A stretch of DNA of 64,000 nt from Pseudomonas putida (GTDB lineage Bacteria; Pseudomonadota; Gammaproteobacteria; Pseudomonadales; Pseudomonadaceae), in contig CP047152.1 of NCBI GenBank assembly GCA_041879295.1, forward strand, positions 1,059,501 to 1,123,500. Direction: 5' to 3'. Below, one piece after another: positions 1-64,000 of the stretch. Each line of letters starts with the position of its first letter. Positions within the stretch are counted from its first letter, which is position 1. Below the pieces are notes generated by a model, which did not search any database, was not told the DNA's origin, and saw nothing but the letters and a program-made list of their open reading frames with translations. The position numbers and the translations under genes are program-made.

Positions 1-1157
1 GCCTGCTGCGTATGGACAGCGTCAGTGACTGGAGTCATCGGCCTCGCCCGGACCAGCTGTTCTACTTCAGTGGTGGGCGTGACGACTTCGAGCTGCCCAA
101 GGACCTGCGTCACCTCGACCGCGGTTTCCACGAAGTGTTCCGAGACCAGCTGTCGTACCACGCCATGGTCGAGATCGTCGATGGTCGCCGCTATGTACTG
201 CTGCAGGACCAGAGCGACTTCGAGGAGCGTGAGCGCATACTGTTTGCCGTGGTTGTGGTGGGCTTCGTGCTCAGCCTGGTGCTGGCGGTCATCCTTGGCT
301 GGTTGGTTGCACGTCGGGTAATGGCACCGGTCATCCGCCTGGCGCGTCAGGTGCGCCACCGCGATCAGTTACTGGGCCTGGCCCCACCGCTGGCGCCGGA
401 TTATGCGGCAGACGAAGTCGGCCAGCTTGCAGTGGCTTTCGACGATACCCTGGGCCGCTTGCGTGATGCGCTGACCCGCGAGCGGCTGTTCACCAGCGAC
501 GTCAGCCACGAACTACGCACGCCGTTGATGGTGTTGGCTACCTCTTGCGAGCTTCTGATGGAAAACCCTGGCCTCGATGCCCGCGCGCGCAGCCAGGTGG
601 AGCGGGTTGCGCGGGCTACCGAAGAAATGCGCGAGCTGGTCAAGACCTTCCTCATGTTGGCCCGGGCGCAGCGTGATGAGGGCGCGGTGGCGTCACGGGC
701 GACCCTGCGCGAAGTGGCCGACGAACTTATCGGGGTGTGGCGCGACACCATCGAACAGAAAGGCCTCACCCTGTATTTCGATGGCCGCGTGAGTGCTAGC
801 CCTGTGCTGTACAACGCCACCTTCCTGCAGTCGGTGATGGGCAACCTGCTGCGTAATGCTGCGCACTACACCGACAGTGGGTATATCCGCCTGAGCCTGG
901 AAGCCAACGGTTTCAGCGTAGAAGACAGCGGCGTGGGTATCCCCGAAGAGCAGCGCGAGGCCATGTTCAGGCCGTTCGTGCGCGGCGATGAACGGCGTGG
1001 CGAGGGCCTGGGGCTGGGGCTTTCGCTGGTACAGCGGATCTGTGACGACCAGGGCTGGCGTGTCACCCTGACATCCACCTTGCCACATGGCTGCCGCTTC
1101 CAGGTGGACCTGAGCAACACCGCAACCAAAGGTGACCCGGACGCCTTGGTCGGGTAA
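1..1157 (+). CDS. colS: ColS sensor histidine kinase (5' end outside window)
   Basis: Membrane sensor kinase of the ColRS two-component system, which responds to excess metals and controls envelope genes in P. putida. The reading frame is already open at base 3, so the first membrane segment is missing, probably about 55 residues. Counting from the in-frame ATG at 12, the periplasmic part carries E41, H50 and an ExxE motif (E71-E74), the residues implicated in metal sensing in P. putida ColS. A second membrane helix follows (about 78-100), then a HAMP-like linker. The H-box VSHELRTP has the phospho-acceptor at H166, followed by an N-box (NLLRNAAHY) and G-boxes (DSGVGIP, GLGLGLSLV). The ColR regulator would lie upstream of the window. 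Family identity is firm; the metal role rests on published family knowledge and gene context. Confidence 0.9.
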   Translation, partial: LLRMDSVSDWSHRPRPDQLFYFSGGRDDFELPKDLRHLDRGFHEVFRDQLSYHAMVEIVDGRRYVLLQDQSDFEERERILFAVVVVGFVLSLVLAVILGWLVARRVMAPVIRLARQVRHRDQLLGLAPPLAPDYAADEVGQLAVAFDDTLGRLRDALTRERLFTSDVSHELRTPLMVLATSCELLMENPGLDARARSQVERVARATEEMRELVKTFLMLARAQRDEGAVASRATLREVADELIGVWRDTIEQKGLTLYFDGRVSASPVLYNATFLQSVMGNLLRNAAHYTDSGYIRLSLEANGFSVEDSGVGIPEEQREAMFRPFVRGDERRGEGLGLGLSLVQRICDDQGWRVTLTSTLPHGCRFQVDLSNTATKGDPDALVG

Positions 1158-1182
1158 TTTCTTGTATCAGGTCAACTGGTAC

Positions 1183-1198
1183 TCAACGTTTTTTTCAC
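1183..1198 (+). promoter_or_regulatory. Putative ColR binding site
   Basis: The 16 bases end in TTTTTCAC and fit, position for position, the ColR consensus as I recall it from P. putida (YYNASNNYTTTTTCAC). The site lies 66 bases before the methyltransferase ATG, directly downstream of colS. ColR control of the genes next to colRS is known in P. putida. No footprint can be inferred from sequence alone. Confidence 0.6.
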
Positions 1199-1264
1199 AC
1201 TGGCATGACCTGATTCCAACGCTTGCATACCTAATGTGGGCGCAATGGAGTCAGGAGATGCCCA

Positions 1265-1945
1265 ATGCGTAGCCCCATCAAGCTTGAATTTTCCGAGAAG
1301 TACGACAAAGACCATGCGCGCGAGTACTTTCTCAAGCACCAGGCCGGCCTGGCGCGACGCCTTTCCCACAAGCGAGATGAGCAGTTGGCGCGCCGCGCCT
1401 TGGCATTGGCTGGCGAGCCCGGCCTGGTATTGGACCTGCCATGCGGTGCGGGCCGTTTCTGGCCGCTGTTGGCGGAAAAGCCCAATCGGGTAATCATCGG
1501 TGCCGACAACTCCGAGGCCATGATCGAGACTGCCTGTGCGGCGCAACCGCCAGAGGTGGTCGCACGGGTACGGCCGTTGCAGACTTCGGCCTTTGCCATC
1601 GACCTGCCGGATAACGCCGTCGACAGCATCTTCTGCATGCGCCTGTTCCACCACATTGGCGAGGCGGCGCACAGAAAGACCATACTTTCGGAATTTCAGC
1701 GGGTTAGCCGTGATAGTGTGATCCTGTCCCTGTGGGTGGATGGCAACTTCAAGGCCTGGCGCCGGAAAAAGCTGGAGCTGCGCCGTAGCGCCAAAGCCGA
1801 ACAGGATAATTACCAGAACCGTTTCGTGTTACCTGCCGAAACGGTCGAAGAAGAATTCAGGGCTGCCGGCTTCAGAATCCAGGAACGCCTCGACTTCCTG
1901 CCGTTCTATGCCATGTGGCGAGTCTACGTATTGCGTAAGGGGTAG
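1265..1945 (+). CDS. Class I SAM-dependent methyltransferase
   Basis: A 226-residue cytosolic protein with a class I methyltransferase core. Motif I reads VLDLPCGAGR (about residues 55-64), followed by an acidic strand end at GADNSEA. A DNAVDSIFCMRLFHH segment corresponds to motif IV and the post-motif helix. The ATG at 1265 is preceded by AGGAG at 8 bases' distance. It starts a short operon with the InaA-type kinase and a small exported protein, behind a ColR-type box and next to colS, so a role in envelope or LPS stress is plausible. The substrate cannot be read from the sequence. Confidence 0.85.
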   Translation: MRSPIKLEFSEKYDKDHAREYFLKHQAGLARRLSHKRDEQLARRALALAGEPGLVLDLPCGAGRFWPLLAEKPNRVIIGADNSEAMIETACAAQPPEVVARVRPLQTSAFAIDLPDNAVDSIFCMRLFHHIGEAAHRKTILSEFQRVSRDSVILSLWVDGNFKAWRRKKLELRRSAKAEQDNYQNRFVLPAETVEEEFRAAGFRIQERLDFLPFYAMWRVYVLRKG

Positions 1946-1951
1946 TGTTTG

Positions 1952-2650
1952 ATGGCTGTAGCCCATAAAGGGGAATCGCGGTTCGATTTTTACTGGCGTC
2001 AGCAAGGCGAGTGGGTCGAGGAGCCTAACCAGCGCCGCGGCGGTGAAAGTGGCGTGCAACGCCTCAACGATGCCAATGGCAAGCTGTTGTATGCCAAGCG
2101 CCAGGTTGGGCATATCTACCGCAGCCTGTTGCACCCTTTTGGTCGGCCGACGGTATTGCGTGAACTCGATGCGCTGAACAGTTTCGAGCAGTTGGGCGTG
2201 CGTGTACCGCGTATCGTCTTCTGTGGTGCGGAGCGCGATGCCGAGCACCAGTGGCGCGCGCTGCTGGTCAGCGAAGCGCTGGACGGTTTTGTCGAACTCG
2301 ACACCTGGCATGCCGAAGGTGCCCGCGAGCGTTACCCGCAGGTGGTGCATGAGCGCATGCTCAAGGACCTGGCGGAAAACCTGGCGCGGATGCACCTGGG
2401 GCACTGGCAACACGGCTGCCTGTATGGCAAGCACGTATTCATCAAGGTGATCGGCGAGGGCGACCAGGCTCGCGTCGAAGTGGCGCTGCTGGACCTGGAA
2501 AAGTGCAGGCGGCGTATCAGTTGCCAGCGTGCGGCCGGCAATGACTTGCGTCAGCTACGCCGCCATTCGTCGCTCAATGACGCAGAATGGCGGACACTGC
2601 TCTACTTTTACAAGATGGCGTTTGGCAGCGCTGTCAAAGGGTTAGAGTAA
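1952..2650 (+). CDS. InaA-family lipopolysaccharide kinase-like protein
   Basis: A 232-residue protein of the InaA / lipopolysaccharide-kinase (Kdo-WaaP) family, with a protein-kinase-like fold. The segment LYGKHVFIKV stands where the catalytic loop is expected, and LLDLEKCRRR (about residues 170-180) is the metal-binding DFG equivalent. The ATG at 1952 is chosen; a TTG one codon earlier (1949) is an alternative. It begins 6 bases after the methyltransferase stop and overlaps the next gene by one base, so the three are probably co-transcribed. Related genes respond to weak acids and envelope stress. Whether it phosphorylates LPS heptose is not known. Confidence 0.8.
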   Translation: MAVAHKGESRFDFYWRQQGEWVEEPNQRRGGESGVQRLNDANGKLLYAKRQVGHIYRSLLHPFGRPTVLRELDALNSFEQLGVRVPRIVFCGAERDAEHQWRALLVSEALDGFVELDTWHAEGARERYPQVVHERMLKDLAENLARMHLGHWQHGCLYGKHVFIKVIGEGDQARVEVALLDLEKCRRRISCQRAAGNDLRQLRRHSSLNDAEWRTLLYFYKMAFGSAVKGLE

Positions 2651-2880
2651 TGAAACTAGAAATTGCTCGAGCTTTGTTCCTGGTAGCTGGCCTGGCGGTG
2701 ACCACCGTGGCGGTGGCTGCCTGGGAAGAGCCGAGACCGACGGTGTTCAGCAAGGCAGAAATGGCAGACCAATGCGCGTTGCCGCGGGATGCAAAACCGC
2801 AGCAGGCCCGGACCGAGCCGGACCATGACCTTTTGCTGTTCCTGTTTGGCTTGCGTCAAGGGTTGCGTCCATTCGGTTGA
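2650..2880 (+). CDS. Small exported or membrane protein of unknown function
   Basis: A 76-residue protein whose ATG overlaps the TAA of the preceding kinase gene (TAATG), a sign of translational coupling. The N-terminus (MKLEIARALFLVAGLAVTT) is a basic start followed by a hydrophobic stretch to about residue 22, then an AVAA site that could serve signal peptidase I. The rest is short and charged, with one Cys (about residue 39). It ends just before a strong terminator, so it closes the ColR-linked operon. No family was recognised. Confidence 0.7.
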   Translation: MKLEIARALFLVAGLAVTTVAVAAWEEPRPTVFSKAEMADQCALPRDAKPQQARTEPDHDLLLFLFGLRQGLRPFG

Positions 2881-2901
2881 ACCCTGCGTTAGCTGGAAAA
2901 A

Positions 2902-2936
2902 CCAGAGGCCTCGCGATTGCGGGGCCTCTGGCTTTT
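2902..2936. terminator. Bidirectional intrinsic terminator
   Basis: A perfect 9-bp stem CCAGAGGCC / GGCCTCTGG (2902-2910 and 2923-2931) is followed by CTTTTT and preceded by AAAAA, so it can end transcription from both sides. It separates the ColR-linked operon from the convergent RND pump genes. Confidence 0.85.
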
Positions 2937-2948
2937 TGCGCCTGCGTT

Positions 2949-2982
2949 GCCGGCCTCTTCGCGGGCAAGCCCGCGCCCACAG
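2949..2982. repeat. Single REP element
   Basis: A Pseudomonas-type REP palindrome: GCCGGCCTCTTCGCGGGC followed by AAGCCCGCGCCCACAG. It lies between the terminator and the 3' end of the RND permease gene, as is typical for these extragenic repeats. Confidence 0.8.
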
Positions 2983-2988
2983 TTTGGC

Positions 2989-5900
2989 TCAAGCGATTGC
3001 AGGTTCCTTGGCGCTCGCCTTGTGCGCCAGCAGGGTGTAGATACATGGCAACACAAACAAGGTAAACAGCGTGCCAATCGACATCCCGGTGGCAATCACC
3101 ATACCGATGTCAAAACGGCTGACCGCTCCCGCCCCGGTTGCCAGAATCAGCGGCACCATGCCGAACACCATGGCCGCCGTGGTCATCAGCACCGGTCGCA
3201 GGCGAATGGCCGCTGCTTCCTCGATCGCTTCGCGCACGCTCAGGCCCCGCTCCTGACGTAGCTGATTGGCGAACTCTACGATCAGGATACCGTGCTTGCT
3301 GATCAGTCCGATCAAAGTCACCAGCCCGACCTGGGTGTAGATGTTCATGCTCGACACACCCAGGAACAGCGGCAAAAGCGCGCCACAGACCGACAACGGC
3401 ACTGTCACCAGAATCACCAACGGGTCGCGGAAGCTTTCGAACTGGGCAGCCAGTACAAGGAAAATGATCGCCAGCGCCAGGCCGAAGGTGACCCACAATG
3501 CGCTACCTTCCTGAACGTACTGCCGGGCCGCGCCGGCGTAGTCGAAGGCAAAGCCTTCCGGGGCCTCTTCGCGAGCTATGTCCTGCACGGTCTTCAGCGC
3601 CTCGCCCAGGCTGACCATGGGTACACCCTGGATGATCGCAGCGTTCAGTTGCTGGAACTGGTTGAGCTGACGTGGGCGAGCACGGTCGGTGAGGGTGATC
3701 AGGGTCGACAGCGGCAGCAATTGGCCCTGGTCGTTCTTCACGTAGTAATTGTTCAGCCAGCCGGGGTTGTCGCGGTACGGCCGTTCAACCTGGGCGATCA
3801 CCTTGTAACTGCGGCCCTCAAGGGTGAAACGGTTGATTTCCGCCTCGCCCAGCAGGGTCGCCAGGGTGCTGCCGATGGTGTCCATCGACACCCCCATCTG
3901 TGCCGCCTTTGCCCGGTCGATGTCCACCACCACTTCGGGCTTGTCGAAGGCAAGATCGATATCGAGGAAGGCGAACTTGCCCGATTCCTGAGCGCGCTTC
4001 TTGATGCGTTGGGCCACTTCCAACAGTGCCGGGTAGTCGCCAGCGGTATTGATCACAAACTGGAACGGCAAGCCCTCGCCAGTGCCGGGCAACGACGGCA
4101 GGTTGAAGCCGAAGATCTGCAACCCGCTGATTTCCTCGAGTTTGGCCTGCACCAGCGGCAGTAGCTCCATCTGTGTGCGTTCACGTTCGTTCCAAGGCTT
4201 GAGCAAAAAGCCACCGATACCGGTCTGCACGCCATTGAAACCGTTGATCTGAAACGACGAATAGTATTCGGGGAAGGTCTTGAACAGCGGTGTGAACTCG
4301 TCGGTGTAGGCATTGAGATAGTCGAGGTTGGTCGGCTGGGGCGAGCTGCTCATCATGAAGATCACCCCTTGGTCCTCGTTGGGCGCCAGTTCGTTCTGAG
4401 TGAATTTGAGCAGCACCGGGATCAGGCACAGGACGATCACGGCAAACACCAGCACCACCGGCCGACTATCGAGGGTGGCGTGCAGCAAGCGCTGGTAGCG
4501 CCCCTTCAGGCGTTCGAACAGCTGGTCGAGGCGGTGGGCCAGGCCGCTCGGGTTCTGCTCCCGGCGCAGCAGCAAGGCGCACATCATTGGCGACAGGGTA
4601 AGGGCAACGATACCGGAAATGATCACCGCCCCGGCCAGCGTCAGGGCAAACTCCTTGAACAGCGCGCCAGTGAGCCCGGTCAGGAAGCCGATCGGTGCAT
4701 ACACCGCGGCAAGGGTGATGGTCATTGACACCACTGGCATGGCGATTTCGCGCGCGCCTTGCAGGGCCGCGTCGAACGGCGACTTGCCTTCTTCCATGTG
4801 CCGGTGGATGTTTTCCACCACCACAATGGCATCGTCCACCACCAGGCCGATGGCCAGCACCATGGCTAGCAGGGTCAGCAGGTTGAGCGAGTAGCCCATC
4901 ATCTGCATGAAAAACAGTACACCGATCATCGACAACGGTATGGTCACCACCGGAATCAGCACCGAGCGCAGGGCACCGAGAAACAGGAACACCACCACGA
5001 TGACGATCAGCACCGCTTCGCCCAAGGTCTTGATCACTTCGTCGATCGAAGCCTGGATGAACCGCGTGGCGTCGTAGGCAATCGACACTTTCAGTGCCGA
5101 GGGCAGCTGGCTTTCCAGCTCTGGCATGATGCGCCGCACTTCCTTGATGACATCCAGCGGGTTGGCGGCCGGGGTGGCCTTGATGCCGATATAGACCGAC
5201 GGGGTGCCGTCGAACGAGCTGACCGTGTCGTAGTTTTCTGCGCCCATCTCGACCCGCGCCACGTCGCCCAGCAGCACGCGGCTGTCACCGCTGGTCTTGA
5301 GCGGCAGGGCGGCGAACGCCTCGGCCGACTTCAGCTCGGTACTGGCGTTGACGCTGGTGACCACGTATTCGCCTTTGACCTCGCCTGCGGCGGAAAGGAA
5401 GTTGTAGCGGCGTACGGCATTGGTCACGTCGGTAGCCGAAAGGCCGAAACCGGCCAGTTTCACCGGGTCCAGCCACAAACGCATGGCAAACACCTGGTTG
5501 CCGAGGATCTCCGCCTCGGCCATGCCCGGCAAGGTGGCCAGCTTGGGCTGGATAACCCGTGACAGGTAGTCGGTGATCTGCGGGTTACTCATTTCCTTGC
5601 TGTAGAAGCTGACGTACATCAGCGCCGAGGCGTCGGCAGCTTCCTTGCTCAGTACCGGGTCTTCGGAGTCCTGGGGTAACTTGTTGCGCACCTCATTGGC
5701 CTTGGCCAGCAGCTCGGTGAACAGTCGGTCGCTGTCGGCGCCAATGCGCGCGTAAATGGAAATGATCGAGAAGTTCTGCCGGCTCACCGAGGTCATGTAG
5801 TCGATGCCTTCGGCACTGGCCAGGCTCTGCTGCAATGGTTGGGTGATGTAGCCCTGGATGGTTTCGGCGTTGGCCCCGGGGTAGGCAGTGGTGACCGTGA

Positions 5901-6033
5901 TCAGGGCGTTTTCCATTTGCGGGTACTGGCGGATCTGCAGCTTGTTCCAGGCCTGGAAGCCGAGCAGCAGAATCAGCAGGCTGACCACGCTGGCCAGCAC
6001 CGGGCGGCGGATGAACGGGTCGGTGAACGCCAT
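2989..6033 (-). CDS. mexW: RND efflux permease (MexW-like)
   Basis: A 1014-residue inner-membrane RND (HAE1) transporter that exports drugs or other amphiphiles by proton antiport as a trimer. The N-terminus FIRRPVLASV is typical. The TM4 motif GLVVDDAIVVVENIHRHMEEG (about residue 400) carries the paired aspartates of the proton relay. Length and the two large periplasmic loops match AcrB/MexB relatives. GGAGG lies 8 bases before the ATG at 6033. The gene follows its membrane-fusion partner by 12 bases, and no outer-membrane factor gene is nearby, so the pump must borrow one. The MexW name rests on synteny with the P. aeruginosa mexVW/DUF1513/imelysin neighbourhood; substrates are unknown. 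Confidence 0.85.
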   Translation of the reverse strand: MAFTDPFIRRPVLASVVSLLILLLGFQAWNKLQIRQYPQMENALITVTTAYPGANAETIQGYITQPLQQSLASAEGIDYMTSVSRQNFSIISIYARIGADSDRLFTELLAKANEVRNKLPQDSEDPVLSKEAADASALMYVSFYSKEMSNPQITDYLSRVIQPKLATLPGMAEAEILGNQVFAMRLWLDPVKLAGFGLSATDVTNAVRRYNFLSAAGEVKGEYVVTSVNASTELKSAEAFAALPLKTSGDSRVLLGDVARVEMGAENYDTVSSFDGTPSVYIGIKATPAANPLDVIKEVRRIMPELESQLPSALKVSIAYDATRFIQASIDEVIKTLGEAVLIVIVVVFLFLGALRSVLIPVVTIPLSMIGVLFFMQMMGYSLNLLTLLAMVLAIGLVVDDAIVVVENIHRHMEEGKSPFDAALQGAREIAMPVVSMTITLAAVYAPIGFLTGLTGALFKEFALTLAGAVIISGIVALTLSPMMCALLLRREQNPSGLAHRLDQLFERLKGRYQRLLHATLDSRPVVLVFAVIVLCLIPVLLKFTQNELAPNEDQGVIFMMSSSPQPTNLDYLNAYTDEFTPLFKTFPEYYSSFQINGFNGVQTGIGGFLLKPWNERERTQMELLPLVQAKLEEISGLQIFGFNLPSLPGTGEGLPFQFVINTAGDYPALLEVAQRIKKRAQESGKFAFLDIDLAFDKPEVVVDIDRAKAAQMGVSMDTIGSTLATLLGEAEINRFTLEGRSYKVIAQVERPYRDNPGWLNNYYVKNDQGQLLPLSTLITLTDRARPRQLNQFQQLNAAIIQGVPMVSLGEALKTVQDIAREEAPEGFAFDYAGAARQYVQEGSALWVTFGLALAIIFLVLAAQFESFRDPLVILVTVPLSVCGALLPLFLGVSSMNIYTQVGLVTLIGLISKHGILIVEFANQLRQERGLSVREAIEEAAAIRLRPVLMTTAAMVFGMVPLILATGAGAVSRFDIGMVIATGMSIGTLFTLFVLPCIYTLLAHKASAKEPAIA

Positions 6034-6045
6034 GCCAGCCTCCTG

Positions 6046-7194
6046 TCAGTCCTTGGCCGCTGCGCCCGGTTCGGGCTTGAGAGCGTTGTCCTGGCCAATG
6101 CGTATCGCGGCACCGGGGGTGAGTTTCAGCTGCCCTGCGGTGACCACCTGTTCCCCGGCCTGCAGGCCTTTGCTGACCACAACCACACCGTCTCGGCGCT
6201 CGCCAGTCTGTACTGTGCGCTGTTCGGCGATCAGCAGGGGTTGGCCCTTGTCGTCGTTTTCCTGCTTGCCGTTCTTGTCCTTTTTCGGTGAGACGACATA
6301 CACCGAGTTGCCATACAGGGTGTAGGTAATGGCGCTTTCCGGCGCCACCACTTGCGGCTGCGGGTTGGGCAGCAGGATCAACAGGCTGGCGAACATGCCT
6401 GGCAGCAGTTTGCCGTCGGGGTTGGCCATGGTGGCGCGTACCAGCAGGTTGCGCGTGGTTTCCTCGACCTTGGGGTTGATGGCGCTGAGGTTGGCGGGGA
6501 AGCGCTGGCCCGGATAGGCGGCCACTTGCACCAGCACCTGCTGGCCCAGGCTCAGGTGTGGCAGGGCCTGTTCCGGCACGTTGAAGTCTACGTACAGGCT
6601 GGACGTGTCTTGCAGGGTGGCGATCACCGTGCCGGCGGCCAGGTACTGGCCGATGTCTACCTGGCGGATGCCGATGGTGCCGCTGAAAGGTGCATTGAGT
6701 CTCTTCTTGATCTTCTGCGCCCTGAGCTGCTCGACCACTGCCTGGTTGCGCCGGTACTGGGAGGAAAGGCGGTCAAATTCGCCGCGGGAGATGGCCGAAT
6801 CGCCGACCAGCTGGCTGCCACGGCCGAAATCGACCTTGGCCAGGCCCAGGTCGGCCTGGGCGGTGCCGAGCAGGGCTGTTTCCTGATCGTCGTTGAGCTG
6901 CAATAGCAGTTGCCCGGCCTTGACCTGCTGGCCTGAGTCGAAGTGCAGGGATTTGACGATGCCTTCCACCTCCAGGCTCAGATCCACGCCCTGCAGCGCT
7001 TTGAGGCTGCCGACCGCGGGGAGGCGCTCTTGCCACTGGCGCTGTTCGGCCATGGCAGCCGCCACGGTGATGGGCGGTCTGGGGGCAGTGAACATCTGGA
7101 TCTGCTGGTAGATCGAGAAGGCTTTGTAACCCCCCAGGGCCAGCAGAATCAGCAGAACAACGGCCAACATGATGAGCATGCGGCGGCGCAGCAT
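6046..7194 (-). CDS. mexV: RND periplasmic adaptor subunit (MexV-like)
   Basis: A 382-residue membrane-fusion protein joining the RND permease to an outer-membrane channel. It has one N-terminal membrane anchor (about residues 5-24), then the split lipoyl/barrel-sandwich domain (GIVKSLHFDSGQQVKAGQ and the later FSGTIGIRQVDIGQYL) flanking a short hairpin, and a C-terminal beta-barrel and membrane-proximal domain. The ATG at 7194 is preferred over an upstream in-frame start because an AGGA lies about 11 bases before it and the anchor begins there. It is the first gene of a two-gene operon with the permease. Confidence 0.85.
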   Translation of the reverse strand: MLRRRMLIMLAVVLLILLALGGYKAFSIYQQIQMFTAPRPPITVAAAMAEQRQWQERLPAVGSLKALQGVDLSLEVEGIVKSLHFDSGQQVKAGQLLLQLNDDQETALLGTAQADLGLAKVDFGRGSQLVGDSAISRGEFDRLSSQYRRNQAVVEQLRAQKIKKRLNAPFSGTIGIRQVDIGQYLAAGTVIATLQDTSSLYVDFNVPEQALPHLSLGQQVLVQVAAYPGQRFPANLSAINPKVEETTRNLLVRATMANPDGKLLPGMFASLLILLPNPQPQVVAPESAITYTLYGNSVYVVSPKKDKNGKQENDDKGQPLLIAEQRTVQTGERRDGVVVVSKGLQAGEQVVTAGQLKLTPGAAIRIGQDNALKPEPGAAAKD

Positions 7195-7314
7195 AGGTCC
7201 GGTTCCTTGGATGCAGTTGTTATTCGTTTCTACACGACAACGGGCGATCCTGCCCACGTGTGGATGGGGGAAGTATTGACTGTTTTTCGGGAGGAGGGGT
7301 GTGAAATGCCTGTG

Positions 7315-7393
7315 CCGGCCTTTTCGCGGCTAAAACCGCTCCCACAGGGACCGTGTAGAACCCTGTGGAATCGGCTTTAGCCGCGAAAGAGGC
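7315..7393. repeat. Inverted REP pair
   Basis: Two REP units in opposite orientation (7315-7349 and 7361-7393) share TTTCGCGGCTAAA / TTTAGCCGCGAAA and CCACAGGG / CCCTGTGG arms. They lie upstream of the pump operon and downstream of the DUF1513 gene, and could fold into a long hairpin that shields the 3' end of the imelysin-cluster transcript. Confidence 0.8.
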
Positions 7394-7412
7394 AGTGAAT
7401 GCAACAGAAAAA

Positions 7413-8510
7413 TCAGACGAGATGCAGGTGGTTGTCCCAGAAACCGGACGGCAGGTTCATCGGTTGCCCGACCAGTTCGGCCTTGCGGCAATCGTAGAAC
7501 CGGCAACGGCCCTGCCCGGAGGTGACGACAAAGCCGTCCTTCACTGCGCCAACGCCTGCGCAGTCGGGCATCGGGGCATCCAGCCGCACCGCGCCGCTGT
7601 CCAGGTCCCAGACGAACAGGCGATTGGCCCGCGGCGCCGTCAGCGCTACCAGCCGCAGCTCGCTGTGGATGGCAACGCTTGCGGTGTATTGGGCCATGGC
7701 TTGCAGTTGCCGCTCCGGCACCGGAAAGGCCTTGAATGGCTCGCCCGGGCGCTTGATCGCCAGCAGCTCGGCAGTTTCATCGGCATCGCCCATGAACTGC
7801 TGGCAGGCGGCGATGGTGCCATCGCTGGCCACTGCCAGGTGTCGCACGCTGTTCATCTGCTGGGCCAGGGTTTCCTTGCTCAGCAGGGTGCCGTCACGCT
7901 GCATCAGCACCAGGCTAGGTTGCATGGCATCGAGGTTCATCTCGACACGGCTTTCGGCTTCGGTACGGATACCGCCATTGGCCACGACCAGCGTTTCGCC
8001 GTCGGGCAGCCAGGCAACCTCGTGCGGGCCGATACCGTGGGTCGGTATCTCGCCAGTGTGCACCAGGCGCTCGCCTTCGAAACGGTACACGCCAAGCACG
8101 CCCCGCCCCGGGTCGGTGGTGTCGTTTTCGGTGGCATACAGCCATTCGCCGTCTTTGTGTACCACGGCATGGCCATAGAAGTGCCGGTTAGGCTGCGAGG
8201 CTACCGTTTGCAGCAGGCGGCCGTCACGCAGGTCGATCAGGTAGCTTTCGGTACCAGGGCGGCGGGCGACGAACAGGGCGATTGGCTGCTCGGGGTGGTG
8301 GATGATGGCATGGCAACGCTGAGCGACCTGGGTGCTGAACACCTGTGTGCCGTCCAGGCGAAAACCTACGGCAAAGTGCTGGCCGTTGCCGTTGTCACGC
8401 GCCGAGAGCAGCAAGGGTTCGCTGCCTTTGTTGCGGAACAGGCTCCAGCCGCCCAAGGTGAGGGCACTGAGCAATACGCTACCGAGTTTGAGTGCCTGGC
8501 GTCGCAGCAT
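7413..8510 (-). CDS. DUF1513 exported beta-propeller-like protein
   Basis: A 365-residue protein of the DUF1513 family. The N-terminus LRRQALKLG followed by a hydrophobic stretch resembles a twin-arginine signal, and a Tat exit would suit a periplasmic protein. The body contains repeated strand motifs of propeller type, such as GHAVVHKDGEWLYATEND and HEVAWLPDGETLVVANGG. It is the last gene of the imelysin/di-haem cluster, starting 2 bases after the preceding imelysin stop. Co-occurrence with imelysins and a DUF1111 protein suggests periplasmic iron handling, but its biochemical role is unknown. Confidence 0.8.
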   Translation of the reverse strand: MLRRQALKLGSVLLSALTLGGWSLFRNKGSEPLLLSARDNGNGQHFAVGFRLDGTQVFSTQVAQRCHAIIHHPEQPIALFVARRPGTESYLIDLRDGRLLQTVASQPNRHFYGHAVVHKDGEWLYATENDTTDPGRGVLGVYRFEGERLVHTGEIPTHGIGPHEVAWLPDGETLVVANGGIRTEAESRVEMNLDAMQPSLVLMQRDGTLLSKETLAQQMNSVRHLAVASDGTIAACQQFMGDADETAELLAIKRPGEPFKAFPVPERQLQAMAQYTASVAIHSELRLVALTAPRANRLFVWDLDSGAVRLDAPMPDCAGVGAVKDGFVVTSGQGRCRFYDCRKAELVGQPMNLPSGFWDNHLHLV

Positions 8511-8512
8511 GA

Positions 8513-9577
8513 TCAGTCACCGTCGTTGGCATTGAAGCCCAGCTGGATGTTCAGTGCCTTGGCCAGATCGCTTTCGTGCAGGCGATGGACGACGTTGAGG
8601 CTGTCGTAGATCTGGTTGAGGGTTTGCTGACCGGCGTCGTCGGCCAGCAGCTCACCCAGCGTTTTCTGGTTATCGGCCAGCAACTTGAGCGAGGTAGCGT
8701 AGGCGGCGTCGATCTTGTCCGCCAGCGCTTTCTGACCGCTGGGCAACAGGCCGCGCAGGCCCTGGTTGTCTACCCCGACCCAGACGGCTTCGGCGGCCTT
8801 GAGGCTGGCCTGCAGGCTGTTCATCGAATTGTGGCTGCGCCAGGCCTCGGCCTGCAACGGCTGCGGGATGCCCTTGCTCTGACGGCCCATCGGTGCGCCG
8901 AGCTTCTTCTTCAGGGTGTCCAGAGCGGTAACCTGGGCGCGCAGCAGATCGGCGATCGCCTCGTGGGAGTCTGCGTAGCGCTGGTTGGGGAACTTGGTCA
9001 TCTGCGAGAGCATGCCGTCGGTGCTGTTCCAGCCTTTGAGGATTTCCTCTGCCAAGGCCTTCTGGTGCGCGCCGATGGCCACCAGCAGCGGGCAGTAGCG
9101 GGCCTTCTGCTCGGCAGTGGCGATGTCCGGCTTGCTGTCGAACAGGATGTACTCATAGGCCGACAGGCCACGTACCACTACGCTGGACTTGCCCAAAGCT
9201 TCAGCATCAACTGGCTTGTCGCCGTTGACCAGTTGCTCGACCTGACGGCCGACCAGGTTTTTCTTGTCGGGCCAGAACTGTACCTGCCAGGCGCGGTTGC
9301 CTTCGGCCAACGGGCCGACCAGCAGCGGCTGAAGCTCGGCCCAGGCTTTTTGTGCGTTGAGGAAGTCGGCGCGGGCTTTGTCCAGGCTTTCCTTGCCTTC
9401 GCAGTAGGCCAGGGCGCTGGCAGCCAACGTACGGTCGGCTTCGACCCAGCGGCTGTAGGTAGGCAGGATCACCTGGTTGGCGATAGCGGCGGAGGTCACT
9501 GCTTGCGGGTCTTGTGGCGAGCAGGCACCGAGGGCGAGTGCGGCGAGGCTTGTGAACAACAGTTTGGGTCGGAACAT
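8513..9577 (-). CDS. Imelysin-family lipoprotein (second copy)
   Basis: A 354-residue imelysin (peptidase M75-like) protein. The signal sequence ends in a lipobox (ALGAC, lipidated C19), so it is probably an outer-membrane-facing lipoprotein. Where imelysins have GxHxxE, this one reads GLSAYE (residues 137-142): the Glu is kept and the His is replaced by Ser, so metal binding at that site is doubtful. AAGGAG lies before the ATG. It lies between the di-haem protein gene (19-base gap) and the DUF1513 gene, in one apparent operon. It is likely a periplasmic iron-linked binding or scaffold protein rather than a protease. Confidence 0.85.
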   Translation of the reverse strand: MFRPKLLFTSLAALALGACSPQDPQAVTSAAIANQVILPTYSRWVEADRTLAASALAYCEGKESLDKARADFLNAQKAWAELQPLLVGPLAEGNRAWQVQFWPDKKNLVGRQVEQLVNGDKPVDAEALGKSSVVVRGLSAYEYILFDSKPDIATAEQKARYCPLLVAIGAHQKALAEEILKGWNSTDGMLSQMTKFPNQRYADSHEAIADLLRAQVTALDTLKKKLGAPMGRQSKGIPQPLQAEAWRSHNSMNSLQASLKAAEAVWVGVDNQGLRGLLPSGQKALADKIDAAYATSLKLLADNQKTLGELLADDAGQQTLNQIYDSLNVVHRLHESDLAKALNIQLGFNANDGD

Positions 9578-9596
9578 GCCCGGCTCCTTTGCGCGT

Positions 9597-11024
9597 TTAA
9601 AGTGAGTTCAGGAACGCCAGCAACGCGGCGCGCTGCTCGGCATTGAAAGTGAGTACGAAGTTGCGTGCCGCCTCGGCTTCGCCACCGTGCCACAGCACGG
9701 CTTCAAGCAGGTTGCGGGCGCGGCCGTCATGCAGGAACTGGCTGTGGCCACTGACCGTTTCGCTCAGGCCGATGCCCCACAGCGGCGCGGTGCGCCAGTC
9801 CTGGCCGTTGGCGGCAAATTCGGTGCGCTCGTCGGCCAGCCCCGGGCCCATATCATGCAGCAGCAGGTCGCTGTAGGGGCGGATGACCTGGTCGGCCAAC
9901 TCTGGTTCGGCGGCGTCGGCGGCGGTGGTGAACTGCGGTGTGTGGCAACCTTGGCAACCTGCCTGGTAGAACAGATTCTTGCCCGCCAGTACCTGTGGCG
10001 AGCCGACGTCGCGGCGGGCCGGCACAGCCAGGTTGCGGGTGTAGAACGTGACCAGGCGCAGGATGTTGTCGCTGACTTCTTTCTCGCCATCGGCCCCGTC
10101 GCCGTTAGGTGCGGACAGGCAGGCGGTTTGGGCCGGGGTGCAATCGTCCTTGGGCTGCAGGGTGCTGGTCAGACCCATGTCGCCGGCAAAGGCGTGCACG
10201 TTCTGCTGGTTGACGTTGGGCTGCCCGGCTTTCCAGCCGAAGCGGCCGATCACCGTTTTACCCTGGGCATCGTCCCATACACGGTTGGCCCGCCCGCGGA
10301 TGCCATCGCGGTTGCGGTCGTCCGGGTCTTCGTTGGCCAGCAGGTCGGCTTCGGGGATAGCTTCAAGCAGGCCCAGGCCGATCATCGGTGGTGCCACCCG
10401 CGCCGAAAAGCGCGTGTCGGGGTGCATCACACCATAGCCGAGCTGGGTAATTTGCAGGGCTGGCTTGCGCAACTCGACCTGGTGGCCGTCCTTGAATGAC
10501 ACGGTTTCGCTGGAGTAGCTGACCCGCACCTTGCCTTCCGGCGCCACGCCGGGGACGGCCATGTCCTGCAACTGGGTGCCATAGACTGGCTCTGGCACCA
10601 CGCCGAGGCGCTCGATCACTTTGGCCAGGTAGGGTTGGTCGGGGATCGACAAGCGCACCAGCATACCCACCGCGTTGCTGTCACCCGGCTCTGGTGGGTG
10701 GCCACGGCCATCGCGCACGTGGCAGTTCTGACAGGCGTTGGTATTGAACAGCGGGCCCAGGCCATCACGCGCGGTGGTAGTGGACGGGGCAATCACCCAG
10801 GGGTTGCGAAAGAAGCTGTTGCCAACGGCGAAGTCCAGGCGCTGCTCTGGCGAGAGGTTGGCCGAGGGCAGGGAATAGGCATTGCGATCGCTGCGCTGCA
10901 CGGTCGCCTTGCCACCCGATAACGCTTCGCCGGGCTCGGCGTGGGTGAAACGCGGGGCGTCGTCACAGGCGGCCAGGGCACAGGCCAGCAGCAGGGGAGG
11001 GAGTCGGGACAGCGACAAGGACAT
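9597..11024 (-). CDS. Di-haem c-type oxidoreductase (DUF1111), lipoprotein
   Basis: A 475-residue exported cytochrome-like protein of the DUF1111 'thiol oxidoreductase' group. It has a lipobox (LAAC, C20) and two haem c motifs, CQNCH (98-102) and CQGCH (357-361). The arrangement resembles di-haem peroxidases such as CcpA and MauG relatives. The ATG at 11024 is chosen over the longer open frame because it starts the signal peptide and follows AGGA at suitable spacing. It heads the di-haem / imelysin / DUF1513 sub-operon. Electron transfer to periplasmic iron or thiols is plausible, but the substrate is unproven. Confidence 0.85.
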   Translation of the reverse strand: MSLSLSRLPPLLLACALAACDDAPRFTHAEPGEALSGGKATVQRSDRNAYSLPSANLSPEQRLDFAVGNSFFRNPWVIAPSTTTARDGLGPLFNTNACQNCHVRDGRGHPPEPGDSNAVGMLVRLSIPDQPYLAKVIERLGVVPEPVYGTQLQDMAVPGVAPEGKVRVSYSSETVSFKDGHQVELRKPALQITQLGYGVMHPDTRFSARVAPPMIGLGLLEAIPEADLLANEDPDDRNRDGIRGRANRVWDDAQGKTVIGRFGWKAGQPNVNQQNVHAFAGDMGLTSTLQPKDDCTPAQTACLSAPNGDGADGEKEVSDNILRLVTFYTRNLAVPARRDVGSPQVLAGKNLFYQAGCQGCHTPQFTTAADAAEPELADQVIRPYSDLLLHDMGPGLADERTEFAANGQDWRTAPLWGIGLSETVSGHSQFLHDGRARNLLEAVLWHGGEAEAARNFVLTFNAEQRAALLAFLNSL

Positions 11025-11084
11025 CGAAAATCCTGGGCGTGAGCGAAAAACCGGCGTGCAGCTTAGCAGGCCCAGGATCATTGA

Positions 11085-11106
11085 ATAAGAGCAATTTGCG
11101 TTTGCT
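11085..11106 (-). promoter_or_regulatory. Fur-like motif upstream of the di-haem gene
   Basis: Read on the minus strand this starts AGCAAACGCAAATT. That differs at only two positions from a 14-base stretch (AGCAAATGCAAATC) in the Fur-like motif before icmP (13567-13587). The right half is poorly conserved, so it is a weak but repeated candidate for joint iron control of the two sub-operons. Confidence 0.35.
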
Positions 11107-11133
11107 TGATGAAATTGCCGTGAGCGCAGTTGG

Positions 11134-11520
11134 TCAGGCCATATAGAGCATGAAGTTTCGGTTGACCAGGTTGACGATCAGGTTTTTGTTGCCGCCACCG
11201 CGATTATCGCCGGTGACTTCGATGACTTGTTCGCTGGTGTATTCCATGGAAGAGGCAGTAATGCACTTGACTGCGTCCTCGTGCGCAGGTTGCCAGTAGT
11301 CCTGGAATATCCAGATGCTGGTGTCGGCAGACGGGCCGAGGATCAGGCGCAAGGCCTTGTGGTTCTCAGTCGATCTGCCGATCCATGGGATGGCCAGCGA
11401 GCCATTCCAGACGTGCTGGGCGCCGACTGCCAGGCTGTTGCTGCGGTTTTCACCGTCGATCAGGGTCAAGGTATAAGGGGTGTTATTGGCGATGGAGCGC
11501 AAGTAGGTGACGTTGGCCAT
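11134..11520 (-). CDS. Unassigned 128-residue protein
   Basis: A 128-residue protein without signal peptide, membrane segment or cysteine pair. It begins MANVTYLRSIANNTPYTLTL and is rich in short hydrophobic beta-type strands with Trp and Asn (NGSLAIPWIG, SIWIFQDYWQP, GGGNKNLIVNLVN), which suggests a compact beta-sandwich. It starts 13 bases after the preceding unassigned gene, so the two are probably co-transcribed. The pair interrupts the imelysin / di-haem cluster. No family or function was recognised. The start ATG at 11520 begins a clean reading unit; an upstream extension would run through the neighbour in another frame. Confidence 0.7.
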   Translation of the reverse strand: MANVTYLRSIANNTPYTLTLIDGENRSNSLAVGAQHVWNGSLAIPWIGRSTENHKALRLILGPSADTSIWIFQDYWQPAHEDAVKCITASSMEYTSEQVIEVTGDNRGGGNKNLIVNLVNRNFMLYMA

Positions 11521-11533
11521 GTGGTGTTTCCTC

Positions 11534-12016
11534 TTAATGTTCAGTTTTCGGGCGGGGTAAGGGGCTAGTCGGGGCGCGATAGACATAGGCCGCGAGCAAG
11601 GTGATTTCGTTGAACGGGGGGTCGAGCTCGGCGGGATGAAAGCGACCGAGCAGTTGCAGCCCTTGGTCACTGGCGACCGCTTCGAACATCCGGCGGTCGG
11701 TTTCGTTGGGGTCGTACAGGTAGATCTTGCCGGGGCGGGCAACTACCCGGCACATTTCCTCGGCCACGTGGTGGGTAATCGGAGCGCCCATCAGCGTCAC
11801 GTGAGGGACTGCATGGTCGTCGAGGGGAAAGTCCGGAGCATCGTATTCGTATACGACGATGAGGTTGGGAATGTGCCCGCCTGCGAACGGCCCGTTGGAG
11901 ATGAGCTGGCCGGCCTTGTTCAGGTTGTACGCATCGTTGAATCCGGTAATGAGGTCCCCCCCATTCATGCGTTGGACGATTCGGCCTTCGCCCCAGACAT
12001 CAAGAATCTGCAGCAC
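11534..12016 (-). CDS. Degenerate methyltransferase-like protein, GTG start
   Basis: A 160-residue protein starting at GTG 12016, chosen because AGGAGG lies just before it with a 4-base gap; the longer open frame has no such site. The sequence follows the layout of a class I methyltransferase. ILDVWGEGR (4-12) sits where motif I (xLDxGxGxG) is expected. VTLMGAPITHHVAEEMCRVVARPGKIYLY resembles motif IV, the following helix and the 'RVLKPGG' strand. The W8 and E10 substitutions in the glycine loop suggest SAM binding may be lost. It pairs with the downstream 128-residue gene. The family assignment is inference from pattern only. Confidence 0.6.
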   Translation of the reverse strand: MLQILDVWGEGRIVQRMNGGDLITGFNDAYNLNKAGQLISNGPFAGGHIPNLIVVYEYDAPDFPLDDHAVPHVTLMGAPITHHVAEEMCRVVARPGKIYLYDPNETDRRMFEAVASDQGLQLLGRFHPAELDPPFNEITLLAAYVYRAPTSPLPRPKTEH

Positions 12017-12108
12017 TGTGCCTCCTGTTAGCTTTGATCGAAGGCCTACAGGATGAGCATTTGCGCGTACGCCAGGCAGCAGGAAGCGTTTTACCCGGCA
12101 GCGAATGA

Positions 12109-12135
12109 AAACGCCCGGCACAAGGCCGGGCGTTT
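12109..12135 (-). terminator. Intrinsic terminator after icmP
   Basis: A perfect 11-bp stem AAACGCCCGGC / GCCGGGCGTTT (12109-12119 and 12125-12135) with a 5-base loop lies 22 bases past the icmP stop. On the minus strand it ends in TTTT. It separates icmP from the unassigned gene pair, so the latter may have its own promoter or depend on read-through. Confidence 0.75.
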
Positions 12136-12157
12136 GCGTTGAAGCGCTACAGCAGGA

Positions 12158-13492
12158 TCAGAACTCGTGATCCGCAGTGTCCGGGTTCAGGTTGGCAATA
12201 CCCAGCTTGCCCGCGGCCTGCTCAATCGCCCCGGTCTGCTTGACCAGTGCGGCGATTGCGTCACGCACGACCTGGTTACCTGCAGCATTGTCGGCGGCGA
12301 TCAGCTGGTCGTAGTGCTCGCCTTTGAGGGCATGGTCGACGATTACCTGAAGCTTGGCCTCGGTGGCTTCCAGGTCGGCCTTGAGGGTTGCATCGGCGGC
12401 TGGGTCAACCTTGGCGACCAGCGACGAAAGGCTAGGGCCGGTCAGCTTGGTGCCGTCCGGGCGGGTGTACTCGCCCAGGTAGACGTTGCGGATGCCCTTG
12501 GCGTCGTAGAAGTGCGAGTAGTGGGTGTTGTCGCTGAAGCAGTCCTGCTCGTCTTCCGGCGAGTTGGCTTCCAGCGAAACTTTCATGCGCTCACCCGCCA
12601 GTTCGCCCAGCGACAGGCTGCCCATGCCGAACAGCATCTTGCGCAGGCCGTCGTTGACAGGCTCGGCTTCCAGCTTGGCGCGGTAGTTGTCGGCGACGTT
12701 CGGTGCCCAGTTGCCGACCATCTCTTCGAGGTCGGTGACCAGCAGGTCGGTAACCGCTTTCAGGTAGGCACGGCGGCGGTCATTGTGGCCGCCAGTAGCG
12801 CCCTGGCCTTCCAGGTAGTCGGATGCCGGACGGTTGCCAGCGCCTGGGCCGGTACCGTTCAGGTCCTGGCCCCAGAGCAGGAACTCGATGGCGTGATAGC
12901 CCGTGGCAACGTTGGCTTCGGAGCCAGCCAGCTCGTTCAGGCCAGCCAGTTTTTCGGGGGTGATGTCCTTGACGTCGACCTTCTCTTCACCCACCTGGAT
13001 CTCGGTGTTGGCAATGATGTTGGCGCTGGCCGCCGGGTTGCCCAAGGCGTGCTCGTAGCTCTTGTCGACATAGTCGATCAGGCCTTCGTCCAGGGGCCAG
13101 GCGTTCACCTGGCCTTCCCAGTCGTCGATGATGGTGTTGCCAAAGCGGAAGGCTTCGCTCTGCAGGTACGGTACGCGTGCGGCGAACCAGGCTTGCTTGG
13201 CGGCCTTCAGGGTTTCGTCGTTGGGCTTGGCCAGGAACGCGTCGACTGCGGTCTGCAGCGTCTTGGCAGTGCTCAGCGAGTCGCTGTACACGGCGTAGAC
13301 CATGTCGGTGTAATGCTTGACCACGGCTTTGCCGGCTGCTTCGTCGACAGCGCCTGGCGCAGCAGCGGCGGTGGCAGCAGCAGGTGCCTGGGCTTGCGCC
13401 GCGGCGGCTTTTTCGTCCTTGCCTTCACCGCAACCGGCGAGGGCGATGGCAATGGCCAGCAGACTGGCGGAGGCCAGAGGCATTCGAATCAT
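12158..13492 (-). CDS. icmP: Imelysin-family lipoprotein (IcmP-like, peptidase M75)
   Basis: A 444-residue imelysin lipoprotein. The lipobox IALAGC gives lipidated C21, followed by an Ala/Gln-rich linker (about 25-50). The canonical GxHxxE motif is intact as GYHAIE (198-203). A second imelysin repeat contains ERMKVSLEANSPEDEQDCFSD. P. aeruginosa IcmP, the syntenic relative, was described as an insulin-cleaving metalloproteinase, but the family is better viewed as periplasmic iron-associated proteins. The ATG at 13492 follows AGGAAAA. A Fur-like box lies 76 bases upstream, and the gene ends before a clear terminator. Confidence 0.85.
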   Translation of the reverse strand: MIRMPLASASLLAIAIALAGCGEGKDEKAAAAQAQAPAAATAAAAPGAVDEAAGKAVVKHYTDMVYAVYSDSLSTAKTLQTAVDAFLAKPNDETLKAAKQAWFAARVPYLQSEAFRFGNTIIDDWEGQVNAWPLDEGLIDYVDKSYEHALGNPAASANIIANTEIQVGEEKVDVKDITPEKLAGLNELAGSEANVATGYHAIEFLLWGQDLNGTGPGAGNRPASDYLEGQGATGGHNDRRRAYLKAVTDLLVTDLEEMVGNWAPNVADNYRAKLEAEPVNDGLRKMLFGMGSLSLGELAGERMKVSLEANSPEDEQDCFSDNTHYSHFYDAKGIRNVYLGEYTRPDGTKLTGPSLSSLVAKVDPAADATLKADLEATEAKLQVIVDHALKGEHYDQLIAADNAAGNQVVRDAIAALVKQTGAIEQAAGKLGIANLNPDTADHEF

Positions 13493-13567
13493 TATTGGTT
13501 TTCCTGCATCGTGTGGTTGGACCAAGGGGTGGACCGTGCGCCGTGGCACGCGAAACTACAACATCAT

Positions 13568-13586
13568 GCGAAAGATTTGCATTTGC
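13568..13586 (-). promoter_or_regulatory. Putative Fur box upstream of icmP
   Basis: On the minus strand the 19 bases read GCAAATGCAAATCTTTCGC, and the next two bases are AT. This is close to the Pseudomonas Fur form GCAAATGNNAATNATTNGCAT, with one difference in the right ATT. Against the classic GATAATGATAATCATTATC it matches 12 of 19. Its place before an imelysin gene supports iron control. Confidence 0.5.
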
Positions 13587-13650
13587 TGTAAAGGGGCGGG
13601 CGCGCAATTCGTGTAAATCCGGGTCACGGCCTGTAACCGGGCAGGTGGCC

Positions 13651-15702
13651 TCAGGAAACCGAAACCCGGCTGCGTTGCGCTTGTTTGAGGAAGTGAGTTA
13701 GTTCACGGGCCGAAAGCGGCTTGCTGTAGTGGTAGCCCTGGCCCTCGTGGCAACCCTGGGCAACGATGTAGGTTTCCTGTTCGGCGGTTTCCACGCCCTC
13801 GGCGATCACCTGCATCCCCAGGCTCTTGCCCAGCTGGATGATGGCGCGAACGATTGTGGCGTCGTCATCGTCGTCGAGCAGGTCCTGAACGAAGCTCTTG
13901 TCGATCTTGATCTTGTCCAGCGGCAGCGACTTCAGATAGCTGAGGGACGAGTAGCCAGTGCCGAAGTCGTCGATGGCAATCAGCGCCCCGGAGCGGCGCA
14001 GGCTCAACAGGTGCTGGGCGGCGGTACTGATGTCTTCCATCAGGCCGGTTTCAGTGACTTCCAGTTCCAGGCTGCGCGGTGGTAGGCGATAGGCTTGCAG
14101 CAGGTTGTTGACCACCCGTGGCAGCTCGCTGTGGTGCAGTTGCACGGTTGACAGGTTGACCGCCATGCGCAGGTCGCTGAAGCCCTGGTCGTGCCATTCG
14201 CGCAGTTGTCGGCAGGCCTGATCAAGTACCCATTCGCCGATGCTGATGATGCTGCCATTCTGCTCGGCCAAGGGGATGAACTGGTCGGGTGGCACCATGC
14301 CCAGTTCCGGGTGCTGCCAGCGCAGCAGGGCCTCTACGCCAACCACCCGGTGGTCGCGGTAGCTGATCTGTGGCTGGTACACCAGGTACAACTGGTTGCG
14401 CGGCAGGGCTTCACGCAGGTCCTTTTCCAGTTCGCGACGGCGACGCATCTCGCTGTCGACGCTGGCGATATAGAACTGGTAGCGGTTGCGCGAACGGACT
14501 TTGGCCAGGGTCATGGTCTGTTCGGCTTTTTGCAGCAGTTTTTCGGTGCTGTCGCCGTCTTCGGGGAACAGGGTGATGCCGATGGTCGCGCGCAGGCGGA
14601 TTTGCTCGTGGTCGAGGTCGAACGCCACTTCCAGGTCGTCGAGGATGCTCTGCGCCAGTTCGGCAGCCTCGTAGGGCTGCTCGATATTGGCCTGTACCAG
14701 GGCGAACTGGTCACCGCCCAGCCGCGCCAGGGCGCCCAGGCGGCCACTGTGGGCGCGTAGCCGGTCGGCCAGGGCCAGCAGCAACTGGTCACCGACCTGG
14801 TAGCTGAATTGTTCGTTGATGCCCTTGAAGTCGTCCAGGCCTAAGCACAGCACTGCCACGCGGTGCTGCAGGCGGCCGCCGTCGATGAGGATCTTGTCCA
14901 GTTGCTGCTGCAGTTGCTGGCGGTTGGGCAGGCCGGTGAGGAAATCATACTGGGCCATGCGTTGCAGGCTGTTTTCCGCTTCGTGGCGCAGATGGGTGTT
15001 GCGTTCGATCGAGGCCAGCAACTGGTTGGCGGTGTTCACCCACAGGCCCAGTTCGTTTTTCTCGTGGCCCTTGAGCAGCGGTATCTGGTGCTGGCTGGGG
15101 CGGTCAGGGTTGATCTGGGTGAGATGCTCGATGATCTTCGACAGCGGTTTGGTCAGCAGCCAGTGGTAGACCAGGTACAGCACCAGGCCCATGGCCATGG
15201 CCCGCAGTACGCCGGAAATGAAGATGATCACCGCGTTGATCAGGAAATCTTTACCGTAGGACGAGGTGTCGAGGGTAATGCTGAGGTCGCCGTAGTATTC
15301 GCTGTAAGGGCCACGACCGACCAGTTGCGTGGTGTAGGTGCGTTCCTGGCCGAGGATGAGGTCGGTGAACCAGCGCATGGACATGTCCTGCAGCGGGCGG
15401 GACTTTTCTGCCAGCATGGTTTCGTTGGGATGGCCAATGGAGGCCATGCGCACTGACTCGTCCTGGAACAGGCCTTCGATGACCTGCATGCCCATTTCAC
15501 GGTCGAGGCTGTACACCGCCTGGGTCGAAGGGTCGCGGAACATGTCGAGGATGCGCTGGGCATCATTGTTCACGGCTTGGCGGGTCTTGTAGGTGTCGTA
15601 GATGATTTGCGCACAGCTGAGCACGACGCCGACCGCCAGCGCCGACAGCAGCACGACCCTGAGCAACTTGACCGACAAGCTGTTCCGCAATTCCAGCTTC
15701 AA
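13651..15702 (-). CDS. bifA: BifA c-di-GMP phosphodiesterase (GGDQF-EAL), TTG start
   Basis: An inner-membrane protein of 683 residues that hydrolyses c-di-GMP and promotes motility and biofilm dispersal. It has TM1 (about 10-31), a periplasmic sensor region, TM2 (about 155-180), a HAMP-like linker, a GGDEF domain whose active motif is GGDQF (329-333), and an EAL domain with VEALLRW (456-462). The altered GGDEF site argues against cyclase activity, as known for BifA. The start is taken as TTG at 15702 because AAGGA lies 8 bases upstream and the frame then reads MKLELRNS, as BifA proteins do. An ATG at 15735 would add 11 residues without a good ribosome site. The neighbour sodB supports the assignment by synteny. 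Confidence 0.9.
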   Translation of the reverse strand: MKLELRNSLSVKLLRVVLLSALAVGVVLSCAQIIYDTYKTRQAVNNDAQRILDMFRDPSTQAVYSLDREMGMQVIEGLFQDESVRMASIGHPNETMLAEKSRPLQDMSMRWFTDLILGQERTYTTQLVGRGPYSEYYGDLSITLDTSSYGKDFLINAVIIFISGVLRAMAMGLVLYLVYHWLLTKPLSKIIEHLTQINPDRPSQHQIPLLKGHEKNELGLWVNTANQLLASIERNTHLRHEAENSLQRMAQYDFLTGLPNRQQLQQQLDKILIDGGRLQHRVAVLCLGLDDFKGINEQFSYQVGDQLLLALADRLRAHSGRLGALARLGGDQFALVQANIEQPYEAAELAQSILDDLEVAFDLDHEQIRLRATIGITLFPEDGDSTEKLLQKAEQTMTLAKVRSRNRYQFYIASVDSEMRRRRELEKDLREALPRNQLYLVYQPQISYRDHRVVGVEALLRWQHPELGMVPPDQFIPLAEQNGSIISIGEWVLDQACRQLREWHDQGFSDLRMAVNLSTVQLHHSELPRVVNNLLQAYRLPPRSLELEVTETGLMEDISTAAQHLLSLRRSGALIAIDDFGTGYSSLSYLKSLPLDKIKIDKSFVQDLLDDDDDATIVRAIIQLGKSLGMQVIAEGVETAEQETYIVAQGCHEGQGYHYSKPLSARELTHFLKQAQRSRVSVS

Positions 15703-15909
15703 TGGGGTTTCCTTAATCCATGCGCATGGCATCATTTTGCCATCAACGATGACGATACACTACCGGCCGACCATTAGCAGTGTATCGGTTGCCTGACCCC
15801 GCAACTTGAATGCGCTGTATCAATCTTCCAGAGGTTTGATGTTAGCGTGGTATGCGGGCTGAGCAAGCAAAACCGTGGCAGCCTCTTTGCGGGCAATACA
15901 GGCACAAAA

Positions 15910-15932
15910 AAACCCGGCACATGGCCGGGTTT
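15910..15932 (-). terminator. Intrinsic terminator of sodB
   Basis: A 9-bp stem AAACCCGGC / GCCGGGTTT (15910-15918 and 15924-15932) is followed on the minus strand by a run of seven T residues. It lies 21 bases past the sodB stop. Confidence 0.85.
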
Positions 15933-15952
15933 CTTGATCAAGGCTGAATGGC

Positions 15953-16549
15953 TCAGGCCTTGAAGGTCTTGCCTTCGAACTGCTCGGCAACGAAGGCCCA
16001 GTTGACCAGGTTCCAGAACGCCTCGACGTACTTCGGACGCAGGTTGCGGTAGTCGATGTAGTAGGCGTGTTCCCAGACGTCGCAGGTCAGCAGCGGGGTG
16101 TCGCCGCTGGTCAGTGGGCAGCCGGCGCCGATGGTGCTGGCCAGGGCCAGGGAACCGTCAGCTTTCTTCACCAGCCAGCCCCAGCCGGAACCGAAGGTGC
16201 CGACCGAAGTCTTGGTGAACTCTTCCTTGAACTTGTCGAAGGAACCGAAAGCGGCGTTGATGGCGTCAGCCAGTGCACCGGTCGGCTGGCCGCCGCCGTT
16301 TGGCGACAGGCAGTTCCAGTAGAAGGTGTGGTTCCAGACTTGAGCGGCGTTGTTGAAGATGCCGCCCGAAGAGCTCTTGACGATCTCTTCCAGGGTCTTG
16401 CCTTCGAATTCGGTGCCTGGGACCAGGTTGTTCAGGTTCACGACATAGGTGTTGTGGTGCTTGTCGTGGTGATACTCCAGGGTTTCCTTGGAGATGTGCG
16501 GCTGCAGGGCATCGTGGGCGTACGGCAGCGGCGGCAATTCAAAAGCCAT
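15953..16549 (-). CDS. sodB: Iron superoxide dismutase
   Basis: A 198-residue cytosolic SOD converting superoxide to peroxide and oxygen. Metal ligands appear as H27-type (HHDKHH), H in NHTFYWN, and [20 protein letters not shown] with Gln in the first half and GAGCPL without Gln in the second are the hallmarks of the iron-specific form, in contrast to the manganese enzyme encoded at 48146. AGGAG lies 8 bases before the ATG. It is monocistronic, with its own terminator. In Pseudomonas sodB is expressed under iron-replete conditions, the reverse of sodA. Confidence 0.95.
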
Positions 16550-16760
16550 GGTGGATCTCCTGATTCAGGTCTGTTTGCGGTTTGCGCAAGGCCGATCACG
16601 GGCGGCCCGATAAGCGTCGGCGAGTCTGTACTCTTTGCGACGCAAGCGCTGGATCATAGCACCGGGCCCGGCGCATAACCACGCAACAAACATAGGGAAT
16701 AGAGGTTCCGGAGGGGTTGGGCTGAGCCGACCGGCGGCTCGCCCTTGCGCTGGTGTCAAA

Positions 16761-16790
16761 TGTGAGACCGAGTGCCGCTCGATCTTGCAG
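16761..16790. repeat. Decayed copy of a 42-bp inverted repeat
   Basis: TGTGAGACCGAGTGCC followed by GCTCGATCTTGCAG matches the arms of the perfect repeat at 27911-27952, with scattered substitutions and without its central loop. Matching bases continue on both flanks (GGTGTC before, CGATGAA after). It lies just past the 3' end of the LysE-type exporter gene. The rest of the 270-base gap to sodB shows no gene. Confidence 0.55.
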
Positions 16791-16820
16791 TCGATGAATA
16801 TGGCGCGCCAAACCCCGAGG

Positions 16821-17420
16821 TCAGTTGAAGATCAGTTGCGCAGCCACTGCAAACATCATCACTGCCACCATCAGGTCGAGCATCCGCCAGGTCGCCGGCC
16901 GCGCCAGCCACGGTGCCAGCCAGGCCGCGCCAATGGCCAGGGTCGAGAACCACAGCAGCGAAGCGCTGGCCGCACCGGCCACGTAGGCGCCAGGGGCGGA
17001 CTGTTGGGCGCCCAGCGAGCCGATCAGCAACACCGTGTCGAGGTACACGTGCGGGTTCAGCAGGGTCACCGCCAGGGCGCTGAGCAGCACGGCGCGACGG
17101 GAACGGACGCCCTGGCCCTGCTGGTGCTGCAGGCTCTGCTTGGAGCAGGCGCTGCGCAGCGCCTTGGCGCCGTACCAGATCAGGAACACCGCGCCGCCCC
17201 AGCGGGCAATTGCCAGCAAGGTCGGGTTGTGCGCCAGCACGGTGGCCAGGCCGAACACCCCGGCGGCTACGAGGATGGCATCACAGACGATGCACAGCGC
17301 TGCCACCGGCAGATGATGCTCACGGCGCAGGCTCTGGGCGAGGACGAAGGCGTTCTGGGCGCCGATGGCCATGATCAGGCCGAAGGCCACCAGCATGCCA
17401 TTGAGATAGCTTTGCCACAT
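16821..17420 (-). CDS. LysE/ArgO-family amino acid exporter
   Basis: A 199-residue inner-membrane exporter of the LysE superfamily, probably for arginine or lysine. It has six hydrophobic segments. The family signature is visible near the N-terminus (IMAIGAQNAFVLAQSLRREH, about residues 15-34), with LLNPHVYLDTVLLIGSLG in the middle. The ATG at 17420 is preferred to an upstream TTG because GGAGAG lies in front of it. It is divergent from a LysR-type gene 101 bases away, the classic LysE-LysG / ArgO-ArgP layout, so export is likely induced when the amino acid accumulates. Confidence 0.85.
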   Translation of the reverse strand: MWQSYLNGMLVAFGLIMAIGAQNAFVLAQSLRREHHLPVAALCIVCDAILVAAGVFGLATVLAHNPTLLAIARWGGAVFLIWYGAKALRSACSKQSLQHQQGQGVRSRRAVLLSALAVTLLNPHVYLDTVLLIGSLGAQQSAPGAYVAGAASASLLWFSTLAIGAAWLAPWLARPATWRMLDLMVAVMMFAVAAQLIFN

Positions 17421-17521
17421 GGCAGGGCTCTCCAAAAAGGGTCACGGAAGATGCTGGCCATTGTGATGTTCGGCGCTGTATAAGAAAAACAAATAAAGCT
17501 GATCACCCATTAGGAAAATCG

Positions 17522-18412
17522 ATGTTAGACTACAAGCTGCTGGCTGCCCTTGCGGCAGTGATCGAACAAGGCGGTTTCGAGCGTGCAGCGCAGGTATTGG
17601 GCTTGTCGCAGTCGGCCATTTCCCAGCGCATCAAGTTGCTTGAGGCGCGGGTCGGCCAGCCGGTCCTGGTACGTGCCACGCCGCCCGGCACGACCGAAGT
17701 CGGCCGCCAGCTACTCAACCATGTGCAGCAGGTGCGCCTGCTCGAGCGCGACCTGCAGCGCCAGGTACCGGCGCTGGACGAAGAAGGCATGCCGGAGCGC
17801 CTGCGCATCGCCCTCAACGCCGATAGCCTGGCCACCTGGTGGGCTGGCGCGGTGGGCAACTTCTGCGCACAACAGAACGTGCTGACCGAGCTGGTGGTAG
17901 AGGACCAGGAAGTGGGGCTTAAACGCATGCGTGCCGGCGAGGTGGCAGCCTGCCTGTGTGGGAGTGAGCGACCGGTAGCCGGAGCACGCAGTTTGCCACT
18001 GGGGGCCATGCGCTACCGGGCGCTGGCCAGTCCCGTGTTCATGGCGCGGCACTTCCCCCAAGGTTTTGTCGCCAGCCGCCTGGCCCGTACCCCGGCGATC
18101 GTGTACGGCCCGGACGATTTCCTGCAGCACCGCTACCTGGCATCGCTGGGCATGGAGGGTGGTTTTCTGCACCACCTGTGCCCTTCATCCGAAGGCTTCC
18201 TGCGTATGACAGAGGCAGGATTGGGGTGGGGCCTGGTGCCCGAACTGCAGGCCCGGGAGCAATTGGCCAGTGGGCAATTGGTGGAAATCTGTCGCGATAC
18301 CCCCATCGATGTGCCGCTGTACTGGCATCATTGGCGCAATGGCGGGCAATTGCTTGCGCAACTGACTGACCACTTGCGGCACACCGCACAGCACTGGCTG
18401 GTGCCCTTGTAG
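17522..18412 (+). CDS. LysR-type regulator, ArgP/LysG-like
   Basis: A 296-residue LysR-type regulator of the IciA/ArgP subgroup. The N-terminal winged helix-turn-helix is clear (ERAAQVLGLSQSAISQRIKLLEARVG, about residues 20-45), followed by a periplasmic-binding-like effector domain (about 90-290). It is transcribed away from the LysE/ArgO exporter gene and probably activates it in response to lysine or arginine. The ATG at 17522 follows TTAGGAAAATCG. The effector is inferred from context. Confidence 0.85.
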   Translation: MLDYKLLAALAAVIEQGGFERAAQVLGLSQSAISQRIKLLEARVGQPVLVRATPPGTTEVGRQLLNHVQQVRLLERDLQRQVPALDEEGMPERLRIALNADSLATWWAGAVGNFCAQQNVLTELVVEDQEVGLKRMRAGEVAACLCGSERPVAGARSLPLGAMRYRALASPVFMARHFPQGFVASRLARTPAIVYGPDDFLQHRYLASLGMEGGFLHHLCPSSEGFLRMTEAGLGWGLVPELQAREQLASGQLVEICRDTPIDVPLYWHHWRNGGQLLAQLTDHLRHTAQHWLVPL

Positions 18413-18461
18413 TCATGGCTAGCGTCAGTTGCATCTGAAATCTGGCAAGACGGAGTGTTAC

Positions 18462-19454
18462 ATGCGAATTCTGGTCACCGGCGCGAGTGGCTTCATTGGC
18501 GGGCGCTTTGCGCGTTTCGCTCTGGAGCAAGGCCTGGACGTGCGTGTCAGCGGCCGCCGTGCCGAAGGGGTCGAGCACCTGGTCAAGCGTGGCGCACAGT
18601 TCATCCCGGGCGATCTGGGGGACGCCGAGTTGGCCCGGCGTTTGTGTCAGGGTGTCGAAGCCGTGGTGCACTGCGCTGGCGCGGTGGGTAACTGGGGACG
18701 CTATCAGGAGTTCTACCAGGGCAACGTGGTGGTTACCGAAAACGTGGTCGAGGGCTGCCTGAAAGAGCATGTACGGCGCCTGGTGCACCTGTCTTCGCCG
18801 TCGATCTATTTCAATGGCCGTTCGCGTCTGGACATCCGTGAAGACCAGGTGCCGCGTCGCTTTCACGATCACTATGGGCAAACCAAGTACCTGGCCGAGC
18901 AGAAAGTGTTCGGTGCCCAGGAGTTCGGTCTGGAAGTGCTGGCGCTGCGCCCGCGCTTCGTCACCGGCGCTGGCGATGCCAGTATCTTTCCGCGGCTGAT
19001 GCAAATGCAGCGCAAAGGGCGTGTGGCGATCATCGGCAACGGCCTGAACAAGGTCGATTTCACCAGTGTGCACAACCTCAACGAGGCGCTGCTAAGTGCA
19101 TTGTTCGCTGATGATCGGGCGCTGGGCCAGGCTTACAACATAAGCAACGGTCAGCCACTGCCGCTGTGGGACGTGGTCAACTACGTGATGCGCCAGATGC
19201 AGCTTCCCCAGGTGACCCGCTACCGTTCCTATGGCCTTGCCTATAGCCTGGCCGCCCTGAACGAGGCGGCCTGCATGTTATGGCCAGGGCGCCCGCAACC
19301 GACCTTGTCGCGCCTGGGGATGCAGGTGATGAGCCGTGATTTCACCCTGGATATCAGCCGTGCCCGGCAGTATCTGGACTACCAGCCCAAGGTCAGCCTG
19401 TGGACGGCGGTGGATGAGTTCTGCAGCTGGTGGAAGCATTTGCCGCCCGGCTGA
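18462..19454 (+). CDS. NAD(P)-dependent epimerase/dehydratase (extended SDR)
   Basis: A 330-residue extended short-chain dehydrogenase/reductase. The dinucleotide motif GASGFIG occupies residues 7-13, and the catalytic dyad is Y138-x3-K142 in HYGQTKYLAEQ, with Ser in HLSSPSIYF (111-112). The sequence resembles 3-beta-hydroxysteroid dehydrogenase-like and sugar-nucleotide epimerases. The ATG at 18462 follows CGGAG; a TTG start 11 codons earlier is less likely. It stands alone between a LysR gene and a coiled-coil protein. The substrate cannot be told from the sequence. Confidence 0.85.
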   Translation: MRILVTGASGFIGGRFARFALEQGLDVRVSGRRAEGVEHLVKRGAQFIPGDLGDAELARRLCQGVEAVVHCAGAVGNWGRYQEFYQGNVVVTENVVEGCLKEHVRRLVHLSSPSIYFNGRSRLDIREDQVPRRFHDHYGQTKYLAEQKVFGAQEFGLEVLALRPRFVTGAGDASIFPRLMQMQRKGRVAIIGNGLNKVDFTSVHNLNEALLSALFADDRALGQAYNISNGQPLPLWDVVNYVMRQMQLPQVTRYRSYGLAYSLAALNEAACMLWPGRPQPTLSRLGMQVMSRDFTLDISRARQYLDYQPKVSLWTAVDEFCSWWKHLPPG

Positions 19455-19527
19455 CAATGGTCATCAATGCGCCGCGCTGGCGGTTTATACTCGTGCCTCT
19501 ATGTGACTTCGGCGGTTGAATGTATCC

Positions 19528-20397
19528 ATGCGTAACCATGTTCACGATGACTTTGATGACGTGCCAACTTTGCGGGCGGGAACGGTTGATGATGACGAAC
19601 TGATGCCGGCGCATGTGATGCGCAGCCGCCAGAAAGCCGCCCGCGGGGCCAGCACGGCGCCGTTGTGGGCGTTGATCGGAGCCTCCTTCATCGCGTTGGC
19701 GGGCCTGGGCTGGTGGAGTTTCCAGCAGATCTCGCTGATGGAGCAGCAACTGGTGGCCACCCAGGAAAGCTTTGCCCGCATCAGTGAGGAGGCGGCTGGC
19801 CGCCTTCAGGCGATCAGTGGCAAGGTGGCGGCCACCGAGTCAGGCGCCACTACCAGCACTGAGGCATTGAAGCTACAGCTGCGCCAGTTGCAGAAGGGTG
19901 TTGCCGGTCAGACCGGCGACCTGGGCAAGCGTCTGGAGCAGGTGCTGGCCGATACGCGAGAACAGCAGAAGGCCGTGACCGAGCTGCAAAGCCAGTTGCA
20001 GGCGCAGTTGAAGCTGGTGAATGGCGAGCTGGCGGCGTTGCGTTCGGGTCAGGTCGATGGTGGCAAGCTGGATGCCCAGTTAAAGAGCCTGAACGAGCAG
20101 GTTGCCGCGCTGAAGGCTGCACAGGTTGATGGCGGCAAGCTGGACGGCCAGCTCAAGAGTTTGGGTGGCGAGGTGGCAGCACTGAAGAAGCAGGGCAACC
20201 CGAGTGCGGCTATCCAGAGCCTGGAGCAGGACATGGTCGTGCTCAAGAGCCAGATCGACAACCGCCCGGCTGCGGCGTCCTCCAGTGGTGCTTCGGTGAA
20301 GGAGTTCGATGCCTTCCGGGCGCAGATGACGCGTAACCTGAACACGCTGCAAAGCCAGATTCAGAACCTGCAGCAACAGATCAACGCTCGTCCGTGA
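19528..20397 (+). CDS. Membrane-anchored coiled-coil protein with tandem repeats
   Basis: A 289-residue protein with a short acidic cytosolic start (DDFDDVPTL, DDDE), one membrane segment (about residues 46-66, LWALIGASFIALAGLGWW), and a long Gln/Leu-rich coiled coil to the C-terminus. A 24-codon unit (QVDGGKLDxQLKSL...VAALK) is repeated in tandem at 20050-20193, visible at both DNA and protein level. The ATG at 19528 is taken; a TTG four codons earlier is an alternative. No enzymatic domain was seen. An anchoring or spacer role is possible, and no name is justified. Confidence 0.75.
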   Translation: MRNHVHDDFDDVPTLRAGTVDDDELMPAHVMRSRQKAARGASTAPLWALIGASFIALAGLGWWSFQQISLMEQQLVATQESFARISEEAAGRLQAISGKVAATESGATTSTEALKLQLRQLQKGVAGQTGDLGKRLEQVLADTREQQKAVTELQSQLQAQLKLVNGELAALRSGQVDGGKLDAQLKSLNEQVAALKAAQVDGGKLDGQLKSLGGEVAALKKQGNPSAAIQSLEQDMVVLKSQIDNRPAAASSSGASVKEFDAFRAQMTRNLNTLQSQIQNLQQQINARP

Positions 20398-20413
20398 CAT
20401 CAGCTGAGCCTTA

Positions 20414-20496
20414 TTCGCAGGCACGCCCGCTCTCACAGGATCAAGAACAGCTTTCAAGCTTTTCGCCGTACCGGTGGGAGCGGGCGTGCCTGCGAA
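20414..20496. repeat. Inverted REP-like pair
   Basis: TTCGCAGGCACGCCCGCTCTCAC (20414-20436) pairs with GTGGGAGCGGGCGTGCCTGCGAA (20474-20496), leaving a 37-base loop. It lies between convergent genes and probably stabilises or ends both transcripts. Confidence 0.8.
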
Positions 20497-20506
20497 CGGC
20501 TCTCGA

Positions 20507-21556
20507 TCACAACCGCGGATAATCGATGTAACCCACCGGCCCCTTGCCATAGAAAGTTTCGGGATGTGCCTCGTTCAACGGCGCATCGGCTGCCAGCCGT
20601 GCCGGCAGGTCGGGGTTGGCGATGAACGGCACACCAAACGCCACGGCATCTGCTTTGCCACTGGCCAGGGCGGCATTGGCACTGGCCTTGTCGAAACGCT
20701 CGTTGACAATGTACGGGCCACCGAATGCCTCTTTGATCAGCGGCCCGATGCTGTCATCGGCTTCCCGCTCCCGCGAGCAGATAAAGGCGATGCCGCGCTT
20801 GCCCAGCTCTCGGGCCACATAGGTGAAGGTCTCGGCGCGGTCGGCGTCGCCCATGTCATGGGCGTCGGCACGCGGTGCCAGGTGCACACCTACGCGCTGC
20901 GCGCCCCACACTTCAATGGCCGCATCGGTCACCTCCAGCAGCAGGCGCGCGCGGTTCTCCAGCGAGCCGCCGTAACGGTCGGTGCGCTGGTTGGTGCTGC
21001 TTTGCAGGAACTGGTCGAGCAGGTAACCGTTGGCGCCATGGATCTCCACACCATCAAAACCGGCAGCCTTGGCATTTTCGGCACCGCTGCGGTAGGCCTC
21101 GACGATGTCGCTGATTTCTTCGGTTTCCAGTGCTCGTGGGGTGGGGTAGTCACTCAGTGGGCGCACCAGGCTCACATGGCCCTTGGGTTGGATCGCGCTG
21201 GGGGCTACAGGCAGTTCGCCATTCAGATAGCTGGGGTGGGAGATTCGGCCCACGTGCCACAGCTGCAGGAAGATACGTCCGCCTGCGGCATGTACGGCCT
21301 TTGTCACATTGTTCCAGCCACGGACCTGTTCATCGTTCCAGATGCCGGGGGTATCTGGGTAGCCGACGCCCATGGGGCTGACCGAAGTGGCCTCGCTGAG
21401 GATCAGCCCGGCGCTGGCACGCTGTACGTAGTATTCGGCCATCAGCGCATTGGGCACGCGGCCTTCATCGGCGCGGCAGCGGGTGAGCGGGGCCATGATG
21501 ATACGGTTGGGCAGTTGCAGGTCGCCCAGTTTGATTGGATCGAAAAGCGTGGTCAT
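20507..21556 (-). CDS. xenB: Old yellow enzyme, xenobiotic reductase (XenB-like)
   Basis: A 349-residue FMN-dependent NAD(P)H oxidoreductase of the old yellow enzyme family, which reduces activated alkenes, nitroesters and nitroaromatics. The TIM-barrel start (FDPIKLGDLQLPNRI) and the substrate-binding H173-x2-N176 pair in EIHGANGYLLDQF are typical, as is DRYGGSLENRARLLLE. Length equals that of XenB. The ATG at 21556 has AAGGCAGG upstream. It starts 17 bases after an ArsR-type regulator gene in the same direction, so the regulator probably controls both. The XenB name is from length, similarity and P. putida synteny. Confidence 0.85.
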   Translation of the reverse strand: MTTLFDPIKLGDLQLPNRIIMAPLTRCRADEGRVPNALMAEYYVQRASAGLILSEATSVSPMGVGYPDTPGIWNDEQVRGWNNVTKAVHAAGGRIFLQLWHVGRISHPSYLNGELPVAPSAIQPKGHVSLVRPLSDYPTPRALETEEISDIVEAYRSGAENAKAAGFDGVEIHGANGYLLDQFLQSSTNQRTDRYGGSLENRARLLLEVTDAAIEVWGAQRVGVHLAPRADAHDMGDADRAETFTYVARELGKRGIAFICSREREADDSIGPLIKEAFGGPYIVNERFDKASANAALASGKADAVAFGVPFIANPDLPARLAADAPLNEAHPETFYGKGPVGYIDYPRL

Positions 21557-21573
21557 AGCGGTTACCTGCCTTG

Positions 21574-21876
21574 TCAAAGTGCTTGGCGCAGTTGTTCGAG
21601 GAACGCCTGGATGGTGGCTTCGTCGCGTTTGAAAAAGTGCCATTGGCCAATCTTCTGGCTGCTGATAAGCCCGGCGCGCTGCAACGTGGCCAGGTGGGCA
21701 GAGACCGTCGACTGCGACAGGCCGCAGCGCTGGTCGATTTGCCCGGCACACACACCGTTTTCGGTGCTGTGGTACTGGTCTGGGAACTGGGTTGCCGGGT
21801 CTTTCAGCCAGCTGAGAATTTCTCGCCTGACCGGGTGGGCCAGTGCTTTTATGATTTCGTCGAGATCGAGTGGCAT
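21574..21876 (-). CDS. ArsR-family winged-helix repressor
   Basis: A 100-residue ArsR/SmtB-fold regulator with LAHPVRREILSWL near the N-terminus and the recognition helix CGLSQSTVSAHLATLQRAGLI at about residues 50-70. It lacks the ELCVCDL metal site of ArsR. Two cysteines at VCAGQIDQRC could instead sense electrophiles or redox state, which would suit its partner xenB. The ATG at 21876 starts the conserved part; the ORF extension upstream lies in AT-rich control DNA. Palindromes upstream (21901-21995) are likely operators. Confidence 0.85.
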   Translation of the reverse strand: MPLDLDEIIKALAHPVRREILSWLKDPATQFPDQYHSTENGVCAGQIDQRCGLSQSTVSAHLATLQRAGLISSQKIGQWHFFKRDEATIQAFLEQLRQAL

Positions 21877-21900
21877 GGTTTGAGGCTCGCTGTAGCGGTA

Positions 21901-21995
21901 TATCGCGATAGGACGAAATATAATTCGCTGAATTCCGATATACAAATACGAAGGCGTTCTGAGCTGAGTACGAATCGATATATCGCGTTATAACG
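21901..21995. promoter_or_regulatory. Palindrome cluster, probable ArsR-type operators
   Basis: Three perfect 10-bp palindromes lie in this AT-rich gap: TATCGCGATA (21901-21910), CGATATATCG (21976-21985) and CGTTATAACG (21986-21995), the last two directly abutting. Related half sites (CGATATAC) lie between. They separate the divergent arsR-xenB unit from acpH and are well placed for autoregulation. Confidence 0.55.
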
Positions 21996-22026
21996 ATATG
22001 CTGGGCGGCGGTGCTAGACTGCGCTC

Positions 22027-22611
22027 ATGAACTACCTCGCACACTTGCACCTGGGCGGTCCGGCGCCGCAACAACTGCTTGGCAGCCTTTATGGCGACTT
22101 TGTCAAAGGCTCGTTGGAAGGGCGCTTTCCGCCTGCGCTGGAGGCGGCCATCCGGCTGCACCGGCATATCGACAGTTACACCGACCAGCACCCGTTGGTG
22201 CTAGCGGCTCTGGCACGTTTTCCGCGCGAGCGGCGGCGCTTTGCCGGCATCGTTCTGGACGTGTTTTTCGACCATTGCCTGGCACGGCATTGGAGCCACT
22301 ACGCCGAACAGCCGCTGGAGCAGTTCACTGGCGCGTTTTATCGGGTACTGCTGGCAGAGCCCGAGCTGCCTGGGCGGTTGGCGCGGATTGCGCCTTTCAT
22401 GGCAGCGGATGACTGGCTAGGGGCGTATGGCGATTTTGCCACCTTGGAGCAGGTGTTCAACGGCATTGCCCGGCGCTTGTCACGGCCTGAGGGGATGGCC
22501 GGGGTGATGGTGGAACTGGAGCGACTGTATGAGCCGCTGCTGGCGGATTTTCGCGAGTTCTACCCGCAGCTGCAGGCGTTTGCGGCGGTAGGGCGGAGGT
22601 CTGACAGTTAG
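22027..22611 (+). CDS. acpH: Acyl carrier protein phosphodiesterase
   Basis: A 194-residue enzyme that removes the 4'-phosphopantetheine arm from holo-ACP. The N-terminus MNYLAHLHLGG, GDFVKGSLEGRFP (about residues 23-35), RLHRHIDSYTDQHP and FAGIVLDVFFDHCLARHW are the conserved AcpH blocks, with the His/Asp residues expected to bind metal. It is transcribed away from arsR-xenB and shares the palindrome-rich gap with it. It ends before an inverted REP pair. Confidence 0.85.
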   Translation: MNYLAHLHLGGPAPQQLLGSLYGDFVKGSLEGRFPPALEAAIRLHRHIDSYTDQHPLVLAALARFPRERRRFAGIVLDVFFDHCLARHWSHYAEQPLEQFTGAFYRVLLAEPELPGRLARIAPFMAADDWLGAYGDFATLEQVFNGIARRLSRPEGMAGVMVELERLYEPLLADFREFYPQLQAFAAVGRRSDS

Positions 22612-22628
22612 AGGTGTGTGGGTGATAC

Positions 22629-22704
22629 TGGCCCCTTCGCGGGTAAACCCGGTCCTACGGGCAATGCGCTCGGTGTAGGAGCGGGTTCACCCGCGAAAGA
22701 GCCA
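22629..22704. repeat. Inverted REP pair
   Basis: Two REP units (22629-22658 and 22674-22704) share CTTCGCGGGTAAACCCG / CGGGTTCACCCGCGAAAG and TCCTAC / GTAGGA arms. They fill the space between the convergent acpH and olsA genes. Confidence 0.8.
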
Positions 22705-22723
22705 GAACAGGCAGTACACGCAT

Positions 22724-23512
22724 TCAGGCAGCCCGCGCCTGTCGACGTGGCGCCATCTCCACGTCTTCAACCCCAAACAGCGCCAGGTGAATCGCCTGTT
22801 GCGCCTGCAATGCCAGCACCGCACGTTCCTTGCCCACGCTACCGATAGGCTGCAGCAGGTGGATGCATACCTCGCCCCGCGGCAGGGCAAACAGGCGTAT
22901 CAGGTGCGACACCAGGTCGTCTTCCCCAATGAACGGCGCTGCCGGGTCGATCTGGTCATCACGCAGGTACTGGATAGCGACTGGCTGCACTGCCACGCCA
23001 CGGTCGATGGCACCTGCCAGCAGGCGGCCATGAAAGGTGCGCAACGTGCGGCCGCTGGTAGTGGTGCCTTCGGGGAATATCAGCAGCGGGCGGGCCAGAC
23101 CCAGTTGCCCGGCGATCTGTTCGCGCAGGCGCTGGCTGTCGCCACCACCACGGCGAATGAACAGCGTGCCGGCCTTTTCCGCCAACCAGCCGGCCACCGG
23201 CCAATGGCGAACTTCGGCCTTGGACAGGAAAGACAGCGGCGTGAGCATGCCAAGCAGGGGTATGTCGGTCCAGGAAACATGGTTGCTGACCCACAGCATC
23301 GGCCGCTGTGGAAGTTCGCCAACTACCTTCACGTCGAAGGGTAGGGCGGCGACCAGGCGCTTCATGAACAGGCAGGTCCAGCGCTGGCGCCGTTCGATCG
23401 GCGCCTTGAAGCCCAAGCGTTCTCCCAAGGCGATGATGCTGGCCATCAGCATGCCCTGCGTCAGCACCAGCAGCAGTCGGATGAGGCGGGCCAGTACCCG
23501 CAACTTCGGCAT
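22724..23512 (-). CDS. olsA: OlsA, lyso-ornithine lipid O-acyltransferase
   Basis: A 262-residue PlsC-type acyltransferase that adds the second acyl chain in ornithine-lipid synthesis. The N-terminus has a hydrophobic helix (about residues 8-28). The catalytic NHx4D motif is NHVSWTD (77-83), and the second block is FPEGTTTSG. Its ATG overlaps the olsB stop (TGATG), so the pair is translationally coupled. A PlsC phosphatidate role is possible from sequence alone; pairing with olsB decides for OlsA. Confidence 0.85.
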   Translation of the reverse strand: MPKLRVLARLIRLLLVLTQGMLMASIIALGERLGFKAPIERRQRWTCLFMKRLVAALPFDVKVVGELPQRPMLWVSNHVSWTDIPLLGMLTPLSFLSKAEVRHWPVAGWLAEKAGTLFIRRGGGDSQRLREQIAGQLGLARPLLIFPEGTTTSGRTLRTFHGRLLAGAIDRGVAVQPVAIQYLRDDQIDPAAPFIGEDDLVSHLIRLFALPRGEVCIHLLQPIGSVGKERAVLALQAQQAIHLALFGVEDVEMAPRRQARAA

Positions 23513-24267
23513 CAGACCGCCGCCTTGAAGTGGCGGGCGTAGCGTGGGCACAGCTCGTCGCGTTTTAGCAGGATGAACACGTCAGCCACCTGGAAATCCT
23601 CGTCCCAGCATGGCTCGCCGCAAATCTTCGCGCCCAGGCGCATGTAAGCCTTGAGCAGCGGTGGCATTTCGGCAATGACGTTGTTGGGCAGGGCCAGTTT
23701 CGGCAGCGGGTTCTTCGGCTCGGCTCGCAGGTGTTCGGTGCACAGGTAGCGCTCACGCAGGCGCTGCATCACTGCATGGGCCTGTACGCCGCCGTCCTGC
23801 ATGGGGATGCTGGCGCAGCCCATCAGATAGCTGTAGCGGCCCTCGTTGAGCACCTCGGCCAGTTCACCCCAGAGCACGGCGATGGTGCCGCCGTTGCGGT
23901 AGTCGGGGGCCACGCAGGTCCGGCCCAGCTCGAGGATCGGGCCTTGCAGCTGCAACAGGCCGTGCAGGCTGAACTCTTCTTCGCTGTAGAAGCGGCCCAG
24001 GCTGCTGGCGGCCTGATGATCGAGCAGGCGGGTGGTGGCAACCAGTTCGCCGGTGCTCAGGTCGCGTACACCAATGTGGCGGCAGTGCACGTCGTAGTCG
24101 TCCATGTCCAGGCCTTGCTCGGCACCTTTGAGCTTGGCCTTGAATTCTGCGCTGAATACTCTGTAGCGCAAGGCTTGGGCTTCTTGCAGCGCCGCGGCGC
24201 CAACCAGGCGTTCGGCTTGCAGACGGCGTTCAGTGCTGTAGTCGCCAGCGGTAGCGATCCGAGTCAT
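23512..24267 (-). CDS. olsB: OlsB, L-ornithine N-acyltransferase
   Basis: A 251-residue GNAT-fold acyltransferase of the OlsB / haemolysin-like group that transfers a 3-hydroxyacyl chain from ACP to ornithine, the first step to phosphate-free ornithine lipids. Conserved blocks are [11 protein letters not shown] (about residues 30-40), [14 protein letters not shown], and [17 protein letters not shown], with [10 protein letters not shown] after. The ATG at 24267 follows GGAG; the longer open frame is rejected for lack of conserved sequence. A PhoB-like array lies 78-117 bases upstream, fitting the use of ornithine lipids under phosphate shortage. Confidence 0.9.
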
Positions 24268-24328
24268 TACGAGTCTCCATAAGCCAGCCAAGAAGGGTTG
24301 CGGCCGGTCGGCTTTGTTGTGCAAAGTC

Positions 24329-24384
24329 AGCCTAGGTAGACCCAGTGTCACCCCTGTGAATCTTTGGTGATGCTTGCGTGACAC
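24329..24384 (-). promoter_or_regulatory. Probable PhoB-dependent promoter of olsBA
   Basis: On the minus strand four 7-mers GTGTCAC, GCATCAC, GATTCAC and GTGACAC occur in series with 4-base spacers (plus-strand starts 24378, 24367, 24356 and 24345). That is an exact 11-bp period, like tandem Pho boxes (CTGTCAC). A TAGGCT hexamer (24329-24334) follows the last unit after 10 bases, the distance expected for a -10 box when PhoB replaces the -35. Confidence 0.55.
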
Positions 24385-24427
24385 ACCCTGAGCCTTAACT
24401 GAAAGCCCTCCAGCAAGGAGCTGTGCC

Positions 24428-25315
24428 ATGGCCTGGTTGCAACGACTCAACGATCCGCTTCGCCTCGCGCCGACAGGCACCCTGGGCGAAACCTACGCCG
24501 CGCTGCTTGAGCGCCTCGGCCCGGTTGCCCCGTTCGAACTGGCGGTACTGGGCGGGCGTGCAATGGCCACCCCGGGCCTGGCCTTCCTGGTGGGTTACCA
24601 GGCTGCCCTTCGCGTGCTGTGGCCCAGTGCGCCGCACAGCCTTGGCGCCTTGTGTGCCACCGAGCGGCGCAGCGTGCGGCCGGCAGACATGCACACACGG
24701 CTGGATGCTCTGCGGCTGTCGGGTTGCAAAGACTTCGTTACTGCTGGCCTGGAGGCGGAGTGGTTGCTGGTGGCTGCGCGTAGCGAAGCGGCTGGCGCTG
24801 CGCCGCAACTGAGCCTGGCGGTGGTTTACCCCGGGGAGCCGGGGGTTACACTGGAGCCATTGCCAACTCTGCCGCTGATGCCGGAAGTCGGCCATGGCCG
24901 ATTGCTGCTGGAGCAGGCATCGTGCGAGTTGCTGGCCGGTGACGGTTGGGATGCCTATGTGAAGCCGTTCCGTTCGCTGGAGGATTTGTATGTGCTCACG
25001 GCGCTGACCGCTTGGTTATATGGCGTGGGACAAGAGTGCGCCTGGCCGCAGGGGTTGCGCCTGCAGTTGCTTGGGCTGTTGGCCGGCTGTGCCGAGGGTA
25101 GCCGCCAGTGTGCCGATAGCATGGGTTGTCACTTGTTGCTGGGCGGGTTGTTTGCGCAGTTCCAGGCGTTGCGGGGGGAGATAGATGCGGCGTTGGCGAC
25201 AGGGCCGGTACATTGGGCGCAAATCTGGCAGCGTGACCAGGGGGTGATGGCGCTGGCGGCGTCGGCGCGGGAGAAGCGGCTGAACAAGGCTTGGGTTGCT
25301 GCGGGCTTGTCATGA
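24428..25315 (+). CDS. Acyl-CoA dehydrogenase-like protein, incomplete fold
   Basis: A 295-residue protein. The middle part ([23 protein letters not shown], about residues 97-119) resembles the beta-domain of acyl-CoA dehydrogenases (xNGxKxFITNG..AD..LV.AR). The protein is too short and lacks a recognisable N-terminal helical domain, and no catalytic Glu can be pointed out. The C-terminus is Leu/Ala-rich and helical. It is divergent from the olsBA operon. Possibly a degenerate or accessory flavoprotein relative; the assignment is weak and no function is proposed. Confidence 0.55.
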
Positions 25316-25358
25316 ATGGCTGACAGGTATGTATGAGCCGATGAGTTGCGGCGTGGTA

Positions 25359-25392
25359 CCTGTGGAAGCGGGTTTACGTGCAAAGAGGCCGG
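25359..25392. repeat. Single degenerate REP element
   Basis: CCTGTGGAAGCGGGTTTACG followed by TGCAAAGAGGCCGG resembles one REP unit with substitutions in the inner stem. It lies between the dehydrogenase-like gene and the AEC transporter gene. Confidence 0.55.
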
Positions 25393-25508
25393 TGAAGGCA
25401 TCGGAAAACCTGAAAGGCATTTCCTTTTATCGCGCTTGATCCCCGCAAATCCCGGCCGTTGACGTATCATTGGCCGCCTGACGGCAACCCCTCCAGGATC
25501 GCTTGCGC

Positions 25509-26450
25509 ATGCTCGCCCTTCTTATCCAGACCCTGAACATCACGGCGCCGGTATTCGCCATGCTGTTCATGGGCGTCCTGCTCAAACGCATACACTTGAT
25601 CGACGACAACTTCAACCGTGTCGCCTCGCAGCTGGTGTTCAACGTCTGCATGCCGGCGCTGCTGTTCCTCGGCATCTACCACGCCGACCTGGCCGCAGCG
25701 GTCAAGCCCGGTGTCCTCCTGTATTTCATCGTCGCCACCCTGGCCGGTTTCGGCATTGCCTGGGGCATGGCCATCTGGCGCAGCCCGATGGCCGACCGGG
25801 GCATCTATACCCAGGGCGCCTTCCGCGGCAACAACGGTGTGATCGGCCTGGCCCTGGCCGCCAGCCTGTACGGTGACTATGGCATTTCCCTGGGGGCGGT
25901 GCTCGCAGGCCTGGTCATCCTCATGTACAACTCGCTGTCAGCGGTGGTACTGGCGGTGTACAGCCCGGACCTCAAGTCCGATCCGTGGAGTATCTGCAAG
26001 AGCATTTTCAGCAACCCGCTGATCATCAGCGTGCTGGTGGCCGCACCGATGGCTTACGGTCAGGTGCCGCTGCCTAACTGGTTGCTGACCTCGGGTGACT
26101 ACCTGGCACAGATGACCCTGCCGCTGGCGCTGATCTGTATCGGTGGCACGCTGTCACTGGCAGCGCTGCGTAACTGTGGCCGGCTGGCCATCGATGCCAG
26201 CCTCGTGAAAATGCTCTGGCTGCCGCTGCTCGGCACCCTTGGGGCCTGGTTTTGCGGGTTTCGCGGGGCGGAGCTGGGCATCCTGTTCCTGTACATGGGC
26301 AGCCCGACCGCTGCAGCCAGCTACGTGATGGCGCGGGCGGCCAACGGCAATCATGAACTGGCCGCGTCGATCATCGTGATTACCACGCTAATGGCGGCGA
26401 TCACCACCAACATTGGTATTTTCATCTTGCAGTGGGGCGGATGGATCTAG
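25509..26450 (+). CDS. AEC-family transporter
   Basis: A 313-residue membrane protein of the auxin-efflux-carrier / malonate-transporter (AEC) family with about ten hydrophobic segments in two similar halves. Typical elements are NVCMPALLFLGIY (about residues 41-53), GAFRGNNGVIGLALA, and the second-half MTLPLALICIGGTLS. The ATG at 25509 is given. A TTG at 25503 sits closer to the AGGA at 25495 and is a real alternative. It is followed by an AroP-type permease gene. The substrate, an organic or amino acid, is unknown. Confidence 0.8.
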   Translation: MLALLIQTLNITAPVFAMLFMGVLLKRIHLIDDNFNRVASQLVFNVCMPALLFLGIYHADLAAAVKPGVLLYFIVATLAGFGIAWGMAIWRSPMADRGIYTQGAFRGNNGVIGLALAASLYGDYGISLGAVLAGLVILMYNSLSAVVLAVYSPDLKSDPWSICKSIFSNPLIISVLVAAPMAYGQVPLPNWLLTSGDYLAQMTLPLALICIGGTLSLAALRNCGRLAIDASLVKMLWLPLLGTLGAWFCGFRGAELGILFLYMGSPTAAASYVMARAANGNHELAASIIVITTLMAAITTNIGIFILQWGGWI

Positions 26451-26506
26451 ATCCTTGACTGCAAATAACAGCAACAACACTGCCTCACTGAGCTAAAGGA
26501 CACTTC

Positions 26507-27868
26507 ATGCAAGACCAGAGCACGCCCGAGCGGTTACAGCGCGGGCTGAAGAATCGCCATATCCAGCTGATCGCGCTGGGCGGGGCCATCGGTACCGGCT
26601 TGTTCCTGGGCATTGCCCAGACCATTCAGTTGGCCGGCCCCTCCGTGTTGCTGGGCTACGCCATCGCCGGCCTGATGGCCTTCCTGATCATGCGCCAGCT
26701 GGGCGAAATGGTGGTGGAAGAGCCGGTCGCCGGCAGCTTCAGCCACTTCGCCCACCAATACTGGAGCGAGTTTGCCGGCTTTGTCTCAGGCTGGAATTAC
26801 TGGGTGGTGTACGTGCTGGTCGGCATGGCCGAGCTGACGGCGGTAGGTATCTACGTGCAGTACTGGTGGCCGGACTTCCCCACCTGGGCCACGGCGGCGA
26901 TCTTCTTCGTGGTGATCAACCTGATCAACCTGACCCAGGTAAAGGTCTATGGCGAGATGGAGTTCTGGTTCGCCCTGGTCAAGGTGGTAGCGATCGTCAG
27001 CATGATCGGCTTTGGTGCCTGGTTGCTGGGCAGCGGTCATGGTGGCCCGGATGCCAGCGTGGCCAACCTGTGGCAGTACGGCGGCTTCTTCCCTAACGGC
27101 GTCACTGGTCTGGTAATGGCCCTGGCGGTGATCATGTTCTCGTTCGGTGGCCTGGAGCTGGTCGGCATCACGGCTGCCGAGGCTGACAACCCGCGCCAGA
27201 GCATCCCCAAGGCCACCAACCAGGTGGTGTACCGCATCCTGATTTTCTACATCGGTGCCTTGGCAGTGCTGTTGTCGCTGTACCCTTGGCAGAAGGTGGT
27301 GCAGGGCGGCAGCCCGTTCGTGATGATCTTCCACGAACTGGACAGCGACCTGGTGGCGACCATCCTCAATATCGTGGTGTTGACGGCTGCGCTCTCGGTG
27401 TACAACAGCTGTGTGTACGCCAATAGCCGTATGCTGTTCGGCCTGGCTAGCCAGGGCGATGCGCCGCGTCAGTTGCTGAAGGTAAGCCGTAGCGGTGTGC
27501 CGCTGACCGCGCTGGGCGTCTCGGCCTTTGCGACCGGCCTGTGCGTGCTGATCAACTACCTGATGCCGGGTGGGGCCTTTGGCTTGCTGATGGCGTTGGC
27601 GGTGTCTGCGCTGGTAATCAACTGGGCGAGCATCAGCATCACCCACCTGAAGTTCCGCAAGGCCAAGCTGGCTGCCGGCATCACCCCTTTCTACAGAAGC
27701 CTGGGGCACCCACTGACCAACTACCTGTGCCTGGCATTCATTGTGCTGATCCTGGTGGTGATGTACCTGACGCCGCCAATTCGCATCTCGGTAATGCTGA
27801 TCCCGGCATGGATCGCTGTGCTGTGGCTCGCCTTCAAGATGAAGAAGGCGCGCCAGGCCAAGGGCTGA
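26507..27868 (+). CDS. aroP: Aromatic amino acid permease (AroP-type APC transporter)
   Basis: A 453-residue proton-coupled permease of the amino acid transporter (APC) superfamily with 12 predicted helices. RGLKNRHIQLIALGGAIGTGLFLG (about residues 12-35) and SFGGLELVGITAAEADNPRQSIPKA are family hallmarks of the AroP/PheP/GabP branch. AAAGGA precedes the ATG. P. putida synteny and overall sequence favour AroP (Phe/Tyr/Trp uptake), though closely related permeases with other substrates exist. It ends before a perfect inverted repeat. Confidence 0.85.
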   Translation: MQDQSTPERLQRGLKNRHIQLIALGGAIGTGLFLGIAQTIQLAGPSVLLGYAIAGLMAFLIMRQLGEMVVEEPVAGSFSHFAHQYWSEFAGFVSGWNYWVVYVLVGMAELTAVGIYVQYWWPDFPTWATAAIFFVVINLINLTQVKVYGEMEFWFALVKVVAIVSMIGFGAWLLGSGHGGPDASVANLWQYGGFFPNGVTGLVMALAVIMFSFGGLELVGITAAEADNPRQSIPKATNQVVYRILIFYIGALAVLLSLYPWQKVVQGGSPFVMIFHELDSDLVATILNIVVLTAALSVYNSCVYANSRMLFGLASQGDAPRQLLKVSRSGVPLTALGVSAFATGLCVLINYLMPGGAFGLLMALAVSALVINWASISITHLKFRKAKLAAGITPFYRSLGHPLTNYLCLAFIVLILVVMYLTPPIRISVMLIPAWIAVLWLAFKMKKARQAKG

Positions 27869-27910
27869 TCGGGTTTGTTCGTAAGGGGTATGCCGTTAGG
27901 TTTTCGGTGT

Positions 27911-27952
27911 CTGTGAGATCGAGCGCCGCGCGGGTGGCGCTCGATCTCACAG
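27911..27952. repeat. Perfect 17-bp inverted repeat (42-bp element)
   Basis: CTGTGAGATCGAGCGCC (27911-27927) and GGCGCTCGATCTCACAG (27936-27952) are exact reverse complements around the loop GCGCGGGT. It sits between convergent aroP and antiporter genes. It differs from the REP family and has a decayed relative at 16761-16790. It may serve as a stem at the 3' end of both transcripts. Confidence 0.85.
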
Positions 27953-28011
27953 GCGATGAAAGCCTAAAGGCATGCGTCTGGCGGCCCTGACGCGTGCCAC
28001 TTCCATGCCTT

Positions 28012-29097
28012 TCAATGCTGCCTCCGCCAGGCACGCACGGTGGTGTACAGCAGCACTGTGGCGAGCACCGGCAGTACATAGAACAGCATCAATCGCTCCA
28101 GGCGGCCAGCCAGCGGCATACCCATGGTAAAAGCCGCCACATGAAGGCCGTAGGCCAGGTACAGGCAAAGAAACACCAGGCCTTCGGCGCGAGTGATGCG
28201 GTAACCGGAATAGAACACTGGCAGGCTCAGTACGGCAACGCCGAGCATTACAGGCAGATCGAAAGACAGCGCGTTAGGCGAAATCGACAGTGGCTCCGGG
28301 GTGATCAGTGCGGTCAGGCCCAATACGGCCAGCAGGTTGAACAGGTTGCTGCCGATCACCGTGCCCACCGCGATCTCCCGTTCGCCACGCAAGGCGGCGA
28401 TCAGCGCAGCGGCCAGTTCCGGCAGGGAGGTGCAGATGGCAACCACCGTCAGGCCGATGATGCGCTCGGACAGGCCCAGGTCGGTGGCCACCTCGATGGC
28501 AGCTTCCAGTAACAAGTGGCCCGCCAGGCTCAGCAGGCCAAGGCCGACCAGTACCTGCAGCAGCGTACCTGCCCAGAAGCGCCCGGCACCTGACCTGGCG
28601 GCGTCCGGGGCAGGGTAGGTGCGTGCGTAGTGGCGCGACTGGTGCCAGAGCATGGCCAGGTAACCGGCCAGCCCAAGCAATAACAGTGCCCCTTCAACCC
28701 TGCCCAGGCGGGCATTGGCGGACAGTGCATACACCAGCCCGCTGGCGACGATCATCAATGGAATGTCCAGGCGCACCAGCTGGCGTGACACCCGCAGCGG
28801 GATGATCAGTGCGGCCAGGCCGAGAATGACCAGTACGTTGAAGATGTTGCTGCCTATCACGCTGCCTACTGCCACATCCGGCGCGCCCTGGTAGGCAGCC
28901 TGGAGGCTGACGGTCAATTGTGGCGCGGTGCTGCCGAAGGCCACCAGGCTCAGGCCTATGATCAGCGGACGAACATGCAGGCGTTGCGCCAGGCGCAAAG
29001 CGGAGCGCACCAGTAACTCGGCGCCGCCGACCAGCAACAGCAGGGCAACGCCCATTTGCAGCAGGCTAAAAGTGGGAAGGGTGGCCAGGTCGAAAAT
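28012..29097 (-). CDS. Ca2+/Na+ antiporter-like protein (CaCA family), probable ATT start
   Basis: A 361-residue membrane protein of the Ca2+:cation antiporter family (YrbG-like) with two inverted alpha-repeats. The second repeat has the normal CTSLPEL (E227). The first reads GSTAPQL, with Gln at residue 60 where the ion-binding Glu is expected. The first ATG (29055) has no ribosome site and lies inside the first helix. AGGAG (29105-29109) stands 7 bases before an ATT at 29097 that opens an in-frame extension beginning FDLATLPTFSLLQ. An in-frame stop (the TGA of the upstream gene) lies just before it, and no ATG/GTG/TTG is available. The gene follows the RlpA-like gene by 18 bases. Confidence 0.75.
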   Translation of the reverse strand: MFDLATLPTFSLLQMGVALLLLVGGAELLVRSALRLAQRLHVRPLIIGLSLVAFGSTAPQLTVSLQAAYQGAPDVAVGSVIGSNIFNVLVILGLAALIIPLRVSRQLVRLDIPLMIVASGLVYALSANARLGRVEGALLLLGLAGYLAMLWHQSRHYARTYPAPDAARSGAGRFWAGTLLQVLVGLGLLSLAGHLLLEAAIEVATDLGLSERIIGLTVVAICTSLPELAAALIAALRGEREIAVGTVIGSNLFNLLAVLGLTALITPEPLSISPNALSFDLPVMLGVAVLSLPVFYSGYRITRAEGLVFLCLYLAYGLHVAAFTMGMPLAGRLERLMLFYVLPVLATVLLYTTVRAWRRQH

Positions 29098-29115
29098 GGT
29101 CGGACTCCTGTCGCG

Positions 29116-29490
29116 TCAGTCGCTAAGCCCTTGTACCCGCACGCGCGCTGTTCCGCTACGGAGCATGCCGATTTTTTCTGCTGCTGCGCGAGACAGGTCG
29201 ATCAGGCGGCCGCGGGTGTGCGGGCCACGGTCGTTGATACGTACCACCACACTGCGCTGGTTGGCCATGTTGGTGACCAGTACACGCGTGCCGAAAGGCA
29301 GGCTGCGGTGGGCGGCGGTAAGGCCGTGCTGGTTGAACGGTTCGCCACTGGCGGTGCGTTTACCGTGGTGGCGCGACCCGTAGTAGGAAGCGGTGCCCGT
29401 TTGGTCGTAACCGCGGGGGTCGATGTCATGGCTGGCGCAGCCGGCCAGGAAAGAAAACAGGGCGAGGGTGCCGAGGGATCGTTTTAGCAA
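29116..29490 (-). CDS. Short RlpA-like lipoprotein, TTG start
   Basis: A 124-residue lipoprotein (lipobox FLAGC, C18) with a single double-psi beta-barrel domain of the RlpA type: TGTASYYGSRHHGKRTASGEPF, then the conserved PFGTRVLVTN and VVVRINDRGPHTRGRLIDLSRAAAEKI. It lacks the SPOR domain of full-length RlpA. The start is TTG at 29490, with GGAGAG 8 bases upstream; no ATG fits. RlpA proteins are lytic transglycosylases acting on denuded glycans. The short form keeps the catalytic Asp region (NDRGP), so activity is possible. It is probably co-transcribed with the antiporter gene. Confidence 0.85.
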   Translation of the reverse strand: MLKRSLGTLALFSFLAGCASHDIDPRGYDQTGTASYYGSRHHGKRTASGEPFNQHGLTAAHRSLPFGTRVLVTNMANQRSVVVRINDRGPHTRGRLIDLSRAAAEKIGMLRSGTARVRVQGLSD

Positions 29491-29507
29491 GTCAGGTGCT
29501 CTCCGGT

Positions 29508-29586
29508 GCGGCCATTCGCGGGTAAACCCGCTCCTACAGGTGAAGCGCTGGCTTGTGTAGGAGCGGCTTCAACCGCGAACGAGGGC
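29508..29586. repeat. Inverted REP pair
   Basis: Two REP units (29508-29540 and 29555-29586) share CGCGGGTAAACCCGCTCCTAC and GTAGGAGCGGCTTCAACCGCG arms. They lie between gatB and the RlpA-like gene. Confidence 0.8.
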
Positions 29587-29618
29587 GAAGCCCTCGCAGC
29601 ATTACAGGGGGAAAATCA

Positions 29619-31064
29619 TCACCCTTCGAGCTTGGCCTTGAGCAATTGGTTCACCTGCCCCGGGTTGGCCTTGCCTTTGGAGGCTTTCATGGCCTGGCCG
29701 ACGAAGAAGCCGAACATCTTGCCGCGCTTGGCCTCATCGGCTGCACGATACTGTTCGACCTGCTCGGCATTGGCTGCCAGCATTTCGTCGAGCATCTTGT
29801 CGATCGCCCCGGTGTCGGTAACCTGTTTCAGGCCTTTGCTCTCGATGATGCTGTCAGCATCGCCTTCACCGGCGGCCATGGCCTCGAACACGGTCTTGGC
29901 AATCTTGCCGCTGATGGTGTTGTCACGAATGCGCAGCAGCATGCCGCCCAGCTGCGCGGCGCTGACCGGCGCCTGATCGATTTCGACACCCAGCTTGTTC
30001 AGCAGGCTGCCCAGTTCGACCATGACCCAGTTGGCCGCCAGCTTGGCATCCCCCCCGATCTTCACCACTTCTTCGAAGTAGTCTGCCTGTTCGCGGCTGG
30101 AAGCCAATACGTTGGCGTCGTAGGCCGACAGGCCGTACTGGCTCTGGAAACGCTCGACCTTCTGTGGGGGCAGTTCCGGCAGGCCGGCGCGGATGGTTTC
30201 GAGGAAGCTGTCCTCGATGACCACCGGCAGCAGGTCCGGATCGGGGAAGTAACGGTAGTCGTTAGCTTCCTCTTTGCTGCGCATGGAGCGGGTTTCGTCA
30301 CGGTTCGGGTCGTACAGGCGGGTCTCCTGCACCACTTTGCCACCGTCTTCGATCAGGTCGATCTGGCGCTGGATTTCGCTGTTGATCGCGCGCTCGATGA
30401 AGCGGAACGAGTTGACGTTCTTGATTTCGCAGCGAGTGCCGAACTCGGTCTGGCCTTTCGGGCGGATCGATACGTTGCAGTCGCAGCGCAGCGAACCTTC
30501 GGCCATGTTGCCGTCGCAGATGCCCAGGTAGCGCACCAGCGCGTGGATCGCCTTGACGTAGGCGACGGCTTCCTTGGCGCTGCGCATGTCAGGCTCGGAG
30601 ACGATTTCCAGCAGCGGGGTGCCGGCACGGTTCAGGTCGATACCGGTGGAACCGCTGAAGTCTTCGTGCAGGCTCTTGCCGGCGTCCTCTTCAAGGTGCG
30701 CGCGAGTTACGCCGATGCGCTTGATGGTGCCGTCTTCCAGCGCGATGTCCAGGTGGCCCTTGCCGACGATCGGCAGGTCCATCTGGCTGATCTGGTAGCC
30801 CTTGGGCAGGTCCGGGTAGAAGTAGTTTTTTCGTGCGAACACGTTGCGCTTGCCGATCTCGGCATCGATGGCCAGGCCGAACATGCACGCCATGCGCACG
30901 GCTTCCTCGTTCAGCACCGGCAGTACACCGGGCATGCCCAGGTCAACCAGGCTGGCCTGAGTATTCGGCTCGGAGCCAAAGGTGGTAGCGCTGCCGGAGA
31001 AGATCTTCGACTGGGTGGCGAGCTGAGTGTGAATTTCCAGCCCGATCACAACTTCCCATTGCAT
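29619..31064 (-). CDS. gatB: Asp/Glu-tRNA(Asn/Gln) amidotransferase subunit B
   Basis: A 481-residue tRNA-binding and kinase-like subunit of GatCAB, which converts misacylated Glu-tRNA(Gln) (and Asp-tRNA(Asn)) to the amide form. It begins [13 protein letters not shown] and contains the [11 protein letters not shown] and [35 protein letters not shown] blocks, followed by the helical and YqeY-like tail (from about residue 330). AGGAA precedes the ATG. It is the last gene of gatC-gatA-gatB, 11 bases after gatA. Confidence 0.95.
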
Positions 31065-31075
31065 GTGTGAATTCC

Positions 31076-32527
31076 TCAGAAGCCGTTGGGGGCGCGGGTG
31101 TGCCAGTCGGTCACCTGCTGGTAGCGGTGCGCGACGTTAAGCAGGCGGCCTTCCTGGAAGTACGGCGCCAGCAGCTGCACGCCGACCGGCAGGCCGTCGA
31201 CGAAGCCCGCAGGCATCGACAGGCCTGGCAGGCCCGCCAGGTTGGCGGTGATGGTGTAGACGTCTTCGAGATACGCGGCAACCGGGTCGCTGCTCTTGGC
31301 GCCAAGCTTCCAGGCCGGGTTTGGCGTGGTCGGGCCGAGAATCAGGTCGACATCGTTGAAGGCGGCCATGAAGTCGTTCTTGATCAGGCGGCGGATTTGC
31401 TGCGCCTTCACGTAGTAGGCGTCGTAGTAACCGGCCGACAGGGCGTAGGTCCCGACCATGATGCGGCGCTGTACTTCAGCGCCGAAGCCTTCGCCGCGTG
31501 AGCGCTTGTACAGGTCGGTGAGGTCTTTGGGCTCTTCGCAGCGGTAGCCGAAGCGTACGCCGTCGAAACGCGACAGGTTGGAAGAGGCTTCAGCCGGGGC
31601 GATCACGTAGTAGGCCGGAATGGCATGCTGCATGTTCGGCAGGCTGATTTCCTTGACCACTGCACCGAGCTTTTCCAGCTCTTTGACGCTGGCCTGGACC
31701 AGGTCGGCGATGCGGGGGTCGAGGCCGGCGCCGAAGTACTCTTTCGGCAGGCCGATGCGCAGGCCCTGCAACGAAGCGTTCAGGCTGGCGCTGTAGTCCG
31801 GCACCGGTTCTTCGATGCTGGTGGAATCCTTGGCATCAAAGCCGGCCATGCCTTGCAGCAGCAGCGCGCAGTCCTCGGCGGTGCGGGCCAGCGGGCCGCC
31901 TTGGTCGAGGCTGGAGGCGTAGGCGATCATGCCCCAGCGTGACACACGACCGTACGTTGGCTTGAGGCCGGTGAGGTTGGTCAGTGCCGCGGGTTGGCGG
32001 ATCGAGCCGCCGGTGTCGGTGCCCGTGGTGGCGGGCAGCAGGCGCGCGGCCACTGCAGCGGCCGAACCACCGGACGAGCCGCCCGGAACGTGCTCAAGGT
32101 TCCATGGGTTTTTCACCGCGCCGTAATGGCTGGATTCGTTGGCCGAACCCATGGCGAACTCGTCCATGTTGGTCTTGCCCAGGGTGACCATGCCGGCTTC
32201 GGCCAGCTTGGCGACCACCGTGGCGTCATAGGGCGCCTTGAAGTTGTCGAGCATCTTCGAGCCGCAGCTGGTGCGTACGCCGTTGGTGCAGAACAGGTCT
32301 TTGTGGGCAATCGGTGCACCCAGCAGCGCGCCGGTTTCGCCAGCGGCGCGCCGGGCATCGGCGGCACGCGCCTGGCCCAGGGCCAGGTCGTCGGTGATGC
32401 TGATGAAGCTGTTGATCTGTGGGTCGAGCTGTTTGATGCGCGCCAGCAGCGCGCCAGTCAGCTCTTCGGAAGAAAACGATTTGTCGGCGAGTCCGCGGGC
32501 GATCTCGGCCAGGGTCAATTGATGCAT
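31076..32527 (-). CDS. gatA: Asp/Glu-tRNA(Asn/Gln) amidotransferase subunit A
   Basis: A 483-residue amidase-signature subunit that releases ammonia from glutamine for the GatB site. The catalytic Ser-cisSer-Lys triad is visible: Lys in [11 protein letters not shown] (about residue 75), and the two serines in [13 protein letters not shown] and [13 protein letters not shown] (about residues 150-177). Length is normal. It stands between gatC (15 bases upstream) and gatB. The start ATG gives the conserved [13 protein letters not shown]. Confidence 0.95.
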
Positions 32528-32542
32528 GGCAGGCTCTATCCC

Positions 32543-32830
32543 TTACTCGATGACTTTGGGAACCAGGTACAGACCGCTTTCGGTCGACGGCGCAATGGCC
32601 TGGTAGGCGTCGCGCTGGTTGCTTTCGGTGACTTGGTCGGGACGCAGGCGCTGGCTGGCCTCCAGCGGGTGGGCCAGGGGCTCGATGCCAGTGGTATCGA
32701 CCGCTTGCATCTGGTCGACCAGGCCGAGAATGCTGTTCAGGGCGTCAGTAATGCGTGGCAGTTCGCCATCATTCAGGCCCAGGCGGGCCAGATGGGCGAT
32801 CTTTTCCACGTCGCAGCGTTCAAGCGCCAT
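32543..32830 (-). CDS. gatC: Asp/Glu-tRNA(Asn/Gln) amidotransferase subunit C
   Basis: A 95-residue small subunit that wraps around GatA and stabilises the GatAB complex. [14 protein letters not shown] near the N-terminus and [13 protein letters not shown] in the C-terminal half are typical. The ATG at 32830 has GGAG 6 bases before it and is preferred over an in-frame start 7 codons upstream. First gene of gatCAB, divergent from mreB. Confidence 0.95.
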
Positions 32831-32876
32831 GAGGATCTCCAAGGGAAACAAAGAACGGAATTTGGGTCCGCAGTGA

Positions 32877-34073
<1,197 letters not shown>

Positions 34074-34103
34074 TCACGCTTGCTGTTCACGAGCGCCCGG
34101 TTT

Positions 34104-34130
34104 ACAGGTAGTACGCACAGTGCTACCTGT
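34104..34130 (+). other. Hairpin in the mreB-mreC spacer
   Basis: ACAGGTAG and CTACCTGT (34104-34111, 34123-34130) form a perfect stem, extended by one A-T and one G-T pair around a short loop. No T-run follows, so it is not an obvious terminator. It lies in a 166-base spacer that carries no gene and may modulate mreC expression relative to mreB. Confidence 0.6.
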
Positions 34131-34239
34131 ATGTGCTGCGCTGGTGCCCGTTTGGGGCGCCGTAACCGTCAATCCGCAACCAGGCTGGTGCGTTGTCCCA
34201 TGTCCAATGACCTCCTGAGTCGTCCACGAGGAACGGCCC

Positions 34240-35292
34240 ATTAAACCGCTTTTCTCCAAGGGCCCTTCGCTGGGCGTTCGCCTGCTCGTTCTGGTGGTGA
34301 TGTCAGTCGCGTTGATGGTTGTCGACGCGCGCTTTGACGTGCTCAAGCCCGTGCGCAGCCAGATGGGCCTGGTGCTGATGGAGTCGTACTGGATCACCGA
34401 TTTGCCGCAGCGTGCCTGGCAAGGTGTGGCCGGCCAGTTCGGTAGCCGCACCGAGCTGATTGCCGAAAACGAGAAGCTCAAGACTGAAGCCCTGCTGCTG
34501 CAGGGGCGCCTGCAGAAGCTGGCGGCCCTGACCGAGCAGAACGTGCGGCTGCGCGAGTTGCTCAACTCTTCGGCGCTGGTCAACGAAAAGGTCGAAGTGG
34601 CCGAGCTGATCGGTGTCGACCCCAACCCGTTTACCCACCGCATTCTGATCAACAAGGGTGAGCGTGATGGTGTTTTTCTGGGCCAGCCGGTGCTCGACGC
34701 CCGCGGCCTGATGGGCCAGGTCGTAGAGTTGATGCCCTACACCGCGCGGGTGCTGCTGCTGACCGATACCACCCACAGCATTCCGGTGCAGGTCAACCGC
34801 AACGGTCTGCGTGCCATTGCCAGCGGCACTGGCAACCCGGAGCGCCTGGAGTTGCGCCATGTGGCCGACACTGCCGACATCAAGGAAGGCGACCTGCTGG
34901 TCAGTTCCGGCATGGGGCAGCGCTTTCCTGCCGGTTACCCGGTGGCCACGGTCAACGAAGTGATCCACGATTCCGGCCAGCCCTTTGCCATCGTCCGCGC
35001 CATCCCCACCGCCGCGCTTAACCGCAGCCGCTATATGTTGCTGGTGTTCAGTGACCGGCGTAGCCCGGAGCAGCGCGCCACCGATGCCGCCATTGCTCAG
35101 GAGGAGGCTGACCGCAAGGGGGCTGCACCTGCTGGTCAGCCGGCCGCTACCGGTGATCAGGTTGCGCCAGCCGCTGGTACGCCGGCCGCGGCGGTCGCAC
35201 CGGCAGCTCCGGTCACTCCGGTCGCGCAGCCCGCAGCCCCGGCTGCTGCACCTGCCACGCCGGCCGCACCCGCTCAACCCCGGAGGCAATGA
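34240..35292 (+). CDS. mreC: Rod-shape protein MreC, ATT start codon
   Basis: A 350-residue inner-membrane protein whose periplasmic part links MreB to the cell-wall machinery. It has one N-terminal helix (about residues 12-30), a coiled coil (about 65-105, ENEKLKTEALLLQGRLQKLAALTEQN), the beta-barrel domain and an Ala/Pro-rich tail from about 295. The start is ATT at 34240: GAGGAA ends 6 bases upstream, an in-frame TGA lies at 34216, and no ATG, GTG or TTG occurs until codon 19, inside the helix. From ATT the protein reads MKPLFSKGPSL, matching E. coli MreC (MKPIFSRGPSL) from its first residue. Its stop overlaps the mreD start (ATGA). Confidence 0.93.
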   Translation: MKPLFSKGPSLGVRLLVLVVMSVALMVVDARFDVLKPVRSQMGLVLMESYWITDLPQRAWQGVAGQFGSRTELIAENEKLKTEALLLQGRLQKLAALTEQNVRLRELLNSSALVNEKVEVAELIGVDPNPFTHRILINKGERDGVFLGQPVLDARGLMGQVVELMPYTARVLLLTDTTHSIPVQVNRNGLRAIASGTGNPERLELRHVADTADIKEGDLLVSSGMGQRFPAGYPVATVNEVIHDSGQPFAIVRAIPTAALNRSRYMLLVFSDRRSPEQRATDAAIAQEEADRKGAAPAGQPAATGDQVAPAAGTPAAAVAPAAPVTPVAQPAAPAAAPATPAAPAQPRRQ

Positions 35293-35780
35293 TGGCTGCA
35301 TCACGCCGCAACAACGGCTGGATCATCTGGCTTACTTTCGCCATCGGCCTGCTGCTCAGTGTTTCTCCCATGCCGCAGTTCATGGAGGTGTTCCGGCCCA
35401 TGTGGCTGGCCTTGCTGGTGTCGTTCTGGACCCTTGCCGTGCCGAACAAAGTCGGCATGACCACGGCATTCGTGCTGGGCCTGGCCGAGGACGTGCTGTA
35501 TGGCACCCTGCTGGGGCAGAATGCGCTGGTCCTTACCCTCATCACCTTTCTGGTGCTGTCCCTGCAGCAGCGTCTGCGCATGTTCCCCATGTGGCAGCAA
35601 AGCCTGGTCATTCTGGTGATCTTTGGCATCGCCCAGTTGATCCAGCTATGGCTCAGCGCACTGACCGGCAACCGCCTGCCCACCTTGGCGCTGGTTTGGT
35701 CGGCGGTAATCAGTGCCTTGCTCTGGCCGTGGATCAGCTTTGCCTTGCGCGACCTGCGTCGACGCTTGCATATCAACTGA
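35289..35780 (+). CDS. mreD: Rod-shape protein MreD
   Basis: A 163-residue inner-membrane protein with about five hydrophobic segments, completing the MreBCD morphogenesis set. The N-terminus NNGWIIWLTFAIGLLLSVSPMP and the LAEDVLYGTLLGQNAL block are typical of proteobacterial MreD. The ATG at 35289 overlaps the mreC stop and has GGAGG just before it; a second ATG follows at 35292. Confidence 0.93.
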   Translation: MMAASRRNNGWIIWLTFAIGLLLSVSPMPQFMEVFRPMWLALLVSFWTLAVPNKVGMTTAFVLGLAEDVLYGTLLGQNALVLTLITFLVLSLQQRLRMFPMWQQSLVILVIFGIAQLIQLWLSALTGNRLPTLALVWSAVISALLWPWISFALRDLRRRLHIN

Positions 35781-35812
35781 CGGCAATGTGCCGCTGACAG
35801 GGAGATGTCTGC

Positions 35813-36424
35813 ATGACCCCGCTATACCTGGCTTCCGGCTCGCCCCGTCGTCGTGAACTGCTGACGCAGATCGGCGTGCCATTCATTGTCATCAATGCCC
35901 CCGTCGATGAATCTCCGCTGCCCAGCGAAAGCGCCCCTGCCTACGTCGAACGCCTGGCCCGGGCAAAGGCCGCCGCCGGCCTGGCCCGTGTCGACGGGCC
36001 GGCTGTAGTGCTCGGCGCAGACACTGCCGTGGTGCTCGATGGTCGTATTCTCGGCAAACCGGAAAACCGCGAAGATGCCTTGGCCATGCTGGCTGACCTG
36101 TCGGGCCGCGAGCATCAGGTGCTGACCGCTGTTGCCCTGGACGATGGCCAGCGGGTGCACAGTTTTTGCGTTACCAGCAAGGTGCGCTTTCGCGCCATCA
36201 GTACCGATGAAGCGCAGCGCTACTGGGCCAGCGGCGAGCCGGTCGACAAGGCAGGCGGCTATGCCGTCCAGGGGTTGGGTGCGGTGTTCGTCACCGGCCT
36301 CTCTGGCAGCTACTCGGCGGTGGTCGGCTTGCCGCTCTGTGAAACGGCGGATTTGCTTGGCCAGTTCGGCATTGCCTGCTGGCAATCGCCCGCGCATACG
36401 CCAGAGGTAACAAACCCGCAGTAG
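35813..36424 (+). CDS. maf: Maf-family nucleotide pyrophosphatase (YhdE-type)
   Basis: A 203-residue Maf protein that hydrolyses dTTP/UTP and modified pyrimidine triphosphates, acting as a house-cleaning enzyme. [12 protein letters not shown] (residues 5-16) is the phosphate-binding signature, with the conserved [16 protein letters not shown] and [26 protein letters not shown] blocks. GGGAG precedes the ATG. Located between mreD and rng, as in most gammaproteobacteria. Confidence 0.93.
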
Positions 36425-36478
36425 CCAGCAGTGCATACGCCATCCATCATTAGAAAGAACCTTTGACGAGAGCCTGCC

Positions 36479-37936
36479 ATGAGTGAAGAGATCCTGATCA
36501 ACATCACCCCGATGGAGTCACGTGTGGCGGTGGTGGAAAACGGGGTGCTGCAGGAAGTGCACGTCGAGCGCACCCAGCGCCGTGGCATCGTCGGTAATAT
36601 CTACAAGGGCAAGGTGGTGCGTGTGCTGCCAGGCATGCAGGCGGCCTTCGTCGACATCGGCCTTGAGCGCGCTGCGTTTATCCATGCCTCGGAAATTTCC
36701 CAGCGTGAAGGCTCGGCGGTAGAGAACATCACCGCACTGGTACACGAAGGGCAGGCCCTGGTGGTGCAGGTGACCAAGGACCCGATCGGCACCAAGGGTG
36801 CGCGCCTGACCACTCAGCTATCAATTCCGTCGCGCTACCTGGTGTACATGCCGCGCAGCAGTCATGTCGGTATTTCGCTGAAAATCGAGGACGAAGCCGA
36901 GCGTGATCGCCTCAAGCAGGTGGTCAGCGACTGCATGGATAGCGAGAACATCAAGGATGCCGGCGGCTTCATCCTGCGCACCGCCGCCGAAGGTGCGCGT
37001 GCCGAGGAGATCTTGCAGGACATTCGCTACCTGCGCCGCCTGTGGGAGCAAATTGGCACCCAGATCAAGACCTGCGGCGCGCCCACGGTCATTTACGAAG
37101 ACCTTGGCCTGGCCCTGCGTACCCTGCGCGACCTGGTCAACCCGAAGATCGAGAAGATCCGCATCGACTCGCGGGAAACCTTCCAGAAGACTACACAGTT
37201 CGTCGGCGAGTTGATGCCGGAAATTGCCGACCGCCTCGAACATTACCCGGGCGAGCGCCCGATCTTTGACCTGTACGGCGTCGAAGACGAGATCCAGCGG
37301 GCCCTTGAGCGCAAGGTGCCGTTGAAGTCCGGCGGCTATCTGGTGGTCGACCCGGCCGAAGCGATGACCACCATTGATGTCAACACCGGGGCTTTCGTCG
37401 GCCACCGCAACCTCGAAGAAACCATCTTCAAGACCAACCTCGAGGCCGCTACCGCCATCGCCCGACAACTGCGCCTGCGCAACATTGGCGGCATCATCAT
37501 CATCGACTTCATCGACATGGAAGACGAAGATCACCAGCGCCAGGTACTGCGTACCCTGGAAAAACAGCTGGAGCGCGATCATGCCAAGACCAACATCATT
37601 GGCATCACCGAGTTGGGCCTGGTGCAGATGACCCGCAAGCGCACGCGGGAAAGCCTGGAGCAGGTGCTTTGCGAGCCGTGCCTGGCCTGTCAGGGCCGCG
37701 GCAAGCTGAAAACACCCGAGACCATCTGTTACGAAATATTCCGCGAGATCCTGCGGGAGGCCCGTGCCTATCAGGCTGAAGGCTACCGTGTGCTGGCCAA
37801 CCAGAAGGTGGTCGACCGCCTGCTGGATGAAGAATCAGGCAACGTGGCGGAACTGGAGGCCTTCATCGGTCGAACCATTCGCTTCCAGGTCGAGTCGATG
37901 TATTCGCAGGAACAATACGACGTGGTGCTGCTCTGA
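36479..37936 (+). CDS. rng: Ribonuclease G
   Basis: A 485-residue endoribonuclease that matures the 5' end of 16S rRNA and takes part in mRNA decay. Visible are the S1 domain (GNIYKGKVVRVLPGMQAAFVDIG, about residues 39-61), the 5'-sensor/RNase H region, the DNase I-like catalytic part with INVNTG-type TTIDVNTGAFVG (about 297-308) and IIIIDFIDM, and the zinc-link CEPCLAC (about 399-405). It lacks the long C-terminal scaffold of RNase E. Confidence 0.95.
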   Translation: MSEEILINITPMESRVAVVENGVLQEVHVERTQRRGIVGNIYKGKVVRVLPGMQAAFVDIGLERAAFIHASEISQREGSAVENITALVHEGQALVVQVTKDPIGTKGARLTTQLSIPSRYLVYMPRSSHVGISLKIEDEAERDRLKQVVSDCMDSENIKDAGGFILRTAAEGARAEEILQDIRYLRRLWEQIGTQIKTCGAPTVIYEDLGLALRTLRDLVNPKIEKIRIDSRETFQKTTQFVGELMPEIADRLEHYPGERPIFDLYGVEDEIQRALERKVPLKSGGYLVVDPAEAMTTIDVNTGAFVGHRNLEETIFKTNLEAATAIARQLRLRNIGGIIIIDFIDMEDEDHQRQVLRTLEKQLERDHAKTNIIGITELGLVQMTRKRTRESLEQVLCEPCLACQGRGKLKTPETICYEIFREILREARAYQAEGYRVLANQKVVDRLLDEESGNVAELEAFIGRTIRFQVESMYSQEQYDVVLL

Positions 37937-38024
37937 GGCCTTCTGAAACACGCCACTGCGTCGTCGGGCTGGCAAAGCCGGCAGTACCGGCCATCATGGA
38001 TAAACGACTTGGAGGGCCATGGCC

Positions 38025-41000
38025 ATGGGACGTCTGAACCGCGTTCTTGTCGCTCTGACCCGCTGGGGGTTGGGCATATGTGCCCTGCTGACAGTATTGG
38101 TAGCGCTATATGTCAGCCTTGGCCGTGAACTGGTGCCGCTGGTAGCCGAGTACCGTGCCGATGTAGAAAGCAAGGCCGAGCAGGCGCTGGGCCTGCCCGT
38201 GCATGTCGGTGCCCTGGAAGGGCACTGGAGCGGACTGGCCCCCGTGTTGCGGGTGCGCGACCTGCAATTGGGCGAAGGCGCCAAGGCGCTGCGGCTGGAC
38301 GAGGTCATGGTGGTGCCCGACATCTGGGCCAGCCTTACCGCCCGCGAAGTGCGCCTGGCGCGTATTCAGCTGGGCGGGCTGCAACTGATCCTTCGCGAGA
38401 ACGAGCAGGGCGCCTGGAGCCTCGAAGGCCTACCTAAAAAGGACGATGCACCGCTGGACCCTGCCGACCTGCTGCAGCGCTTGCGCCAGCTGGGGCGCAT
38501 CGATGTGTTCGACAGTCTGGTCACCCTGCACCCCTGGCAGCGCGACCCGCTGACCCTGACTTATGTGAGTGCCGGCGTGCAGGCCGGTGCCACACGCCAG
38601 GCCTTGGACCTGCGTGCCACCCTGCCCGACGGCCAGCCCCTGGCGCTGAGCCTGAACAGCCATATGTCGGCCGAAGCTTGGCGCGATGGCGAGGTAGAAG
38701 CCTATTTGAGCCTGCCGCAAAGTGACTGGGCACATTGGCTGCCGCCCCGGGTGTTGGGGCAGTGGCATGCTGATACCCTGCGGGCAGGCGGTGAGTTCTG
38801 GGTCAACTGGGGCAAGGGACAGTTGCAACGGGCCGTCGTACGGCTCAATGCTCCCAGGCTGGAGGGCGCCTATGCCGGGCGCAAGGCTGCCAACCTGAAT
38901 AATCTGGCTTTTGGTGCGTGGTTCCAGCGGCGGGAGCAAGGCTTCGACGTAGTCGTCGACTCGTTGGCCATGGACCTCGGTAAGGCTCGCTGGGAGTCTC
39001 ACCTGCAGTTGCAGCAGCGCCCTGGCCAGAACGCAGCCGATGAAAGCTGGCAGTTACAGGCGGACCGCCTCGACCTCACACCGCTGACCCCGCTGATCGA
39101 TGCCCTGGCACCGCTGCCGGACAAGGTAAAGGATGTGGTCGATGGCTTGAAGGTAACCGGTACGTTGCGCAATGTGCGCCTCGAGGCCAGGCCCAAGGCC
39201 GAGGGTGACCAGCGCCTGCAGTTTGCAGCCAACCTGGAGAAAGTAGGCTTCGATGCTTATCACAACGCCCCGGCGGCCGGTAACGTCAGTGGCAGCATCA
39301 GGGGTGATCTGGGCCATGGCGAGCTGCGCCTGGATACCGATGCGTTCATGCTGCATCTGTACCCGATCTTCGCCAAGCCCTGGCACTACCAGAAGGCGAA
39401 TGCGCGCCTGACCTGGACTTTGGACAAAGACGGTTTCACCCTGGTTGCGCCCTACCTCAAGGTGCTGGGCGAAGAGGGCAAGATCGCCGGTGACTTCCTG
39501 ATTCGCCTGTTGTTCGAGGAGGGCCGCGAGGACTACATGGACCTGCGCGTCGGCCTGACCGAAGGCGATGGCCGTTATACCGCCAAGTACCTGCCCGAAG
39601 TGCTCAGCCCGGCGCTCGACGAATGGCTGCGCAGCGCTATCGTCAAAGGTGCCGTGGACGAGGGTTATTTCCAGTATCAGGGCTCGCTGAACCATGGCGC
39701 AGCGCCGGAAGCGCGCAGCATCAGCCTGTTCTTCAAGGTGCATGACGCCGCCCTGGACTTCCAGCCTGGTTGGCCACAGGTGCAGCATGTGGATGGCGAT
39801 GTGTTCATCGAGGACAGTGGCGTGCGCATCATGGCCCGGCGAGGCGTGCTGCTCGACACCAAGGTCAGCGATGTGAAAGTCGATATCCCGCATGTTGACG
39901 GTGACCAGCACAGCCACCTTTATCTGGACGGCGACTTCGACGGTAGCCTGGGTGATGGCCTGAAGATTCTCAAGGAAGCGCCCATCGGCACCGGTGAGAT
40001 TTTTGCCGGCTGGGAAGGTGAGGGGCCGCTGAAGGGCAAGGTCAAGCTCGATATCCCGCTGACCCATGGGCAGCGCCCAAAAGTGCAGGTGGACTTCGCC
40101 ACCAGTGACGCGCGCCTGAAGGTTGCCCCGCCGAGCCTGGAGTTGAACCGCCTGAAGGGCGACTTCAGCTTCGACTTCGACAAGGGCCTGAGTGGCAAGG
40201 GCATCAGCCTACAGGCCTTCGGCAAGCCGGTAACGGCTCGAATCACCGCTGAAGGTCAGGCTGGGCAGATGCAGACCCGCATCAATGCCAATGGCCAGGT
40301 ATCGCTCAAGACGCTGACTGACTGGCTGCAATTCAACCAGGCTTTGCCGGCATCCGGTGACCTGCCGTATCAGTTGCAGCTCAGTCTGGGGAGCCGGGAC
40401 AACCGCCTGAGTGTCACTTCCAGCCTCAAGGGCCTGGCCATCGACTTGCCGGCTCCGTTCGGCAAAGCGGCAGCAGATACCCGTGACAGCCGTTTCAACA
40501 TGAGCCTTCAGGGCCCGGAGCGGCAATTCGATGCCGCCTACGCCGACCTTGCCCGCTTTGCCTATGCTGCGCCGGCCGAAAAGTTGACTCAGGGCCGTGG
40601 CGAGCTGGTGCTGGGTACAGGCGACGCCCGGGTACCTGTCAGCCAAGGGCTGAGGGTGCGCGGGCGCCTGGAGACCCTGGACCTGGCCCCTTGGCAGGAA
40701 AAGGCTGCCCAGCTTGCTGGCGACGACCCGGGTGGCAGCGCGCGGCAGAACTTGCAAAGCGTCGACCTGAGCATCGGCCAGTTGAAAGCCTTCGGCATGG
40801 ACCTGAACCAGGCCGTAGTTCGCCTGGCCCGGGCCGGGCCAGCCTGGGATTTGCGCCTCGACAGCAAGGAGGTCATCGGTAACGCACGCGTACCGGATGC
40901 CAAGGGCGCGCCCATGGTCGTGCGCATGCAGACCTTGCGCCTGCCTGCCGCCAGCGCCGCTGAACAGCAGGCTGAAGACGGGCCCGACCCGCTGTCCTCG

Positions 41001-41840
41001 TTCGATCCGCGCAAAGTCCCGGCACTGGACCTGAGCATCGACAAGCTTTATCGAGGTGACGATCTTTACGGCAGCGCCTCGATCAAGCTGCGGCCGACCG
41101 CACGTGGCGTCAAGGCCAGTGATATCGACCTCGACCTCAAGGGGTTGCGCATTGATGGCGGTGGTGGCTGGGAGGGTGAAACGGGCAAAACCAGCAGTTG
41201 GTACAAAGGGCGCCTTGATGGCAAGAACCTGGCGGATGTGCTCAAAGCCTGGGGCTTTGCCCCGACTGTGACCAGCCGCGACTTCCGCCTGGATGTGGAT
41301 GGCCGCTGGCCGGGTTCGCCGGCCGCGGTGGGCCTGAAACGCTTCTCGGGCAGCCTGGATGCAGCGCTGCGCACCGGCCAGTTCGTCGAGGTCGAAGGCA
41401 GTGCACAGGCACTGCGGGTGTTCGGCCTGCTCAACTTCAACTCGATTGGCCGTCGCCTGCGTCTGGACTTTTCCGACCTGTTTGACAAGGGCCTGGCCTA
41501 TGACCGGGTCAAGGGCTTGCTGGTGGCCAGTAGTGGCGTCTACGTAACCCGCAAACCGATTACCGTGACCGGCCCGTCGAGCAACTTCGAGCTCGACGGC
41601 ACGCTGGACATGGTCAGCGACCGGGTCGATGCCGACCTGCAGGTGAGCCTGCCGGTGACCAACAACCTGCCGCTGGCAGCGTTGATCGTCGGCGCGCCAG
41701 CTGTGGGTGGCGCACTGTTCCTGGTCGATCGGCTGATCGGTGACCGCGTGTCACGCTTTGCCAGCGTGCACTACCGTGTCGAAGGGCCATGGAAAGAGCC
41801 TAGAATCACATTTGTGAAACCTTTCGAAAAATCCCGCTAG
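38025..41840 (+). CDS. yhdP: YhdP, AsmA-like phospholipid transport protein
   Basis: A 1271-residue AsmA-family protein anchored by one N-terminal helix (about residues 10-33), with a very long periplasmic beta-groove thought to carry phospholipids to the outer membrane with TamB and YdbH. The start LNRVLVALTRWGLGICALLTVLV is typical, as is the C-terminal RRLRLDFSDLFDKGLAYDRVKG block. ATG 38025 is chosen: GGAGG at 38011 is 9 bases away, whereas ATG 38019 leaves only 3. The next gene starts 8 bases after its stop. Function is from the E. coli homologue. Confidence 0.9.
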   Translation: MGRLNRVLVALTRWGLGICALLTVLVALYVSLGRELVPLVAEYRADVESKAEQALGLPVHVGALEGHWSGLAPVLRVRDLQLGEGAKALRLDEVMVVPDIWASLTAREVRLARIQLGGLQLILRENEQGAWSLEGLPKKDDAPLDPADLLQRLRQLGRIDVFDSLVTLHPWQRDPLTLTYVSAGVQAGATRQALDLRATLPDGQPLALSLNSHMSAEAWRDGEVEAYLSLPQSDWAHWLPPRVLGQWHADTLRAGGEFWVNWGKGQLQRAVVRLNAPRLEGAYAGRKAANLNNLAFGAWFQRREQGFDVVVDSLAMDLGKARWESHLQLQQRPGQNAADESWQLQADRLDLTPLTPLIDALAPLPDKVKDVVDGLKVTGTLRNVRLEARPKAEGDQRLQFAANLEKVGFDAYHNAPAAGNVSGSIRGDLGHGELRLDTDAFMLHLYPIFAKPWHYQKANARLTWTLDKDGFTLVAPYLKVLGEEGKIAGDFLIRLLFEEGREDYMDLRVGLTEGDGRYTAKYLPEVLSPALDEWLRSAIVKGAVDEGYFQYQGSLNHGAAPEARSISLFFKVHDAALDFQPGWPQVQHVDGDVFIEDSGVRIMARRGVLLDTKVSDVKVDIPHVDGDQHSHLYLDGDFDGSLGDGLKILKEAPIGTGEIFAGWEGEGPLKGKVKLDIPLTHGQRPKVQVDFATSDARLKVAPPSLELNRLKGDFSFDFDKGLSGKGISLQAFGKPVTARITAEGQAGQMQTRINANGQVSLKTLTDWLQFNQALPASGDLPYQLQLSLGSRDNRLSVTSSLKGLAIDLPAPFGKAAADTRDSRFNMSLQGPERQFDAAYADLARFAYAAPAEKLTQGRGELVLGTGDARVPVSQGLRVRGRLETLDLAPWQEKAAQLAGDDPGGSARQNLQSVDLSIGQLKAFGMDLNQAVVRLARAGPAWDLRLDSKEVIGNARVPDAKGAPMVVRMQTLRLPAASAAEQQAEDGPDPLSSFDPRKVPALDLSIDKLYRGDDLYGSASIKLRPTARGVKASDIDLDLKGLRIDGGGGWEGETGKTSSWYKGRLDGKNLADVLKAWGFAPTVTSRDFRLDVDGRWPGSPAAVGLKRFSGSLDAALRTGQFVEVEGSAQALRVFGLLNFNSIGRRLRLDFSDLFDKGLAYDRVKGLLVASSGVYVTRKPITVTGPSSNFELDGTLDMVSDRVDADLQVSLPVTNNLPLAALIVGAPAVGGALFLVDRLIGDRVSRFASVHYRVEGPWKEPRITFVKPFEKSR

Positions 41841-41848
41841 GAGTACCC

Positions 41849-42700
41849 ATGAAGGCAGCGGTAATCCAGATGGTCAGCCAGGACGACGTGCAGTCCAACC
41901 TGCAGCGTGCCGGTGCCCTGTTGGAGCAGGCCGCGTCCGGCGGCGCACGGTTGGCGGTGCTGCCGGAAAACTTTGCCGCCATGGGGCGCAAGGACGCTGC
42001 TGCCATCGGCCGTGCCGAGGCCTTGGGGGAAGGGCCTATTCTGCCATGGTTGAAACGCACCGCCCGCGACCTCAAGTTATGGATTGTTGCCGGTACCTTG
42101 CCATTGCCACCGGTCGGCCAGCCCGATGCCAAGGCCCATGCGTGCTCGCTGTTGATCGATGAACACGGCGAGGTGGTGGCACGGTATGACAAGCTGCACC
42201 TGTTTGACGTGGATGTGGCCGACAATCGGGGCCGCTACCGCGAGTCGGATGACTACGCGCAGGGTGCTCTGGTGGTGGTGGCTGATACGCCGCTCGGGCG
42301 GCTTGGGCTTAGCGTGTGCTACGACCTGCGCTTTCCCGAACTGTACAGCGCGCTGCGCGCCGCCGGCGCGGAGCTGATCACCGCACCGGCTGCTTTTACT
42401 GCAGTGACCGGCGCAGCACATTGGGAGGTGCTGGTGCGAGCCCGGGCCATCGAAACCCAGTGTTATCTGCTGGCTGCGGCACAGGGCGGCGCCCACCCTG
42501 GCCCACGGGAAACCCATGGCCATGCGATGATCGTCGACCCTTGGGGACGCATTCTCGCAGAACAGGCGCAAGGTGAAGCGGTACTGCTTGCCGAGCGCGA
42601 CATTGAAGAACAAGCGTCCATTCGGGCGCGCATGCCGGTGGTATCGCACCGGCGCTTTTTTTCGCAGGGCGCGTTGCGGCCTGCGCACACCTCGGAGTGA
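41849..42700 (+). CDS. Carbon-nitrogen hydrolase (Nit/omega-amidase type)
   Basis: A 283-residue nitrilase-superfamily hydrolase with the catalytic triad E40 (LPEN), K115 (YDKLHLFDV) and C157 (VCYDLRFPE). The overall layout matches the Nit1/YafV group that repairs deaminated glutathione or hydrolyses omega-amides. GGAG precedes the ATG. It is 8 bases from yhdP and abuts tldD, so it belongs to the rng-yhdP-tldD transcription unit. The exact substrate is inferred only. Confidence 0.88.
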
Positions 42701-42702
42701 CT

Positions 42703-44142
42703 ATGAGCCAGATGTTATCCACCGTCAGTGAGCAGCTCCTGGCCCCAGGCGGCTTGACCCTGGACAGCCTGCAGAGCGTGCTGGGTGAGTTGGCTGGCCC
42801 CGGCATCGACGCCGCCGACCTGTATTTTCAGGGCCAGATCTCGGAAACCTGGGCGCTGGAAGACGGCATCGTCAAAGAGGGCAGCTTCAACCTCGACCAG
42901 GGCGTGGGCGTGCGTGCCCAGTCCGGCGAAAAAACCGGCTTCGCCTACAGCAACGCGATCAACCTTGAAGCGCTGACCTCGGCAGCCCGTGCCGCCCGTT
43001 CGATTTCCCGTGCCGGGCAAAACGGCAGGGTGCAAGCTTTCCGCAGTCAGGAGGTGGCCGCCCTGTATACCGCGGACAACCCGTTGGACGTGCTCAGCCG
43101 TGCCGAAAAGGTCGAGCTGCTTAAGCGTGTCGATGCCGCCACCCGTGCTCTGGACCCGCGCATTCAGCAAGTCAGCGTGAGCATGGCCGGGGTCTGGGAA
43201 CGCATCCTGATTGCTGCGGCCGATGGCAGCCTGGCTGCCGACGTACGCCCGCTGGTGCGCTTCAATGTCAGCGTCATCGTCGAGCAGAATGGCCGTCGCG
43301 AACGTGGCGGACAGGGCGGTGGCGGCCGTACCGACTACCGTTTCTTCACCGAAGAGCGGGTCATGGGTTATGCCCGCGAGGCGTTGCGCCAGGCCCTGGT
43401 CAACCTGGAGGCGATACCGGCACCGGCCGGTACCTTGCCGGTGGTGCTGGGCTCGGGCTGGTCGGGCGTGCTGCTGCATGAAGCGGTCGGCCACGGCCTG
43501 GAAGGTGACTTCAACCGCAAGGGCAGTTCGGCGTTCAGCGGCCGGATTGGCGAGAAGGTGGCGTCGAGCCTGTGCACCATCGTCGACGATGGCACCCTCG
43601 AAGGCCGCCGCGGTTCTCTGAGCGTGGATGACGAAGGCACCCCGACCGAATGCACCACGCTGATCGAGAATGGCGTGCTCAAGGGTTACATGCAGGACAA
43701 GCTGAACGCGCGCCTGATGGGCATGGCTGTGACCGGTAACGGCCGTCGTGAATCCTACGCGCACCTGCCGATGCCACGCATGACCAACACCTACATGCGT
43801 GCCGGCGAAAGCGACCCGCAGGAGATCATCGCGTCGGTGAAGAAGGGTATCTACTGCGCCAACCTCGGTGGTGGGCAGGTGGATATCACCAGCGGCAAGT
43901 TCGTGTTCTCCACGAGTGAGGCCTACCTGATCGAAGACGGCAAGATTACCGCGCCGGTGAAGGGCGCAACCCTGATCGGCAATGGTCCGGAGGCGATGAG
44001 CCGGGTTTCGATGGTCGGTAACGACCTGGCACTGGACAGCGGGGTAGGGACGTGCGGCAAGGACGGGCAGTCGGTGCCGGTCGGGGTGGGCCAACCTACC
44101 TTGAAACTGGATGCGATTACCGTGGGCGGTACCGGGGCTTGA
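42703..44142 (+). CDS. tldD: Metalloprotease TldD
   Basis: A 479-residue subunit of the TldD-TldE(PmbA) heterodimeric metalloprotease, which degrades unfolded peptides and matures some modified peptides. The zinc motif [11 protein letters not shown] (HExxxH, about residue 260) is intact, with GTGINAH-like glycine-rich blocks after it. The ATG at 42703 has GGAG 5 bases upstream and is preferred to a GTG two codons earlier. Its partner pmbA lies 0.7 kb downstream, beyond the opposite-strand darP gene. Confidence 0.93.
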
Positions 44143-44158
44143 TGGTTTCGGGAACCGT

Positions 44159-44186
44159 TGTGGGAGTGGCGATGCCCACTCCCACA
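44159..44186. terminator. Hairpin between convergent tldD and darP
   Basis: TGTGGGAGTGG and CCACTCCCACA (44159-44169, 44176-44186) form a perfect 11-bp stem with a 6-base loop, 16 bases after the tldD stop and 13 bases from the darP stop. There is no strong T-run, so it may act as a REP-like 3' stabiliser as much as a terminator. Confidence 0.6.
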
Positions 44187-44199
44187 GCGGCCCAGCCTG

Positions 44200-44721
44200 T
44201 CAGCGTAGCCCGCGCTGCAACTCGTCGAGGTCGCGAATGTACTTGAACACCTTGCGCGCGGCGGCAGGCGGTTTGTTCCGCGCCTTCTCGTGCTGGGCAT
44301 GGCGCACCAGCGAGCGCAACTGCTGGCGGTCGGTGTCGGGGTACTCGTTGACGAAGCGCTCGAGGTCTTCGTCGTTACCGTCGATCAACCGGTCACGCCA
44401 GCGCTCCAAACTGTGGAAGCGTTCGTTGTACTGGCGAGTCGAGCTGTCCATCTGCTCGAGCAGGGCGTGGATGGCATCGAGGTCTTGCACGCGCATGAGC
44501 TTGCCGACGAACGACATGTGGCGTTTACGGGCGCCATGAGCGGTGTGCTTGCTGGCTTCGGCCAGTGCCTTGCGCAGCTCGTCGGTCAATGGCAGGCGCG
44601 CCAAGGTATCGGCCTTGAGCGTGGTAAGCCGCTCGCCGAGTTCGACCAGCGCATGGAGTTCGCGCTTGATCTGGGTTTTGCTTTTTTCGCCGTCGAAGGC
44701 GTCGTCGTTTGAATCAACCAT
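44200..44721 (-). CDS. darP: Ribosome-associated protein DarP (YjgA)
   Basis: A 173-residue, highly charged helical protein of the YjgA/DarP family, which assists late assembly of the 50S ribosomal subunit. [19 protein letters not shown] (about residues 14-32) and [15 protein letters not shown] (about 62-76) are family blocks. It is transcribed against tldD and diverges from pmbA, 109 bases away. Confidence 0.9.
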
Positions 44722-44830
44722 GGTGGCAGTCCGCTAGAAATCGCCGCCATGATAACCAGTCGGGGGCCGCTTGTCCGGCCCGGTCGTAGAATGACCCCAA
44801 GCCGTACGCAGAATTTGAGTGGAGAGAACC

Positions 44831-46177
44831 ATGAGTGCAGTCCAGAGCGTAGGTCCGAAAGACTTGCCAGCATTGCAGGAACAGGTCGAGGCGATCATCG
44901 CCGAGGCGCGTCGTCAGGGGGCCAGTGCCTGCGAAGTGGCGGTGTCGCTGGAGCAGGGGCTGTCCACCACCGTACGCCAGCGGGAGGTCGAAACGGTCGA
45001 GTTCAACCGCGACCAGGGCTTTGGTATCACCCTCTATGTCGGCCAGCGTAAAGGTTCGGCCAGCACCTCTGCCAGTGGCGCGGAGGCGATTCGCGAGACT
45101 GTCGCCGCAGCGCTGGCAATTGCCAGGCATACCTCCGAGGATGAATGCTCGGGCTTGGCCGACGCGGCGCTGATGGCGCGTGAAATCCCTGATCTGGACC
45201 TGTACCACGACTGGGATATCGAGCCCGAGAAGGCCATTGAAATGGCCCTGGCCTGCGAGGCGGCGGCGTTCGACGCCGACCCGCGCATCCTCAACGCTGA
45301 TGGCACCACCCTCAATACCCACCAGGGCTGCCGCGTGTATGGCAACAGCCATGGGTTCATCGGTGGCTACGCCTCGACCCGCCACAGCCTGAGCTGCGTG
45401 ATGATTGCCGAAGGCGACGGGCAGATGCAGCGTGACTACTGGTACGACGTGAACCGCCAGGGCAACCTGCTGGCCGACCCGCGCAGCATCGGCGTGCGCG
45501 CTGCCCAGCGTGCTGCCAGCCGCCTTGGCGCCCGGCCGGTGCCGACTTGCGAGGTACCGGTGCTGTTCTCGGCCGAATTGGCCGGTGGTCTGTTCGGTAG
45601 CTTCCTGTCGGCCATTTCCGGCGGCAACCTCTACCGCAAGTCGTCGTTCCTGGAGGGTACCATTGGTCAGCGTCTGTTCCCTTCCTGGCTGACCCTGGAC
45701 GAGCGTCCGCATATTCCGCGTGCGTTGGGCAGCGCCGCGTTCGACGGTGATGGCCTGGCCACCTATGCCAAACCGTTTGTCGACAAAGGCGAGCTGGTGT
45801 CGTACTTGCTGGGTACCTATTCCGGGCGCAAGCTGGGTTTGCCAAGTACGGCCAATTCCGGTGGCGTGCACAACCTGTTCGTCAGCCACGGTATCGAAGA
45901 TCAGGCCGCGCTGATTCGCCGCATGGGCCGCGGGCTGCTGGTGACCGAGCTGATGGGGCATGGCTTGAACATGGTGACGGGGGACTATTCCCGTGGTGCG
46001 GCGGGGTTCTGGGTCGAAAATGGCGAGATCCAGCATGCCGTGCAGGAAGTCACCATCGCCGGAAACATGAAAGACATGTTCCAGCAGATTGTCGCGATTG
46101 GCAGCGATCTTGAAACCCGCAGCAATATCCATACGGGCTCGGTGCTGATTGAGCGCATGACCGTTGCTGGTAGCTGA
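44831..46177 (+). CDS. pmbA: Metalloprotease PmbA (TldE)
   Basis: A 448-residue partner of TldD. It shares the TldD fold but lacks the HExxxH motif; the matching region is TELMGHGLNMVTGDYSRGAAGFW. GFGITLYVGQRKGSASTSA (about residues 60-78) and the SFLEGTIGQRLFP block are typical. The ATG at 44831 follows GGAGAG; a GTG four codons earlier is an alternative. It ends before an intrinsic terminator. Confidence 0.92.
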   Translation: MSAVQSVGPKDLPALQEQVEAIIAEARRQGASACEVAVSLEQGLSTTVRQREVETVEFNRDQGFGITLYVGQRKGSASTSASGAEAIRETVAAALAIARHTSEDECSGLADAALMAREIPDLDLYHDWDIEPEKAIEMALACEAAAFDADPRILNADGTTLNTHQGCRVYGNSHGFIGGYASTRHSLSCVMIAEGDGQMQRDYWYDVNRQGNLLADPRSIGVRAAQRAASRLGARPVPTCEVPVLFSAELAGGLFGSFLSAISGGNLYRKSSFLEGTIGQRLFPSWLTLDERPHIPRALGSAAFDGDGLATYAKPFVDKGELVSYLLGTYSGRKLGLPSTANSGGVHNLFVSHGIEDQAALIRRMGRGLLVTELMGHGLNMVTGDYSRGAAGFWVENGEIQHAVQEVTIAGNMKDMFQQIVAIGSDLETRSNIHTGSVLIERMTVAGS

Positions 46178-46182
46178 TCGTT

Positions 46183-46206
46183 AGCCCGCGAACGGGCTGC
46201 TACAGG
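46183..46206. repeat. Partial REP element
   Basis: TTAGCCCGCGAACGGGCTGCTACA is one arm-pair of a REP-like palindrome (AGCCCG / CGGGCT), at the 3' end of pmbA. Confidence 0.5.
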
Positions 46207-46233
46207 CTCTAAACTTTTTCTGCAAATCCTAAG

Positions 46234-46258
46234 ACCCGGCCCTTGCGCCGGGTTTTTT
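46234..46258 (+). terminator. Intrinsic terminator of pmbA
   Basis: ACCCGGC / GCCGGGT stem (46234-46240, 46247-46253) with a 6-base loop is followed by TTTTT, 57 bases after the pmbA stop. Confidence 0.85.
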
Positions 46259-46299
46259 GTTTCATCATCCCCTCTTGTAATGATTATGGTTGTCATTTA

Positions 46300-46318
46300 A
46301 TAATCAATATCATTATCC
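46300..46318 (+). promoter_or_regulatory. Fur box of the fagA-fumC-sodA operon
   Basis: AATAATCAATATCATTATC matches 15 of 19 positions of the Fur consensus GATAATGATAATCATTATC. A second AT-rich Fur-like stretch (TAATGATTATGGTTGTCATT, about 46278-46297) abuts it, so two Fur dimers may bind. It lies just before fagA, fitting iron repression of the operon. Confidence 0.8.
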
Positions 46319-46330
46319 GTTAACTCGGCG

Positions 46331-46732
46331 ATGATGTTCATGAAACCCGTCCTCCGCGAACTGCCCTACCTGGAAAACTGGCGCTGGCTCAGCCGGCGTA
46401 TTCGCTGTGCGCTCGAGCCCGACGAGCCGCGCCTGATCGAGCATTACCTGGCCGAAGGCCGCTATCTGGTGTGCTGCACCGAAACCTCGTCTTGGACGGT
46501 GGCGCTGACAGCGTTTCGCCTGCTGCTGGATACCGCCTGTGATCGCATGCTGCCTTGGCATTGGCGTTGCCTGTGCCTGGATCAGGCATGGCGTCCTCTG
46601 TTGGACCTGCGCAACCTCGACCGTCAGGAACAGAACCAGCGCTGGCAGCCCTACGCCTTGCAGTTGGCCAATTGCCGCCTGCTGCCTTCGATTTCTCCCG
46701 ATGAACTGATGCAAGGATTTGATGATGAGTGA
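46331..46732 (+). CDS. fagA: FagA, Fur-associated protein of unknown function
   Basis: A 133-residue cytosolic protein recognised by position and sequence as the first gene of the Fur-controlled fagA-fumC-sodA operon of Pseudomonas. It contains RELPYLENWRWLSRRIRCAL and YLVCCTETSSWTVAL, with many Trp and Cys residues (including CC and CLCL), but no known domain. ATG codons occur at 46331, 46334 and 46340; the last (MKPVLREL) may be the true start, as no clear ribosome site decides. Its end overlaps the fumC start by 8 bases. Confidence 0.8.
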   Translation: MMFMKPVLRELPYLENWRWLSRRIRCALEPDEPRLIEHYLAEGRYLVCCTETSSWTVALTAFRLLLDTACDRMLPWHWRCLCLDQAWRPLLDLRNLDRQEQNQRWQPYALQLANCRLLPSISPDELMQGFDDE

Positions 46733-48101
46733 TACCCGTATCGAGCGTGACAGCATGGGTGAGCTGCAGGTGCCGGTTCAGGCCCTTTACGGCGCCCAGA
46801 CCCAGCGCGCGGTCGACAACTTCCCGATCAGCGGCCAGCGTATGCCGGCACAGTTCATTCGTGCCTTGTTGCTGGCCAAGGCCGCTGCGGCCAAGGCCAA
46901 CGTCGAACTGGCGCAACTTTCTGCCGGGCAGGGTCAGGCTATCGTCAAGGCGGTTGAGCGACTGCTGGCCGAGGATTTCATCCAGCACTTCCCTGTCGAT
47001 GTGTTCCAGACCGGCTCTGGCACCAGTTCGAACATGAACGCCAACGAGGTTATCGCCACCCTGGCTTCCCATGTACTGGGTGAGGCGGTCAATGCCAATG
47101 ACCACGTCAACTGTGGCCAGAGCAGCAATGACATCATCCCGACCACCATCCACGTCAGCGCTGCGTTGGCCCTGCACGAGCAGTTGCTGCCAGCCCTGAC
47201 GCACTTGGTGCAGGTGATCGAGGTCAAGTCGGCACAAGTACATCAGTACGTGAAGACCGGTCGTACTCACCTGATGGACGCGATGCCGGTGCGCATGAGC
47301 CAAGTGCTGGATGGCTGGGCTGCGCAGATCAATGCTGCCAAGGCGCACATCGAAGCGATGCTGCCGCACTTGCAGGCGCTGGCCCAGGGCGGAACCGCCG
47401 TGGGTACCGGCATCAATGCCCATCCGCAGTTCGCTGTCGGTTTCGCTCGCCAGCTCAGTGGCCTGACCAAGATCGAGTTCACGCCCGGCCAGAACCTGTT
47501 CGCCCTGATCGGCTCGCAGGACACGGCCGTGGCTTTATCTGGCCAGCTCAAGACCACCGCCGTGGCGCTGATGAAGATCGCCAACGATCTGCGCTGGATG
47601 AACTCCGGCCCGCTGGCCGGTTTGGGCGAAATCGAGCTGCAAGCTCTGCAGCCGGGCTCTTCGATCATGCCAGGCAAGGTCAACCCGGTGATCCCGGAGG
47701 CCACTGCCATGGTCGCCGCCCAAGTGATTGGCAACGACGCGACCATCGCCGTCGCGGGCCAGGCCGGTAACTTCGAGCTGAACGTGATGCTGCCGGTGAT
47801 CGCTCGCAACCTGCTGGAAAGCATCGAGCTGATGGCCAATGTCAGCCGCTTGCTGGCCGACAAAGCCATCGCCAGCTTCAAGGTCAACGAAGACAAACTC
47901 AAGGAAGCCCTCGCGCGCAACCCGATCCTGGTCACTGCGTTGAATCCGATCATCGGTTACCTCAAGGCCGCCGAAATCGCCAAGACCGCCTACAAGCAGG
48001 GGCGCCCAATCATTGATGTGGCGCTGGAGCACACCGATCTGTCCCGCGATCAGCTTGAAGCGCTGCTGGACCCGGAAAAGCTCACCGCCGGGGGTATCTG
48101 A
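46725..48101 (+). CDS. fumC: Class II fumarase (iron-independent)
   Basis: A 458-residue fumarase of the TCA cycle, interconverting fumarate and malate without an iron-sulfur cluster. The signature GSSIMPGKVNPVIPE (about residues 310-324) and the NVNCGQSSND-type HVNCGQSSNDIIPT block (about 126-139) are intact. AAGGA is 7 bases before the ATG at 46725. The Fur box upstream of fagA means it is made when iron is scarce, replacing iron-dependent fumarase. Confidence 0.95.
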   Translation: MSDTRIERDSMGELQVPVQALYGAQTQRAVDNFPISGQRMPAQFIRALLLAKAAAAKANVELAQLSAGQGQAIVKAVERLLAEDFIQHFPVDVFQTGSGTSSNMNANEVIATLASHVLGEAVNANDHVNCGQSSNDIIPTTIHVSAALALHEQLLPALTHLVQVIEVKSAQVHQYVKTGRTHLMDAMPVRMSQVLDGWAAQINAAKAHIEAMLPHLQALAQGGTAVGTGINAHPQFAVGFARQLSGLTKIEFTPGQNLFALIGSQDTAVALSGQLKTTAVALMKIANDLRWMNSGPLAGLGEIELQALQPGSSIMPGKVNPVIPEATAMVAAQVIGNDATIAVAGQAGNFELNVMLPVIARNLLESIELMANVSRLLADKAIASFKVNEDKLKEALARNPILVTALNPIIGYLKAAEIAKTAYKQGRPIIDVALEHTDLSRDQLEALLDPEKLTAGGI

Positions 48102-48145
48102 CACTGCGTCACCGCCCAGAACCCATGCCTACGTAATTCACTGAC

Positions 48146-48757
48146 ATGCACCATACCTTGCCTGCATTGCCATACGCCTACGACGCGCTGGAGCCACACA
48201 TTGATGCCCAGACAATGGAAATCCACCACACCAAGCATCACCAGACTTATGTCAACGGGCTCAATGCCGCCGTTGAAGGTACCAAGTGGGCCGAATGGCC
48301 GGTGGAAAAACTGATCGCTGCCGTCAAGCAACTGCCGGAAGACCTGCGTGGCGCTGTGACCAACCACGGCGGCGGGCACGCCAACCACGGCCTGTTCTGG
48401 ACTGTCATGTCACCTCAGGGCGGTGGCGAGCCCGTGGGTCTGCTGGCGCAAGCTGTCACTGCCCAACTTGGCGGTTTCGAGGCTTTCAAGGAGGCTTTCA
48501 CCAAAGCCGCGTTGACCCGCTTCGGCAGCGGTTGGGCCTGGCTCAGCGTAACGCCGCAAAAAATGTTGGTGGTGGAGAGCAGCGGCAACCAGGACAGCCC
48601 GCTGATGCACGGCAATGTGCCGATCCTGGGCCTGGACGTGTGGGAACACGCGTACTACCTCAAGTACCAGAATCGTCGCCCGGAATACATCGGTGCCTTC
48701 TACAACGTCATTGACTGGGTGGAAGTCGAGCGTCGCTACCTCGAAGCCCTGAAGTGA
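48146..48757 (+). CDS. sodA: Manganese superoxide dismutase
   Basis: A 203-residue [14 protein letters not shown] (no Gln) together with SSGNQDSPL (Gln in the second half) marks the manganese-specific form, opposite to SodB at 15953. Metal ligands lie in HHTKHHQ, NHGLFW and DVWEHAYY. It follows fumC by 44 bases in the Fur-repressed operon, so manganese SOD takes over when iron is low. The extra orfX gene found between fumC and sodA in P. aeruginosa is missing. Confidence 0.95.
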
Positions 48758-48869
48758 GTCGGACCGGTATGCGCTCTTGGCGAGCTTTAGGCTGTGTACA
48801 GGCTTCTGTCTGATGATGGTGATGGATGCCGCGATGTCCTGACATTGTGCAAGCGCAGGTGTACGAGGT

Positions 48870-49142
48870 CTATTCGCCTTCGTCAAAGAAGTTGTTGATC
48901 AGCTCGACCAGTGCGTCCATGGCGTCGCTGTCCTGCTCGCCCTCGGTATGCAGGTGCACCTGGGTGCCTTTGCCTGCTGCCAGCATCATCACCGCCATGA
49001 TGCTCTTGCCATCCACCAGCTTGTCCGGGGCGCGGCCAACCCGTACCTGGCAGGGGAAGCGGCCGGCCACCCCGACGAACTTGGCTGCCGCCCGGGCATG
49101 CAGACCCAGCTTGTTGATGATGGTGATTTCGCGGGCGGGCAT
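48870..49142 (-). CDS. ptsO: NPr phosphocarrier of the nitrogen PTS
   Basis: A 90-residue HPr-like protein that passes phosphate from PtsP (EI-Ntr) to PtsN. The phosphorylated His is H15 in KLGLHARAAAK, and the regulatory-helix region is DGKSIMAVMMLAAGKG. It is the last gene of the lptB-rpoN-hpf-ptsN-rapZ-ptsO series, 19 bases after rapZ. AAGGA precedes the ATG at a slightly long distance. Confidence 0.95.
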   Translation of the reverse strand: MPAREITIINKLGLHARAAAKFVGVAGRFPCQVRVGRAPDKLVDGKSIMAVMMLAAGKGTQVHLHTEGEQDSDAMDALVELINNFFDEGE

Positions 49143-49161
49143 CGTGGGGCGGATCCTTGGG

Positions 49162-50016
49162 CTAGAGGTCGCGATGGCGGACCTGGACGTTTTTCAGGGT
49201 TTGCTGCAGCTGTCGACCAAGGCGCTCGGTGATGTACACCGAACGGTGATGGCCGCCAGTGCAGCCGATGGCGATGGTTACGTAGGCGCGGTTGCTGGCA
49301 GCGAAGCGGGGCAACCATTTGAGCAGGTAGCTGGAGATGTCGTTGTACATGTCTTCGACATCCGCTTGTGCAGCCAGGTAGTCGATCACGGGTTGATCGA
49401 GGCCCGAGTGCTCACGCAGTTCTGGCTTCCAGTAGGGGTTGGGCAGGCAGCGCACGTCAAAAACCAGGTCGGCGTCAACCGGCATTCCCCGCTTGAAACC
49501 GAACGACTCGACCAGAAACGCTGTGCCAGGCTCGGGCTGGTTGAGCAGGCGCAGCTTGATCGAGTCACGCAACTGGTACAGGTTCAGGTTGGTGGTGTCG
49601 ATCTTCAGGTCGGCCAGGTCGGCAATGGGTCCCAACAACTCGCTTTCCACGCGAATCGCTTCCGCGAGCGAGCGGTTGGCGTTGGTCAGAGGGTGTCGCC
49701 GGCGGGTTTCCGAGAAACGTTTGAGAAGGACCTCTTCATCGGCATCCAGGTACAACACGTCGCACTGGATGTGCCGGGCGCGGGCTTCTTCAAGCAGTTC
49801 AGGGAAGCGTATCAGGTGGCTGGGCAGGTTGCGCGCATCGATTGACACCGCCACCTTGGGCTGCAGCAAATCGGTGTTGATCAGTGCATTTTCCGCCAAC
49901 TGCGGCAGCAGCCCAGCGGGCAGATTGTCGATGCAATAAAAACCGCTGTCTTCCAGGACATCGAGGGCGGTGCTCTTGCCGGAGCCGGACCGGCCGCTGA
50001 CGATGATCAGGCGCAT
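49162..50016 (-). CDS. rapZ: RNase adapter RapZ
   Basis: A 284-residue P-loop protein. The Walker A motif GRSGSGKS is at residues 8-15. The C-terminal half, with VRCLPNPYW and [15 protein letters not shown], is the RNA/GlcN6P-binding part that in E. coli guides small-RNA decay by RNase E to control GlmS. Whether the same target exists in Pseudomonas is not settled. It lies between ptsN (2-base gap) and ptsO. Confidence 0.95.
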
Positions 50017-50018
50017 GT

Positions 50019-50483
50019 TCAGTGCTCGTTCTGTACGTCCAGGACAACCTGGAACAGAGCCTCATTGCTGGTGGCCGCGCGCAGCCGATCACGAACCTCC
50101 TTGCGATCGAGCATGCTGGCGATCTGACGCAATAGCTCAAGATGGGCATCGGTGGCCGCTTCGGGCACCAGCAGCACAAACAGCAGGTCCACTGGCGCGC
50201 CATCGATGGCGTCGTAATCAATAGGGGCTTCCAGGTGCAGCAGAGCGCTGACTGGAGCTGAGCATCCTTCAAGGCGGCAGTGCGGGATGGCGATGCCATT
50301 GCCGAATCCGGTAGAGCCGAGCTTTTCCCGGGCTACCAGTTTTTCGAAGACGTCCTGCATCTCCAGTTCTGGCACTTGGTCGGCGATGACAGTGGCGACC
50401 TTTTCCAGGGCGCGCTTCTTGCTGCCGCCCGGCACGTTCACGAGGGAACGGCCGGGGGTCAGGATGGTTTCAAGTCGGATCAT
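50019..50483 (-). CDS. ptsN: PtsN, EIIA component of the nitrogen PTS
   Basis: A 154-residue EIIA-Ntr protein. The phosphorylated His is H68 in GIAIPHCRL, and the fold markers [16 protein letters not shown] and [21 protein letters not shown] are present. In P. putida it regulates potassium, carbon and sigma-54-linked processes through its phosphorylation state. It stands 12 bases after hpf. Confidence 0.95.
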
Positions 50484-50495
50484 GGATGAGGGGGA

Positions 50496-50804
50496 TCAGC
50501 GGGCAGCTGCACCTTGCAGCAGGCTTTGCTGTTTTTCCTTGTGTTTTTTCAGTTGGCGGTCGAGCTTGTCGGCCAAGGCATCGATCGCTGCATACATGTC
50601 TTCGTGTTCGGCGTTGGCTACCACTTCGCCGCCGGGAATCTGCAGGGTCGCCTCGACCTTCTGCTGAAGCTTCTCGACTTTCATGATTACCTGCACGTTG
50701 GTGATCTTGTCGAAGTGACTCTCCACGCGGGCGAGCTTTTCAAGCACGTAATCGCGCAGTGGCTGGGTGACTTCTACATGCTGTCCACTGATATTGACTT
50801 GCAT
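50496..50804 (-). CDS. hpf: Ribosome hibernation-promoting factor (short HPF)
   Basis: A 102-residue short-form HPF (YhbH) that binds idle ribosomes and promotes 100S dimers with RMF. MQVNISGQHVEVTQPLRDYV starts the conserved domain, and ADKLDRQLKKHKEK gives the basic end. The ATG at 50804 has AAGGAG 7 bases upstream; the longer open frame has no support. It follows rpoN in the same direction. Confidence 0.95.
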   Translation of the reverse strand: MQVNISGQHVEVTQPLRDYVLEKLARVESHFDKITNVQVIMKVEKLQQKVEATLQIPGGEVVANAEHEDMYAAIDALADKLDRQLKKHKEKQQSLLQGAAAR

Positions 50805-50883
50805 ACAGCTTCTCCTTTGTTGCCCGTGCATAAAGAGGCAGGTCTTGCACCTGCCACGAAAACGCTGTGGCTCATCTCAGGGG

Positions 50884-52377
50884 CTACATCAGTCGCTTGC
50901 GTTCGCTCGACGGTGCGATGCCGAGGGACTCGCGGTACTTGGCGACGGTGCGACGGGCTACCTGGATGCCTTGTGCCTCCAGTAAACCAGCGATCTTGCT
51001 GTCACTCAATGGCTTTTTCTGATTTTCCGCCGCAACCAGTTTCTTGATGATCGCGCGGATCGCCGTGGACGAGCATTCTCCGCCTTCGGAGGTGCTGACA
51101 TGGCTGGAGAAAAAGTATTTCAGTTCGTAGATACCGCGCGGGGTGTGCATGTATTTCTGCGTGGTAACCCGCGAGATGGTCGATTCGTGCATGCCTACTG
51201 CTTCGGCAATGTCATGCAGTACCAACGGCTTCATCGCTTCGTCGCCGTGGTCGAGGAAGCCGCGCTGGTGCTCGACGATCTGCGTGGCCACCTTCATCAG
51301 GGTTTCGTTACGGCTTTGCAGGCTCTTGATGAACCAGCGCGCTTCCTGTAGCTGGTTGCGCATGAAGGTGTTGTCGGCGCTGGTGTCGGCACGTCGCACG
51401 AAGCCGGCGTACTGCGGGTTGACGCGCAGGCGTGGGATGGCTTCCTGGTTCAGCTCTACCAGCCAACGGTCGCTGTCCTTGCGCACGATGACGTCGGGCA
51501 CCACGTACTCGGGCTCGCTGGACTCGATCTGCGAACCAGGGCGCGGGTTAAGGCTTTGCACCAGTTCGATGACCTGGCGCAGCTCGTCTTCCTTGATTTT
51601 CATCCGCCGCATCAGCTGGCTGTAGTCACGGCTGCCGAGCAGGTCGATGAAATCGGTGACCAGACGCTTGGCTTCGGTCATCCACGGGGTTGTAGCGGGC
51701 AGTTGGCGCAGTTGCAGCAACAGGCATTCGCCGAGGTTGCGAGCACCGACGCCAGCCGGCTCGAACTGCTGGATGCGGTGCAGTACTGCTTCGACCTCGT
51801 CCAGCTCGATATCCAGCTCCGGGTCGAAACCGGCGCAGATTTCTTCGAGGGTGTCTTCCAGGTAGCCCTGCCCGTTGATGCTGTCGATCAGGGTGACGGC
51901 AATCAAGCGGTCGGTGTCGGACATCGGCGCCAGGTTCAACTGCCACAGCAGGTGGCTTTGCAGGCTCTCGCCGGCCGATGTGCGTGTGGTGAAGTCCCAC
52001 TCGTCGTCATCGTTGCTCGGCAGGCTGCTGGCGCTGGTCTGGTAGATGTCTTCCCAGGCGGTATCGACCGGGAGCTCGTTGGGGATGCGCTCGCTCCACT
52101 CACCGTCTTCCAGGTTGTCGGCGCTGACGGCGCTTTCCTGGAAGCTGTTGTCCTGAACTTCGGCGGCCGGCTTGTTCTCGGCGTTGTCGGCCATCGGGTC
52201 GCTGTTGTCGAAGTCTTCGCCGTCTTCCTGACGTTCGAGCATCGGGTTCGACTCCAGCGCTTCCTGGATTTCCTGTTGGAGGTCCAGGGTTGAGAGCTGG
52301 AGCAGGCGGATGGCCTGTTGCAACTGAGGAGTCATCGTCAGTTGCTGGCCCATTTTTAGGACGAGCGATGGTTTCAT
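50884..52377 (-). CDS. rpoN: RNA polymerase sigma-54 factor
   Basis: A 497-residue sigma-54. The N-terminal Gln/Leu-rich region I ([23 protein letters not shown], residues 6-28) contacts activators. It is followed by an acidic region II (about 55-110), the core-binding region III, a helix-turn-helix and the RpoN box [10 protein letters not shown] (about 474-483) that reads the -24 element. It lies between lptB and hpf, as in other Pseudomonas. Confidence 0.97.
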
Positions 52378-52552
52378 GGCAGGGGCTTAATACCTTGTTC
52401 GCCGGCGCGCATGCGCCATCCACTACACGAGGGCGCCGGAGCGCCAGATCAAGCAAGTTTTATGCCTTAAATTGTAGCGTTTGCCTAGAGTACCGTAACA
52501 ACTTTACCCGCAGTCTCACGGCTGTTAGCCAGTACTTCAGGCGCTTGCCGGG

Positions 52553-53278
<726 letters not shown>

Positions 53279-53803
53279 TTACTCGGCCTTCTTCTTGGGC
53301 TGGATCACCATGTCGATACGCTGACGTGGTGTTGTCACGTTGCTACCGCGACCGGCGGTCGCCACCTGGGTCTGGGTGTTGTAGACGATCTTTTCGCCTT
53401 CGGTGGTGTTGCCTTCGTTCTCGACCTTGGCGCGGTCGGTGAGAATTACCAGGTCCTTCTGCGCCTGGTACTGGATGGTCACGCCCCAGCCTTTCATCTT
53501 GTCCGGCTTGGCTGCGCTCTGCTGCTGCTCGAAGTAGGCCAGGTTGCCCACCGAGGTCACCACATCGATGTCGCCGGAGGCGGAGCGGGTGATGGTCACG
53601 GTGTTGCCTTTGATCATCATCGAACCTTGGGTGATGATCACGTCACCGGTATAGGTGGCCACGCCTTGCTTGTCATCCAGGTGAGCCTGGTCGGCCTGGA
53701 TGCGGATCGGCTGATCACGGTCATTCGGCAGTGCGAAGGCGCTCGCGCTTCCCAGTGCTGCGCTCAGGCTGAGCAAAAGGGGGAGAGTTTTAACGAGCCT
53801 CAT
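53279..53803 (-). CDS. lptA: Periplasmic LPS bridge protein LptA
   Basis: A 174-residue periplasmic protein that polymerises into the beta-jellyroll bridge moving LPS between membranes. It has a signal peptide (about residues 1-24, cleaved after SAFA) and the OstA-like repeats DQAHLDDKQGVATYTGDVIITQG and VENEGNTTEGEKIVYNTQTQ. It overlaps lptC by 14 bases and directly abuts lptB. Confidence 0.95.
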   Translation of the reverse strand: MRLVKTLPLLLSLSAALGSASAFALPNDRDQPIRIQADQAHLDDKQGVATYTGDVIITQGSMMIKGNTVTITRSASGDIDVVTSVGNLAYFEQQQSAAKPDKMKGWGVTIQYQAQKDLVILTDRAKVENEGNTTEGEKIVYNTQTQVATAGRGSNVTTPRQRIDMVIQPKKKAE

Positions 53804-54362
53804 ACTGTCCTCTTACGTTAGAGAGCAGGTCCATCCTGCTTTCTTTCAAATACGCTTTCATTCCTTTGCCCGTAGTTGTGCCACCGGCGCCGTCGATTCT
53901 AACGGCTTGCTCGGTCTGCGCATATTGCTTCTGCGGGAACACGGTCATGCGTGAACTGGTAATGATGGTTTCACGCTGCTTTTCGTCGGTGCGCGCAATC
54001 CGTACGTTGTCGATCAGTTCGACCTCGGTGCCGTCCGGATTGACCTCGGCACGGGTGCTCTGCACGTGCCACGGGTATTCGGTGCCGCGGTACATGTGCA
54101 GATCCGGCGTAGTCAGCAACGTGATTTCGCTGGCCTTGAGATGCTCGACCTTGTCGGCGGTCATTTCGTACTGCAGCTTGCCGTCAGGCAGGAACTGCAC
54201 ACTGTGGGCGTTGATCGCATAGTAGTCGATGGCGCTTTCGTCTACCTTGGCCACCGGCTTGTCGAGGAAGCTTTCCGGGCTGACATTCCAGTAGCCGACC
54301 GCCGCCAGCAGGGCGGTAATCACTGCTAGCAGCGCAATAGTGCGGGCTTTCTTGCTGAACAT
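53790..54362 (-). CDS. lptC: LPS export protein LptC
   Basis: A 190-residue bitopic protein of the LptBFGC complex that hands LPS to LptA. It has one N-terminal helix (about residues 7-25) and a periplasmic jellyroll with ADKVEHLKASEITLLTTPDLHMY and the C-terminal GKGMKAYLKESRMDLLSNVRGQYE. TAAGG precedes the ATG. Located 8 bases after kdsC. Confidence 0.93.
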   Translation of the reverse strand: MFSKKARTIALLAVITALLAAVGYWNVSPESFLDKPVAKVDESAIDYYAINAHSVQFLPDGKLQYEMTADKVEHLKASEITLLTTPDLHMYRGTEYPWHVQSTRAEVNPDGTEVELIDNVRIARTDEKQRETIITSSRMTVFPQKQYAQTEQAVRIDGAGGTTTGKGMKAYLKESRMDLLSNVRGQYEAR

Positions 54363-54370
54363 GGGCAGCC

Positions 54371-54895
54371 TTACAGGTAATTGGCGTTGGCAGCGTCCAG
54401 GGTGCCCTGGGCCTGCATGATCAGTTCGCAGAATTCACGGGCTGCGCCTTCGCCACCGCGTGCCTGGGTCACGCCGTGGGCGTGCTGGCGAACAAACGGT
54501 GCGGCGTTGGCCACGGCCATGCCCAATGCCACCCGGCGAATGACCGGCAGGTCGGGCAGGTCATCGCCCAGGTAGGCTACTTGATCATAGCTCAGGCCCA
54601 GCTCCGCAAGCAGGCCGTCAAGCACGACCACTTTGTCCTCGCGGCCCTGGTACAGGTGCGGGATGCCGAGGTTCTTCGCCCGGCGCTCGACCACAGGGGT
54701 TTTGCGCCCGCTGATGATCGCGGTGGTCACGCCCGAGGCCATGAGCATCTTGATGCCCTGGCCGTCGAGGGTGTTGAAGGTCTTGAACTCACTGCCGTCT
54801 TCGAGGAAGTACAGGCGCCCGTCGGTGAGCACGCCATCCACATCGAACACTGCCAGCTTGACGGCTTTGCCCCGTTGCATGAGGTCCTGATTCAT
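54371..54895 (-). CDS. kdsC: KDO 8-phosphate phosphatase KdsC
   Basis: A 174-residue HAD-family phosphatase that makes free KDO for lipopolysaccharide. The nucleophile and acid/base are D18 and D20 in FDVDGVLTDG; later blocks are IISGRKTPVVERR and YLGDDLPDLPVI. TAAGGAG lies before the ATG. It follows kdsD by 11 bases, the normal KDO order. Confidence 0.95.
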   Translation of the reverse strand: MNQDLMQRGKAVKLAVFDVDGVLTDGRLYFLEDGSEFKTFNTLDGQGIKMLMASGVTTAIISGRKTPVVERRAKNLGIPHLYQGREDKVVVLDGLLAELGLSYDQVAYLGDDLPDLPVIRRVALGMAVANAAPFVRQHAHGVTQARGGEGAAREFCELIMQAQGTLDAANANYL

Positions 54896-54906
54896 TCCAT
54901 CGCTCC

Positions 54907-55881
54907 TTACATTACACCGGCGCGCAGCAGGTCGTGCATGTTCAGGGCGCCGGTCGGGCGGCCCTCGCGGTCTACCACCACCAGCGCGCCGATCTTGTGG
55001 TCTTCCATGATCTTCAGGGCTTCGGCAGCGAGCATTTCGGCGCGGGCCGTTTTTCCGTGCACGGTCATCACCTGGTCGATCAGAGTGGTGTGTATGTCGA
55101 TGTTGCGGTCCAGGCTGCGGCGCAGGTCGCCGTCTGTGAATACCCCGGCCAGCGTGCCGTCGGCTTCGACGATCACGGTCATGCCCAGGCCCTTACGGGA
55201 CATTTCGAGCAGTGCCTCTTTGAGCAGGGTGCCGCGGGCAACCTGGGGCAACTCGTTGCCGCTGTGCATCACGTTCTCGACCTTGAGCAAAAGGCGGCGG
55301 CCCAGTGCACCACCCGGGTGCGAGAAGGCAAAGTCTTCAGCGGTGAAGCCGCGGGCCTCGAGCAGGGCGATGGCCAGGCAGTCACCCAGCACCAGCGATG
55401 CCGTGGTGGAGGAGGTGGGGGCGAGGTTCAGCGGGCAGGCCTCTTGCTCGACGCGGGCGTCGAGGTTGACCTCGGCGGCCTGGGCCAGGGGCGAGTCCGG
55501 GTTGCCGGTCAGGCTGACCAGCTTGATGCCCAGGCGTTTGATCAACGGCAGCAGGGTGACGATTTCGGCTGTGCTGCCGGAATTGGACAAGGCAAGGATG
55601 ACATCATCGCGCGTGATCATGCCCATGTCGCCATGGCTGGCTTCGGCCGGGTGGACGAAAAACGCTGGCGTACCGGTGCTGGCCAAGGTGGCGGCGATCT
55701 TGTTGCCGATGTGCCCGGACTTGCCCATGCCGACCACGACGACCCGGCCCTTGCTGGTCAGAATCAGTTCGCAGGCTTTGACGAAATTGTCGTCGATGCG
55801 CGCCAAAAGGGCCTCTACGGCCTCGAGTTCCAGGCGCAGGGTGCGTTGGGCGGATTGGATCAGCTCGCTGGATTGGCTCAT
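54907..55881 (-). CDS. kdsD: D-arabinose 5-phosphate isomerase KdsD
   Basis: A 324-residue isomerase converting ribulose 5-phosphate to arabinose 5-phosphate, the first step to KDO. It has a SIS domain (GRVVVVGMGKSGHIGNKIAATLASTG, about residues 45-70, and ALSNSGSTAEIV) and two C-terminal CBS motifs (about 205-324). The ATG at 55881 starts the conserved MSQSSELIQSAQRTL; the longer open frame is rejected because it runs through the divergent promoter. First gene of the kdsDC-lptCAB run. Confidence 0.93.
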   Translation of the reverse strand: MSQSSELIQSAQRTLRLELEAVEALLARIDDNFVKACELILTSKGRVVVVGMGKSGHIGNKIAATLASTGTPAFFVHPAEASHGDMGMITRDDVILALSNSGSTAEIVTLLPLIKRLGIKLVSLTGNPDSPLAQAAEVNLDARVEQEACPLNLAPTSSTTASLVLGDCLAIALLEARGFTAEDFAFSHPGGALGRRLLLKVENVMHSGNELPQVARGTLLKEALLEMSRKGLGMTVIVEADGTLAGVFTDGDLRRSLDRNIDIHTTLIDQVMTVHGKTARAEMLAAEALKIMEDHKIGALVVVDREGRPTGALNMHDLLRAGVM

Positions 55882-55914
55882 GTCGAAAAAGCAATGCCTG
55901 AGGAAAAGGCGACG

Positions 55915-55920
55915 ATTATA
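55915..55920 (-). promoter_or_regulatory. -10 box of the kdsD promoter
   Basis: On the minus strand this is a perfect TATAAT, 33 bases before the kdsD ATG. The -35 region at the proper distance (around TGAGGG) is weak, so an activator may help. Confidence 0.5.
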
Positions 55921-56009
55921 CGCGCAATGATGAAAACCCTCACCTCCTCGATTGCTGTAGCGAATACCACCAAAGCCTGTCCCGGTGCTGAACGACTGCT
56001 TGCCCGGCC

Positions 56010-56039
56010 TTGGGGCGGCGCTGTCAGCGGTGCTATAGT
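56010..56039 (+). promoter_or_regulatory. Candidate sigma-70 promoter of mlaFEDCB
   Basis: TTGGGG (56010-56015) and TATAGT (56034-56039) are 18 bases apart and lie 89 bases before the mlaF ATG, back to back with the kdsD promoter. Confidence 0.5.
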
Positions 56040-56128
56040 TCGCCGCTATTCGGCCTGCCGGGATGTGTGTGCCTTCCAGATGGAGGCCGGCGTCCACTAG
56101 GACGAGGCTGCATTAGCAAGGAGTCTAG

Positions 56129-56938
56129 ATGAGTGTGGATAGCGCCTACGCGGTCGAGTTGAAGGGTGTAACCTTCAAACGTGGTTCGCGCAGCATTTTC
56201 AGCAACGTCGACATCCGCATCCCGCGCGGCAAGGTCACCGGCATCATGGGACCATCGGGTTGCGGCAAGACCACGTTGCTCCGCCTGATGGGTGCGCAAC
56301 TGCGTCCCTCCAGCGGTGAAGTATGGGTGGCCGGCCAGAACCTGCCGACGCTGTCGCGCAGCGACCTGTTCGACGCCCGCAAGCAGATGGGCGTGCTGTT
56401 CCAGAGCGGCGCGTTGTTCACCGACCTCGATGTGTTCGAGAACGTCGCGTTCCCGCTGCGCGTGCATACTCAGCTGTCGGACGAAATGATCCGTGACATC
56501 GTGCTGATGAAGCTGCAGGCCGTGGGGCTGCGCGGTGCCATCGACCTGATGCCCGATGAGCTGTCCGGTGGCATGAAGCGCCGCGTGGCGCTGGCCCGGG
56601 CGATTGCCCTGGACCCGCAGATCCTCATGTACGACGAACCGTTCGTCGGCCAGGACCCGATCGCCATGGGGGTACTGGTGCGCCTGATTCGCCTGCTCAA
56701 CGATGCCCTGGGCATCACCAGCATCGTGGTTTCCCATGACCTGGCAGAAACCGCCAGCATCGCCGATTACATCTACGTGGTAGGTGACGGCCAGGTGCTG
56801 GGCCAGGGGACGCCTGATGAGCTGATGGGCTCGGACAATCCACGGATCCGCCAATTCATGAAAGGCGACCCGGATGGCCCGGTTCCCTTCCACTTTCCCG
56901 CGCCTGATTACCGCGCCGACCTGCTGGGGGCGCGTTGA
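56129..56938 (+). CDS. mlaF: Phospholipid ABC transporter ATPase MlaF (Ttg2A)
   Basis: A 269-residue ATPase of the Mla system, which keeps the outer leaflet free of phospholipids and underlies solvent tolerance in P. putida (ttg2). Walker [10 protein letters not shown] (about 42-50), signature [14 protein letters not shown] and Walker [14 protein letters not shown] are intact. AAGGAG precedes the ATG. It overlaps mlaE by one base (TGATG). Confidence 0.95.
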
Positions 56939-57735
56939 TGCGCAGAAAATCCTTACTCGAACGTGTCCGCCTGCTGGGCCGGTCGGCAATCGACGTGCTG
57001 GCCGTGCTCGGGCGTTCGTGCCTGTTCCTGTTCCATGCGCTGGTCGGTCGCGGCGGCATTGGCGGCGGCTTCCAGCTGCTGACCAAGCAGTTGTACTCGG
57101 TGGGCGTGCTGTCACTGGCGATCGTCGTCGTGTCCGGGGTGTTCATCGGCATGGTGCTGGCGCTGCAGGGTTACAGCATTCTGACCAAGTACGGCTCGGA
57201 GCAGGCGGTAGGGCAAATGGTCGCCCTGACCCTGCTGCGTGAACTTGGCCCGGTGGTAACGGCGTTGCTGTTTGCCGGTCGTGCCGGATCCGCGCTGACC
57301 GCCGAAATCGGCAACATGAAGTCCACCGAGCAGTTGTCGAGCCTGGAAATGATCGGTGTCGATCCGCTCAAGTACATCGTTGCTCCACGCCTGTGGGCAG
57401 GTTTCATCTCGCTGCCGCTGCTGGCGCTGATCTTCAGCGTGGTCGGTATCTGGGGTGGCTCGTGGGTGGCGGTGGATTGGCTGGGCGTCTACGAGGGTTC
57501 GTTCTGGGCCAACATGCAGAACAGTGTTTCGTTCACTGACGACGTGCTCAACGGGCTGGTCAAGAGCCTGGTATTTGCTTTCGTCTCGACCTGGATCGCC
57601 GTATTCCAGGGGTACGACTGTGAGCCCACTTCAGAAGGGATCAGTCGTGCAACCACCAAGACCGTGGTCTATGCCTCGTTGGCAGTGCTGGGTCTGGACT
57701 TTATTCTGACCGCCTTGATGTTTGGAGATTTCTGA
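56938..57735 (+). CDS. mlaE: Phospholipid ABC transporter permease MlaE (Ttg2B)
   Basis: A 265-residue inner-membrane permease with five to six helices. [30 protein letters not shown] (about residues 98-127) is the family signature, and [14 protein letters not shown] the coupling region. The ATG at 56938 overlaps the mlaF stop; a TTG one codon earlier is unlikely. Its own stop overlaps mlaD. Confidence 0.95.
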
Positions 57736-58220
57736 TGCAAAACCGCACCCTGGAAATCGGTGTCGGCCTGTTCCTCCTGGCCGGGATCCTGGCGCTGCTG
57801 CTGCTGGCCCTGCGTGTCAGCGGGCTGTCGGCCAGCCCGACCACTGATACCTATAAAGTTTATGCGTACTTCGACAATATCGCCGGTTTGACGGTCAGAG
57901 CTAAAGTGACCATGGCCGGTGTGACCATCGGCAAGGTCACCGCCATCGATCTGGACCGTGATTCCTACACCGGTCGGGTGACGTTGCAGCTGGACAAGTC
58001 GGTCGATAACCTGCCGACCGACTCCACTGCCTCGATCCTGACCGCCGGTTTGCTTGGTGAGAAGTACATCGGCATCAGCGTGGGCGGTGAAGACGATGTC
58101 CTCAAGGATGGTTCAACCATCCATGACACTCAGTCGGCACTGGTGCTGGAGGATCTGATTGGCAAGTTCCTGCTCAACTCTGTTGGCAAGGAACCGAAAG
58201 AAGCGCAACCGGCTAATTAA
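57735..58220 (+). CDS. mlaD: MCE-domain protein MlaD (Ttg2C)
   Basis: A 161-residue substrate-binding MCE protein anchored by one helix (about residues 8-27), forming the periplasmic hexameric ring above MlaE. The MCE core is VYAYFDNIAGLTVRAKVTMAGVTIGKV (about 42-68), then LLGEKYIGISVGG and the C-terminal SALVLEDLIGKFLL. The tail is somewhat shorter than in E. coli. Overlaps mlaE by one base. Confidence 0.95.
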   Translation: MQNRTLEIGVGLFLLAGILALLLLALRVSGLSASPTTDTYKVYAYFDNIAGLTVRAKVTMAGVTIGKVTAIDLDRDSYTGRVTLQLDKSVDNLPTDSTASILTAGLLGEKYIGISVGGEDDVLKDGSTIHDTQSALVLEDLIGKFLLNSVGKEPKEAQPAN

Positions 58221-58229
58221 GGAGTATCC

Positions 58230-58877
58230 ATGATTTCGATCCTGCGACGTGGCCTGCTAGTGCTACTGGCGGCCTTCCCCCTGCTGGCCCTGGCTGCGCA
58301 GACACCGCACGAAGTGGTTCAGGGCACCACCAATGAACTGCTCGGCGACCTCAAGGCCAACAAGGAGCAGTACAAGTCCAACCCCAACGCCTTCTATGAC
58401 TCGCTCAACCGCATTCTTGGCCCGGTGGTGGATGCTGACGGTATCTCGCGCAGCATCATGACCGTGAAGTACTCGCGCAAGGCGACCCCGGAGCAGATGC
58501 AGCGCTTCCAGGAGAACTTCAAGCGCAGCCTGATGCAGTTCTATGGCAATGCCTTGCTTGAGTACAACAACCAGGGCATCACCGTCGACCCGGCTAAGGC
58601 CGATGACGGCAAGCGCGCCAGCGTCGGCATGAAGGTCACCGGCAACAACGGTGCCGTGTACCCCGTGCAGTACACCCTGGAGAACATTGGTGGCGAGTGG
58701 AAGGTGCGTAACGTGATCGTCAACGGCATCAACATCGGCAAGCTGTTCCGTGACCAGTTCGCCGATGCCATGCAGCGCAACGGCAACGACCTGGACAAGA
58801 CCATCGACGGCTGGGCCGGCGAAGTGGCCAAGGCCAAGCAGACTGCTGACAACTCGCCAGAGAAGAGCGTCAAATGA
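58230..58877 (+). CDS. mlaC: Periplasmic phospholipid carrier MlaC (Ttg2D)
   Basis: A 215-residue periplasmic protein that shuttles phospholipid between MlaA and MlaD. It has a signal peptide (cleaved around residues 22-24, LLALAAQ) and the Ttg2D fold with VDADGISRSIMTVKYSRKATPEQMQRF and WKVRNVIVNGINIGKLFRDQFADAM. AAGGAG lies before the ATG. Its stop overlaps the mlaB start. Confidence 0.95.
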   Translation: MISILRRGLLVLLAAFPLLALAAQTPHEVVQGTTNELLGDLKANKEQYKSNPNAFYDSLNRILGPVVDADGISRSIMTVKYSRKATPEQMQRFQENFKRSLMQFYGNALLEYNNQGITVDPAKADDGKRASVGMKVTGNNGAVYPVQYTLENIGGEWKVRNVIVNGINIGKLFRDQFADAMQRNGNDLDKTIDGWAGEVAKAKQTADNSPEKSVK

Positions 58878-59176
58878 GCGAGGCTGCTGTAAGCATGGCC
58901 GAGCCGGGCGTGCTGCGTCTGGCTGGCGTGCTGGATTACCGCAGCGGCCCGGCCTTGCGCAAGCAGGGCAAGGTGCTGATCGATGGCTCGCGCGAGCCGC
59001 GACTGGTGCTTGATTGCTCGGCTGTCGAGAAGTCGTCGAGTGTCGGCCTGTCGCTGTTGCTTGCGTACATTCGTGATGCTCAGGCCACCGGCAAGGCGTG
59101 CGAGGTGCGTAGCATGCCCGACGACATGCGGGAAATTGCCGAGGTCTATGATCTCGATGAAGTGCTGGCAAGCTAG
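58874..59176 (+). CDS. mlaB: STAS-domain protein MlaB
   Basis: A 100-residue cytosolic STAS protein that binds and activates MlaF. LVLDCSAVEKSSSVGLSLLLAYIRDAQATG (about residues 44-73) is the STAS core, with the conserved Ser-rich loop. Its ATG overlaps the mlaC stop (ATGA), and it closes the mla operon before a strong terminator. Confidence 0.92.
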   Translation: MSEAAVSMAEPGVLRLAGVLDYRSGPALRKQGKVLIDGSREPRLVLDCSAVEKSSSVGLSLLLAYIRDAQATGKACEVRSMPDDMREIAEVYDLDEVLAS

Positions 59177-59195
59177 TGGCCAGGCACGGATGATG

Positions 59196-59247
59196 GCCCC
59201 TCGGTCAGCGAAGCCTTCGTTGGGCTTCGCAGGCGAGGGGCTTTTTT
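59196..59247 (+). terminator. Two-part stem terminator of mlaFEDCB
   Basis: An outer stem GCCCCTCG / CGAGGGGC (59196-59203, 59234-59241) and an inner stem GCGAAGCC / GGCTTCGC (59208-59215, 59223-59230) are followed by TTTTTT. It lies 19 bases after mlaB. Confidence 0.9.
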
Positions 59248-59293
59248 GTATGATGGCCGACCCGTGCGCATCGGGCGCCGATTGAGGTTGAGC

Positions 59294-60822
<1,529 letters not shown>

Positions 60823-60861
60823 TACCCCGCGGGTGCAAGGACGCACCTTTTGAATTGAATG

Positions 60862-60884
60862 CGGCCAGGTCGATGACCTGGCCG
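60862..60884 (+). other. Hairpin in the murA-hisG spacer
   Basis: CGGCCAGGTC and GACCTGGCCG (60862-60871, 60875-60884) form a perfect 10-bp stem with a GAT loop, 30 bases before hisG. No T-run follows, so it is not a normal terminator. It may set mRNA stability or uncouple hisG from murA. Confidence 0.65.
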
Positions 60885-60913
60885 GCAGCAGCCGCTTAAG
60901 GACCGACGTTCCA

Positions 60914-61549
60914 ATGTTGACCATCGCGCTTTCCAAAGGCCGTATTCTCGACGATACCTTGCCGTTGCTGGCCGAGGCCGGCATCGTGCCGACCGAAAAC
61001 CCGGACAAGAGCCGCAAGCTGATCATCCCCACCACGCAGGACGACGTGCGTCTGCTGATCGTGCGTGCCACCGACGTGCCGACCTACGTCGAGCATGGTG
61101 CTGCCGACCTGGGTGTGGCCGGCAAGGACGTGTTGATGGAGTACGGCGGCCAGGGTCTGTATGAGCCCCTGGACCTGCAGATTGCCCAATGCAAGCTGAT
61201 GACCGCGGGCGTAGTCGGCGCAGCCGAGCCCAAGGGGCGCCTGCGCGTGGCCACCAAGTTCGTCAACGTAGCCAAGCGTTACTACGCGGAGCAAGGTCGC
61301 CAGGTCGACATCATCAAGCTGTATGGCTCGATGGAGCTGGCACCGCTGATCAACCTTGCCGACAAGATCATCGACGTGGTCGACACCGGTAACACCCTGC
61401 GTGCCAACGGCCTGGAACCCCAGGAACTGATCGCCACGATCAGCTCGCGCCTGGTGGTCAACAAAGCCTCCATGAAAATGCAGCACGCCCGCATCCAGAG
61501 CCTGATCGAGACGCTGCGCGGAGCGGTCGAATCGCGACACCGCGGCTAA
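60914..61549 (+). CDS. hisG: ATP phosphoribosyltransferase HisG (short form)
   Basis: A 211-residue catalytic subunit for the first step of histidine synthesis. It begins [18 protein letters not shown] and has the PRPP motif [14 protein letters not shown] (about residues 155-168). It lacks the C-terminal regulatory domain of the long form, so it must work with HisZ, encoded elsewhere. AAGGA precedes the ATG. It is followed by an unusual inverted repeat before hisD. Confidence 0.95.
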
Positions 61550-61644
61550 CGCTCTACCTGCTGCGCGCGGCCTTCGCTGTCGCGCCCGTCTATCCGCGTC
61601 ATAGCCATTTTTCTCGGGTGCCCGCGCGTATGGACTGGTAGCTT

Positions 61645-61801
61645 GGGATTGTGCGAAAAGTCGCCGAGCGGCGATCATGCAAGAACGAAAACAGGCGAGG
61701 AACGGCCGGGGTCGCGCCCGACTTTGCTGGTTGCAAATGAGCATTCCGAGCCTGTTTTTAACGTAGCATGATCGTCGCGCAGGCACTTTTCGCACAATCC
61801 C
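61645..61801. repeat. 157-bp inverted-repeat structure between hisG and hisD
   Basis: Arms 61645-61696 and 61750-61801 are reverse complements at 41 of 52 positions. The outer 17 bases (GGGATTGTGCGAAAAGT / ACTTTTCGCACAATCCC) are perfect, as are CGATCATGC and AAAACAGGC inside. The 53-base centre holds a small GC-rich hairpin. The inner part reads AAAACAGGC...GCCTGTTTTT, so it resembles a terminator on either strand. It fills most of the 294-base hisG-hisD gap, which holds no gene; the 95 bases before it show nothing. It could be a MITE-like insertion, an attenuator or a structured RNA. Confidence 0.85.
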
Positions 61802-61843
61802 CTAGGGCGCCTGAGCATTCGCTAATATTACGAGGCCCTCGCC

Positions 61844-63169
61844 ATGACCGTGTCCACTGCAATTGCCCGTCTCAACGCTGCTGATCCGGATTTCGCCCGA
61901 CATCTGGATCATCTGCTGAGCTGGGAAAGTGTGTCCGATGACGCGGTCAATCAGCGCGTGCTCGACATCATCAAGGCCGTGCGTGAACGCGGTGATGCGG
62001 CGCTGGTGGAATTCACCCAGCGCTTCGATGGTGTTGACGCCAAGTCGATTGACGACCTGATCCTCAATCGCGCGCGCCTGGAACTGGCGCTGACCCGTAT
62101 CACTCCGGTCCAGCGCGAAGCCCTGGAAAAGGCCGCCAACCGTGTGCGCATCTATCACGAGCGGCAGAAGCAGGATTCCTGGCAGTACACCGAGGCCGAC
62201 GGCACCGTGCTCGGCCAGAAGGTCACCCCGTTGGACCGCGCTGGCCTGTATGTGCCGGGCGGCAAGGCGTCGTATCCGTCGTCGGTGCTGATGAACGCCA
62301 TCCCGGCCAAGGTTGCCGGCGTGGCTGAAGTGGTGATGGTGGTACCGACCCCACGGGGTGAGGTCAACGAGCTGGTGCTGGCGGCTGCCTGCATCGCCGG
62401 TGTCGACCGGGTGTTCACCGTCGGTGGTGCCCAGGCCGTGGCTGCGCTGGCCTACGGCACTGAAAGCGTGCCGCAGGTGGACAAGATCGTCGGCCCGGGC
62501 AACATCTACGTTGCCACCGCCAAACGCCACGTGTTCGGCCAGGTAGGCATCGACATGATCGCCGGCCCCTCGGAAATTCTCGTGGTGTGCGACGGCCAGA
62601 CCGACCCGGACTGGATCGCCATGGACCTGTTCTCCCAGGCCGAGCACGACGAAGACGCCCAGGCCATTCTGGTCAGCCCGGATGCCGCCTTCCTCGATCG
62701 CGTGGCTGCCAGCATCGACAAGCTGATGCCAACCATGGAACGTGCCGATATCATCGAAAAGTCGATCAACGGCCGTGGTGCGCTGATTCAGGTGCGAGAT
62801 ATGCAGCAGGCCATGGAAGTGGCCAACCGCATCGCACCGGAACACCTGGAGCTGTCGGTGGCCGACCCGCAAGCCTGGCTGCCACACATTCGCCACGCTG
62901 GCGCGATCTTCATGGGCCGCCACACCAGCGAAGCGCTGGGCGATTACTGCGCTGGCCCTAACCACGTGCTGCCCACTTCAGGTACCGCGCGTTTTTCGTC
63001 GCCGCTGGGGGTGTATGACTTCCAGAAGCGTTCGTCGATCATCTTCTGCTCCGAGCAGGGCGCGTCCGAGCTGGGTCACACTGCCTCGGTCCTTGCCCGA
63101 GGCGAGTCGCTCACTGCCCACGCCCGTAGTGCCGAATACCGTATCCTGACCCAAGACAAGGGGAACTGA
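61844..63169 (+). CDS. hisD: Histidinol dehydrogenase
   Basis: A 441-residue zinc enzyme that oxidises histidinol to histidine in two NAD-dependent steps. [32 protein letters not shown] (about residues 217-248) is the family signature. [10 protein letters not shown] and GCHT-type [23 protein letters not shown] carry the metal and catalytic His residues. GAGG lies 9 bases before the ATG. It is followed by hisC at 2 bases' distance. Confidence 0.97.
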
Positions 63170-63171
63170 GC

Positions 63172-64000
63172 ATGAGTCGATTCTGGAGCCCCTTCGTCAA
63201 GGACCTGGTGCCTTATGTGCCGGGCGAGCAACCCAAGCTGGCGCGCCTGGTCAAGCTGAACACCAACGAAAACCCCTATGGCCCATCGCCCAAGGCGCTG
63301 GAGGCCATGCGCGGCGAACTTAACGATAACCTGCGCCTGTACCCCGACCCGAACGGTGACCGCCTCAAGCAAGCAGTGGCCGAGTACTACGGCGTGACCC
63401 CGGCGCAAGTGTTTGTCGGCAACGGCTCGGACGAGGTGCTGGCGCACATCTTCCACGGCCTGTTCCAGCACGATACGCCCCTGCTGTTCCCGGACATCAG
63501 CTACAGCTTCTACCCGGTCTACTGCGGCCTTTACGGCATTGCCTTCGAACAGGTGGCGCTGGATGAGCAGTTCCAGATCCGCATCGAGGACTACAAAAAG
63601 CCCAACGCGGGCATCATCTTCCCCAACCCCAATGCGCCGACCGGTTGCCTGATGTCGTTGCAGGTGGTGGAGCAGTTGCTGCAGGCCAACCGTGATTCGG
63701 TGGTGGTGGTGGATGAGGCCTACATCGATTTCGGTGGTGAAACGGCGATCAGCCTGGTGGACCGCTACGATAACCTGCTGGTTACCCAGACGCTGTCGAA
63801 GTCGCGCTCGTTGGCGGGTCTGCGAGTTGGCCTGGCAGTGGGGCACCCGGACCTGATCGAGGCGCTGGAGCGGATCAAGAACAGCTTCAACTCCTATCCG
63901 CTGGACCGTGCAGCTATCGTCGGTGCGGCGGTGGCGTTCGAAGATCGAGAGTACTTCGAGGAAACCTGCCGCAAGGTGATAGACAGCCGCGAGGCGCTGG
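63172..64000 (+). CDS. hisC: Histidinol-phosphate aminotransferase (3' end outside window)
   Basis: A class I/II PLP aminotransferase converting imidazole-acetol phosphate to histidinol phosphate. The visible 276 residues include [12 protein letters not shown] (29-40), [24 protein letters not shown] (181-187) and the PLP lysine K210 in [12 protein letters not shown]. The reading frame is still open at base 64000, with roughly 70 residues expected beyond. It begins 2 bases after the hisD stop, so the two are co-transcribed. Confidence 0.95.

Follow-up and report, generated by a model that had tools for sequence, protein, structure and literature searches.

A MITE is usually viewed as a copy of a single transposon that has suffered internal deletion or is drifting. 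REPs are intergenic palindromes in Pseudomonas. Among IS5 elements, those that duplicate TA on insertion make up the IS427 group and those that duplicate TNA the IS1031 group. IS5-linked MITEs are already known in Pseudomonas, and the parts of the account used here describe MITEPsy1 as 100 nt long, terminated by GGAAGGTCTGAAAAAGCC and flanked by 4-nt duplications (CTAG or YTAA; PMC3189936). From partial accounts as well, REPs measure 20–40 bp (PMC3733652), while R178 of P. fluorescens is 101 bp, has an internal 11-bp inverted repeat, and occurs in 18, 28, and 9 copies in three strains (PMC2718517). QMITE2 of Coxiella is, in the portion of its description considered, a MITE with stably folding transcripts and 7–9 bp duplications (PMC10969869).

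We analyzed a stretch of 64,000 nucleotides of Pseudomonas putida (the window), in which a sequence-only reading had pointed to a long inverted repeat between hisG and hisD. The repeat is flanked by ORFs at 60914–61549 and 61844–63169, which we take to be hisG and hisD on the strength of that reading and of our own reading of the proteins. It is indeed long: the arms (61645–61702 and 61744–61801) are 58 nt each, 78% complementary, with 41 nt between them, and the 52-nt arms with 41 of 52 positions paired reported previously correspond to these arms cut somewhat shorter. The outer 17 bp pair perfectly and are limited by GGG/CCC, and the inner arms read GAAAACAGGC and GCCTGTTTTT, all as described from the letters alone. 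As RNA, the repeat folds at −92.2 kcal/mol as compared to −51.2 ± 3.2 for 200 shuffles (z = −12.7), none of which folded as well. The minus strand gives z = −10.1, and folding with DNA parameters gives z = −9.6. Coding capacity is absent, as had been stated, since the sole crossing ORF is a mechanical one of 299 aa on the minus strand (60896–61795) that spans most of the repeat and runs antisense through hisG, which we did not take as a gene. Neither the repeat nor its core matched Rfam at the gathering score, with sub-threshold hits only (best E 1.6). Taking the evidence below as a whole, we consider it highly probable that the repeat is a 157-bp MITE moved by an IS5-family transposase, which would carry a functional folded core and sit passively at hisG–hisD. 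The features of the window copy are as follows.

61645..61801, + strand: MITE (non-autonomous IS5-type miniature element), 157 bp; orientation taken from the asymmetric core
61645..61661, + strand: left terminal inverted repeat, GGGATTGTGCGAAAAGT
61785..61801, − strand: right terminal inverted repeat, perfect complement of the left
61643..61644, no strand: remnant of the left TA target duplication, now TT; the empty site is GCTTAGGG
61803..61804, no strand: right TA of the target duplication, with one extra C before it
61681..61764, + strand: conserved core, common to elements with other ends; model R1 matches 61682–61764
61687..61696, + strand: 5' arm of core stem 1, GAAAACAGGC, partner 61750–61759
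61750..61759, + strand: 3' arm of core stem 1, GCCTGTTTTT
61723..61737, + strand: core apical hairpin TTTGC-tggtt-GCAAA, followed by TGAGCA

The sequence-only reading had left two possibilities, a MITE-type element or a conserved RNA structure governing hisD–hisC, and had proposed a search for copies in this and other Pseudomonas genomes. Many dispersed copies were found. In the window's own genome, a DNA search returned, besides self-matches of the arms, the window copy and seven dispersed relatives, and a covariance model of the core matched nine loci, eight of them elsewhere than hisG–hisD. Across the genus, 141 of 199 genomes had a DNA match to the element, often a partial one, and 146 of 199 matched the core model, in a scan scoring at most 23 candidates per genome, so that copy counts are lower bounds. 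The window element also matched 6 plasmid records and a query with the second type of ends (class ii, below) matched 19; phage records showed no match to one distant core, and the apical motif was present in four viral contigs.

We then compared the hisG–hisD gap itself in 118 loci (102 distinct sequences from 108 genomes, the window's included). Only the window's locus (L040) carries the MITE, while close relatives have an empty site, GGTAGCTTAGGGCGCC or similar, where the window reads GGTAGCTT-element-CTAGGGCGCC; the insertion site is TTAG. These empty sites refute, for this element, a conserved cis-regulatory RNA specific to hisG–hisD. Such an RNA would agree with the very stable fold, and the gap does contain a conserved covarying structure (see below), but the sequence is found in 1 of 118 loci and has relatives at eight other loci of the genome, leaving this explanation a negligible probability.

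The copies measured are 139–185 nt long, with lengths clustering at 142, 156, and 171 bp. Among 62 copies processed, 58 had both ends, and TA flanks both sides in 39 of these 58 (left side in 42, right side in 46); counting once the places that were read twice (in G127 and G108), the figure is 37 of 56. The family pattern is TA-element-TA. In the window copy, the right TA is kept with one extra C and the left has lost a base, and the remark that there is no clear target duplication fits such decay. Because this duplication is degraded, the window element may be immobile now, and the empty sites reveal past movement only. The element is thus short and non-coding, with terminal inverted repeats, multiple copies (nine core matches), and a target duplication that is clear for the family and present in degraded form in the window copy. 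Together with transposase-bearing elements that have like ends (described below), this bears out the MITE reading. Two side observations concern other copies. In L070, two copies in opposite orientation (490–645 and 2362–2517) flank an ORF, presumably for a chromate transporter, in an arrangement that resembles a composite unit. Near 3387637 (L108) and 3562468 (L109) of G000:C1, we noticed by eye short remnants in which one element end directly adjoins the inner GTTTTCAACG part; they look like internal deletions of the MITE.

The conserved structure of the host gap is a separate feature, which the MITE interrupts and which is probably pseudoknotted. Its parts in the window are as follows.

61592..61631, + strand: host hisG–hisD RNA-like structure (arms of helix A and helix B)
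61592–61598, + strand: helix A, 5' arm
61613–61623, + strand: helix B, 5' arm
61625–61631, + strand: helix A, 3' arm, with one mismatch in the window
61805..61815, + strand: helix B, 3' arm, separated from the 5' arm by the MITE

We defined this structure in relatives (L041–L063 and L133–L223), in a count that leaves out duplicates, one mis-cut row, and 20 loci that are overlong or have large inserts, the window's among them. In the resulting 64 distinct empty gaps, helix B has 11 bp, 98.0% paired, with two-sided changes in 5 pairs, while helix A has 7 bp, 87.7% paired, with two-sided changes in 2 pairs. The bases of helix A are mostly near-invariant, and one particular pair does not form in 32 of the 64 gaps. 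The two helices interleave in pseudoknot order and together show 7 two-sided pairs, as compared to 1.2 ± 0.9 in shuffled and at most 2 in slid controls, from which we model a likely pseudoknot. RNAalifold, which draws no pseudoknots, recovers helix B and not helix A, and Rfam returned no family for eight hisG–hisD loci. T runs follow helix B in some relatives. The MITE sits between the 3' arms of helix A and helix B, and in the minimum-energy fold of the window, helix B still forms around the MITE hairpin. In the main texts of the open literature, we found no printed account of the hisG–hisD structure. By eye, a conserved GTCATAGC in it is complementary, in many relatives, to GCTATGAC at the start of hisD. 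Also by eye, this loop is occupied in three loci (L164, L166, and L167, in G197, G095, and G119) by a different insert, ~250 bp long and bounded by inverted ends, and in L162 (G141) by a shorter palindromic one. By this inspection, the loop took inserts at least twice.

Which transposase might move the MITE? Using an end-pattern search, we located in G000 a 940-bp element (G000:C1:2397666–2398605; L126 1167–2106) with MITE-type ends, each next to a TA, and in G108 four copies of a related 941–945 bp element, e.g., GGCTCTGTACGAAA, with TA adjoining both ends in all four. The transposase pieces match Pfam DUF4096 (PF13340) and DDE_Tnp_1 (PF01609). Against the NCBIfam model transpos_IS5_3 (NF033580), the first pieces score 131.1 and 123.9 bits and the second 109.1, as compared to a cut-off of 110. 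Plasmid relatives are annotated as "IS5 family transposase," and among the 15 matches listed, 2 read "IS5-like element ISPs1," the sole IS name. The transposase family of the presumed partner is therefore that of IS5 (ISPs1-like). In the resident element, the transposase occupies two frames and an in-frame stop breaks the second; among the copies in G108, L114 alone has a long second frame (213 aa), the other three being split further. Judging from ends and transposase family, an ISPs1-like IS5-family element is likely the mover of the MITE. In the part of a published account used here, the ISPssy transposase is named beside a site whose end resembles that of the window element (PMC5507510).

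The ends turned out to be the variable part of the element. A core of ~70 nt occurs with different terminal repeats and different target duplications (TA or TNA). Within Pseudomonas, at least two end types besides that of the window copy accompany it, and still others do so elsewhere in the phylum. When named genomes were scanned for an exact piece of the core, at least 120 stretches matched, and all 120 loci retained, with 124 copies, were sorted by end class using cut-offs set in this analysis. Class i, with window-like ends, comprises 42 of the 124 copies, with TA duplicated in 30; class ii, with GAACCTGTTTACGAT-like ends, comprises 41, with a trinucleotide duplicated in 26, all TNA; and class iii, with CAGGCCGTTGAAAAACG-like ends, comprises 13. 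The remainder are 23 copies with other or decayed ends and 5 at contig edges. Beyond Pseudomonas, hosts of this exact piece include Stutzerimonas, Azotobacter vinelandii, Chitinimonas sp. BJB300, and a genome labelled Pantoea, and there are single records labelled Clostridia, Thermodesulfobacteriota, and Nitrospiria, which may be mis-binned. The core model matches 38 of 299 genomes of the phylum (5 of them in the window's genus) and 17 of 153 genera. Three genomes outside the class have at least 15 core matches each, many equal in score. In distant copies such as L360 and L368, the stem sequences are wholly different yet paired, and the ends are different too. Another observation comes from a genome of another class, where L384 (G291:C29:51257–51742) holds two adjacent core-bearing elements with GGGCGTGTTGACATT ends; G291 has 46 such ends at no more than one mismatch. 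We found no autonomous partner for the class ii, class iii, or G291 GGGCGTGTTGACATT ends in the loci examined, and no printed account of end exchange in the main texts of the open literature.

We quantified covariation in three alignments. In class i (41 of 52 distinct copies used), two-sided changes affect 27 of 45 pairs with 97.1% of cells paired, equalled in 0 of 500 shuffles. In a narrow core alignment (36 of 46 picked sequences), 6 of 19 pairs are two-sided, a number equalled in 13 of 500 shuffles, whereas the covariation score was equalled in none. There, the outer-stem pair 7–113 is A-U in 19 sequences, G-C in 15, and G-U in 2. The same pair in the exact-core scan, in which the 5' base was free in the search, is A-T in 47, G-C in 30, G-T in 1, and A-C in 1 of the 79 copies with a 3' arm (82 copies, 3 of them without this arm). 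In a diverse set (30 of 40 listed sequences), 25 of 27 pairs changed on both sides and 95.1% are paired; the score is 0.509 as compared to 0.175 ± 0.012 for shuffled alignments and at most 0.105 for slid ones, which had up to 15 two-sided pairs, the structure being drawn from the same sequences, which flatters the slid control. Unpaired positions are conserved as well in this set: of 30 copies, 29 keep TGAGCA and 25 keep GCGGAG, and the AAC that comes after the stem forms invariant columns. The window copy is a longer variant in which an extra stretch replaces GCGGAG. The suggestion that the mismatches in the middle of the repeat form a meaningful pattern is therefore partly right. For the family, they are mostly conserved unpaired GCGGAG and TGAGCA around the apical hairpin, but the window copy has the extra stretch instead of GCGGAG.

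What keeps the pairing? For tests of strand and of end sharing, we used 77 distinct class-i copies, counting events by nearest neighbour and not on a tree, so that they are not fully independent. The left and right ends of one copy shared 49 departures, as compared to 5.6 in shuffles (maximum 19), and the 17-bp ends pair perfectly in 7 of the 77 copies. The window's right end exactly mirrors its left, and its perfect outer 17 bp fit a right end rewritten from the left. Such end sharing is what palindrome-correcting replication (template switching) would leave, and correction alone, with the core a functionless relic carried along with the ends, is an explanation we regard as somewhat unlikely. 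It would also sit well with the rarity of G-U in the diverse set, where it makes up 22 of 769 standard pairs and is not significantly above A-C (22 as compared to 16, p = 0.42). It accounts less well for the unpaired positions, since correction alone does not conserve loops, and TGAGCA, GCGGAG, and AAC remain although the stems of distant copies are rewritten; the core moreover persists with other ends and across classes. In our reading, palindrome correction explains part of the pairing and selection on a folded strand explains the loops.

The strand that folds bears on whether the core might be a structured RNA transcribed from the plus strand. In class i, one-step departures from Watson–Crick pairing are more often G-U than A-C (38 as compared to 15, p = 0.002, for pairs predicted on both strands), as expected from folding of one strand; the excess lies in the inner pairs (21 as compared to 5), while that at the ends is not significant (17 as compared to 10). 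A strong RNA fold and, by our reading of the sequence, a tandem GA-like internal loop would also suit an RNA. In contrast, the diverse set shows no significant asymmetry, so G-U excess failed there as proof of RNA. Orientation gives little support either, since in tandem gaps 16 copies lie in the same and 29 in the opposite orientation (p = 0.07), and a lack of significant bias argues against a sense-strand regulatory RNA. With no promoter-like site in 61540–61860 and no Rfam match, we judge a plus-strand RNA unlikely.

Gene context was counted in 80 of the at least 120 stretches. Genes were called with a home-made program that recovered the expected ORFs when checked on a stretch of the window, and by its calls all 82 copies in these first 80 of 120 loci are intergenic. 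Of 74 copies between near genes, tandem gaps hold 45, convergent gaps 19, and divergent gaps 10, and the convergent-to-divergent ratio of 19:10 differs from 29:74 in the remaining gaps of the same loci (p = 4e-4). A preference for convergent gaps, like a hairpin with short T runs in its inner stem, could be read as the mark of a bidirectional transcription terminator, and termination from either side had been suggested by the sequence-only reading. This suggestion found no support. A simple consensus scan gave 0 terminator-like sites within 61540–61860, so an intrinsic terminator (GC-rich stem, short loop, T tract) was rejected, and many copies have only four T. Avoidance of promoters explains the convergent enrichment equally well, with no terminator role, and we rate a terminator as very improbable.

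We therefore return to the MITE with a folded core as the preferred reading. An IS5-family transposase acting in trans would have put the element into the hisG–hisD gap of this lineage, where it is most likely only a passive insert in a loop of the conserved intergenic structure. The core would be a functional folded module (as ssDNA, cruciform, or transcript) that repeatedly gained the ends of local IS5-type elements. Palindrome correction at replication would keep part of its pairing, and selection presumably its unpaired motifs. More tentatively, the element may be a MITE that switches chassis around an independent, Pseudomonadota-wide core, whose GCGGAG/TGAGCA loop a host or transposon factor may read as ssDNA or RNA. 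If the core is functional, this would give a reason for the same small hairpin in many lineages, and the conserved loop motifs would offer a handle on the factor that reads them. The locus also carries a caution, for a striking operon hairpin can be an insertion, here within another conserved structure. At hisG–hisD we are dealing with an ordinary insertion; what is unusual is the element family's covarying core with exchangeable ends.

How does this compare with the systems described before? Unlike REPs, as far as the partial account of these goes, the MITE is far longer and has IS-type ends and a TA duplication. QMITE2 can be likened to it by description, not by sequence, and the portion of its account considered describes no shared core with exchanged ends. 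R178, compared by description only, is compatible with the core in size and shape, resembles it in copy number, and could be this core; the parts of its account consulted do not give terminal repeats, covariation, or a wider distribution (PMC2718517). The ISPs1-like IS5 elements share with the MITE their terminal pattern and the TA beside both ends, but they measure ~940 bp, have a two-frame transposase, and their resident copy gave none of the nine core matches. MITEPsy1, from what its account offers in the parts used, is likewise short and non-coding, with IS5-type terminal repeats and a target with a central TA, whereas the present elements measure 139–185 nt, have other ends and a TA duplication, and contain a core common to other end types. 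While MITEs are commonly regarded as remains of one transposon, in this family it is the interior that is retained and covaries, and the ends and even the length of the target duplication that vary.
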